A stretch of 49,130 bases of DNA, from contig JACRKA010000014.1 in NCBI GenBank assembly GCA_016219905.1, positions 1 to 49,130 on the forward strand, read 5' to 3'. The notes beneath the pieces were generated by a model. That model searched no databases. It worked only from the letters and a program-made list of their open reading frames with translations, and was not told where the DNA came from. This stretch comes from Verrucomicrobiota bacterium. Its GTDB lineage: Bacteria > Verrucomicrobiota > Verrucomicrobiia > CAIQCK01. Both the position numbers and the translations under genes were made by a program. Shown here one piece after another: positions 1 through 49,130 of this stretch (its first letter is position 1; every line of letters begins with the position of its first letter).

Positions 1-1
1 A

Positions 2-961
2 GGGCGCAAGCTCAACTCCAGCGACACGGGCGACATTGACATGCTGCTCAAGCGCAGCACCGACAACGGCGCGACGTGGTCGGCCGCGCAGACCGTCTGG
101 GACGACGGCCCGAACGTCTGCGGCAATCCCTGCCCTGCCGTGGACCGCGACACCGGCACGATCTGGCTGCTGATGACGTGGAACCGCGGCGATGATCCCG
201 AATCAAAGATCGTCGCGCAGACCAGCAAGGACACGCGCCGCGTGTTCGTCACGAGTTCCACCGACGACGGCCTCACGTGGGCCAAACCGCGCGAGATCAC
301 CGCCGACGCGAAGCGGCCGAACTGGACGTGGTATGCCACCGGCCCCGGCGCGGGCATCCAGATCGAACACGGCCCGCACAAAAGCCGGCTCGTCATTCCC
401 TGCGATCACATCGAAGCTGGCACCGGCCACTATTACTCGCACATCATCTACTCCGACGACCACGGCCAAAGCTGGAAACTCGGCGGCAGGACGCCTCAAA
501 ACAAGGTCAACGAATGCGAAGTCGTGGAACTCACCGGCGGCCGGCTCCTCCTCAACATGCGCAACTACGACAAGACCCAGCGCGCCCGCCAGCAAGCCGT
601 CAGCAGCGACGGCGGCATGACATGGATCGACCAGCGCCACGTGCCGGAACTCATCGAGCCGATCTGCCAGGCCAGCATCCGCCGCTACTCGTGGCCAAGC
701 GACGGTCGCAAGAGCGTGCTGCTCTTTTCCAACCCCGCCAGCGCCAAGCGAAACAAGATGACGGTTCGCGCGAGCTTCGATGAAGGCCAGACGTGGCCCG
801 CGTCGCGCCTGCTCGACCCGCGTCCCAGCGCCTATTCCTGCCTCGCCGTCCTCCCCGACGGCACCATCGCCGTCCTCTACGAAGCCGGCGACAAACGCGC
901 CTACGAGAACATCGTTTTCGCCCGCTTCAATCTCGAATGGCTGACAGGCAAGCGCCCCTAG
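2..961 (+). CDS. Sialidase / BNR-repeat exo-glycosidase, 5'-truncated
   Basis: Only the C-terminal ~320 residues are present; the frame is open to the left edge, so the start and any signal peptide are missing. Five Asp-box motifs (S-x-D-x-G-x-x-W type: [40 protein letters not shown]) are spread along the fragment, as in six-bladed sialidase propellers. The family removes terminal sialic acids or related sugars from glycans, normally outside the cytoplasm. It could be a propeller of other specificity, because the catalytic Arg triad and Tyr/Glu pair cannot be assigned with certainty. The next gene starts 12 bases downstream but belongs to a different functional group. Confidence 0.85.
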
Positions 962-973
962 ACGGCACCCCAC

Positions 974-1963
974 ATGCGGCTGGGATTGACGCCGCTGCGC
1001 GTGGTCGGCTACGCTCTGCGCGTGGATTTTCCGCCGCTAGACTGGAGCCGCATCAAGACCTATCCGCTCCGCGAGCGCCCCAACAAAGTCCGCTCCGAGG
1101 ACTTCGCGCATGTGTGGGCCAAGGGCGGCTCCCTGCAATCGTTCCTCGACTCCTTGCCCAAAATCCTGGTTGCCCAGGATTTCCATGCTCTCGTCACCGA
1201 TATTGTCGCCGCGACGCGGAAGAAGAAGCCCGTGCTGGTCTGCATGGGCGCCCACGTCATCAAGTGCGGCCTCAGCCCCCTCATCGCAGACCTGATGCGC
1301 CGCGGCATCGTGTCGGCCGTCGCCACCAACGGCGCGGGGGCCATCCACGACTTCGAACTGGCCCTCATCGGCCAGACCAGCGAAGATGTCCAGCGCGGCC
1401 TCGACGATGGCAGCTTCGGGATGATTGATGAAACCGGCCGCCTGATGAACGCCGCGATCAAGGAAGGCGTCTCGCAAGGCATCGGCGCAGGCCGCGCGCT
1501 CGGCGAGGCCGTCGTCAAAGGCAACTTCCCCAACCGCGAACTGAGCATCCTCAACGCCGGTGTCACCGCCCATGTCCCCGTCACCGTCCACATCGCCCTC
1601 GGCACCGACATCATCCACCAACACCCCACCTGCGACGGCGCGGCCCTCGGCGAGGCGAGCTACATGGATTTCCAGCGGCTCGCAGCCATCGTGGCAACGT
1701 TAGGTGACGGCGGCGTCGTCCTCAACATCGGCTCGGCGGTCGTGATGCCCGAGGTTTTCCTGAAGGCGCTCACCGTCGCCCGGAACCTCGGCCACAAAGT
1801 CGAGAACTTCACCACGGCGACGTTCGACATGATCCGCCACTATAGGCCGACGGAGAACATCGTCCGCCGCCCCGTCCACAAAGGCGGCCAAGGCTACTAC
1901 ATCATCGGCCACCACGAACTGATGCTGCCATTGCTCGCCGCCGCGGTCATTGAACAATCATGA
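974..1963 (+). CDS. Conserved protein resembling deoxyhypusine synthase, first gene of the heptose/Kdo operon
   Basis: A 329-residue soluble protein of uncertain role. The stretch ATNGAGAIHDFELALIG, then a glycine-rich LNIGSAVVMPEVFLKAL and the C-terminal GGQGYYIIGHHE recall the NAD-binding Rossmann-type fold of deoxyhypusine and homospermidine synthases, but I see no clear active-site lysine of that family, so the assignment is tentative. Its stop overlaps the hldA start (ATGA), which ties it to heptose/LPS synthesis. The first ~16 residues look non-conserved; a GTG at 1022 (VDFPPLDWSRIK) is a plausible alternative start, and neither has a clear ribosome site. Confidence 0.6.
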   Translation: MRLGLTPLRVVGYALRVDFPPLDWSRIKTYPLRERPNKVRSEDFAHVWAKGGSLQSFLDSLPKILVAQDFHALVTDIVAATRKKKPVLVCMGAHVIKCGLSPLIADLMRRGIVSAVATNGAGAIHDFELALIGQTSEDVQRGLDDGSFGMIDETGRLMNAAIKEGVSQGIGAGRALGEAVVKGNFPNRELSILNAGVTAHVPVTVHIALGTDIIHQHPTCDGAALGEASYMDFQRLAAIVATLGDGGVVLNIGSAVVMPEVFLKALTVARNLGHKVENFTTATFDMIRHYRPTENIVRRPVHKGGQGYYIIGHHELMLPLLAAAVIEQS

Positions 1964-2928
1964 ACGGCATCTCCAACAAACGCCTCCGGCAACTGCTCGC
2001 GGCCTTCCACAACCGCCGCGTCCTCGTCGTCGGCGACGTCATGCTCGATCACTTCACCTACGGCCGGTGCGACCGGATTTCACCCGAAGCGCCCGTCCCG
2101 ATCATCGAAGTCACCCGCGAGGAATGGCATCCCGGTGGCGCCGCCAACACCGCGCGCAACGTCGGCTCCCTCGGCGGCCGGGCCACGCTCATCGGTGGCA
2201 TTGGTGCCGACGACGCCGGCAACAAACTCAAGAGCCTTCTCAGCACCGAAGGCGTCGAGTCGGAAAACCTGCTCGTCCGCCCCTCCACGCCCACCATCCG
2301 CAAGACCCGCATCATCGCCCAGCACCAGCAGCTTTGCCGCGTGGACCGCGAGCAATGCGCCGCCCTCACCGCCGCCGAGGCGGCGCAGGTGGTCCAGTCC
2401 ATCCGCGCGCAACGCCGGTTCGACGCCATCATCATCTGCGACTACGGCAAAGGTTTCATCACCCAATCGCTGCTCGATGCCCTCAAGCGTCTCGCCCCTG
2501 TCGTCACGCTCGACCCGAAACCCACGCGGCATCAGCGGCTCAACGGTCTCACCGCCATGACCCCCAACCGCGCCGAGACGCTGCAACTGGCTGGCCGGCC
2601 GTCAGGCGACGGCGACTGGCGCGCCGCGGCCGAGGCGGTGTTGAAGAAATGGCGGCCCAAGATGTTGCTCAGCACGCTCGGCGAACAAGGCATGTGCCTG
2701 TTCCAGCAAGGCAAGCCGCCGCACCTGATCCCGACCGTCGCGCGCGAAGTGTTCGATGTCAGCGGCGCGGGCGACACGGCGATTGCGGCGTTCACGCTCG
2801 CCTTGGCCAGCGGCGCGACGCCGGTCGAGGCGGCCACCATCTCCAACCACGCGGCGGGCGTGGTCGTCGGCAAACTGGGCACCGCCACCTGCACGCCGGA
2901 CGAACTGCGCGCGAGCTTTGACCGATGA
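1960..2928 (+). CDS. hldA: D-glycero-beta-D-manno-heptose-7-phosphate kinase (HldE N-domain type)
   Basis: PfkB-family sugar kinase of 322 residues that phosphorylates heptose 7-phosphate at C1 for the LPS inner core. VLVVGDVMLDHFTYG (21-35), RISPEAPVP (39-47) and HPGGAANTARNVGSLGG (57-73) are the usual RfaE substrate-site motifs; DVSGAGDT (266-273) is the PfkB signature with catalytic Asp272. It is a stand-alone kinase: the cytidylyltransferase half of bifunctional HldE is absent and no hldC is seen in the window. It overlaps the preceding gene and gmhB by 4 bases each, so translation is probably coupled. Confidence 0.93.
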   Translation: MNGISNKRLRQLLAAFHNRRVLVVGDVMLDHFTYGRCDRISPEAPVPIIEVTREEWHPGGAANTARNVGSLGGRATLIGGIGADDAGNKLKSLLSTEGVESENLLVRPSTPTIRKTRIIAQHQQLCRVDREQCAALTAAEAAQVVQSIRAQRRFDAIIICDYGKGFITQSLLDALKRLAPVVTLDPKPTRHQRLNGLTAMTPNRAETLQLAGRPSGDGDWRAAAEAVLKKWRPKMLLSTLGEQGMCLFQQGKPPHLIPTVAREVFDVSGAGDTAIAAFTLALASGATPVEAATISNHAAGVVVGKLGTATCTPDELRASFDR

Positions 2929-3478
2929 AGAAACCAACGACACCCCGCGCCGTCTTCATTGACCGCGACGGCACGCTTGTCGAAGAGATCCATTACCTGC
3001 ACCGCCCCGAAGACGTGATCATCGTCAAAGGCGCGGCGGCTGCGCTGAAGAAGCTCCGGCGCGCCGGCTTCCTCATCTTCATCATCACCAACCAGGCCGG
3101 CATCGGGCGCGGCTACTACACCGAGGCCGACATGCAACGCGTGCACCGGCATCTGCTCGGCGCGCTCGGCAAGGACGGCGCGGCGGTGGACGGCGTCTAT
3201 TTCTGCCCGCACCACCCCGACGACCGCTGCAACTGCCGCAAGCCGTCGCCGAAGTTCCTTTTCGACGCCGCCGCGCAATTCAAAATCCAACTGGCCGACT
3301 CGTTCATGATCGGCGACCGCATCGGCGACCTCGAAGCCGGCCGGCGCGCCGGCGCGCGCAGCATCCTTGTCCGCACCGGCTACGGCGAGGAGGAGTTCAA
3401 GCAGGCCGGCGACAAACTGCCCGCTGACCACGTCGCGAAGGATTTATCCACGGCGATCAACTGGATCCTGAAACAGAA

Positions 3479-3482
<4 letters not shown>
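2925..3482 (+). CDS. gmhB: D-glycero-beta-D-manno-heptose-1,7-bisphosphate 7-phosphatase
   Basis: HAD-family phosphatase of 185 residues, acting directly after HldA in ADP-heptose synthesis. Motif I is FIDRDGTLVEE with Asp13/Asp15; motif II is IITNQAGIGRG (53-63), typical of the HisB-N/GmhB group; a zinc-binding set C94-x-H96...C102-x-C104 is followed by RKPSP; motif III-IV is FMIGDRIGDLEAGRRAG. Histidinol phosphatase shares these motifs, but position between hldA and kdsB favours GmhB. It overlaps both neighbours by ATGA junctions. Confidence 0.93.
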
Positions 3483-6672
<3,190 letters not shown>

Positions 6673-6698
<26 letters not shown>

Positions 6699-7254
6699 AG
6701 CAAAACGCGTCCGGTTGTTGTTGTTGGACGTGGACGGCGTGTTGACCGACGGCCGGCTTTACATCGGCGAGGCGGTCGGCACCGACGGCCGCCCGCTGAG
6801 CGTGGAACTGAAGGCTTTTCACATTCAGGACGGCCATGCTATGAAGATGGCGGCCCGCGGAGGGTTGATCGTGGGTTGGGTTTCCAGCCGACATTCACCG
6901 GTCACGGCCCGGCGCGCGAAGGAACTGGGCATCCGGCTGTTGGCGCAGCCGGAGCCGGGCCAGTCGCCTCCGCCGCCGAAGCTCGATGCCGTGCGCCGGA
7001 TGGCGGCGCAAGAGGGCGTCGGCTTGGATGAGGTTTGTTTCGTGGGCGATGATCTGGTGGACTTGCCGGTCCTGGCAACGGTTGGTCTGCCGGTCGCCGT
7101 GGCGAACGGCGTGGCCGAGGTGCGACGCGCAGCGGTTTACGTGACGCGGCAACCGGGCGGTGACGGCGCGGTGCGCGAGGTGATCGAGTTGATTTTGAAG
7201 GGCCAGGGCAAGTGGGACGGTTTGTTGGAGCGGTATCGGACTGAAACGACATGA
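6673..7254 (+). CDS. kdsC: Kdo-8-phosphate phosphatase (HAD family)
   Basis: Removes phosphate from Kdo 8-phosphate, the step between KdsA and KdsB. The 193 residues hold [18 protein letters not shown] (Asp19, Asp21), [16 protein letters not shown], the WVSSRHS motif and [12 protein letters not shown], the usual KdsC set for a small cap-less tetrameric phosphatase. The best start is GTG at 6673, inside kdsA (26-base overlap), because no ATG lies before the first catalytic motif. A proline stretch QSPPPPK replaces the usual loop at residues ~97-103. It is followed by lptC through an ATGA overlap. Confidence 0.93.
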
Positions 7255-7751
7255 AACGCTGGTTGTTGCTGGTGGGCACAGTGGCGACGATTGCGGCGTG
7301 GGCGCAGACCAATGCGCCTGCGCCGTCCGGCACGCCCGCGTCCACCAATGCACCCGCGGCCGCGATGGCGCCGGAGGCCGGCTCCGTGAAGGGTTTCATG
7401 GTGCCGGAGTATGACGAGACGGGCCAGTTGCGGTGGAAGATGTTTGGCGACACAGCCCGCGTGTTGTTGACAGGCGGGAAGGTCGAGGTGCATGTGATGA
7501 AGATCGAGGTTTACCGCGGCAACGCGGTGGACATGACGATGCGGTCGCCGGTGTGCCTGTTTGACCGCGCGGCCAAACTGGCGACCTCGGACCGGGCGGT
7601 CGAGATCGTCGCGACGAACATGACGGTGACCGGCATAGGATTTGATTGGAACGCAGCGGACAGCGTGGTGAAGATACGCAATGACGTGACGGTGACGTTG
7701 CAGAACCGGCAGGGGTCGGTCTTCCTGCCGCTGAAGTCGCAACCACAGTGA
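7251..7751 (+). CDS. lptC: LptC-like LPS export component with signal sequence
   Basis: A 166-residue exported protein. The N-terminus [19 protein letters not shown] is a signal peptide or short anchor, followed by an Ala/Pro/Thr-rich linker (20-45) and a single LptC/OstA-like beta-jellyroll region (FMVPEYDETGQLRWKMFGDTA ... MRSPVCLFDRAAKLATSDR). In LPS export LptC links the inner-membrane LptBFG transporter to periplasmic LptA. Similarity to known LptC is at the level of pattern only; the placement directly before lptA and lptB is the stronger evidence. lptF and lptG are not in the window. Confidence 0.75.
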   Translation: MKRWLLLVGTVATIAAWAQTNAPAPSGTPASTNAPAAAMAPEAGSVKGFMVPEYDETGQLRWKMFGDTARVLLTGGKVEVHVMKIEVYRGNAVDMTMRSPVCLFDRAAKLATSDRAVEIVATNMTVTGIGFDWNAADSVVKIRNDVTVTLQNRQGSVFLPLKSQPQ

Positions 7752-8440
7752 AACTGAACAGACAACTGGCATCCGGAGCCGCCGCGTGGCTGTTGGCCGC
7801 GCCTGCTGCGTGGCCGCAGGACACGGCAACGCCGCCGTCGCCTGCCCCGGAGGTGCCCCCGATGCCCTTGCCGGCATTCGCCCCGCCGGCAAGACCGTCG
7901 CCGGGACAGATCAACCTGCGGCCCGGCGAACCGGCCATCGTGGAGAAGCTGTCCAGCGCCGCGCCGACGGTCATCACTTCGGACGAGTTGCAGATGAGCA
8001 TGGACAAGAAGGTGGCGACGTTTACCGGCCACGTGAAGGTGGTGGATCCGCAAGGCACGATGACGGCCGACAAGATGATTGTTTACCTTGCCGAGGGCGG
8101 CAGCAGCGGCAGCAGCGTGAACAAGATCGAGGCGACCGGCGGCGTGGTGATTTCGCAGGAAGGCCGCCGGGCGATCGCTGACGAGGCGGTTTACACGGCG
8201 GCCGACCGGATCGTGATCCTCAGCGGCGCGGCCCAGGTCCAAACCGGCAACAGCCTCGTGACGGGCGAGACCATCGTGTATGACATGAACAAGAACACCG
8301 CCGTGGTCAAAGGCAGGCCGCGCATGACAATCCCACAGAGCCAGAAGGGCGGCGGTTCCGGCGGCTTGTTCCCCAGCATGCCGAAGTTGCCAACGCCGAC
8401 GCCCGCGCCAACATCCATGCCAACACCCGGAGGTCCGTAG
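7748..8440 (+). CDS. lptA: LptA/OstA-like periplasmic LPS transport protein
   Basis: A 230-residue periplasmic protein starting at a GTG that overlaps the lptC stop (GTGA). Residues 1-22 form a signal peptide (WLLAAPAAWPQ), then a Pro/Ala-rich linker to ~55. The OstA domain begins at ITSDELQMSMDKKVATFTGHV and shows the repeated pattern of short strands GHVKVVD, IEATGGVVI, ADEAVYTA, GAAQVQTG, GETIVYDMNKNTAVVKGRP, ending in a Pro/Thr/Met-rich tail. LptA forms the periplasmic bridge carrying LPS to the outer membrane LptDE. The context before lptB supports the call. Confidence 0.85.
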   Translation: MKLNRQLASGAAAWLLAAPAAWPQDTATPPSPAPEVPPMPLPAFAPPARPSPGQINLRPGEPAIVEKLSSAAPTVITSDELQMSMDKKVATFTGHVKVVDPQGTMTADKMIVYLAEGGSSGSSVNKIEATGGVVISQEGRRAIADEAVYTAADRIVILSGAAQVQTGNSLVTGETIVYDMNKNTAVVKGRPRMTIPQSQKGGGSGGLFPSMPKLPTPTPAPTSMPTPGGP

Positions 8441-8449
8441 CAAAGGTTC

Positions 8450-9175
8450 ATGGCAGCGCTCCTGCAAACCCGAGGGCTGGTCAAGGCATACCGCGGCCAG
8501 CGCGTCGTCAATGGCGTGGACGTTTCCGTCAACCGCGGCGAAGTGGTGGGCTTGCTCGGCCCGAACGGCGCCGGCAAGACGACCTGCTTCTACATGATCG
8601 TCGGGCTGCTGCGCCCGACCAAGGGCAAGGTGGTTTTCGAAAACCGCGACGTGACGCGGCTGCCGATGTATCGCCGCGCGCGGGTTGGCATCGGGTATCT
8701 GGCCCAGGAACCTTCCATTTTCCGCAAGCTGACGGTCGAGGAGAACATCATGGCCGTGCTGGAGACGCTCCCCTACTCCGGCCGCGAGCGAAAGCTGCGT
8801 CTCCAGTATCTGCTGGAGGAACTGGACATCGCCGCGCTGGCCAAGCACAAGGCCTACACGTTGTCGGGCGGCGAACGCCGCCGGCTCGAGATCACGCGGG
8901 CGCTGGTGACCGCGCCGAAGCTGCTGTTGCTGGACGAGCCGTTCAGTGGCGTGGACCCGATTGCGGTCTATGAGGTGCAGCAGATCATCCGGCGGCTGCG
9001 CGACAAAGGCCTCGGCCTGCTCATCACGGACCACAACGTCCGCGAGACGCTGGCGATCGTGGACCGCGCCTACCTGATCCACCAAGGCGCCGTGGTCAGC
9101 GAGGGCACAAGCGAGTTTTTGATAAATGACCCGACCAGTCGTAAGCTTTACTTGGGTCCCGAGTTCAACATGTGA
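8450..9175 (+). CDS. lptB: LPS export ABC transporter ATPase
   Basis: A 241-residue ATPase that powers extraction of LPS from the inner membrane with LptFG. Walker A GPNGAGKTT (37-45), Q-loop YLAQEPSIF, signature LSGGERRR (138-145), Walker B LLLLDEPFSGVDP and H-loop LLITDHNVRETL are all intact. YLAQEPSIFRKLTVEENI is characteristic of LptB. An AAAGG ribosome site lies 4 bases before the ATG. In many proteobacteria lptB is followed by rpoN and then hpf; here hpf follows directly and rpoN is missing. Confidence 0.96.
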   Translation: MAALLQTRGLVKAYRGQRVVNGVDVSVNRGEVVGLLGPNGAGKTTCFYMIVGLLRPTKGKVVFENRDVTRLPMYRRARVGIGYLAQEPSIFRKLTVEENIMAVLETLPYSGRERKLRLQYLLEELDIAALAKHKAYTLSGGERRRLEITRALVTAPKLLLLDEPFSGVDPIAVYEVQQIIRRLRDKGLGLLITDHNVRETLAIVDRAYLIHQGAVVSEGTSEFLINDPTSRKLYLGPEFNM

Positions 9176-9210
9176 ACAGAACCCCCGCACCCAACTGAAA
9201 GGAGAACCCC

Positions 9211-9780
9211 ATGCCACACACAGCCCCAGTGGTCAGCGTTACCGGACGTCATGTCAGCGTGACCGAGGCGATGAAGGATTACGCCCGCAAAAAGCTCGAA
9301 CATATCGGCATAGATTCCCCGCGCATCCTGAACGCCCAGGTGATCCTCGAAGTGGAGAAGTATCGCCACATCGCGGAGGTCATCCTGCACTGCAACAACC
9401 ACATCTCCATCGAGGCCAAGGAAGCCAGCGAAGACATGTATGCCTCGATTGACCAGGTGGTGGCGAAGCTGATGCGGCAACTGCGCAAGGCCAAGACCAA
9501 GATCCAGCGCCACAATCCGCGCAAGACCCAGATGGCGGAGGTGCCGTTGCACATCATCGAGGCCATCGGTCGCGACGAGGAAGAACAGGACATCACCCAC
9601 CGCGTGGTCCGCACCGAGCGGTTCTCGCTCAAACCGATGTTTGTGGACGAGGCGGTGCTTCAACTGGAGTTGTCGCCCAAGATATTTCTGGTCTTCCAGA
9701 ACGCGGAGAACGAGCGGATCAACGTGTTGTATCGCCGCAAGAACGGCGACTTCGGCCTGATTGATCCGCACATGAGTTGA
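9211..9780 (+). CDS. hpf: Ribosome hibernation promoting factor, long form
   Basis: Binds the 30S decoding site and dimerises ribosomes into inactive 100S particles during slow growth. The N-terminal domain (residues ~6-110) has VSVTGRHVSVTEAMKDYARKKLEHI and ASEDMYASIDQVVAKLMRQLRKAKTKI; a linker leads to the C-terminal dimerisation domain (~130-185) with RTERFSLKPMFVDEAVLQLE and YRRKNGDFGLIDP. At 189 residues it is the long HPF, which does not need RMF. The start is fixed by a strong AAAGGAG site at 9198-9204, six bases before the ATG. It stands between lptB and hprK. Confidence 0.95.
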   Translation: MPHTAPVVSVTGRHVSVTEAMKDYARKKLEHIGIDSPRILNAQVILEVEKYRHIAEVILHCNNHISIEAKEASEDMYASIDQVVAKLMRQLRKAKTKIQRHNPRKTQMAEVPLHIIEAIGRDEEEQDITHRVVRTERFSLKPMFVDEAVLQLELSPKIFLVFQNAENERINVLYRRKNGDFGLIDPHMS

Positions 9781-9789
9781 GCCGCCTTC

Positions 9790-10752
9790 ATGCAGTCCAA
9801 GCCCATCACGGTCAAGTCCATCAGCGTCGAGCAGTTCTATACGGCGCATGCGCCGCAGTTGCGCATGAGCCTGATCGCGGGCGCCACCGGGCTGCAGCGC
9901 AAGATCCGCGAATCCACCGTCAACCGGCCGGGGCTGGCCTTGTCGGGGTTCTTCCAGTATTTCGCCTGGGAACGCGTTCAGGTCATCGGCAATGCCGAGA
10001 CCGCCTATGTGAAGTCCCTCTCGTCAGCCGAGCGCCGCAAGCGCATCCGGGCGTTTCTCGCGCACAAAATCCCCTGCGTGGTGCTGGCCCGCAACATCCG
10101 GCCGACCCGTGAAGCCCTCGAGGAAGCCGAATCGTTCCGCGTGCCGGTCTTCCGCTCGCCGCTGGTCACCGGCCGCCTGATCAACCTCGCCACGCTGCTG
10201 CTGGACATGGACTTCGCCCCCCGCATCACCGAACACGGCACCATGGTTGACATCCTCGGAATCGGCGTGTTAATCAAGGGCGAAAGCGGCGTCGGCAAGA
10301 GCGAGTGCGCCCTGTCCTTGGTGGAACGCGGTTACAGCCTCGTCAGCGACGACATCACGCGGATCTACGTCCTCGACGGCCGGGAGCTGATGGCCACCAG
10401 CGATCCCCAGACGCGCTACCATATGGAGGTGCGCGGCTTGGGGATCATCAACGTCGCCTCGGTCTTCGGCGTCGGCGCGGTGCGCAACGAGAAGCGGGTG
10501 GACTTCGTGGTCACCCTCAAGGAGTGGAACGCGGTCTCCGAAGTCGAGCGCGTGGGCATGGAGCAGGTCCACTGCAAGATCCTCGGCATCGAGGTGCCGC
10601 ACGTCACCGTGCCCGTCCGGCCCGGCCGCGACATCGCGCGCCTGGTCGAGGTGGCCGCCCTGGACCAGAAGCTGCGCGGCATGGGCCATAACGTGGCCAA
10701 GGAATTCAACGAGCGGCTGATCGCGAGGATGCGCAAGGACGGACAACGATGA
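9790..10752 (+). CDS. hprK: HPr kinase/phosphorylase
   Basis: Phosphorylates and dephosphorylates HPr on its regulatory serine in response to metabolites. The 320 residues contain an N-terminal DRTGG-like domain (1-~135) and a C-terminal kinase with EHGTMVDI (His149), the P-loop GESGVGKS (164-171), SDDITRIYV and the HprK signature MEVRGLGIINVASVFG, followed by the K3-type region VPVRPGRD. The stop overlaps ptsH (ATGA), which is its substrate gene. In Gram-negative bacteria HprK usually serves regulation rather than sugar uptake. Confidence 0.96.
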   Translation: MQSKPITVKSISVEQFYTAHAPQLRMSLIAGATGLQRKIRESTVNRPGLALSGFFQYFAWERVQVIGNAETAYVKSLSSAERRKRIRAFLAHKIPCVVLARNIRPTREALEEAESFRVPVFRSPLVTGRLINLATLLLDMDFAPRITEHGTMVDILGIGVLIKGESGVGKSECALSLVERGYSLVSDDITRIYVLDGRELMATSDPQTRYHMEVRGLGIINVASVFGVGAVRNEKRVDFVVTLKEWNAVSEVERVGMEQVHCKILGIEVPHVTVPVRPGRDIARLVEVAALDQKLRGMGHNVAKEFNERLIARMRKDGQR

Positions 10753-11054
10753 AACAAGCTTCGAGCCACGACGACGACCGTCGCGGCGCGTTGACACGTG
10801 AAGTCACGATACAGAACAAGCTGGGCATCCATGCCCGGCCCGCGGCCTCTTTCGTCAAGACCGCGGGGCGGTTCCGTTGCGATATCAGCATCGAAAAAGA
10901 TGGCGAAACGGTCAATGGCAAGTCCATCATGGGCTTGATGATGCTGGCTGCCGGCCAGGGAACGAAACTGCGCATCACCGCCTCAGGCGAAGATGCCGCC
11001 GCTGCGCTCAATGAGATTGAAGGCCTGATTGCGCGCAAGTTCGGCGAAGATTGA
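10749..11054 (+). CDS. ptsH: Phosphocarrier protein HPr
   Basis: A 101-residue HPr with both phosphorylation sites: His28 in NKLGIHARPAASFV (accepts phosphate from enzyme I) and Ser59 in GKSIMGLMML (target of HprK). The first ~15 residues (MKQASSHDDDRRGAL) are a polar extension not found in the ~88-residue standard protein; an internal start closer to the domain is possible but no ATG is available. A 64-base gap with no obvious feature separates it from ptsI. No EII permease component is present nearby. Confidence 0.95.
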   Translation: MKQASSHDDDRRGALTREVTIQNKLGIHARPAASFVKTAGRFRCDISIEKDGETVNGKSIMGLMMLAAGQGTKLRITASGEDAAAALNEIEGLIARKFGED

Positions 11055-11118
11055 CAACTTCCGGAGCCATGGCGGACAGAAGCCAGACTCGCACCAGCAT
11101 CCATGACGACGGACCGAA

Positions 11119-12918
<1,800 letters not shown>

Positions 12919-12921
12919 CCC

Positions 12922-13677
12922 ATGAAACTCCTCGTCCTTGCCGCCGGCTACGCCACCCGGCTCTACCCGCTGACCCTCAACAAGGCCAAGCCCCTGCTCG
13001 ACGTGGCCGGCCGCCCGATGATCGAGCACCTGCTCGACAAGTTCGCCGGCAAGCCCGGCCTCGACGAAATCCTCGTCGTCACCAACGCCAAGTTCGCCGC
13101 CGACTTCGAGCGCTGGGGCCGGGACTACGCCCGCCGCCGGCCCGGCACGCGCGTCACCACCATCAACGACCGCTCCACCTCCGACGCCGATAAACTCGGC
13201 GCCGTCGGCGACATGAACCTCGTCGTCAACCAGACCCGGCTCGACGATGACCTCATCGTCGTCGCCGGCGACAACCTTTTTGATCAGCCGGCGGACGAGT
13301 TCCTCGCAGCCGCCCGCCGCAACGCCGGGCAGGGGCGCGCGACCATCGTCACCTACGACGTCGGCAACCTCGAAGAGGTGCGCAAGAAATACAACCACCT
13401 CAAACTCGACGCCGACGGCCGGGTCATCCACTTCAGCGAGAAAGACCCCGACGCCACCGGCACCGTGACAGCAATTTGTCTTTACTATTTCCCACAAAAC
13501 ACCGTTAAACTCATCGCCCGTTACCTGGCCGAGGGGAACAACCCGGACCAGCCGGGCCGTTACATCGGCTGGCTCTACAAGCAGACGCCGGTTTACACGT
13601 ATCAGATCCGCGGCCGATGGCTCGACATCGGCAGCAAGGAAACGCTCGAACAAGCGAACCGAGAGTTCGCGCAATAG
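12922..13677 (+). CDS. Sugar-phosphate nucleotidyltransferase (NTP-transferase family)
   Basis: A 251-residue enzyme that couples a sugar 1-phosphate to a nucleotide. It begins [20 protein letters not shown] with the signature loop, then [18 protein letters not shown] and VVAGDNLFD (metal-binding Asp), [18 protein letters not shown], and ends [19 protein letters not shown]. This pattern fits glucose-1-phosphate thymidylyl- or uridylyltransferase-like enzymes; the exact sugar cannot be read. It lacks the usual left-handed beta-helix tail. It starts 3 bases after ptsI, so it is probably co-transcribed with the PTS genes. Confidence 0.88.
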
Positions 13678-13702
13678 AAACAGCAGAAGGAAAACAAAGG
13701 AC

Positions 13703-14890
13703 ATGAATCCGAAGCGCCGTTACATCTTCAGCTCCGAATCCGTCACCGAGGGCCATCCCGACAAAGTGTGCGATACCATCAGCGACGCCGTGCTCGACGC
13801 CTGCCTCGCCGTGGACCCCCGCAGCCGCGTGGCCTGCGAGACGCTCGCCAAGAGCAACCTCGTCGTCGTCGCCGGCGAAATCACCACCCAGGCCCACCTC
13901 GACTTCCCCAAGATCGCCCGCGCCGCCATCCGCGAGATCGGCTACACCAAGGACGTCAGCACCGTCTTCAACGACGAGGACTGCTTCGTCCTGTCCGCCG
14001 TCATCAAACAAAGCCCCGACATCGCCCAGGGCGTCAACGCAGCCGCTGCTGAAGGCAAGAAGACCGCCGAGCAGGGCGCTGGCGACCAGGGCCTCATGTT
14101 CGGCTACGCCTGCACCGAGACGCCCGAACTGATGCCCGCCCCCATCATGTTCGCCCACAACCTCGGCAAGGCCCTCCGCGAGGCGCGCCGCAGCGGCGCC
14201 ATGAAATGGCTAAGCCCCGACGGCAAGACCCAGGACAGCGTCGAATACGAGGGCCTGCGCCCCATCCGCGTGGACACCGTCGTCATCTCCAACCAGCACG
14301 ACGCCGCCGTCACACACGCCGTCATCGAAAAGACCGTCATCGAGCAGATCATCAAGAAGACCCTGCCCGCCGAGCTTCTCGACAAGAACACCAAATACCT
14401 CGTCAACCCCACCGGCCGGTTTGTCGTCGGCGGCCCCGAGGGCGACAGCGGCCTCACCGGCCGCAAGATCATCGTGGACACCTACGGCGGCATGGGCCGT
14501 CACGGCGGCGGCGCCTTCAGCGGCAAAGACCCGAGCAAAGTGGACCGCTCGGCCGCCTACATGGGCCGCTACGTCGCCAAGAACATCGTCGCGGCCGGCC
14601 TCGCCGACCACTGCGAGATCCAGTTCGCCTACGCCATCGGCCATCCCGAACCGGTCAGCGTCATGGTCAACACCTTCGGCACCGGCAAGGTCAGCGACGA
14701 GAAGATCGAGAAAGCCGTCACCGAAGTCTTCAGCTTCAAGCCAGCCAGCATCGTCAAGGAACTCGACCTGCTGCGCCCGATCTACTCGAAGACCACCAAC
14801 TACGGCCACTTCGGCAAGTGCGACGACAACAAGACCTTCACCTGGGAACGCACCGACAAGGCCGCGGCCTTGAAGAAAGCCGCCGCGTAG
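13703..14890 (+). CDS. metK: S-adenosylmethionine synthetase
   Basis: Makes SAM from methionine and ATP. The 395 residues match the family length and contain [20 protein letters not shown], the [12 protein letters not shown] loop, [19 protein letters not shown] and [20 protein letters not shown], the last two being the standard MetK signatures. An AAGGAAAAC stretch before the ATG could serve as ribosome site. Only 25 bases separate it from the preceding gene, so there is no room for a SAM riboswitch. It is the last plus-strand gene before a hairpin cluster and convergent clpX. Confidence 0.97.
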
Positions 14891-15110
14891 TCCGTTTCCG
14901 GAAATCGGAGATTTGTTCTGCCATCGTAGAACGGACGTCCACGTCCGTTTGATAACGGGCTTGGAAGTTCTACGAGGAATGCATTAGCTGGGAGCGGCGA
15001 CTTTTCAGTCGCCGAAGCATCATTGGGCGACAAGAATGTCGCCCCTTCCAGTTATTCGGCGGTCGCAGACCGCCGCTACAGAACGCAGCCTGAAGGCTGA
15101 ACTCCAACGC
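14891..15110. repeat. Cluster of five different hairpin repeats between convergent metK and clpX
   Basis: Non-coding stretch of 220 bases. Perfect palindromes, each with 3-4 base loops except where noted: 14931-14948 (8 bp arms, loop cc) nested inside an outer 8 bp pair 14925-14932/14967-14974; 14995-15014 (8 bp, loop tttc); 15025-15044 (8 bp, loop agaa); 15057-15075 (8 bp, loop gca); 15086-15099 (5 bp, loop tgaa). The arms differ between hairpins, so this is a mosaic of distinct palindromic units rather than a tandem repeat. They may act as a bidirectional terminator; none is followed by a T run. Confidence 0.85.
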
Positions 15111-16391
15111 TCACGCCGCCTGGCCGGCGACCTTCTTGCGGATGATGGGGGCGCGTTTGCCCTCGACGACGGCGCGGTTGATGGTGACGCCGGCCACGTC
15201 GGCGCGGCTGGGGATCTCATACATGATGTCGAGCATGAGCTTCTCCAGCAGGCTGCGCAGGGCGCGCGCGCCAGTGCCTTTCTTCAGGGCCATCTGGGCC
15301 AGCGCCCGCTGGGCGTCGGCGGTGAACTTCAGGTCCACGCCCTCCATCGCGAAGAGCTTCGCATACTGCTTGGTCATCGCGTTCTTGGTCTCGACGAGGA
15401 TGGAGACCAGTTCGTCCTCGGTGAGCGGCGAGAGCACACTGACGACCGGCAGACGGCCGATGAACTCGGGGATGAGGCCGAATGCGAGCAGATCCTCCGG
15501 CTCGACGTGTTCGAGGATGCGCGTGGAATCCTGTGCGCCGGCATGGGCCGACGTGCCGAAGCCCATCGTGCGGTTGCCGAGCCGGCGCTGGACGATCTTG
15601 TCGAGGCCGACGAACGCGCCGCCGCAGATGAAGAGGATGTGCTGGGTGTTGACCTGGATGTATTCCTGCTGCGGATGCTTGCGGCCGCCCTGCGGCGGGA
15701 CGTTGCAGACGGTGCCTTCGAGGATTTTCAACAGCGCCTGCTGGACGCCCTCGCCGCTCACGTCGCGGGTGATGGAGGGCGAGTCGCCTTTGCGGGAGAT
15801 CTTGTCTATCTCGTCTATATAGACGATGCCGACCTCGGCGCGCTTGACGTCGTAGTCGGCGTTCTGGAGGAGACGGAGGACGATGTTCTCGACATCCTCG
15901 CCGACGTAGCCGGCCTCGGTGAGCGTGGTGGCGTCGGCGATGGTGAACGGCACGTCGAGCACGCGCGCCAGCGTGCGGGCCAGCAGCGTCTTGCCGCTGC
16001 CGGTCGGGCCGATGAGCAGGATGTTGCTCTTCTCGATCTCGACGTCGTGGTGGGCGTGCGCCGCGGACACCTCATCCGCGCCGGCAGCCGGTTTGCGCTC
16101 CTGCTGGATGCGCTTGTAATGGTTGCGAACGGCGACGGCGAGCGAACGCTTCGCATTTTCCTGGCCGACGACGTAGTTGTCCAGATCGCGCTTGATCTCG
16201 GCGGGCTTGGGGACGCTGAGCTTGACGGGGCCGCGGCGGGATTCCTGGGCGAGTTCCTTGTCGAGGATGCCCTTGCAGACGAGGATGCAGGCGTCGCAGA
16301 TATAGACGCCGGGGCCGGCGATGAGTTTCTTGACCTCGCCGTGGCTCTTGCCACAGAAGCTGCACATCGTGAGGTTGCCGGGGCGCGCCAT
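15111..16391 (-). CDS. clpX: ATP-dependent Clp protease ATPase subunit
   Basis: AAA+ unfoldase that feeds substrates to ClpP. The 426 residues start with the N-terminal zinc domain (Cys10, Cys13, Cys32, Cys35: CSFC ... CDAC), then Walker A GPTGSGKT (128-135), [17 protein letters not shown], Walker [11 protein letters not shown], sensor [10 protein letters not shown] and the pore/arginine elements in the [10 protein letters not shown] and EFIGRLPVV regions; the ClpP-contact loop is not assigned. It starts 2 bases after the clpP stop in the order tig-clpP-clpX, the widely conserved arrangement. Confidence 0.97.
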
Positions 16392-16393
16392 AA

Positions 16394-17026
16394 CTACTCT
16401 TTCCGGGCGGCTTCGTCGGGAACGATGTCCTTGCGGGACTTGACGACCTCGTCCACGAGGCCGTAGGCCTTGGCTTCCGCGGCGCTCATGAAAAAGTCCC
16501 GCTCGCTGTCCCGGGTGATCTGCTCCAGCGGTTTGCCGGTGTGATGGGCCAGGATTTCGTTAAGGCGGTCCTTGATGCAGAGGATTTCCTTGGCGTGAAT
16601 GCTGATGTCGGTGGCGGTGCCCTGCATGCCGCCCCACGGCTGATGGATCATGATGCGGGCGTTGGGCAGGGCGAAGCGTTTGCCCTTGGTGCCCGCGGCG
16701 AGCAGCACCGCGCCCATGCTGGCGGCCTGGCCGATGCAGTAGGTGTTCACCGGAGGGGTGAGGTATTGCATCGTGTCGTAGATGGCCAGGCCCGCCGTGA
16801 CGCTGCCGCCCGGCGAGTTGATATAGATGTGGACGTCCTTCTTCGGGTCTTCCATCTGAAGGAAAAGCAACTGGGCGATGACGAGGTTGGCGACGTGGTC
16901 GTCCACGGCCATGCCGATGAAGACGATGCGGTCTTTCATCAGCCGCGAGTAGATGTCGTAGGCGCGCTCGCCCCGGCCGGTCTGCTCGACCACCATCGGG
17001 ATGAGGATCTGGTTTTTCTCGTTCAT
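16394..17026 (-). CDS. clpP: ATP-dependent Clp protease proteolytic subunit
   Basis: Serine peptidase forming the two-ring chamber of ClpXP. At 210 residues it shows the catalytic triad Ser103 (GQAASMGA), His128 ([11 protein letters not shown]) and Asp177 (SERDFFMSA), plus the oxyanion stretch [19 protein letters not shown]. The N-terminus [20 protein letters not shown] resembles the axial-loop region, with a short propeptide at most. The gene lies 11 bases downstream of tig and immediately upstream of clpX on the same strand. Confidence 0.97.
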
Positions 17027-17037
17027 CGGCGCTCCAT

Positions 17038-18372
17038 TTATTTCTGTGTGACTGTAGCAGTCGAGACCAGGAATTCAAGGGTCTTGGCCACCAGCAACTC
17101 TTCGTGGATCTCATCGAGTCCGCCGCGCTCTTCGAGCTGCTTGCGGAGTTTTGCGGGCTGAATCTCATACCGCTGCGCAAGCTGGAGGATGCGGAACTCG
17201 ATCTCCTGTTGCTGGACTTCCACCTTCTCCAGCGACGCGATCCGGCCGAGGATGAAGGAGGCCTTGAGGCGGTCGGCGGCGTTCTTGCTGGCGAACTGGA
17301 AGATCTCGTCCTTCTTCTCGACAAGGGCTTCCTTGGCGATGCCGCGCATGGTGTTTTCCCGGACGACGTCTTGGATGACGTGGCGTGTCTCGTTGGCCAG
17401 CATGGCCGGCGGCAGGTCGAATGTCGTCCGCGACAGCAGGAATTCCACGACCTGGTTCTTCGCGTCGGTCCCGGCGGCGCGCTCGCGTTCGCGTTGGATG
17501 TCGGCGCGGATGGCGTCCTTCAACTTCGCCAGTGTCAAATCCTTGCCGAACGACGCGGCCAGCGCGTCATCCATCGGCGGCAGCTTGCGCTCCTTGATGC
17601 CGGTGACCTCGACAAAGTAGGTGGCTTTCTTGCCGGCGATCTCCGCAACCTGGAAGTCGGCGGGGAAGTCCACCAGCACCTGCCGCTTCTCACCGATCAT
17701 CGCGCCAACGAGCTGCTCGCAGAATCCGGGGACGAACGCCTCCGGGCTGATCATGAGCAGCAGGTCCTTGCGCTCGGCGAGCGCCTTGGCGGCGGGCGCC
17801 AGTTCGGCGAGCGGCTTGCCGTCGCTGACGGCGGAAAAGTTGACGACCGCGAAGTCCTCCATGGCGAGGCCGCGGCCGGTCGCGTCCACCAACTCGGCCC
17901 GCTGGGCAGCGAGCGCCTGCACCGCCTTGTCCACGTCCTCGTCGGTGACGGTGACGGGCATCTTCGTGACCGCGATGCCTTTGTAGTCGGGCAACGCGAA
18001 GTCCGGCGCGGTTTCCAGTTCCGCGGTGAAGGCCAGCGGCTGGCCGCGGCCGAATTGCACGTCCTTGATCTCCGGCAGGCCGACGGGTTGCAGCGATTGC
18101 ATCCGGATCGCCTCGCGATACGCTTTCGGGATGAGCGACTTCTGGACTTCCTGTTCGATCTCGGCGGTGAACCGTTTCTCGACGAGCGGGCGCGGCGCGC
18201 GGCCGGGCCGAAAGCCGGGCAGCCGGGCGTAGCGCGTGTATTCCTGCGCAACGAGGCCAAATTCCTTGTCCACGTCGGCCGTCGGCACCTCGATCTTCAG
18301 CAGCCGCCGGCACGGGCCGAGCGTCTCCGAGGTGACGTGTATCGCATGCTTCGTCTCTGTTGTGTCAGCCAT
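17038..18372 (-). CDS. tig: Trigger factor (ribosome-associated chaperone, peptidyl-prolyl isomerase)
   Basis: Holds nascent chains at the ribosome exit tunnel. The 444 residues give the three-domain form: ribosome-binding N-domain with the signature-like [18 protein letters not shown], a PPIase domain around residues ~160-250 ([14 protein letters not shown] ... VLVDFPADF) and a long helical C-domain. I chose the ATG at 18372 because a GAAAGG site lies just before it and [13 protein letters not shown] starts the conserved domain; the frame stays open 17 codons further up without support. It is followed by clpP after 11 bases. Confidence 0.93.
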
Positions 18373-18440
18373 AAAACCTTTCAATCCAAAGGCAGAAGGG
18401 CGGCAACTGTAGGCAGCAGCCACAGCCCAGTCAAGGCAGC

Positions 18441-18459
18441 AACCGGAAACGCGCCGGTT
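18441..18459 (-). terminator. Short hairpin between rng and tig, possible weak terminator or processing site
   Basis: Arms aaccgg and ccggtt (6 bp) with a 7-base loop lie 20-40 bases after the rng stop on the minus strand. No T run follows, so intrinsic termination is doubtful; it could instead be an RNA-processing or stability element. The 106-base gap otherwise contains only the tig ribosome site. Confidence 0.3.
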
Positions 18460-18478
18460 GTGCGGGTGGTTTGTCCGG

Positions 18479-20152
18479 TTACTTCAGTTCCTGCCCGTTC
18501 ACCGTGTTGACGATCTTGAATTGCTCCAGGTGGAAGTTCGGGTCGGCGCGGAAGCTGAGTTTTCCGTAGAACTTCTTCTCCAGGTCAATCAGCAACTGCT
18601 CGTCCTGGCCCCGGAGCCGTTGCAATACGTCCGTGTGAACATAGACGCAGAGCTGGATGTCCGGCGGATTCTCCGGATCAATATGGGCCGGCCGATGCCG
18701 CCGCAAGACCTCGGCGATCTTGCGTTGGATCTCGACCGACATTGAAAGCGCGCTCTTGACCAGGCCGCGGCCCTTGCAATAGGGGCAGTCCTCATAAGTG
18801 GACGCGCGGACGCTCTCGGTCTGCCGTTGCCGGGTCATTTCCAGCAAGCCAAGCTGACTAATGGTGAGGATGTGCGTCTTGGCGCGGTCGCGGCGGACTC
18901 CTTCCTTGACCTTCTGATAGACCTGGTGCTGGTGCTTGCGGTTCTTCATGTCAATGAAGTCCACCACCACCAAGCCGCCAATGTTGCGCAGCCGCAACTG
19001 GCGGCACACTTCCGCCGCGGCTTCCATGTTGGTCTGGAGGATCGTCTGCTCCTGGTCGCGGTTCGGTTTATGGCGGCCGGTGTTGACGTCAATCGCCACC
19101 AGCGCCTCCGTCTCATCAATGACGATGTATCCGCCACACTTCAGCCAGACCTGCCGCCGAAACGCCTGCTCGATCTGTTTCTCGACGCCGCATTTCTCGA
19201 AGATGTGGATCGGCTCCGCGTGGAGCTTCACCTTGTTGCGGGAGCGCCGGCTGATCTGGCCGATGACGTCGCGCACGCGCTCGGCCTGTTTCTCGTTGTC
19301 AATGACGATGCGGTTGACGTCCTCGGTCAGGAAGTCGCGCACCGTGCGCTCGATGAGGTCCGGCTCCTGATACACGCAGCACGCAGCCGGCTGCGCCTTG
19401 ATCTTCTCCTCGACCGCCCGCCACGAGTTCAGGAGCATGTGCAGGTCGCGGACGAAGTATCGCTGCTTCTGGCCCTCGCCGGCGGTGCGGATGATGACGC
19501 CCATGCCGTCAGGAATATTGAGGGCGCGGACAATCTTGCGCAGGCGCTGGCGGTCCCGGCCGTCCTCGATCTTGCGCGAGATGCCGCTCTGGTCGCTGAA
19601 CGGCATGAGCACGAGATAGCGCCCCGGCAGGCTGACGCTGGTGGTCAGACGCGGCCCCTTGGTGCCGATGGGGCCTTTGGTGACCTGCACGACGATCTCA
19701 CTGCCGGCCGGATAGACGGCAGGGATGTCCTTCTGCGTGATGCGCGGCTTCGGCTCCTTGCGCCGGGTGTCGCGTTCGACGGTCTCGATGCTGGAGTCCA
19801 GCGGGCTGGGGATGATGTCCCAGTAGTGGAGAAAACCGTTCTTGTCCAGGCCGATGTCCACGAACGCGGCCTTCAGGCCGTTTTCGAGGTTCTTGATGCG
19901 GCCCTTGTAGATGGAGCCGACGATGCGTTCCTCGGAGGTGCGCTCGACGGAGAATTCCTCGAGCTGGCCGTTCTCCAGCAACGCCACGCGCGTCTCCAAC
20001 GGCTCCGCGTTGATGATGAGTTCCTTGTTCATGTTGTGATCGCGTCCGGTGAGTTTCTTCATCAGTCGTGAGAAGAAACCTTCTTTCTTGGGAGGCGGCG
20101 GCTGTGCCGCTCGCTCCTCTGCGGGCGCCCTTCGTTGTGTGTTGGGATCCAT
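18479..20152 (-). CDS. rng: Ribonuclease G/E family endoribonuclease
   Basis: Single-strand-specific endoribonuclease for rRNA maturation and mRNA turnover. The 557 residues include ELIINAEPLETRVALLENG, an S1-type RNA-binding stretch (GSIYKGRIKNLENGLKAAFVD), the metal-binding Asp motifs AIDVNTGR and VVDFIDMKN, and a zinc-link motif CPYCKGRG. There is no long RNase E scaffold tail, so it is RNase G-like. The first 40 residues are an extra segment containing EGFFSRLMKKLTGRD, which could be a short amphipathic helix; Met41 (MNKELIINAE) is the alternative start. rng next to the mre genes is also seen in enterobacteria. Confidence 0.93.
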   Translation of the reverse strand: MDPNTQRRAPAEERAAQPPPPKKEGFFSRLMKKLTGRDHNMNKELIINAEPLETRVALLENGQLEEFSVERTSEERIVGSIYKGRIKNLENGLKAAFVDIGLDKNGFLHYWDIIPSPLDSSIETVERDTRRKEPKPRITQKDIPAVYPAGSEIVVQVTKGPIGTKGPRLTTSVSLPGRYLVLMPFSDQSGISRKIEDGRDRQRLRKIVRALNIPDGMGVIIRTAGEGQKQRYFVRDLHMLLNSWRAVEEKIKAQPAACCVYQEPDLIERTVRDFLTEDVNRIVIDNEKQAERVRDVIGQISRRSRNKVKLHAEPIHIFEKCGVEKQIEQAFRRQVWLKCGGYIVIDETEALVAIDVNTGRHKPNRDQEQTILQTNMEAAAEVCRQLRLRNIGGLVVVDFIDMKNRKHQHQVYQKVKEGVRRDRAKTHILTISQLGLLEMTRQRQTESVRASTYEDCPYCKGRGLVKSALSMSVEIQRKIAEVLRRHRPAHIDPENPPDIQLCVYVHTDVLQRLRGQDEQLLIDLEKKFYGKLSFRADPNFHLEQFKIVNTVNGQELK

Positions 20153-20179
20153 CGTTTCGATCCTTGCTTTAACGTTGTT

Positions 20180-21397
20180 TTAGTGTGCTCGACGCCGCGC
20201 CTGGATGCTTTGCAGGATCCCCAGCGCGACCATGGTGCTTACGACAAACGAACCGCCGTAGCTCAGCAACGGCAGCGGCAATCCCGTGATCGGCACCAGG
20301 CCGACGGTCATGCCCATGTTTACGAATATGTGACAGAACAGCATCACGGTGATGCCCGTGGCCAGCAACCGCCCCAGGCGGTCGCACGCCGTCAACGCCG
20401 TCCAAATGCCGCTCAGCAGCAACACCGTGAACCCCACCAACACCGCCAGACACCAGACAAACCCGCCCTCCTCCGCGATGACCGAGAAAATGAAGTCATT
20501 CGGCGCCACCTGCCGCGGCAGGAAGCCGAGCACGTTCTGCGTGCCCTGCAACCAGCCTTTCCCCCAGAACCCGCCCGAGCCGACCGCGATCAGCGATTGC
20601 CGCAGGTTCCAACCCCAGCCATACGGATCGCGCTCCGGGTTCAAAAACACCAGCACCCGCTCCCACTGATAAGGCTTCAGGATGAACTTCCGCCCCATCT
20701 TGTCGAGTTGCTGGACGTAAGCCGTGCGATCCTTGGCGACCGCGTGCACCTGCTCCGCCGCTGCCTCGTAACCCCGCAGGTTCATGTAGAACACCGCCCC
20801 CGCGATCGCGATGGCCGCAATCGCCGTCACGAAATACCGCAGCCGGATGCCCGCCACGAACATCATCACCGCCGACATCGGCACCAGCACCAGCGTCGAG
20901 CCGAGGTCCGGCTGCATCAGGATCAGCATCGCCGTCCCGCCCACCATCGCCAGGCAGACCAGCACCGACTTGAAACTCCGCACGTCGCGATCGGGGTTGC
21001 TCAAGTAGTCGGCCAGCGCGAAGGCCAGCCCGATCTTCGCGAACTCGCTCGGCTGGATGCCGAGGCCCTTGATCCCCAGCCAGCTTCGCGACCCGTAGCG
21101 CTCGACGCCGAAGATCAGCACGACGACCAGAAGCATGACGCAAATGGAATACAGCACCCATGTCCACTTGCCGATCTGCCGGTAATCCACAATCGCCGCC
21201 ACCAGGAACGCGCACAGTCCCACGGCCACCCACGCCATCTGCATCCGGTAAAACGGGTCCGTCGGCTGGTCCTCACCGCGATAGCTGGCGCTGTAGATGG
21301 CAAACACACCCATCACGGCCAACCCGGCCATCGTCAGGAATGGCAGCCACGCAATGCGAGGCAGCAGCCGGCGCGGTTTTGCCGTCATCGTCGTCAT
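20180..21397 (-). CDS. rodA: Rod-shape determining SEDS peptidoglycan polymerase
   Basis: Integral membrane glycosyltransferase of the elongasome, working with PBP2. The 405 residues contain about ten hydrophobic segments, the first at PFLTMAGLAVMGVFAIYSAS. Family motifs visible are RSWLGIKGLGIQPSEFAKI, LILMQPDLGSTLVLVPM, the long loop with QSLIAVGSGGFWGKGWLQG and DFIFSVIAEEGG, and GLPLPLLSYGGS near the C-terminus. QSEFAK-type and PDLG motifs identify SEDS proteins; position next to mrdA makes it RodA rather than FtsW. Confidence 0.96.
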   Translation of the reverse strand: MTTMTAKPRRLLPRIAWLPFLTMAGLAVMGVFAIYSASYRGEDQPTDPFYRMQMAWVAVGLCAFLVAAIVDYRQIGKWTWVLYSICVMLLVVVLIFGVERYGSRSWLGIKGLGIQPSEFAKIGLAFALADYLSNPDRDVRSFKSVLVCLAMVGGTAMLILMQPDLGSTLVLVPMSAVMMFVAGIRLRYFVTAIAAIAIAGAVFYMNLRGYEAAAEQVHAVAKDRTAYVQQLDKMGRKFILKPYQWERVLVFLNPERDPYGWGWNLRQSLIAVGSGGFWGKGWLQGTQNVLGFLPRQVAPNDFIFSVIAEEGGFVWCLAVLVGFTVLLLSGIWTALTACDRLGRLLATGITVMLFCHIFVNMGMTVGLVPITGLPLPLLSYGGSFVVSTMVALGILQSIQARRRAH

Positions 21398-21399
21398 CG

Positions 21400-23349
21400 C
21401 TACAGCGCCCTCCTTGGCCCCGTCTGCGCCGCGGCGCGCAGCGCCCGCGAGGCCGGCTTCGGCGTCTTCGTGTCCACCCCGAACAGCGCGGCGTATATCT
21501 GCCCGGCGATCGGCGCCGCCGTCTGGCCGCCCGAATCGCCATCCTCCAACAGGATCGCCATCGCGTATTGCGGATTCTCAAACGGCGCGAAGCTCACAAA
21601 CCACGCCCGGTGGCCGATGATGTTGTTGTGGACATCCATCACCTGCGCGGTGCCGGTCTTGCCCGCGACCTTGATGCCCGGCACGGCTGCCTTCTTGCCC
21701 GTGCCGTCCGCGTCGTTGACCACGGCACACATCCCGTCGCGGACAATCCGCAGGCTCTCCGGCCGCACCGTCAACCGCCCGCGGTCACGCGCCGGGAAAT
21801 CTTCCACCACCGACCCGAGTCCACCATCCTCGGCCGCCTGGTGGATGCTGCTGACCAGCCGCGGCGCGACAACGCGCCCGCCATTGGCGATGGTCCCGAC
21901 CACGCACGCCATCTGGAGCACCGTCGTGTCCACCTCGCCCTGGCCAATCGCCAGGTTCGCGGTGTCCGCGGGACGCCAGCCGCGCTTCAGCGGCGACGGC
22001 AGATGCCCGCGCGCCTCGCGCGGCAACGCGATGCCGCTCTGCTCGCCCAGATGGAATTGTTGCGCCATCGCGACAATCGCCTGCATGCCGACCATCACGC
22101 CGTGCTCGTAAAAGAAGATGTTGCACGAATGCTTGAGCGCCTCACGCAGGTTCACCGGCCCGTGCTGGCCGCCCTTCGACTTGATCCAGCACCGCTTCAG
22201 CAACCCGCCCACGACCGTGTCACCCGTGCAGGTGCTGGTGGAGCCGGGGGCGATTCTTCCCGTCTCCAATCCGGCCAGCGCCACCAACAGCTTGAACGTC
22301 GAGCCGGGCGCGTAGTGCTCGGCACACGCGCGGTTCGCCAGCGGCTTGTCCGGGTTCTGCTGCAACTCGGCGAGGTCCTCGGGGCGGATGCTGGGCACAA
22401 ACCGATTCGGGTCGTAGCTGGGGCTGGACACCATCGCCAGCACGTCGCCATTGCGCGGGTCGAGAAGCACGGCCGCGCCAACGTGATCACCGAGCGCCGC
22501 CTCGACCGCGTGCTGGCAACGCGCATCCAGCGACAGCTTCAAATCGTGGCCGGGCTTCGGCCGTTGATAGCCCAACTCGCGTTCCTTGTAGCCGCCGGCG
22601 TTGATCAGGATCGTGCGCGTGCCGGACTCGCCGCGCAGCTCATCATCAAACTTCAACTCCAGGCCGCTGACGCCGCGCATATCCGACATGATGTAAGTCG
22701 GCAGCCCCAGATCGGTCTCCAGCACGGACCGCTCGCGGGTCACGTAGCCCAGCAAATGCGCCGCGAGCGGGCCATAGCGGTATTGCCGGACCGCATTGAC
22801 CTCGATGTCCACGCCGACCGGCAGCGGATGGTGCTCCTTCGCCACCGCGAGCGCCTGCGGGCTGAGGTCGCCGACCAGCACGAACGGCAACGGCCGCTGC
22901 TCGACGTTGTGGACGCGGATGGCGCGGTCGTTGAGCCGCGGCGTCGCCCCCACCAGGCGCCCGACCGCGTCGGCTTTCTGGTGGACAAGCCCGGACAGGA
23001 TCTGGCTGCGGCGCTCCGCATCGAGCCGCTTGCCGCGGACGCGGATTTCGCTGCGGTAGAGGTCGCGCAGCTCGCCATGCAACTCCTCAAAGTAGAGCAC
23101 GGCATCGAACGTGGGCCGGTTGTCCGCGAGGCAGACGCCGTTGCGGTCGAAGATGCGCCCGCGCAGCGCCGGCACGCGCACCACGCGCAGGCTTTGTTTT
23201 TCCTGGCTCGCGCCGAACGCCGCGGTCTCCACGACCTGGATGCGGAACAGCGTCGAGCCGATCATCGCCAGGCCGATGACAATCCCAACGGCCAGCAGGG
23301 TCAGCCGACCCTCCTCCCGGCGGAATATCTCGTGGAAAACGCGTTTCAT
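21400..23349 (-). CDS. mrdA: Penicillin-binding protein 2, elongation-specific transpeptidase
   Basis: Cross-links peptidoglycan in the lateral wall together with RodA and MreBCD. The 649 residues have one N-terminal membrane segment (LTLLAVGIVIGLAMIG, 17-32), a PBP dimerisation domain beginning RVPALRGRIFDRNG, and the transpeptidase domain with S350-T-F-K353, S408-C-N410 and the K-T-G box in VAGKTGTAQV. All three catalytic motifs are intact. It begins directly after the mreD stop and ends 2 bases before the rodA start, so the genes are tightly packed. Confidence 0.96.
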   Translation of the reverse strand: MKRVFHEIFRREEGRLTLLAVGIVIGLAMIGSTLFRIQVVETAAFGASQEKQSLRVVRVPALRGRIFDRNGVCLADNRPTFDAVLYFEELHGELRDLYRSEIRVRGKRLDAERRSQILSGLVHQKADAVGRLVGATPRLNDRAIRVHNVEQRPLPFVLVGDLSPQALAVAKEHHPLPVGVDIEVNAVRQYRYGPLAAHLLGYVTRERSVLETDLGLPTYIMSDMRGVSGLELKFDDELRGESGTRTILINAGGYKERELGYQRPKPGHDLKLSLDARCQHAVEAALGDHVGAAVLLDPRNGDVLAMVSSPSYDPNRFVPSIRPEDLAELQQNPDKPLANRACAEHYAPGSTFKLLVALAGLETGRIAPGSTSTCTGDTVVGGLLKRCWIKSKGGQHGPVNLREALKHSCNIFFYEHGVMVGMQAIVAMAQQFHLGEQSGIALPREARGHLPSPLKRGWRPADTANLAIGQGEVDTTVLQMACVVGTIANGGRVVAPRLVSSIHQAAEDGGLGSVVEDFPARDRGRLTVRPESLRIVRDGMCAVVNDADGTGKKAAVPGIKVAGKTGTAQVMDVHNNIIGHRAWFVSFAPFENPQYAMAILLEDGDSGGQTAAPIAGQIYAALFGVDTKTPKPASRALRAAAQTGPRRAL

Positions 23350-23859
23350 CTAGAACGTCTCCGCCTCCACCGGATCGTAGCGCCGCCAGCGGCGCATCAA
23401 GTCCAGCGCCCAGAACAAGGGCGGCGCGACCGCCGCCGCCAGCGCCGCGATCACGAGAATCTTTGCCACCACACCGATCGTCATCGGCAACGGAGAAGCG
23501 GTGAGTTGCAGCACCAGCCACGTCCAAAGCGAGTTGGCCAGCGAAATGGCCGCCGCGAAACCGCACTGGACGATCGCATGGTCGCGATAGAGCACCTTCT
23601 GGAAATGGCTGATCGCAAGGCCCATGACCAGGAACGGCGGCACACTCAAGCCCAGCAGCGCAAACGACGGCGTGTCCAGCAACAGCGCGGCCACCACGGC
23701 CGTGCCCATCGTCTGCTGCCACGAACCGGTCAGCGCGGCGTAGAGCACGATCGCGGGCATCAAGTCCAGCTTCGCCCCGCCGGCGTTGAACACGCCGCCA
23801 ATCGAGCACTGGAAGCCCATCGCCATGACTGCCGCCGCGATTAGAAACCAAGTCGTCAT
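23350..23859 (-). CDS. mreD: Rod-shape determining membrane protein MreD
   Basis: A 169-residue protein that is almost wholly hydrophobic, with five or six predicted membrane segments (for example WFLIAAAVMAMGF, LMPAIVLYAALTGSW, GTAVVAALLLDTP and KILVIAALAAAVAPPLFWALDL). MreD is poorly conserved in sequence; the call rests on length, membrane topology and position between mreC and mrdA. It is part of the inner-membrane complex that links MreB filaments to wall synthesis. Confidence 0.85.
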   Translation of the reverse strand: MTTWFLIAAAVMAMGFQCSIGGVFNAGGAKLDLMPAIVLYAALTGSWQQTMGTAVVAALLLDTPSFALLGLSVPPFLVMGLAISHFQKVLYRDHAIVQCGFAAAISLANSLWTWLVLQLTASPLPMTIGVVAKILVIAALAAAVAPPLFWALDLMRRWRRYDPVEAETF

Positions 23860-23860
23860 G

Positions 23861-24667
23861 TCAGTTCAGGATCACAAACACTTCCTCGAGCCGTTCCATG
23901 TCGGCCGAGGGCCGGACACGCGCGCTCTTGTAAAGGCCCGACTCGCTGACCGGCGCCTGTTCGAGGCTCCCGACACGGATGCCCTTCGGAAAGACGCCGC
24001 CGAGACCGCTGGTGATGACCGTGCTCCCGCCCGCAATCTTCGCGTCGCGGTTGATGAAATCGAGCCGGCACACCGCGTCGCCGCCCAGCCCCGTGAAGGC
24101 GCCCTCCACGATGCCGGGGTCGCGCGTGTTCTCGACCAGCGCGGCGACCTTGCAGTTCGGGTCCACGATCAACAACACGCACGCGCTGGTGCGCGTGGCG
24201 GAGACCGTCTTGCCGACCAATCCCGCCGGCGTGATGACGGCGCGGTTGGGCTGGACGCCCTGGTCGCTGCCGGCGTCTATGAACACGGTCTTCCACCAGC
24301 TCGACGTGTCCCGGCCGATCACCCGCGCCGCGCAAAGCCGCGTCGGGCTGGCCTTGCGGAAGCCGACCATCTCGCGCAGGCGGCGGTTCTCGTCCTCCAG
24401 CTCCTGCGCCCGCAGCCCCTCCTGCATCTGCAACGCGAGCTTCTCGCGAAGCTGCCGGTTCTCCTCCAGCATCACACCGCGCGACTGAAGCTCATGCCTC
24501 GCCCCATCCCACGAGGCGCGCAGCGCGGTGCCCAGCCGGAGCACGGGCGAGAAAATCCGGGTCGCAAACATTTTCAGCGTCAGCGACGGCCCCGCCGGCA
24601 TGGCAAAATAGAGCAGCAAGCTCAGGATGATCAACCCGAGCGCCACCAGATAGCGTCGCTGTAACAT
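23861..24667 (-). CDS. mreC: Rod-shape determining protein MreC
   Basis: Bitopic periplasmic scaffold of the elongasome, 268 residues. One membrane segment lies near the N-terminus (YLVALGLIILSLLLYFAMP), followed by a coiled-coil rich in Glu/Arg/Leu (MLEENRQLREKLALQMQEG, then AQELEDENRRLREMV) and the MreC beta domain with ARVIGRDTSSWWKTVFIDAG, GLVGKTVSATRTSACVLLIVDP and STVITSGLGGVFPKGIRVG. I chose the ATG at 24667; a GTG at 24691 would add eight residues (charged, no conserved feature). Confidence 0.94.
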   Translation of the reverse strand: MLQRRYLVALGLIILSLLLYFAMPAGPSLTLKMFATRIFSPVLRLGTALRASWDGARHELQSRGVMLEENRQLREKLALQMQEGLRAQELEDENRRLREMVGFRKASPTRLCAARVIGRDTSSWWKTVFIDAGSDQGVQPNRAVITPAGLVGKTVSATRTSACVLLIVDPNCKVAALVENTRDPGIVEGAFTGLGGDAVCRLDFINRDAKIAGGSTVITSGLGGVFPKGIRVGSLEQAPVSESGLYKSARVRPSADMERLEEVFVILN

Positions 24668-24705
24668 TCGTCTTTCAAAGCGCCGGCACACGGTCCGGAG
24701 CCAGG

Positions 24706-24779
24706 GAGGCTGTCGCGCCTCTCAGGCGGGCGATCTGCGGTTGTTCAGGCGGGAAACGGCGCCAGCCGGTCAAGCCGGC
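24706..24779. repeat. Two short inverted repeats between mreB and mreC
   Basis: The 113-base gap holds gaggc/gcctc arms at 24706-24721 (6-base loop) and gccgg/ccggc arms at 24765-24779 (5-base loop), the latter directly after the mreB stop on the minus strand. They could attenuate transcription from mreB into mreC and so raise MreB over the membrane proteins. Stems are short and no T run follows, so this is a weak call. Confidence 0.35.
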
Positions 24780-24780
24780 G

Positions 24781-26284
<1,504 letters not shown>

Positions 26285-26707
26285 ATGAAGCGGGGCAGCG
26301 AAACCCTCTTGGTGGTGGAGGACGATCCAACGGTCCGGTCGCTGGTTGCCGTCAGCCTGCGCGAGTCGGGCTACACGGTGTTGGAGGCGATGGATGGGGA
26401 GGAAGCCGTGCGCATGGCAGCTTCACTCGACGGCCAGCTCGATCTGCTGCTCTGCGATGTCGTCCTGCCGGGCATGAACGGCAAGGATGTCGTTGACAGG
26501 ATCCGGGCCGCCCACCCAGCCGTCGCAGCTCTTTTCATCTCGGGTTACACGAACATCACGGTGGCGCATCAGGGCATCCTGGAGGCTGGCCTGCCATGTT
26601 TGCAGAAACCTTTCCAGCCCGGCGAGCTGGCGGACAAGGTGCGCGAGCTTCTGGATGCGCGCGGTGGCGCTGTGCCCGGCGGATCGTTGCAGGCACAGAA
26701 GGAATAA
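26285..26707 (+). CDS. Single-domain response regulator (CheY-like receiver)
   Basis: A 140-residue stand-alone receiver. Key residues are the acidic pair in LLVVEDDPTVRS, the phospho-acceptor Asp58 in LLLCDVVLPGMNG, the switch Ser in LFISGYT and Lys in CLQKPFQPGEL. No output domain follows. The pattern (VVLPGMNG, SGYT, KPF) resembles receivers attached to hybrid kinases. I chose ATG 26285 because the receiver fold starts immediately after it; there is no strong ribosome site. It precedes the hybrid kinase by 3 bases, which marks it as a phosphotransfer partner. Confidence 0.9.
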   Translation: MKRGSETLLVVEDDPTVRSLVAVSLRESGYTVLEAMDGEEAVRMAASLDGQLDLLLCDVVLPGMNGKDVVDRIRAAHPAVAALFISGYTNITVAHQGILEAGLPCLQKPFQPGELADKVRELLDARGGAVPGGSLQAQKE

Positions 26708-26710
26708 CGC

Positions 26711-29700
26711 ATGAAGAACCTTCCGATTGTGGATGATGCGGCGGATGGTCACGGCATCGCCGCGCGAGGTCAACGGCGCGCAGTCCGGCCCGACCGCCCG
26801 CAAATTCAAGTGCGCCGTTACGCCCTGGCAGCCGCCGTGGTGTGGTCGGCGCTCATCGGCGCGTCCATGACCTGGAGGGTATTGGAGCATCGGCGTGGAA
26901 CTTTGCATGATGCCCGGCTGGAGGCGGAGATCGGCCTGCAGAAGGATTTGCTCTTCCGCTTTTGGGGGGATGGTCACGGGGGTGTTTACGTGCCGGCAAC
27001 CAACAATGCGCCGGCGAATCGCAACCTGTCGCACGGCGAGGTGTCCATCGTCCAGACCACGTCAGGGCAGCAGCTCGCCCTGGTCAATCCGATCACCATG
27101 ATGCGCCAGGTGCAAGAGATGGGCCGCGATCTGTATGGGCACCGCAGCCACATGACCAGTCTGAAACCGTTGCGGCCCGAAAACGCCGCCGACGCGTGGG
27201 AAGCAGGGGCGCTCCAAGCGTTCGAGAAAGGGAAGACCGAAGTCTCGGCAGTCGAGACGATTGACGGCGGGCAACACATGCGCCTCATGCGACCCCTGAT
27301 GACCGAGGAACGCTGCCTGGCGTGCCACGGTGACCAAGGCCACAAAGTGGGCGACGTCCGCGGCGGCATATCCGTTTCGGTTCCCATGGCCCCGTTGTGG
27401 GCCGCTGGCCGGCGCCAATTGGTTTCGCTGGTCATCAGCGATGGCGTTGTCTGGCTCCTGGGGCTTGCCGCCATCGGTTTTGGCGCGCGCCGCGCGCACA
27501 GGCACAACTTGGAGCGGTCCAAGGCCGAAATGGTGTTGCGTGACAGCGAGGAAAAGCATCGCGCGTTGTTCGAGAGTTCTTCGGATGCGGTCATGCTGTT
27601 GGACAACAATGGGTTCTTCGATTGCAACTCGGCAACGCTGCGGATGTTCGGCTGCGTCTCCGTCGCCGAATTCACCGCGCTGCATCCGGCGGACGTCTCG
27701 CCGCCCAATCAACCCAAGGGAGAAGTCTCGTTGACAGCGGCGAACGAAAAAATCGCCGAAGCTTTCCAGAAAGGCGCGAATCGCTTTGAGTGGGTGCATC
27801 GGCGCAGAAACGGGGAGGATTTTGCCGCCGAGGTTTGGCTGACGGCAGTGCCGTGGGGGGGGCGGCAGGTGTTGCAGGCGACCGTGCGCGACGTCACCGG
27901 GCGCAAGCGCGCCGAGGAGCAACTGCGCGAAGCCAAAGACGCCGCCGAGGCGGCGGCGCTCGCCAAGAGCGAGTTCCTGGCGAACATGAGCCACGAGATC
28001 CGCACGCCGATGAACGGCATCATCGGCATGACGGGCCTGCTGCTGGACACCCCGCTGACGCGGGAACAGCGCGAGTATGCCGAGACCGTTCGCAACTCCG
28101 CCGACGCCCTCCTGACCGTCATCAACGACATCCTCGACTTCTCCAAGATCGAGGCGGGCAAGCTCGCCATCGAGCCGGCCGGCTTCAACCTGCGCCAGGT
28201 CGTGGAAGACGTGGCCGACCTCCTCGCCGCCAGGGCTGAAGAAAAGAAACTCGACCTGATCGTCCGCTACGCGCCCAACACGCCGCGCCGCGTCATCGGC
28301 GACGCGGGCCGCATCCGGCAGGTGCTCACCAATCTCGCCGGCAACGCGATCAAGTTCACTCAAGAAGGCCACGTGCTGCTCGATGTCGAGCTGGCGGAAG
28401 ACAACGGAGGGTTGGAAGAACAGAAACACAAAGGCGAATCTCCACCGCCCCCCCGCCCGGCGGCCCCGCTGCTGCGTTTCGCCGTCACTGACACCGGCAT
28501 CGGCATCCCCGAGGACAAGCTGCCCGAACTGTTCCAGCGGTTCACGCAAGCCGACGGCTCCACGACGCGGCGCTTCGGCGGCACGGGACTGGGGCTGGCG
28601 ATCTCCAAACAACTGGTGGAGCTGATGGGCGGCCGGATCGGCGCCACCAGCCAGCCGGGGAAAGGCTCCACGTTCTGGTTCACCCTGCCGTTGCCGCTCG
28701 ACGCCGCGACGGACACGTCGGTGTCACCCCGGCGCGTGCTCCATCAAGTGCGCACGTTGATCGTGGACGACAACGAGGTCAATCGCCGGGTGCTTGTCGA
28801 AAGCCTCAATGGATTCGGCATGCGCGCCGAAGCCGTCGCCAGCGGACAGGATGCGTTGCGGGTCCTGCGCGACGCCATGCAGCTCGGCGACCCGTTCCTC
28901 ATCGCGATCCTCGACGCCCAGATGCCGGAGATGGACGGGGAGATGCTCGCCCGCGCCATCAAGGCCGATCCCGCGATCGGCCAGCCCGTGCTGCTCATGC
29001 TCACCTCGCTCGGCCGTCGCGACAACGCCGCGCGGCTGCGCGAGGCCGGTTTCGCGGATTGTCTGAGCAAACCGGTCCATTTCTCCCAGCTCACACAGAC
29101 GCTGGCAAACCTCTGGGGGTCGCGCTACGACGCCCCCACGGGCGGCCAGTCCGAAGTCACCCCGGCGACACGGAAGTTCCCCACAACGGAGCGGCCTGCG
29201 CCCAAACGCATTCACGCGCGCGTGCTGGTCGTTGAGGACAACATCGCCAACCAGAAAGTCGCGTCCCGGATACTGGAGAAGCTCGGTTGCCGCGTGGACG
29301 TGGCCGCCAACGGCGTCGAAGCCGTCAAACTGTCGCGCAACCTGCCCTACGACGTGATCCTCATGGATTGCCAGATGCCGGAGATGGACGGCTACCAGGC
29401 CACAGCGGAAATCCGCCGCTCGGAAGGCCCCAACCAAAAAGCGCCGATCATCGCCATGACCGCCAACGCCATGCAAGGCGACCGTGAAAAATGCCTCGCC
29501 GCGGGCATGAACGACTACATTGCCAAACCGGTGCGACCGGACAACATCAGCGAGGCGCTTGAACATTGGGCTCCGCGAACCGTAAGAGCCGCCCAACCCG
29601 CCGCCGGCAGCAGCGCCGCGCCACCCAGCCTGCCGTCGCCGGCCGCACCCCCTGAAACGTTGGCTCCCGCCCTCGACCCCGCGACCATGGTCCAACTCCG

Positions 29701-30022
29701 CGCGCTGGGTGACGATGGCAACCCCGGGTTTCTTACAGACCTCTTTCGCACCTATCAGCAAGACGCCGCGTCACGGCTGCCTGCGTTGCGCGAGGCCGCG
29801 GAGAAAAATGATGTCGCGAAATTGAAGCAGGCGGCGCACGCTTTGAAAGGCAGCAGTGTCAACCTCGGCGCCCGGCGGCTGGCCGGTCTGTGCGCGCGCC
29901 TGGAAACACTTGCCTCCGATGGCTCGACGACGGGCGCGGCTGACCTGATCGCCCAGGTCGAGCAGGAATTGCAGCGAGTGGTCGCCGAGATGAACGCCCA
30001 CACCGTTGGAGGTGCCGCATGA
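26711..30022 (+). CDS. Hybrid sensor histidine kinase with periplasmic haem-type sensor, two receivers and an Hpt domain
   Basis: A 1103-residue membrane kinase. Order: membrane segment (~37-56); periplasmic sensor ~60-230 of DUF3365/Tll0287 type with a CxxCH haem-binding motif (Cys202, Cys205, His206; RCLACHGDQ); membrane segment (~237-258); PAS (~280-400); HisKA with His428 in [12 protein letters not shown]; HATPase with N box [13 protein letters not shown]1 DTGIGIP and G2 GGTGLGLA; receiver 1 (~680-803, Asp735); receiver 2 (~836-955, Asp886); Pro/Ala linker; Hpt (~985-1095) with His1043 in AHALKGSS. All phosphorelay residues are present. A haem sensor suggests redox or gas sensing. It overlaps the next receiver gene by ATGA. 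Confidence 0.93.
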
Positions 30023-30612
30023 GAATACTGATCGCCGAAGACGACACGATGTCGCGCATGATCTTGAAACGCACGCTGGAGAAGCTGGGCCATGAGGTGA
30101 TCGTCGCGCAGGACGGCCAGGAGGCGTGGACGCTCTTCCAGCGTCAGGAAGTGCCCGTGCTCATCAGTGACCGGAACATGCCCGGCATGGACGGCCTGGA
30201 GTTGTGCCGCCACATCCGCCGCGAGAACCGCAAGCGATACACCTACATCATCATCATCACCGGCTCGGATGCGGGCGGCGGCTTCCTCGCGGCCATGGAC
30301 GCCGGCGCCGACGACTACACCACCAAGCCGTTCATCGAGGAACAACTCGCCGCGCGGCTGCGCGTCGCCGAGCGCATCATCCGCCTCCAGCAGGAGGTCA
30401 AGGAACTCCGCATCCGCACCTGCTGCTACTGCGGCAACATGCTTGACGAAAACGGCCAGTGGGCGCCCGGTGACCCGTCCGTCGAGAAATTCCGCAACGT
30501 GGCCCTCTCGCACGGCATCTGCCCGCCCTGCTGGGAAAGCCGCGTCAAACCGCAACTGGACGCCTTCAAGAAGCAACGCCAGGCCGAAAACGAGCCGAAG
30601 CGGCCCGCGTAA
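30019..30612 (+). CDS. Response regulator with C-terminal zinc-type cysteine motif
   Basis: A 197-residue protein: receiver at 1-~120 with [10 protein letters not shown], acceptor Asp51 ([12 protein letters not shown]), Thr81 (IIITGS) and Lys103 (TTKPF), then a helix ([12 protein letters not shown]) and a C-terminal module with C135-C-x-C138 ... C168-PP-C171, a probable zinc ribbon, followed by a Lys/Gln-rich tail. There is no DNA-binding helix-turn-helix; the output may be protein interaction. It is translationally coupled to the hybrid kinase, so it is a likely end point of the Hpt relay. Confidence 0.9.
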
Positions 30613-30656
30613 ACACGCCCGCGTTCGCAGCGCCACCTCGCCGGCTCGGACAAGAG

Positions 30657-30687
30657 TTGCAGACAGTGCGGCACTTCAGGCTATAAA
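30657..30687 (+). promoter_or_regulatory. Possible promoter for apbE
   Basis: TTGCAG at 30657-30662 and TATAAA at 30682-30687 are separated by 19 bases, longer than optimal. If real, transcription would begin near 30694, just before the ATG at 30696, which would make the mRNA almost leaderless and exclude the ATG at 30687. Low certainty. Confidence 0.35.
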
Positions 30688-31751
30688 TGCGTTGCATGAA
30701 CAACGGCAACCGAAACCGGCTTTCCCTCCGGCTGCTCACGCTCGTCCTGCTGGTCGGAGCCGCCTGCGACGCCCCCGCAGCCGGCCGCGTCCTCCAACGC
30801 CTGGAGTTCATCGAGCCGCACATGGGCGCCCTCTTCCGCATCGTCCTTTACGCGCCCGACGCGGACACCGGCAGCAGCGCCGCCACTGCTGCGTTCCAGC
30901 GCATCAAGGCGCTGAACCGGATCATGAGCGACTACGATCCCGACAGCGAACTCATGCGCCTCTGCAAACAACCCGCCGCGGTCCCGGCGCGCGTCAGCAA
31001 CGACCTCTTCGACATCATCCGCAAGTCACAGGAGCTCGCCCGCCTCAGCGTCGGCGCGTTCGACATCACCGTCGGCCCGCTCGTCCGCCTCTGGCGCACC
31101 GCCCGCCGCACCCACACCCTCCCCGCGCCTGAAGCGATTGCTGCTGCCAAACAACGCGTCGGCTGTCAGAAGCTGAAGCTCGATCCTTCGCGCAAGACCG
31201 TCACGCTCCTCGCGCCCGATATGCAACTCGACCTCGGCGGCATCGCCAAGGGCTACGCCGCCGACGCCGCCCTCGCCGTCCTGCGCCAGCGCGGCATCCG
31301 CAGCGCCTTCGTCGCCGCCAGCGGCGACATCGCCATCGGCGACGCGCCGCCCGGCATGGCCGGCTGGAAGATGGGCATCGCCTCGCCCGCCGGCGATGAC
31401 AAGCTCGCCGCCACCGTGCTGCTGCGCAACGCCGCCGTCTCCACCTCCGGCGACATCGAGCAGTTCGTGGACATCGGCGGCACGCGCTATTCGCACATCG
31501 TGGACCCGCGCACCGGCCTTGGCCTCACCGACCGCCTCCAAGCCTCCTTCATCGCCCGCAACGCCACCACCACCGACGCCCTCGCCACCGCGCTCTGCGT
31601 CATGGGAACAAAACGTGCAATCAAGCTCGCTGACTCGTTGCCCGACGCCGCAGCGTTCCTTGTGAGGCCCGGCCCCAACGGCAACGAAACCACCGCCTCA
31701 CGCCGATTCGATAAGTTCCGCGCCCCTGCCTCATCGCTGCCGAAGAAGTGA
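30687..31751 (+). CDS. apbE: FAD:protein FMN transferase (ApbE family)
   Basis: Attaches FMN covalently to Thr of exported flavoproteins such as NqrB/C or RnfG, using FAD and Mg. The 354 residues start with a signal peptide (LSLRLLTLVLLVGAACDAPA), possibly a lipoprotein signal at VGAAC though the lipobox is imperfect. Family motifs: EPHMGALFRIVLYAP, LNRIMSDYDPDSEL, VGAFDITVGPLV, LDLGGIAKGYAADAAL and SHIVDPRTGLG. The ATG at 30696 is an alternative start. No flavoprotein substrate gene lies next to it. Confidence 0.93.
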   Translation: MRCMNNGNRNRLSLRLLTLVLLVGAACDAPAAGRVLQRLEFIEPHMGALFRIVLYAPDADTGSSAATAAFQRIKALNRIMSDYDPDSELMRLCKQPAAVPARVSNDLFDIIRKSQELARLSVGAFDITVGPLVRLWRTARRTHTLPAPEAIAAAKQRVGCQKLKLDPSRKTVTLLAPDMQLDLGGIAKGYAADAALAVLRQRGIRSAFVAASGDIAIGDAPPGMAGWKMGIASPAGDDKLAATVLLRNAAVSTSGDIEQFVDIGGTRYSHIVDPRTGLGLTDRLQASFIARNATTTDALATALCVMGTKRAIKLADSLPDAAAFLVRPGPNGNETTASRRFDKFRAPASSLPKK

Positions 31752-31764
31752 GTTCGGTCGCAGA

Positions 31765-31826
31765 GTGGGCCGTGCGTCCCGCACGGCCAATCAATCATTG
31801 ATGGCCGTGCCGGAGGCCCGGCCCAC
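31765..31826. repeat. Composite palindrome overlapping the 3' end of the ThiF-like gene
   Basis: Outer arms gtgggcc (31765-31771) and ggcccac (31820-31826) enclose an 8 bp hairpin ggccgtgc/gcacggcc (31768-31775 and 31781-31788) and a central near-palindrome ggccaatcaa...ttgatggcc (31785-31806, one bulge). It sits between convergent apbE and the ThiF-like gene and runs into the latter's coding end. It is the same kind of element as the cluster at 14.9-15.1 kb. Probably a bidirectional terminator or mobile palindromic unit. Confidence 0.75.
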
Positions 31827-32570
31827 CCTGCCACACACCGCGCAATCTTCCCGTCGCGCGGTCTTCAGCCGCCGGAACTCCATCGTCTCCAGGTCCATCG
31901 CCAGCAACACGCCGGCCAGCGTCTCGCCGATGCCCGTGATCAACTTGACGACCTCCATCGCCCCGATGCACGCCGCCGTGCCCGGCACCGCGCCGATCAC
32001 CGGGAACTGCCGCTTCCACGTCGCCGGCTTCTCCGGGTAAATGCACCGCAAGCAAGCCGTGCGGCCCGGCAGGATTGTCGTCACATACGCCTCCAGCGAA
32101 TACATCGCGCACTCCACCATCGGCTTGCCCAGCCGGACCGCCGCATCGTTCAGCGCGAACCGCTCCTCGAACAACGGCGCGGCGTCCACCACCACGTCCG
32201 CCTGCGCCACGAGCCGCTTCGCGTTCGCTTCGCTCACGTTCTCGCCAACCGCAACCACGTCCAGTCTTGGGTTCAACTCGCGCAAACGGCGCGCGATGGA
32301 CTCGATGCGCGGCTTGCCGATGTGGTCGTGCGTCTGCAAAAGCTGGCGGTTGAGGTCGGCGGGCTTGAGGTTGCCGCCGTGCGCGATCACCAGCCGGCCC
32401 ACGCCCGCCGCCGCCAGTTCGTAAGCCACCAGCCCGCCCAAACCGCCGCACCGCGACACGAGCACCGACGCGCCCTTGAGCTTGCGCTGGCCCTCCTCGC
32501 CGAAGCCCGGCACCCACATCTGCCACTCGTAGATGGCGCGTTCCTCGGGAGTGAGTTCCGGCAGGCTCAT
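31791..32570 (-). CDS. ThiF/MoeB/HesA-family E1-like protein, divergent ATP site
   Basis: A 259-residue protein of the family that adenylates ubiquitin-like sulfur carriers (MoaD, ThiS). It has SRCGGLGGLVAYELAAAGVG (39-58), the arginine finger NRQ (74-76), Asp129 and two zinc CxxC pairs (Cys173/Cys176 and Cys243/Cys246). The ATP-ribose region, normally LxDxDxVxxSN, reads VIAHGGNLKPADLN, so both Asp residues are missing. ATG 32570 overlaps the ABC ATPase stop (ATGA); upstream codons are not conserved. The last ~10 residues are encoded by a palindromic repeat. Role: perhaps molybdopterin-related because of the transporter, but no MoaD gene is present. Confidence 0.8.
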   Translation of the reverse strand: MSLPELTPEERAIYEWQMWVPGFGEEGQRKLKGASVLVSRCGGLGGLVAYELAAAGVGRLVIAHGGNLKPADLNRQLLQTHDHIGKPRIESIARRLRELNPRLDVVAVGENVSEANAKRLVAQADVVVDAAPLFEERFALNDAAVRLGKPMVECAMYSLEAYVTTILPGRTACLRCIYPEKPATWKRQFPVIGAVPGTAACIGAMEVVKLITGIGETLAGVLLAMDLETMEFRRLKTARREDCAVCGRVGRASGTAIND

Positions 32571-33232
32571 CGCGGGTCGCCCATCCCGCGCGCATCGCAC
32601 TCGCAAACGCGCCCCGCATCGAGCCGGAACAGCGCGTCGGCCAGTTGCGCCGCCTCGCGCCGGTTGTGCGTGACGTGCAGCACCGTCACGCCGTGCTGGA
32701 ACTGGATCGTCTTCAACAACGCCCCCATCTCGTCCCGCGTCTCCTCATCGAGCGCCGACAGCGGCTCGTCCAGCAGCAACACCTGCGGCCGCGCCGCCAG
32801 CGCCCGCCCGAGCGCGACCCGCTGGCGTTCGCCGCCGGAAAGGCCGGGCGGCCGACGGTCCAGCAGATGCGCAACGCCCAACTGCCCGGCCAGTTCGTCC
32901 ACGCGCGCCGCGACCTCCTCCGCCGGCCGGCGCCGCAGCCGCAGCGCAAACCCGATCTGCTCGCGCACGCGCATCGTCGGGAACAACGCGCCGTCCTGCG
33001 GCACGTAGCCGATGCCGCGCCGGCCGGGTGGCTCATCCGTCACGTCGCGCCCGCCGATCCACACCCGCCCCGCCGCGGGCCGCCGCAGGCCGCAGATGAT
33101 CTCCAGCAAACTCGTCTTGCCGCAACCGGTCCGGCCCATCAGCACGCTGTAGCGCGCCTCCGGTGCCGTGAACGCCACGCCGTCCAGCTTGAAGGCTGCC
33201 GCGTGCCATGCGATGTCATCGAGCCGGATCAT
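32567..33232 (-). CDS. ABC transporter ATPase of molybdate/tungstate (ModC-like) type
   Basis: A 221-residue ATPase. Walker A GRTGCGKT (33-40), Q-loop GYVPQDGALFP, signature LSGGERQRVALGRAL, Walker B VLLLDEPLSALD and H-loop VLHVTHNRREA are intact. The C-terminal TOBE/MOP regulatory domain of full-length ModC (~350 residues) is absent. I chose ATG 33232 (MIRLDDIAWH); the frame extends 32 codons further, but that part is translation of the intergenic 8-base repeats. It energises the permease encoded upstream and overlaps the ThiF-like gene. Confidence 0.92.
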   Translation of the reverse strand: MIRLDDIAWHAAAFKLDGVAFTAPEARYSVLMGRTGCGKTSLLEIICGLRRPAAGRVWIGGRDVTDEPPGRRGIGYVPQDGALFPTMRVREQIGFALRLRRRPAEEVAARVDELAGQLGVAHLLDRRPPGLSGGERQRVALGRALAARPQVLLLDEPLSALDEETRDEMGALLKTIQFQHGVTVLHVTHNRREAAQLADALFRLDAGRVCECDARGMGDPR

Positions 33233-33240
33233 GGGAAATT

Positions 33241-33336
33241 GGAGTGATGGAGTGACGGAGTAATGGAGTAATGGATTCGGAGGGATTGAGTCGTCAATCC
33301 CCAACACTCCAATACTCCAACGCTCCAATACTCCAT
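33241..33336. repeat. Inverted arrays of an 8-base unit flanking a central hairpin, inside the ABC operon
   Basis: The left arm 33241-33275 is four tandem copies of ggagtRaY plus gga. The right arm, about 33301-33335, is four copies of ccaayRct plus cca, which reads ggagtRtt-like units on the other strand. Between them lies a perfect 8 bp hairpin gggattga-gtcg-tcaatccc (33282-33301). The whole forms a roughly 95-base imperfect palindrome between the permease and ATPase genes. It could control relative expression or be a selfish repeat. It is not a CRISPR: the units are too short and there are no spacers. Confidence 0.85.
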
Positions 33337-33338
33337 TG

Positions 33339-34136
33339 TCATACCCTTTCCCCCGCCAGCCTCACGCCGATCAGCACCACCATCGCCAGCCCGACCATCA
33401 ACATGCTGACGGCCACCGCCGCCTCCAGGTTGCCCACGCTCAACTCCAGCCACACGCTCGTCGGCAACACCTCCGTCTTCATCCGCGTCGCCCCCGCGAA
33501 CACCAGGATCGGCCCGAACTCGCCGAGGCTCCGCGCCCACGCGATGCTCGCCGCGGCGAACATCCCGCGCCGCGCCGCCGGCAGCGTCACCAGCCACACC
33601 GCCTGCCCGCGCGAACAGCCGAGCGTCATCGCCACGTCCTCCGGCCGCGATGAGAGATGGTCGAACGTCCCGTGCATCGTCCGGATGGCGAACGCCACGC
33701 CGATGATGAATTGCGCCAGCACCACGCCATAGACCGTATAGGTGAATGGCACCGCCCGTTCGACGATCTGGCCGAAGGGCGTCTGAAACAAAATCAGCAG
33801 GCACAGCCCCACCACCATCGGCGGCAGCACGATCGGGATGTCGAGCGCCGCGTCCAGCGCCGCCTTGCCGGGAAACCGTCCGCGTGAGAGCAGGTAGCCC
33901 ACCGGCACCGACACCAGCAGCGACAGCAGCGCGCTGACCGTGCACGTCGCGAGGCTCAGCATGATGGCATAACGGATTTCGCGCGAATCGAGCGCGTGAA
34001 GCAGCCGATCGGGCGAACTGTAGCTGGCCGTCGTGCCGAGCATCCCGACGATGAACAGCAGATAAAACCCCGTCACCAGCGACAGCCCGATCCAGAACGG
34101 CGACAGCCTCAACGTTTTCGGCGCAGCGGGCATCAA
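33339..34136 (-). CDS. ABC transporter permease of molybdate/tungstate (ModB-like) type
   Basis: A 265-residue inner-membrane permease with about six hydrophobic segments (IGLSLVTGFYLLFIVGML first). The cytoplasmic coupling motif is DVAMTLGCSRGQAVWLVTLPAARRG, the EAA loop of binding-protein-dependent importers, followed by ARSLGEFGPILVFAGATRMKTEVLP, typical of ModB/WtpB/CysT-like permeases. It would form the pore as a homodimer with the ATPase next door. It begins 15 bases after the tandem binding-protein gene; the next gene is separated by the 8-base repeat element. Confidence 0.92.
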   Translation of the reverse strand: MMPAAPKTLRLSPFWIGLSLVTGFYLLFIVGMLGTTASYSSPDRLLHALDSREIRYAIMLSLATCTVSALLSLLVSVPVGYLLSRGRFPGKAALDAALDIPIVLPPMVVGLCLLILFQTPFGQIVERAVPFTYTVYGVVLAQFIIGVAFAIRTMHGTFDHLSSRPEDVAMTLGCSRGQAVWLVTLPAARRGMFAAASIAWARSLGEFGPILVFAGATRMKTEVLPTSVWLELSVGNLEAAVAVSMLMVGLAMVVLIGVRLAGERV

Positions 34137-34151
34137 CCGGGTTCTCCTCGC

Positions 34152-35717
34152 TCAGCCCTTCGTGCCCTTGTTCGGCCTGTCCGCGCCCGGCTGGCGCAGC
34201 CAGGGCGGCACGAAAATCTTGTCGCTCGGTGTGGCCGGCTCGTCGCCGCGCCAGCGGAAGCCCGCCGCTTCGAACCGCCCGCGGTTCACCTTCAGGAAGT
34301 CCAGCAGCCGCGACGCGAGCTGGTGGTTGGCCGAGTCGGCGCGCACCGAGAACGGCTGCGCCGCCTTCGCGCCGGCGTGCGCGATGTCAATCGCATCGAA
34401 GTGCTCGGCGACGGGCTGGACGTTGACGCGATAGACGATGGCCGCGTCCAGCGCCCCGGCTCGCATCTGGTTGATGAGGAAATCAGCCGTCGGCACCTCG
34501 ACGACGACGTTCTTCCGCACGGCGTCGTGCAGCGCCGACTGCCGCAGCATGCCGCGCGTCATGTAGCCGAGCGTGGACTGCTCGGCGTTGCAGAGGCCGA
34601 TGCGCAGGCCCGGCTTGGCCAGGTCAGCCATCGTGCGGATGCCATGCCGGTTGCCCTTCGGCGTCGCGATGACGATGTCGGTCTCCGTCAGCACGGTCGC
34701 CTCCGGGAAATGTTTCGCCACCGGCGGCACGAAGCAGAGGTCGCACGCGTAGTAGGCGTCCGGGAATTTCGGGTTGGTGCTGTCGCCCATCGTCTTCATC
34801 GCCGCGCAGAGGATGCCGCAGCCGTTGAACACCGTCGTGACCGTCACACCCTCGTGGTCGGCGAACTCCTTCAGCAGCTTCTCGATCGCCAGCCGGTTCA
34901 ACCCGCCGCTGTAGAGGATCATCTCCGGCTTCAACGCCCAGTGGTCGCCGGCGGCGGGCGTGAAGCCCTGATTCTTGAACACCGCCCCGCCCTTCTCCGG
35001 CGCGGCAAGGTAGCGCGCGAACCGCAGCGCCGCCGCCGGCTGCCGGCATGCCACGAGCACCGCGACACTGACATTCTCAATGCGGCCCGACAGCTCCGGC
35101 GCCTCGACGGCCTCGATGCCTTTGAACTGCGGCACGGTGCCGTCCCAGACTATTGCAGCGTCCACTGCGCCGATGGAAAGGTCGTTCGCGATCTCCGTCA
35201 CGGTCGGTTTCATCACCGCCGCGCGCGCCGCGAGCTTCGCCCACGTCTCACCACGCGCGGCCCGCGATGCGCGGCCGATGCTAGCGGCCTCCGGATTGGC
35301 CAGCTCCACGCGCACGTCGCCGCGCAGAAGGTCGGCCAGCGCGCGAACGGCCTTCGGGTTGCCCGCGCGCACGGCAATGACCGGATGCTGGCGGGCGATC
35401 GCAATCGTCTCGCGGACCGCGTCGAACTTGCGCGCGTCGGCGACCGCGCCGTCGTCGGCGGCGATGTAGAGGTCGCCCTGCTTCGCGACACGGATCGCGC
35501 TCAACATCGTGCCGCTGCCGCCGAATTGCAGGTTCACCTCGACGCCGAACTCGCGCCGGTAGTCCGCCGCGGCGGCCTCGACCGGCTTCTTGATGCCCGT
35601 CGCGCAATACACCGTCAGCGCCGACTCCGGCCGCGACGGCCCGCCGCCGCGCTGGAACCAGACGATGGCGGCAATGCCGATGGCGAGAGCACCCAGCAGA
35701 ATGGCAACAGGTCTCAT
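34152..35717 (-). CDS. Tandem-duplicated ModA-like solute-binding protein
   Basis: A 521-residue exported or membrane-anchored binding protein made of two ModA-type modules, ~34-255 and ~266-490, each about the size of a whole ModA. Residues 5-20 form a hydrophobic anchor. Module 1 has LTVYCATGIKKPVEAAA, LQFGGSGTMLSAI and GDLYIAADDG as in oxyanion binders. In module 2 the matching loop is FNGCGILCAAMKT (Cys300, Cys304) followed by YYACDLCFVPP (Cys325, Cys328), so the oxyanion Ser/Thr position is occupied by cysteine. The start is supported by GGAGGAAG before the ATG. It overlaps the preceding gene by ATGA. The ligands of the two modules may differ. Confidence 0.85.
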   Translation of the reverse strand: MRPVAILLGALAIGIAAIVWFQRGGGPSRPESALTVYCATGIKKPVEAAAADYRREFGVEVNLQFGGSGTMLSAIRVAKQGDLYIAADDGAVADARKFDAVRETIAIARQHPVIAVRAGNPKAVRALADLLRGDVRVELANPEAASIGRASRAARGETWAKLAARAAVMKPTVTEIANDLSIGAVDAAIVWDGTVPQFKGIEAVEAPELSGRIENVSVAVLVACRQPAAALRFARYLAAPEKGGAVFKNQGFTPAAGDHWALKPEMILYSGGLNRLAIEKLLKEFADHEGVTVTTVFNGCGILCAAMKTMGDSTNPKFPDAYYACDLCFVPPVAKHFPEATVLTETDIVIATPKGNRHGIRTMADLAKPGLRIGLCNAEQSTLGYMTRGMLRQSALHDAVRKNVVVEVPTADFLINQMRAGALDAAIVYRVNVQPVAEHFDAIDIAHAGAKAAQPFSVRADSANHQLASRLLDFLKVNRGRFEAAGFRWRGDEPATPSDKIFVPPWLRQPGADRPNKGTKG

Positions 35718-36811
35718 GGTTTCTTCCTCCGGCTCAAGCCGGCAATCATGGCGCCAAAGCCCAGCAGCACCACCGCGACGAGCCAACCCACCAGGCGCGA
35801 TTGGTCTTTCGGCGGCGGCGCGGCTTTCGGCTCCGCGCCCGTGATCACGACCGTCTCCGGCGCGGGCGCGTTCGTATTGGAAACGGAAGCCTTTGCCTCA
35901 GTGGCGGCCCCGGCAGTTTCCGCGGCCTTCTCCCGCGCTTCCTGCGCCTCCATCAGCTTCGCGTCCCAGTCCACCGCCATCAACAGGTCATAACCCGGAT
36001 TGGCCTCCTTCGCCTGGCACGAGCACGCTCCGAGCAGGAACATGCACATCTCGTCCACCGTCTCGTCCGACACCTCGCCCGCGGGCGCGACGCCGAGCAC
36101 CTTGCCGCGACCGAACACCGGCGCGACCACCGGCGCGCCCGCCGCGTCGGACTTCTCGGCCAGCGCCCACGTCAGCATCGCCACGAAAAACTTCTCAGCG
36201 GGGTCTGTCCGCGCCACGCGCAGCATCGAGAACTTCGCCTTCAGCGCCGGGCCGGGGCCGACCTGGCTGCTGGGATCGTTCGGGTCAATCTCCGGCAACG
36301 CCGCCACCGACTCGATGTATTTCAGCCGCTTCTCGATCGCCGCCGCCGCCGCGTCGTCCGCCGCGCGCTTGCCGCTCTCCACCAGCACCCACACGGCTGA
36401 TTCACCGGCGAGGATGCGCTTCGCCAGCTCGCGCCGGGCGGGGGAATCGGTCAACGCACGGAACACATCAGCCGTCAGCGGGCCGGACCAGATCGGCTTG
36501 TCGGGAGCCTGCGGCAACAGCAACCGCGCCGGACCATCGCTGGTTGCCGACTTGTCCTCCGTCGCCAGCAGGTTCAGGACTGGGTTCTTGCGCAACTCCG
36601 CAAGCAACGGCGCGATCTCCGCACTCTTCGCGACCGCCGCCGGCACGGCGAGTTGATAGGCGTCCGCTTGCCAGCGATCCAGCGCGTAACGGAACACCGG
36701 CACCGAGCAGGCCCGCGCATCCCCCGCGGCAGCGACCAGCCACGCCGCGCACGCCATCGCCGCGCCCAGCGTCATCCGCCCGCATCCAAGGTGGTGTTTG
36801 GAAGTAAACAT
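35714..36811 (-). CDS. Exported cysteine-bearing protein with C-terminal membrane anchor, first gene of ABC operon
   Basis: I do not recognise a characterised function. From ATG 36811 it has 365 residues: a signal peptide ending ...GDARA before CSVPVFRYALDRWQADAY, so the mature protein may begin with Cys35; a mixed, Ala-rich body; a cysteine motif MCMFLLGACSCQAKEANPG (Cys256, Cys263, Cys265); an Ala/Glu helical linker; and a membrane segment (~341-359) with a final RRKKP. It is probably a periplasmic domain tethered to the inner membrane. The stop overlaps the binding-protein start, so the two are coupled. The start is uncertain: Met at 36859 and 36775 are alternatives, none with a good ribosome site. 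Confidence 0.7.
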   Translation of the reverse strand: MFTSKHHLGCGRMTLGAAMACAAWLVAAAGDARACSVPVFRYALDRWQADAYQLAVPAAVAKSAEIAPLLAELRKNPVLNLLATEDKSATSDGPARLLLPQAPDKPIWSGPLTADVFRALTDSPARRELAKRILAGESAVWVLVESGKRAADDAAAAAIEKRLKYIESVAALPEIDPNDPSSQVGPGPALKAKFSMLRVARTDPAEKFFVAMLTWALAEKSDAAGAPVVAPVFGRGKVLGVAPAGEVSDETVDEMCMFLLGACSCQAKEANPGYDLLMAVDWDAKLMEAQEAREKAAETAGAATEAKASVSNTNAPAPETVVITGAEPKAAPPPKDQSRLVGWLVAVVLLGFGAMIAGLSRRKKP

Positions 36812-36880
36812 GTCAGTTTGAAATAATGCGCTATTACAGCCCATAATGCCAGTCCGCAACAGACTTCGGACTTGCGCCGC

Positions 36881-38191
36881 CTACTTCCCCAAATCGCGCA
36901 GCATCCGCCCGACTTCTTCCGCAAGCCGTTCGCCTGCGCCCGGCTCGTAGGGCGTGGTGCGGACTTCGTAGCCGCCGTCCGCGTAACTTTCCTTCGTCGG
37001 CACGTAGCCGGCCGCGCCGTTGCAGTGCGTGATGATGAACGTGTGCGGGAACGGCGAGGCCGTCTTGATCGCCTTGCCGATGGCGTTATAGACCTCGCCG
37101 CCGAGGCCCACGAACGCGATGTCGCCCACGCGCCCGACGGTGATGTGGAACGGCTGCGGTGGACTGACGGCCGCCGTCGTGGTTTCGACGCGCGGCTTGC
37201 GCGGGAACTCCACCGCTTTGAGCATCGTGCGGACTGTGCAGTTGGTGCTGCGCGGCTGAATCCCTTCCAACACGTGCGCGACTTCCTCGCCGAGCATCGT
37301 GCCCAACAGCACCGGCTCCGGTATCCAGCCGTTGTTGGTCTTGAACCCCGGCAGGACGCGGAACCACGGGTCAATGTCTCCCGACGCGCCCGCGAACGCC
37401 GCGGCCACGACGCCGCAGCCGAGATATTTTTCCAGGAACTGCTCCGCCAGCCCGTGCACGTCGCCGCTGACGAGCAGGTTCTTCGCCCCCAGCGACGTGC
37501 TGTGCGTGGCGTAGGCGAACAGGACGGCGGCGACGTCGTTCGTGCCGGCCCGCGTGAGCTTCAGCACCTGCACCTCGCGGTCGGTCATCACCGCCGGATT
37601 GCGATTAAGAAGGATCGTGGGGTTGCCCGCTTTGTCGCGGCCGGGCAGCCGGCGGTTCGCGCCGACGGACGACGCGCCGGATCCGACGCCGATCTGCACC
37701 GGGGCGAGGTTTTCCAGCGCCGCGCGGACGGTCTCGACCAGTTTGCCCTGCAACGCCTTCGAGTATTCCACGTTGTTAGTATGGCCCTTCTGCGGGTCGA
37801 AGTTCACCCACGGCCCGCTGTGTGTGTGCGTGGCGCTCAGGAACAACTCCGACGGCTTGAGTTGCGTCGCGTCCAGGATGGCCTTCCGGATGGGTTCCAC
37901 CGAGCCGTAGTAGAACCCGATGAGGTCGCAGGACACGAGCACCAGCCGCTGGCCGCCGTTTTCGAAAGCGACCACGCGCGCGGACAACGGGTCGTGGACG
38001 CCCTGCGACAATTCCTTCCGGCTCGCGTAGCCCGCCAGCATCACAGGCATCGTCGGCGTGATATCGCATGACGCGATGCCCGCGCGCAACGGAGCGGGCT
38101 CCGCCGCGAGGGCATTCGCCGCGAGCAGACAAGCCGCCATCATGAACAGCCACGACCATCGTGGCGTGAGAGACAAGCGATGTGTTCTCAT
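36881..38191 (-). CDS. Secreted neutral/alkaline ceramidase-like hydrolase
   Basis: A 436-residue exported protein with a signal peptide (WSWLFMMAACLLAANALAA, 12-30). The N-terminal neutral ceramidase pattern is clear: RAGIASCDITPTMPVMLAGYA, LFLSATHTHSGP (His122, His124), FAYATHSTSLG (His230), then GYVPTKESYADGGYEV. True neutral ceramidases cleave the amide of ceramide with a zinc-activated water and a Ser in a GDVSPN-like motif; here the corresponding sequence reads GASGDIDPWF with Asp274, and the C-terminal Ig-like domain is missing. Substrate is therefore open. Follows the Tat propeller gene by 9 bases. Confidence 0.82.
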   Translation of the reverse strand: MRTHRLSLTPRWSWLFMMAACLLAANALAAEPAPLRAGIASCDITPTMPVMLAGYASRKELSQGVHDPLSARVVAFENGGQRLVLVSCDLIGFYYGSVEPIRKAILDATQLKPSELFLSATHTHSGPWVNFDPQKGHTNNVEYSKALQGKLVETVRAALENLAPVQIGVGSGASSVGANRRLPGRDKAGNPTILLNRNPAVMTDREVQVLKLTRAGTNDVAAVLFAYATHSTSLGAKNLLVSGDVHGLAEQFLEKYLGCGVVAAAFAGASGDIDPWFRVLPGFKTNNGWIPEPVLLGTMLGEEVAHVLEGIQPRSTNCTVRTMLKAVEFPRKPRVETTTAAVSPPQPFHITVGRVGDIAFVGLGGEVYNAIGKAIKTASPFPHTFIITHCNGAAGYVPTKESYADGGYEVRTTPYEPGAGERLAEEVGRMLRDLGK

Positions 38192-38200
38192 AAGTGATCC

Positions 38201-39748
38201 TCAACGAGAAGATGGTTGCGGCCCGGCGGCGCGGAAGGAATACAGGTCGGCGTCCCGAAGGAAGAACTCCAGCCGGACCACCTGGCCCGCGAGCGCGTCT
38301 AGCGATTTGTTTTTCCACTTCACCTCGTGCGCGACGCTGTCGCCCGTGAAAGCCGCGCAGTCGGCGTAATCGAAGCCCGGCAGCGGCCGGCGTCGCTCGT
38401 CCGAGACGCGCACTTTCAACTCACCGCCGGTCGCAGTGGCGTTGACGAATAATCCGCCGCCCGGCCAGCGGAGCCGCCGTGTGCAAACCACGCCGCCGCC
38501 TTTCGGGCCGCGCAGCGAGATGAAGCCTTCCTTGCGGATCGTGGCCAGGCCGATGCCGCCGGTCCGCTCGGTGGTCCCGTGCGGGCCGTCCCAGCCATTA
38601 TAATAGATCCACCACTCGTCGCCGACCTCGACCCACGCGGGGCAGGCGAGAATTATCGTGTCGTCCCACGACCCGTCGGCGCCATACTCGATGAGCTTGG
38701 GCCGATGCGGCAGCCGCTCGAAATGGATCCCGTCCCGGCTCCACGCCAGCTCGGCGTGCATGAAGTCGTTCAGCCGGAAAGATTGGATGAAGCCCCAATA
38801 GATGCCCGCAAACGGGAAGACGGGCATCCCATAAAAATAGTTATAGCCATGCTCGCTGTCGGTCTCGTCGGGCATGAGGATGGTCTGCGGCTGGGCGGTC
38901 CACTCGGTCCAGAGTTCCTTGCTGGTCATGCGCGCAACGCCGCGGCGGGACTGGCCCGTATCAATCCGTTCCCGACCCTGGCCAGCGGCGAGGTAGATAT
39001 GTTTGGCCCGCAGATACATCACATACTCCTGCCGCGCGGCGTCGAAGACCACGGTGTTGTGGTGGTCGCTGTGGATCTTGCTGAGCGTGGTCTCCTTCTT
39101 CTCGTCCCAATGAACCCCGTCCTGCGAGCCGATCAGCCGGAGACTGCCGCCCGGTCCTGTGCGGTTGTAGAACATCACGTAGCGGTAGCCGCGCCGGTCC
39201 TTCTCCGGCAACGTGACGATCTGCGGCGTGTCGGCGCTTTGGATCACGACGTTGCGAGGCAGCCGCGCGTCGTCCCGGCCGGGAAACAAATCGAGCGCCT
39301 GCTTCTCCCACGCGATGCCGTCCTTCGATTGCGCAAACGCGATGAACGTGCGGTAAGCCTTCTGTCCTTTCTGCCGCGGCCCGTCCTTGTATTTGATCTC
39401 CTGGTTGAGTTGATACCAGAGCCGGAACAGGCCGGCCGGCTCGTCGCGGACGACCCACAGATGGCTCGGCTGGTCGCCGCTCATGACCGGGTTGCCCGGG
39501 TGCTTCTTGCACGAATGAAACACCCGCTTCACCGGCTCGTGCTTCTCCTGCAACGCCCACGTGCAGTCCACGACGTGCAGGTCGAAAAGAAACTGTGGTT
39601 GGCAGCCGATTCCCAGCGGCTCGTCGGGCAACACATTCGGCCCCCACGCGCCGCGGGCGGCGCGGAGTCCAAGCCCAAAGCCGGCGAGCGCCAGAGCGCC
39701 CGACCGGAGCAAGCTCCGCCGGCTGAGCGTCAACGGCCGAACTGCCAT
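38201..39748 (-). CDS. Tat-exported glycosidase-like five-bladed propeller protein
   Basis: A 515-residue protein. The N-terminus SRRSLLRSGALALAGFGLGL is a twin-arginine signal. The body has repeated blade motifs such as RLIGSQDGVHWDEK, ELAWSRDGIHFERLPHRP and WWIYYNGWDGPHG, seen in GH32/GH43/GH130-like propeller proteins of Planctomycetes and Verrucomicrobiota, and an Ig-like C-terminal part. Active-site acids cannot be assigned safely. ATG 39748 gives a compact Tat signal and overlaps the sulfatase end by 19 bases; a start 14 codons further up would lengthen the overlap. Confidence 0.75.
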   Translation of the reverse strand: MAVRPLTLSRRSLLRSGALALAGFGLGLRAARGAWGPNVLPDEPLGIGCQPQFLFDLHVVDCTWALQEKHEPVKRVFHSCKKHPGNPVMSGDQPSHLWVVRDEPAGLFRLWYQLNQEIKYKDGPRQKGQKAYRTFIAFAQSKDGIAWEKQALDLFPGRDDARLPRNVVIQSADTPQIVTLPEKDRRGYRYVMFYNRTGPGGSLRLIGSQDGVHWDEKKETTLSKIHSDHHNTVVFDAARQEYVMYLRAKHIYLAAGQGRERIDTGQSRRGVARMTSKELWTEWTAQPQTILMPDETDSEHGYNYFYGMPVFPFAGIYWGFIQSFRLNDFMHAELAWSRDGIHFERLPHRPKLIEYGADGSWDDTIILACPAWVEVGDEWWIYYNGWDGPHGTTERTGGIGLATIRKEGFISLRGPKGGGVVCTRRLRWPGGGLFVNATATGGELKVRVSDERRRPLPGFDYADCAAFTGDSVAHEVKWKNKSLDALAGQVVRLEFFLRDADLYSFRAAGPQPSSR

Positions 39749-41727
39749 TCTTTTTTGGTCTTGTTCGCCTGGTCGCATAGTCGAATCCAATCAATCTCCA
39801 CAGCGCCGGCTTTCGACGCGGGATAGAGGCGGACGTGTTGGAGTGTGCCTTTCACCGGCAACGCGATGCGGACCTCGTGCCACTCATTGTCGCCGGGCAG
39901 GTCGAAGCCGACGACGTTCTTCGGGTCGAACTGCTCCTGGTCGGCGGCGCGCCACCACATCTTGCCGGGGCCGCCCGCGGCGCTCCTGGCGCGGAATTGA
40001 AAGACCGCCTCGCCTGCATGCTTCAGCGCCGTGGTCGCGATGAAGGCGTTGCCGCCCGCGAGTTGCAGCTTCAGGATGCCGCCTTCGATCTTCGCGCTGT
40101 TGGTCTTGTCCACCCAGCCGCCCAGCGGGTCTTGCGCCCTGCGGGCGACGGCTGGCCTTTCGCTGGGCTTGTAAGCCGGATTGGGCCGCGGATACGTCGC
40201 GCCGGTGTCGGCTAGGAAGCCGTCAATCAACGCGTCGAGATCCTTCACGCGCGCGGGCTGCGCGGCGGCGAGGTCTTTGGCTTCGCTGATGTCGTCGCGC
40301 AGGTTGTAAAGCTCATGGCTCGGCGGCGCGCCGAACCAGCGGATGAGTTTCCAGTCACCGCTGCGCACCCACACGCCGCCGCATCGGCCGACGCTGCGGC
40401 CGTGGGGAAAGTAGTTGAAGAACGCCTTGCGCTCGAGCGGGCCGGTTTGTTTCAGCACGCAGGCGTAACTGACGCCGTCCATCTTCTGCTGTGCTGGACG
40501 CGGCAGGCCGATCAAGTCGAGCAGCGTCGGATACAAATCAATGTGGCCGACCACGGCGTCGCTGGTGGTGCCAACTTTGATGCGGCCGGGCCACGCCCAC
40601 ATCAACGGCACGCGCGTGCCGCCCTCGTAGAGCGTGCCTTTGCCGTCGCGCAACGGCGTGTTGACGGTGGGCGGCTGGTTGCCCGCCCACTTGCGCCAGT
40701 CGGTCACGAACGGGTCGTCGGCCTTGCGCTTCTTGGCCTTGCCATCCTCGCCGGTGTTGCTGTGCGTGTTGCCGCCGTTGTCGGAGTTGAAGACGATGAT
40801 GGTGTTCTCCGCGAGACCGTTCTTCTCCAGCGCATCGAGGATGCGGCCGAAACATTCGTCCACGCTGCGAAGCATCGAGGCCATGATGGGATTGCCCTGC
40901 ACGCCGCGCGGGTCCTTCTTCGACGCGAACAGCTTCGTGTATTCCGGCTTGTGCCCCCACGGGCCGTGGACGCCATAGTTCCACAGATTAAGGAAAAACG
41001 GCCGGTTGCGGTTCGCCTCGATGAACTTCACGGCCTCCGCGGCGAGCCGGTCCACGATGTATTCGCCGGGCGGGCCGTCGGTGATGGTGCCGACGCGCGA
41101 TTTGTTGCCATGCGGCTCGCCGTCGGGCTTCACGTCGTAGGGCGAGAAGTAGCCTCCCGGCGGCCCCGGATCGGGATGGCAGTGGAACGCGACATCGAAC
41201 CCCTGCTGCTCCGGCCAGTGCGGCTGCGTAAGGCCGAGGTGCCACTTGCCGATATGCGCCGTGCGATAGCCCGCGTCGCGCAACGCCTCGGCGAGCGTGT
41301 ATTCGGACGGCTCCATGAAATTCTTGCTCTGCGGCACGAGCATCGGCTGGTTCGGCGGCGCGGTGTCGGGCAGGAACTTGTGCCCCGCCGGCTGCGGCGG
41401 CTGATGGCCCGTGGCGCTGGTGATGCCGTGGCGGGCGGAGTATTTGCCCGTGAGCAAGCTCGCGCGCGTCGGCGAGCAGAGCGGCTGCGCGTAGGCGTCC
41501 GTAAACCGCATCGCGCGCGCGGCGAAGCGGTCCATGTTCGGCGTCTCGTAATATTTCGACCCATACGCGCCGCAGTCCATCCACCCCATGTCGTCCACGA
41601 GGAAGACGATGACGTTGGGCCGCTTCGCCGGCGCGTTGGCGGCGCTCGCAGGATGGAAGCACGCGCAGGCCATCGCGAGGCATGCGAGCAGGAGGTTTCG
41701 TGAGGTTGGTTTCATCGCAGTTTTCAT
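39730..41727 (-). CDS. Secreted arylsulfatase with extra C-terminal domain
   Basis: Removes sulfate esters, probably from polysaccharide. The 665 residues have a signal peptide (NLLLACLAMACACFHPASA; a lipoprotein cleavage is possible), metal ligands in VIVFLVDDMGWMDCGA (Asp45, Asp46) and the formylglycine motif CSPTRASLLTGK with Cys84, so it needs a sulfatase-maturing enzyme, which is not in the window. Later motifs include HIGKWHLG and VFNSDNGGNTHSN. The sulfatase domain ends near 530; residues ~535-650 form a beta-rich module (GNAFIATTALKHAGEAVFQF...) like a carbohydrate-binding domain. Nearest type by pattern is GalNAc-6-sulfatase. Confidence 0.92.
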   Translation of the reverse strand: MKTAMKPTSRNLLLACLAMACACFHPASAANAPAKRPNVIVFLVDDMGWMDCGAYGSKYYETPNMDRFAARAMRFTDAYAQPLCSPTRASLLTGKYSARHGITSATGHQPPQPAGHKFLPDTAPPNQPMLVPQSKNFMEPSEYTLAEALRDAGYRTAHIGKWHLGLTQPHWPEQQGFDVAFHCHPDPGPPGGYFSPYDVKPDGEPHGNKSRVGTITDGPPGEYIVDRLAAEAVKFIEANRNRPFFLNLWNYGVHGPWGHKPEYTKLFASKKDPRGVQGNPIMASMLRSVDECFGRILDALEKNGLAENTIIVFNSDNGGNTHSNTGEDGKAKKRKADDPFVTDWRKWAGNQPPTVNTPLRDGKGTLYEGGTRVPLMWAWPGRIKVGTTSDAVVGHIDLYPTLLDLIGLPRPAQQKMDGVSYACVLKQTGPLERKAFFNYFPHGRSVGRCGGVWVRSGDWKLIRWFGAPPSHELYNLRDDISEAKDLAAAQPARVKDLDALIDGFLADTGATYPRPNPAYKPSERPAVARRAQDPLGGWVDKTNSAKIEGGILKLQLAGGNAFIATTALKHAGEAVFQFRARSAAGGPGKMWWRAADQEQFDPKNVVGFDLPGDNEWHEVRIALPVKGTLQHVRLYPASKAGAVEIDWIRLCDQANKTKKEWQFGR

Positions 41728-41739
41728 GATGGGCAGCGC

Positions 41740-43047
41740 CTACTCAAACACCGCAGCCAGCTCGCCGGTTTTGGCCCGCGCCGATTTTACTGCGGCCTTC
41801 AGGAACTCGGACCGGAGCGGCTTGATGGCCAGCGCCGCCTTGAACAGCGATGCCCGCTCCAAGACGGAGAGGATTCGTCGCATCGCGCGGTGGCTGAGCT
41901 TCTGCGGGTCTTCAAAGACGAGGCTGGCCAGTTTGCCCCGCTCGACGGCCATGATGACGGTCCGGTCGAAGATCGTTTCCGGCGTGAACACCCGCTGCTC
42001 GCGCGGTTTCATCGTGATGGCCCCGGTCTTGCACGCGCTGTGGCACACGCCGCAGCCGAGACAGAGTTCCTCCTCGCAGACGGCAAACTTTTTCACGCGG
42101 CCGTTTGCCGGCTTCTCCACAAGGTCAATCACGTTGAACGGGCACGCGCTGGCGCATTTGCCGCAGCCTTTGCACCGCGAATCGTCCATCGCGGCGAACC
42201 AATTCGAGCTGACCACCGCGTTGCGGATGTTGAACGTCTTGACCGCGACGCACAGCTCGCAGCAGCAACCGCAGCAGTTGCAGATGCACATGGGCTTCTG
42301 CTTCACGTTGTCACAGCTTTGCGCCAGGCCGGCGTCCTTGCTCTCCTGCAGGATGCGGAGGCCGTCCTGTTTGGTGATGGCTTTTCCCAACCCGTGGCGG
42401 GCGACATATTCCGCGGCGAAGTTGAGGGACAGGCAGGTCATCTGCGGGCGGTCGCACGCCCTGCCCAGATGCTCCGCCTTGTGCCGGCAGGCGCAGAGCG
42501 ACACGCTCACGGCCGTGGCGCTCTCCACGACGCGCGTCGCGCGCTCCCAGTCGAGGATGCCGGTGGTCACGTCCTGCGGCAGGGCCTCCTCGCGGAGAAG
42601 CGACCGCATGATCTGCGTCGGCCCCGAGAACAGCCCGCGGGTGAAGTCGCCTTCCTCGGCGATATACTTCTCAAACAACCGGGCCACTTCAGCGGTTGGC
42701 ACGTCCGGGCCTGTGCGCATGAAGAAAAACTCGAACAACCCCATGACCACCGGCGGCAGTGCGTAGTAGCGTCGCCCGTCGCGCTCCAGATCCAGCATGA
42801 GGCCCCGCCGCGCGAGGTTCTTCAACTGCCCGTCCAGGTCGGCCTCCGGAACACCGAGCTTGCGCGAGAGCACGTCCACTGGTGTCGGGATGCCGGGGAT
42901 GCGCCGCGCGATGTCCGCTTCATGCGGCTTGTAGAGAAGCTCCAGTATCCTCGTGAAAGTCGGCGATTCCGGCGCGCCACAGTTCATGGCATCCAGCCGC
43001 TGCTGGAGCTGCTGATAAGGTCGGTTCGATGACGCGATGTGGCCCAT
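41740..43047 (-). CDS. Cysteine-rich multi-cluster iron-sulfur protein with N-terminal winged-helix-like domain
   Basis: A 435-residue cytoplasmic protein with 22 cysteines. Residues ~28-100 look like a winged helix (ILELLYKPHEADIARRIPG ... RGLMLDLERDGRRYYALPP). A middle group has Cys185, 187, 198, 205 and 245 and the dense block CICNCCGCCCELC (254-266). Then come two classic 4Fe-4S motifs, C292-x2-C-x2-C-x3-C302-P and C329-x2-C-x2-C-x3-C339. The C-terminal ~90 residues are helical and basic. Four or more clusters seem possible. Function unknown: electron transfer or redox sensing. It lies 12 bases before the sulfatase, but the roles are not obviously linked. Confidence 0.85.
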   Translation of the reverse strand: MGHIASSNRPYQQLQQRLDAMNCGAPESPTFTRILELLYKPHEADIARRIPGIPTPVDVLSRKLGVPEADLDGQLKNLARRGLMLDLERDGRRYYALPPVVMGLFEFFFMRTGPDVPTAEVARLFEKYIAEEGDFTRGLFSGPTQIMRSLLREEALPQDVTTGILDWERATRVVESATAVSVSLCACRHKAEHLGRACDRPQMTCLSLNFAAEYVARHGLGKAITKQDGLRILQESKDAGLAQSCDNVKQKPMCICNCCGCCCELCVAVKTFNIRNAVVSSNWFAAMDDSRCKGCGKCASACPFNVIDLVEKPANGRVKKFAVCEEELCLGCGVCHSACKTGAITMKPREQRVFTPETIFDRTVIMAVERGKLASLVFEDPQKLSHRAMRRILSVLERASLFKAALAIKPLRSEFLKAAVKSARAKTGELAAVFE

Positions 43048-43154
43048 GAGTGTTCCGCCGGCGACGCGACCCTAGCAGGTGTCCGGATGAAACGACAAGA
43101 ATCCTCGCGGCTCGCCCATGCCGCGGCGGACAGCGGATGGCGCGGCCCGGACGT

Positions 43155-44870
43155 TCATTTCTTCTTCACCGCCGGCTTCTCGATGCCGACGTTGTCGCGG
43201 ACGATGACGTTCGTGCAACCGGACTCGACCTCAACCGTCCGCCTGCCGCCCCGGAAGATGTTGCCGGTGACCAGCAGCGTGTCGCCGCCCGGCTGGAACC
43301 GGATGGCGTGGCTGGCCTCGGGGCCTGTCACGAAGATGTTGTCGCGGACGATGACGTTGCCGTAGCGGCCGTTCGGCTCGTGCGTGGTGAAATACAGTTC
43401 GGCGTAGCTCTCGTAGTCGCCGGTCACAAAACTGCGCCGGCCCCGGCGCGGGTCGCGCTCGCACTTGGTCGTGTTGTTGATGAACACGTTGCCCTGGAGC
43501 ACGAGGTTTCGCGGCTGGTTGATCCACGAGCCGCGCCCGCCGTTGCGGAACGTGTTGCCGATGATGGTCACGTCCTCGGCGGATTTCTCCACGCTCATCA
43601 CGCGCGAGCCGTTCGTGCCGTCCACGGTGTTGCCCGTGACCGTGACGTTCTTGCAGAACTCCGCGATGAAGAACGCGCCCATCCGAGAGCCGAGGATGTG
43701 GTTGTTGGCGAACACGACGTTGTGGCAGCGCTGCACGTGCATCGTGTCGCCCAGCGCGCTGAGCTTGCAGCCGGTGATGCGGACGCCCTGCGCGCACGTG
43801 ATGTCCACGCCGCCCTTGCCGGGGCCGCTGCCCTTCGGCGCATACAACGCCGGATGCACGGCGAACAGCTTGTGCATCAGTCTGGCCTGCGGCCCGGCGG
43901 CGGTTTTGAACCGGATCGGTTTGCCGAGCGGCTTCTCCGCGATGCGGATGAACTCCTTCGTGGACTCGACAACAAAGTATTGTTTGCCGCGCACAAGGTT
44001 CGACGGCAGCGTATCGCCGAAGAAGCAAATGCTGTCGCGCCCACGCTCCGCGTCGCGCCCTTCGCGGACCTGCGATACGGGCAACAGCTTCGCGTTGTCG
44101 AAGAACATGCGGTCGTCGCCCACGGCCATCTTCACCGGCCCGATGACCAGATCGTTTCGGAAATACTTCGCCGCCATCGCCCGCTCCTGCGGCGTGTGAT
44201 CCTCCGGCCAGACGGTGATCTGCCACAGGTAGCCGTAGTCCCACATGAACTTGCCGCTCTCCAGCAGTGTGCAATTGTCCACCGTCACGTGGCGCGCGAA
44301 CGTCTCCACCTCCGACTCGCTCTTGGCCTTCGCCGCGCCGTGGACGCTGACGACTGCGCCCGCGATGCGCTCGGAGCTGATGTCGCGGAAGGTCAGGTTC
44401 TCCGTGCGTCCGCCCGCCGAGGTGGTGATGAGGATCATCCGCGTGTTGACGTTCGGCTCCCACGTGTTGTCGTCGCGCTTGGGGTCGAAGCAGCGGCCTG
44501 TGAAATGCCCGCCGAACCAGTTGAAGTCGCGCACATCCTGGCCGCTGAAGACCACCACGCGCGCCTGGTCGCCCAGCTTCTCCGGCAGGTGGAACCTCGC
44601 GCCATAAGCCGACACGGTCGTGCGCGACGACAGCGAGACCGGCGTGCCACCGCTGACGAAGTAGTCGCCCGGCGGAATGACCACCGTCCCGCCGCCCGCT
44701 TTCGCGACCGACTCAAAACAACGCGTCAACGCCGGCGTGTCGTCCGTGGCGCCGTCGGCGCGCGGCGAGAAGCTCGCGAGATTGAACTGCCCGCCTTGCG
44801 CCGGACAGCGCGGTGCAGCGACCAGCCAGCCCACGAAGAAGCACTTCATGCCGAATGCGATCAGCTTCAT
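43155..44870 (-). CDS. Secreted right-handed parallel beta-helix protein (pectate-lyase-like)
   Basis: A 571-residue exported protein; MKLIAFGMKCFFVGWLVAA is a signal peptide. FSPRADGATDDTPALTRCF and GGTVVIPPGDYFVSG open a Pectate_lyase_3-type domain. The second half repeats short beta-helix rungs: NVVFANNHILGSRMG, NVTVTGNTVDGTNGS, DVTIIGNTFRNGG, NLVLQGNVFINNT, NVIVRDNIFVTG, TLLVTGNIFRGG. It probably acts on polysaccharide as a lyase or hydrolase, but no catalytic residues can be named. The start has a GAGGATATGAA site and lies 22 bases after the amidohydrolase stop. Confidence 0.85.
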   Translation of the reverse strand: MKLIAFGMKCFFVGWLVAAPRCPAQGGQFNLASFSPRADGATDDTPALTRCFESVAKAGGGTVVIPPGDYFVSGGTPVSLSSRTTVSAYGARFHLPEKLGDQARVVVFSGQDVRDFNWFGGHFTGRCFDPKRDDNTWEPNVNTRMILITTSAGGRTENLTFRDISSERIAGAVVSVHGAAKAKSESEVETFARHVTVDNCTLLESGKFMWDYGYLWQITVWPEDHTPQERAMAAKYFRNDLVIGPVKMAVGDDRMFFDNAKLLPVSQVREGRDAERGRDSICFFGDTLPSNLVRGKQYFVVESTKEFIRIAEKPLGKPIRFKTAAGPQARLMHKLFAVHPALYAPKGSGPGKGGVDITCAQGVRITGCKLSALGDTMHVQRCHNVVFANNHILGSRMGAFFIAEFCKNVTVTGNTVDGTNGSRVMSVEKSAEDVTIIGNTFRNGGRGSWINQPRNLVLQGNVFINNTTKCERDPRRGRRSFVTGDYESYAELYFTTHEPNGRYGNVIVRDNIFVTGPEASHAIRFQPGGDTLLVTGNIFRGGRRTVEVESGCTNVIVRDNVGIEKPAVKKK

Positions 44871-44892
44871 TTCATATCCTCAATGTCCCGCC

Positions 44893-46602
44893 TCACCGTT
44901 GGAAAACCGTCTTGCCGCCGACAATAGTGCGCAAGACTTTGATCTTGCGGATGTCGTCTTCCGCGCAGGTGAGGTAATCCCGGTCAATGACGACGAGGTC
45001 GGCGAGCTTGCCGGGTTCGAGCGAGCCGAGCTTGTCCTCGTCGAAGCTCAACCACGCGGCCCAGAGCGTCACCGCTCGCAGCGCGTCGAGCCGCGAGAGT
45101 CTCTGGTGCGCGCCATAAACGTTGCCCCGGTCGGTTTGCCGCGCGACGGCGATCCAGAGCATCAGGGCGGGATTGAACGAGTTCATCGCGTGGTCGGGAT
45201 CGAAGCCAATCATGTGGTCGCTGTTGACCGCGACAGGAACGCCGGCGCGCGCCCATTCGCCCAGGCCGATGAACCGCCCGGCCCACGGTTTGCCGTAGAT
45301 GTCCGCCATCGCCTCGGCGTCGCGATGATAGAGGTAGCCCTGCGTGTCCACGCCAACGCCGAGTTCCTTCGCCCGTCGCGCGATGGCTGGCGTCGGGAAA
45401 TAGGTGTGGAGCAGGTTGAACCGCCGTTGCTTGATGCTCGGGTCGCTCGCAGCGACGGCCGCGATGGCATCGAGCACGGCTTCCGTTCCGGCATCGCCGG
45501 TGACATGGATGCTCATCGGCCAGCCAAGCCGGTTGACGGTCGCGAAAACCATCTTCAACTCCTCCGGCGTGTAATAAAGCTCCCCGCAATAGTCCGGGTC
45601 GGTGAGCCGATAGAACTGGATGCGCTTTTCGCCGTAGCGCTCGCTCAATCGCGTCGTGCCCCAGTGGATGCCGCCATCGAGCGTCGTTTTCATCATGACA
45701 GCACGCACCCAGTCATCGCCGTCGCCGGGTTTGAAGCCGAGATTCTTGATGTATTTCTCGACCGCTTCCGGTGTTCGCGCGGAGAAACGGAATGTCGCCC
45801 GCATCCGCGCCGTGAGTTTGCCCTGGTCGCGCAGTTCGGCATACAGGCCGACGCCGTCGCGGTCTGTGGCGCGCTCGAAGATGGTCGTGATGCCGACCTC
45901 GTTGTAACGCCGCAGCAACTTGCCCAACGCCTCCATCGTCTGCTCGCGCGTCACGTTCGGTCGCGGCATGAGCTTGCGGAGCGACTGGTTGCCGCCACGG
46001 ATGAGGACAGGCCGGCCCGCGTCGTCGCGGACGATCTCGCCGTCGGGCAGCTTGCTGCTGGCGTCCACGATGCCGAGCGCGCGGAACCCGGCCGTGTTCA
46101 GCGCGTGCTTCATCACGGAGGTATAGAGCACCGGATGATCCGTCGTGGCCGCGTCCAGTTCGGCGGGCGTCGGATGACGGCGCTCCTTCAGCCGCGTGAT
46201 CTCATTGCGGGGCACCTCGATCCACTGGCCGGCCGGCAGTTCCTTTGCGCGGTGACGAATCCAATCCTGAATCTCCGCGATGCTCGACAGCTCGGCGTAA
46301 GTCTCCGTCACCGACGCCCGCGCCGCGCCGATGGAGTGGACGTGCGACTCGATGAAGCCCGGCAGGACGGTCTTGCCGCCGAGCCGGATGACCTCGGCGC
46401 GGTCGCCGCCGAGCTTGAGCATCTCCGCGCTTGTGCCGACCGCGACAATCCGCCCGTCACGAATCGCCAATGCCTCCGCGATTCGTTGGCGCGAGTCGAG
46501 CGTGACGATCTTGCCGTCCACCAGCAGCGTGTCGGCGGCGTTTACGGTTGACGCGATCAGCAGGGTCGCCAGCGCCGCTGAAACATTCGGGTTCTTGATC
46601 AT
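44893..46602 (-). CDS. YtcJ-like metal-dependent amidohydrolase, exported
   Basis: A 569-residue member of the amidohydrolase-3 group. Residues 1-22 (NVSAALATLLIASTVNA) form a signal peptide, then DTLLVDGKIVTLDSRQRIAEAL, the metal motif FIESHVHSIG (HxH), DGGIHWG, SIHVTGDAGTEAVLDAI and NSDHMIGFDPDHAMN, ending with EPGKLADLVVIDRDYLT. The substrate class ranges from formamides to imides, so no specific reaction is proposed. ATG 46602 is preceded by GGAG and gives a proper signal peptide; the frame is open 24 codons upstream but overlaps the acetyltransferase gene. Confidence 0.88.
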   Translation of the reverse strand: MIKNPNVSAALATLLIASTVNAADTLLVDGKIVTLDSRQRIAEALAIRDGRIVAVGTSAEMLKLGGDRAEVIRLGGKTVLPGFIESHVHSIGAARASVTETYAELSSIAEIQDWIRHRAKELPAGQWIEVPRNEITRLKERRHPTPAELDAATTDHPVLYTSVMKHALNTAGFRALGIVDASSKLPDGEIVRDDAGRPVLIRGGNQSLRKLMPRPNVTREQTMEALGKLLRRYNEVGITTIFERATDRDGVGLYAELRDQGKLTARMRATFRFSARTPEAVEKYIKNLGFKPGDGDDWVRAVMMKTTLDGGIHWGTTRLSERYGEKRIQFYRLTDPDYCGELYYTPEELKMVFATVNRLGWPMSIHVTGDAGTEAVLDAIAAVAASDPSIKQRRFNLLHTYFPTPAIARRAKELGVGVDTQGYLYHRDAEAMADIYGKPWAGRFIGLGEWARAGVPVAVNSDHMIGFDPDHAMNSFNPALMLWIAVARQTDRGNVYGAHQRLSRLDALRAVTLWAAWLSFDEDKLGSLEPGKLADLVVIDRDYLTCAEDDIRKIKVLRTIVGGKTVFQR

Positions 46603-46619
46603 GGTCTGCGCTCCTTCGT

Positions 46620-47555
46620 TCAAGCGGTTTCCGGCAGAAAAGTCGGCATGCTGATGCCCCGGAACGGCTGCCACGCGCCGCGCACCTGGCAGAAGTGCAA
46701 TTCGCAGTTCCGCGCGCCGCGGGCGTAGAGGTCACGAACCATCTGCGAGCACTCTACGGGAAGCAGGAACACCGGCTGCCGGCCGCGATGGCGGTCCAGC
46801 TCGCGGAGCAGCAACGCCAACGCCGTGGCCGCGTCCCGCGCGACGCACGGGCCGACCATGTTCATGCCGGGATGCGCCGAGGACACGATCCAGCCCGCGA
46901 GACCGCCCGCGCTGTCCGGCAGCACCGCCGCGTGCCAGAAGCCCGCGCGGTTCTCGATGAAGTGGCGGTAGTCCTTGTCGCGACGGATGCCGGCCACCTC
47001 CATCTCCAGCGCCGTCATCGCGGCAACGTCATCGGGCGTGGCGTCCCGCACGCGCCCGGACTCGGCTGGCAAATCTTTCATTCCGTCCGCGGGCACTTCC
47101 AGCCACATGTCCTGATAGACACAACGCGGCACAAACCCCGCCCGCGTGTAGAGCGAGAAGGAATCGAGGTTGAACGCGCTGGACACCAGCCGCACCGGCT
47201 TGCGCTCGCGGTCGGCGAAGTCGGTGATGAACCGCAGCATCGCGGAAGCGACGCCTCGTCCCGTGTAATCCGGATGCACGTTCATGATGCCCAGCGAGAC
47301 ATGCGTTGGGCGCGGATGGTAAAAGCACGATCCCATCACGCGTCCGGTGGCCGGATCCTCCGCCACGACGCAGCAACCGGGATCGAGCGCCTCATAGATA
47401 TCGGCGAAGACCGTCGTCACCGATGGGCCGCCAGGAAACACCGGCGGCCGGCCGTGCCGTTGATACCACTCGTTGGTTGAGAGGCAGATCAACTCGGCCA
47501 CTTCCGGCCGGTCGGCGTCGGTCATGGCTCGCAAGCGCAGGCTCGGTGCAGGCAA
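46620..47555 (-). CDS. Double GNAT-type N-acetyltransferase, TTG start
   Basis: A 311-residue protein with an N-terminal GNAT domain: first strand LRLRAMTDADRPEVAEL and acetyl-CoA loop MNVHPDYTGRGVASAMLRF (91-109), then FSLYTRAGF. A second, degenerate GNAT-like half runs from ~165 (GRVRDATPDDVAAMTALEM) to the end. The start is TTG at 47555: AAAGGAG (plus 47562-47568) lies six bases before it, and the later ATG at 47525 would remove the first strand of the fold. Substrate unknown. It sits between the MttB-like and amidohydrolase genes with gaps of about 20 bases. Confidence 0.85.
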   Translation of the reverse strand: MPAPSLRLRAMTDADRPEVAELICLSTNEWYQRHGRPPVFPGGPSVTTVFADIYEALDPGCCVVAEDPATGRVMGSCFYHPRPTHVSLGIMNVHPDYTGRGVASAMLRFITDFADRERKPVRLVSSAFNLDSFSLYTRAGFVPRCVYQDMWLEVPADGMKDLPAESGRVRDATPDDVAAMTALEMEVAGIRRDKDYRHFIENRAGFWHAAVLPDSAGGLAGWIVSSAHPGMNMVGPCVARDAATALALLLRELDRHRGRQPVFLLPVECSQMVRDLYARGARNCELHFCQVRGAWQPFRGISMPTFLPETA

Positions 47556-47561
47556 CGAGGT

Positions 47562-47568
47562 CTCCTTT
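47562..47568 (-). promoter_or_regulatory. Shine-Dalgarno site that fixes the TTG start of the acetyltransferase
   Basis: AAAGGAG on the minus strand, spaced six bases from TTG at 47555-47553. It lies between the MttB-like stop and the acetyltransferase start and supports independent initiation at a non-ATG codon. Confidence 0.7.
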
Positions 47569-47577
47569 CAGCGCAGG

Positions 47578-49059
47578 TCACTGCAACAGTTCTTTTCGTG
47601 CCGCATCCGCGATTCGGTCCACTTCGCGAAGGAACTCCGGCGCCAATTCCGGGTCGCGCTGGGCGGAGACGATTTCACGCCACGCGGCGTCGGCTTTGCG
47701 CAGAAGCTTCTCGTCTTCCTCGCCGGGGCGGAGCGCCGGGGCGCTGCGGTAGGCGCGGTCGAAGTATTTCGCGTCCCAGAGCACGTCTTTGAAATGCTCC
47801 GCCGTGTGGTCGGTGTCGAGGTAGGAGGTCGTCTCGGCAAACTCCATCGCGCGGATCACATCCAGCGCCAGCGTCTCGTCGTTGATCGCGGCGCCTTTGC
47901 TGAACATGTGCATGGCGCGGTTCAGGTCGAGGTCGAGCATCGCCTGCGCGGGCGAGAACACCGCACCATTGTCGAGCAGGCCGAGCGGCAACGGATGGCT
48001 GACCGTCGCGCCGAACGCCATCTGGCGGAAACATTTCAGCCACGCCGCCTGGATGCCGGGCGTTTTCGCCTCGATGTAGCCCGGCTCGACGTTCAGGACG
48101 AGGCCGTAACGGTAGCGGAAGAGTTGATGCAGCATCGCGTCGGTCAAGATGGCCGCGGGCGTCGCGTAGCAGACCTGAGTGGTGCGCATGTCCATCTCAC
48201 CCGCGATGGACGTGCCGAAGTAGAAAACGTCCGGGTCAATCAACGAGCACGCGGTGATGCCGCCGAGGATTTCCGCCGTGGCGACCACGGCGCTGCCGGC
48301 CGGCGTGACGGGCGCAGTGCCGCCGAGGATCGTCATCGGCGCGAAGTTGACCGGGAACTTGTGCTTGAGCGCTTCCTCCAGCACCTCGCACGAGCGCGCC
48401 TCGATCTTCAGCGGCGACGTGGTGCAGTAGGCGGCGACAAAGATCGGCGGTTGCGTCCGCAGCCGTTGTTCATCGTTGCCGGTCACGAGCTTCGCCATCT
48501 CGGTGAGATACTTCACCTCGGCAGCGCAGCTTGTGCCGACCCAGCCGGGTTTTTTCGTGTGGCGCAGGAGCAGCCGGGCCGACTCGATGATCTCGATGCG
48601 CGGGTCCACGTCGCCGCAGATGAACGGCGCGCAGACGGCCCGGACGCAATCCAGCCCGTTGCCGAGACGGATCATCTCGACCTGGTCTTGCGCGGTCGGC
48701 TTGCGGAACTGGCCGGTCGGGAAATCGTAGAGGGTCGGCGTCGCGAAGCCGTAGTCGCAGGTGAACTCCTCCGGCACCGCCACGTCATCCTGCGGCAGTT
48801 CGCGACAGAACGGATACCACAGCGACGAGCGGACCATCCGGTAACGGCCGCGCTGCGCGGCGATCTGCTTCTCGACGAGGTCGGGCTTGAACCACGCGCG
48901 ATGTTCGCCGAAGTCCACGCGGCAGCCCGCGTCCGCCAACGCGCGCAACAAAAACTCGCCGCGGATGCGCAGGCCGGTCCGTTCCAGCACGGCCAGCGCG
49001 CCGCGATGGATGCGCTCCATCCCGCCGGCGTCCAGTGCTTTCAACAATCCCTTGAGCAT
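47578..49059 (-). CDS. MttB-family (trimethylamine methyltransferase-like) corrinoid methyltransferase, non-pyrrolysine type
   Basis: A 493-residue TIM-barrel protein of the MttB/MtgB superfamily, which moves a methyl group from a quaternary or tertiary amine to a corrinoid protein. Family features: MERIHRGALAVLERTGLRI at the N-terminus, PMTILGGTAPVTPAGSAVVATAEIL (241-265), and the EAKTPGIQAAWLK stretch (330-342). The frame is continuous without an internal TAG, so no pyrrolysine is used; the glycine-betaine type is one option. No corrinoid protein gene is next to it. The ATG at 49059 lies 4 bases after the upstream stop with AAAGG before it. Confidence 0.88.
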   Translation of the reverse strand: MLKGLLKALDAGGMERIHRGALAVLERTGLRIRGEFLLRALADAGCRVDFGEHRAWFKPDLVEKQIAAQRGRYRMVRSSLWYPFCRELPQDDVAVPEEFTCDYGFATPTLYDFPTGQFRKPTAQDQVEMIRLGNGLDCVRAVCAPFICGDVDPRIEIIESARLLLRHTKKPGWVGTSCAAEVKYLTEMAKLVTGNDEQRLRTQPPIFVAAYCTTSPLKIEARSCEVLEEALKHKFPVNFAPMTILGGTAPVTPAGSAVVATAEILGGITACSLIDPDVFYFGTSIAGEMDMRTTQVCYATPAAILTDAMLHQLFRYRYGLVLNVEPGYIEAKTPGIQAAWLKCFRQMAFGATVSHPLPLGLLDNGAVFSPAQAMLDLDLNRAMHMFSKGAAINDETLALDVIRAMEFAETTSYLDTDHTAEHFKDVLWDAKYFDRAYRSAPALRPGEEDEKLLRKADAAWREIVSAQRDPELAPEFLREVDRIADAARKELLQ

Positions 49060-49063
49060 CGTC

Positions 49064-49130
49064 TCAGCCTTTGGGTTCCTCACGATACCAGACCAGCTCG
49101 ATGCTCGCGCCGTCGGGCGTCTGGAAGAAG
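49064..49130 (-). CDS. C-terminal end of a VOC/glyoxalase-family protein (5'-truncated by window edge)
   Basis: Read on the minus strand from 49129 the frame gives FFQTPDGASIELVWYREEPK then Gly and a TGA stop at 49066-49064. The pattern F-x-x-PDG-x-x-IEL-x-x-Y is the last beta strand and metal-binding Glu of the vicinal oxygen chelate superfamily. Only 21 residues are present, so substrate and length are unknown. It ends 4 bases before the MttB-like start and is probably co-transcribed with it. Confidence 0.65.
   Translation of the reverse strand, partial: FFQTPDGASIELVWYREEPKG

Follow-up and report, generated by a model that had tools for sequence, protein, structure and literature searches.

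Organization of the locus

The window analysed here is a stretch of 49,130 nucleotides from a Verrucomicrobiota bacterium (contig JACRKA010000014.1, assembly GCA_016219905.1), which carries on its minus strand a gene for a tandem ModA-like substrate-binding protein of 521 amino acids (34152..35717; ATG at 35715-35717, TGA at 34152-34154). The protein starts with a hydrophobic segment that AlphaFold models as a helix (residues 2-23; 35649..35714, minus strand) and that probably serves as a membrane helix or uncleaved signal anchor. It is followed by two ModA-type modules, module 1 (residues 30-258; 34944..35630, minus strand), with conserved Cys38, Ser68 and Trp191, and module 2 (residues 259-500; 34218..34943, minus strand), which holds a set of cysteines. 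The Pfam family SBP_bac_11 (PF13531) is found twice in the product, in module 1 at residues 34-252; the two modules match each other in a profile-profile comparison (E 8e-26), and module 2 can also be aligned with E. coli ModA. The protein narrowly passes the ModA model TIGR01256 (66.4 bits, cut-off 62.5). AlphaFold models it with good confidence (mean pLDDT 89, pTM 0.84) in the fold of type II periplasmic binding proteins, the top Foldseek matches being ModA structures with TMt values mostly of 0.72-0.84.

The neighbouring genes on the same strand encode a ModB-like permease scoring just under the TIGR01581 cut-off (33339..34136), a ModC/WtpC-like ATPase recognized by family models (32567..33328) and, in the same operon, a MoeB/ThiF-type E1 adenylyltransferase (31791..32606). 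Upstream lies the gene for a conserved 381-amino acid partner protein (35714..36859, minus strand; start probably at 36775); this gene and the tandem gene overlap by four bases (TGA of the former, ATG of the latter). An ApbE (FAD:protein FMN transferase) gene (30687-31751, plus strand) is convergent with the end of the operon. The tandem gene product is best read as the substrate-binding component, doubled and membrane-anchored, of an ABC importer of the ModB/ModC type. No description of such a tandem ModA or of its gene cluster was found in the open-access literature, the coverage of which was incomplete, and a plasmid search returned ordinary ModA relatives only, in Azospirillum and Proteus.

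The cysteines of module 2

The tandem protein contains seven cysteines, at residues 38, 224, 300, 304, 325, 328 and 376. A reading of the DNA from sequence only had proposed that Cys300, Cys304, Cys325 and Cys328 occupy the oxyanion-binding positions of module 2, which could then hold a soft metal or thiol ligand while module 1 holds an oxyanion. The four residues are indeed located at these numbers, and at the local cysteine frequency at least four cysteines within residues 297-330 have a binomial probability of about 0.002; their conservation takes the clustering beyond chance. To assess conservation, genome contigs, relatives and a set of 388 genomes in the phylum were searched for homologues, which were read in their gene context; the figures below refer to module 2 of 57 tandem homologues and, for Cys38 of module 1, to 56 sequences. 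The sequence-only reading had made its proposal depend on such conservation, which is nearly complete for Cys325 (34743..34745), which follows strand three of lobe 1 (57/57), and for Cys300 (34818..34820; 56/57). It is partial for Cys304, one helical turn past Cys300 (34806..34808; 35/57, otherwise Val, Thr or Asn), and for Cys328, which forms a CxxC motif with Cys325 (34734..34736; 30/57). Two further cysteines had gone without mention: Cys38 of module 1, present in 91% of sequences, and Cys376, at the start of a loop in lobe 2 of module 2 that leads toward the lobe-2 ligand-contact position (34590..34592; 32/57). Another clade has its lobe-2 cysteine at position 381 in place of 376. Cys304, Cys328 and Cys376 occur mainly in one clade and tend to occur together, but as they are largely inherited within this clade their co-occurrence is weak evidence of contact.

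Which of these residues would touch a ligand can be judged by comparison with E. coli ModA, the molybdate contacts of which are S12, S39, A125, V152 and Y170. In a joint alignment Cys300 falls on Ser39, Cys304 on Ala43, Cys325 on Ala58, Cys328 on Lys61 and Cys376 on Gly118. Only Cys300 thus replaces a contact residue as had been proposed; Cys304, Cys325 and Cys328 are neighbours of contact residues and not contacts themselves. The register in which FGGSGTMLSAI of module 1 faces FNGCGILCAAM of module 2 is borne out by the profile-profile alignment, which places Cys325 on Ala87 and Cys328 on Gly90 of module 1, whereas the proposed pairing of GDLYIAADDG with ACDLCFVPPV is about four residues off, the true partner of the former being PDAYYACDLC. 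Conservation in module 2 is concentrated at the cleft loops (NGCG, ACD, NxExST and PTADxLxNQ). By alignment, all four cysteines occupy loops that line the cleft in the ModA fold, and homology suggests that their thiols face the cleft.

Neither module carries the full contact set of E. coli ModA. The residues at the positions of S12, S39, A125, V152 and Y170 are G41, S68, I147, V173 and W191, respectively, in module 1, and L273, C300, L383, A411 and Y429, respectively, in module 2. Module 1, proposed as the holder of an oxyanion, retains the Ser39 equivalent as S/T68, whereas Ser12 is replaced by Gly and Tyr170 by Trp; the Tyr170 equivalent is found in module 2 (Tyr429, 34431..34433, minus strand; 53/57), and the Ser12 equivalent is absent from both. 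An alternative to a thiophilic ligand is that the system imports molybdate or tungstate through a duplicated binding protein, its cysteines tuning affinity or stability and its cargo being the oxyanion. We regard this as rather unlikely. S/T68 and Tyr429 match known contacts, as this alternative would have it, and the best matches of the three importer components are ModA, ModB and ModC/WtpC models; however, the lack of a Ser12 equivalent in both modules and of the tyrosine in module 1 speaks against it. In the ModA of Acinetobacter baumannii the contacts are S39, S66, V150, V177 and Y195, and in ModA the oxyanion is gripped mostly by backbone N-H groups plus the tyrosine hydroxyl (PMC11734730). 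Because ModA binds its ligand largely by the backbone, a change of Ser to Cys alone does not exclude an oxyanion.

A further, quite doubtful possibility is that the cysteines are structural only, forming a zinc site or disulfide staple in a ligand-free spacer module. This would agree with the fact that three more contact positions of module 2 (273, 383 and 411) differ from those of ModA, but the conservation of the cleft loops and of the tyrosine is unlike that of a dead spacer, and the position of the lobe-2 cysteine shifts between clades.

Relation to known binding proteins

Among described systems ModA itself (TIGR01256; E. coli 1AMF/1WOD, Klebsiella 8K8L) is similar in the fold of the modules, in having ModB and ModC partners, in the Ser39-type position of module 1 and in the Tyr170-type residue of module 2. 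In contrast to ModA, the tandem protein has two fused modules, a membrane anchor and no Ser12 equivalent, in module 2 a Cys takes the Ser39 position and is joined by four others, and the system is retained in genomes without detectable molybdenum use (see below). The tungstate/molybdate-binding proteins TupA and WtpA are likewise type II binding proteins, and their permeases and ATPases are related, but they belong to other sequence families, and solved structures of the WtpA type are distant matches only. The arsenite-binding periplasmic protein AioX is a type II protein in which a thiophilic ligand is said to be bound through Cys; AioX is a single-module protein of the PhnD-type family and functions as a sensor, not as an importer. 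A. baumannii ModA shares with the tandem protein the ModA fold and the presence of non-canonical cysteines, which in that protein form a redox disulfide that weakens molybdate affinity from 0.177 to 30 nM (PMC11734730). This precedent raises the possibility of a redox switch, in which a disulfide in the cleft of module 2 would lower affinity upon oxidation and a thioredoxin-like partner would reset it. Such a switch seems improbable here. A. baumannii ModA is a single-module protein and its cysteines, C141 and C189, are at unrelated positions in lobe B and are described as specific to that species (PMC11734730). No equivalent of this pair was found in the tandem protein, whose invariant pair belongs to lobe 1 of module 2, Cys376 being the sole cysteine of lobe 2.

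A tree of 117 modules places all module 2 sequences in one clade (support 100/99) and sequences of the module 1 type in another. Some lineages (L110-L120, L139) contain two adjacent ModA-like genes that are unfused or differently fused, and the second protein type mostly carries a CHDP motif. In the tree the second proteins of the unfused-pair lineages form a third clade, mostly with this Cys-His motif at the same strand end, in the Cys325 region. A common clade of the CHDP-type proteins and module 2 was considered and rejected, as the tree keeps them apart.

Partner proteins and gene neighbourhood

Across Verrucomicrobiota the tandem binding proteins are accompanied by the 381-amino acid partner, in a recurring neighbourhood that comprises genes for a BamB-like protein, the partner, FtsX, LolD, the binding protein(s), ModB and ModC; some loci add MoaD-like and MoeB-like genes, and not all parts are present at every locus. 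Two features of the partner are invariant (35/35 sequences), a Cys at the N-terminus of the mature protein (CSVPVFRYALDRW) and a CxC motif (CSC here); the partner also has a C-terminal membrane helix. It matches no family above any cut-off, and its predicted model (pLDDT 83) weakly resembles thioredoxin-fold proteins (best E 0.005). This resemblance would suit the redox switch described above, although the motif of the partner is CxC and not the CxxC of thioredoxin.

The FtsX protein of the cluster contains an LxCxC motif that is invariant in 22/22 sequences. Within the 388 genomes, this LxCxC-FtsX is found in 28/33 genomes with the two-binding-protein system versus 6/355 others (Fisher p 8e-32), a value that, like the other p-values given here, is indicative, because the 12 unfused-pair genomes were picked by hand, the FtsX search query was built from loci of the same two-binding-protein system and relatedness among the genomes makes them non-independent. 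In the genome of the window, the FtsX/LolD pair, an LxCxC-type permease and a LolD-type ATPase, is encoded on another contig (L149:6215-7555, contig 50), where it adjoins genes for a TolC-like protein and for a heavy-metal exporter of the RND family, CusA/CzcA. At two other loci (L022:2599-5533 and L010:1-3316) genes that by eye encode a ZnuABC-like metal importer adjoin the tandem binding protein gene. The CxC motifs of the partners are left unexplained by a molybdate/tungstate importer.

At another locus (L102:11220-11480) the cluster includes, next to an E1-like gene, a gene for a small MoaD/ThiS-like protein ending in SPIAGG. The E1 and MoaD-like genes were considered as a thiocarboxylate metallophore pathway; this idea was dropped because E1 adjacency tracks the presence of MoaA. 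An E1/MoeB gene next to the system was found in 13 genomes, each of which is MoaA-positive, and in 0/14 MoaA-negative ones (p 5e-5), and the adjacent E1 and MoaD-like genes are therefore more simply read as cofactor genes. The restriction of this adjacency to MoaA-positive genomes also suggests that a tie to molybdenum is likely real in molybdenum-using lineages, as expected for a molybdate/tungstate importer.

Molybdenum use in genomes with the system

Association with molybdenum metabolism counts in favour of an oxyanion cargo. MoaA is detected in 17/21 tandem genomes versus 96/367 others (p 6e-7), and 18/21 tandem genomes lack a canonical high-scoring ModA. The genome of the window has MoaA, MoaE and PF00384 enzymes. 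A tungstate-binding protein of the TupA-like kind and a TupB-like permease, both below curated cut-offs, are also encoded there, separately on another contig (L056:1333-2937, contig 370); this pair could supply molybdenum or tungsten and counts against a molybdate/tungstate role of the tandem system. An Rfam scan found no element in the window, which therefore holds no Moco riboswitch.

The distribution of the system extends to genomes in which no molybdenum use is detectable. Four tandem genomes (G076, G174, G248 and G353) have no match for MoaA, MoaE, PF00384 or nitrogenase, and 10/12 unfused-pair genomes lack MoaA, with PF00384 not matched in those ten. In all, neither MoaA nor a PF00384 molybdoenzyme was detected in 14 system-bearing genomes, a call that rests on these two families in draft genomes that are 86-97% complete; PF00384 was matched in 6/6 MoaA-positive control genomes. 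At this completeness single absences mean little, but the agreement of 14 genomes on two families would be hard to explain by gaps and speaks against molybdate being the cargo in every case.

A possible thiophilic cargo

The best-supported ligand of module 2 is a thiophilic one, given that invariant CxC motifs are also found in the conserved neighbours and that no molybdenum use can be detected in 14 of the genomes with the system. We therefore propose tentatively, at somewhat short of even confidence, that module 2 may bind a soft metal such as Cu+, a metal-thiol or a thiol compound; copper is an example only, and the data do not indicate the identity of the metal. The conservation of Cys325 and Cys300, the monophyly of module 2, the Cys-bearing partners and the molybdenum-less genomes fit this reading best. 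Also counted in its favour are the location of FtsX/LolD beside CusA/CzcA, the separate TupA-like/TupB-like pair, the lobe-2 cysteine at 376 or 381 depending on the clade and the CHDP motif of the unfused second proteins. Against it stand the TIGR01256 pass, the MoaA enrichment, the E1/MoeB adjacency, the Tyr170 equivalent in module 2, the fact that Cys304, Cys328 and Cys376 are not universal and the backbone binding of oxyanions in ModA; moreover, cysteines in the periplasm may be present as disulfides.

If the cargo is thiophilic, the thiolates of lobe 1 (Cys300 and Cys325, aided in this protein by Cys304 and Cys328) and Cys376 of lobe 2 would close around it, and the shared permease would receive it from module 2. 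Module 1 would act as a second binding or docking module. The task of the thioredoxin-like partner and of the LxCxC FtsX/LolD complex would be to maintain the thiols in reduced form or to relay the cargo. The wider account, held with still less assurance, is that of a widespread and undescribed two-binding-protein importer of Verrucomicrobiota that might move a thiophilic cargo together with the LxCxC FtsX/LolD complex and the thioredoxin-like CxC protein, independently of molybdenum use.

Automatic annotation would label these genes as molybdate transport and count them as a sign of molybdenum use. Comparison reveals a distinct clade of binding modules, with near-invariant cysteines predicted to lie at the cleft and with co-occurring partners that carry Cys motifs, which is present also where no molybdenum-cofactor machinery is detectable. 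Should the cargo be a soft metal or metal-thiol, the ModA fold would be put to a new use here, and members of a large environmental phylum would share a so far unexplored pathway for handling metals or thiols.
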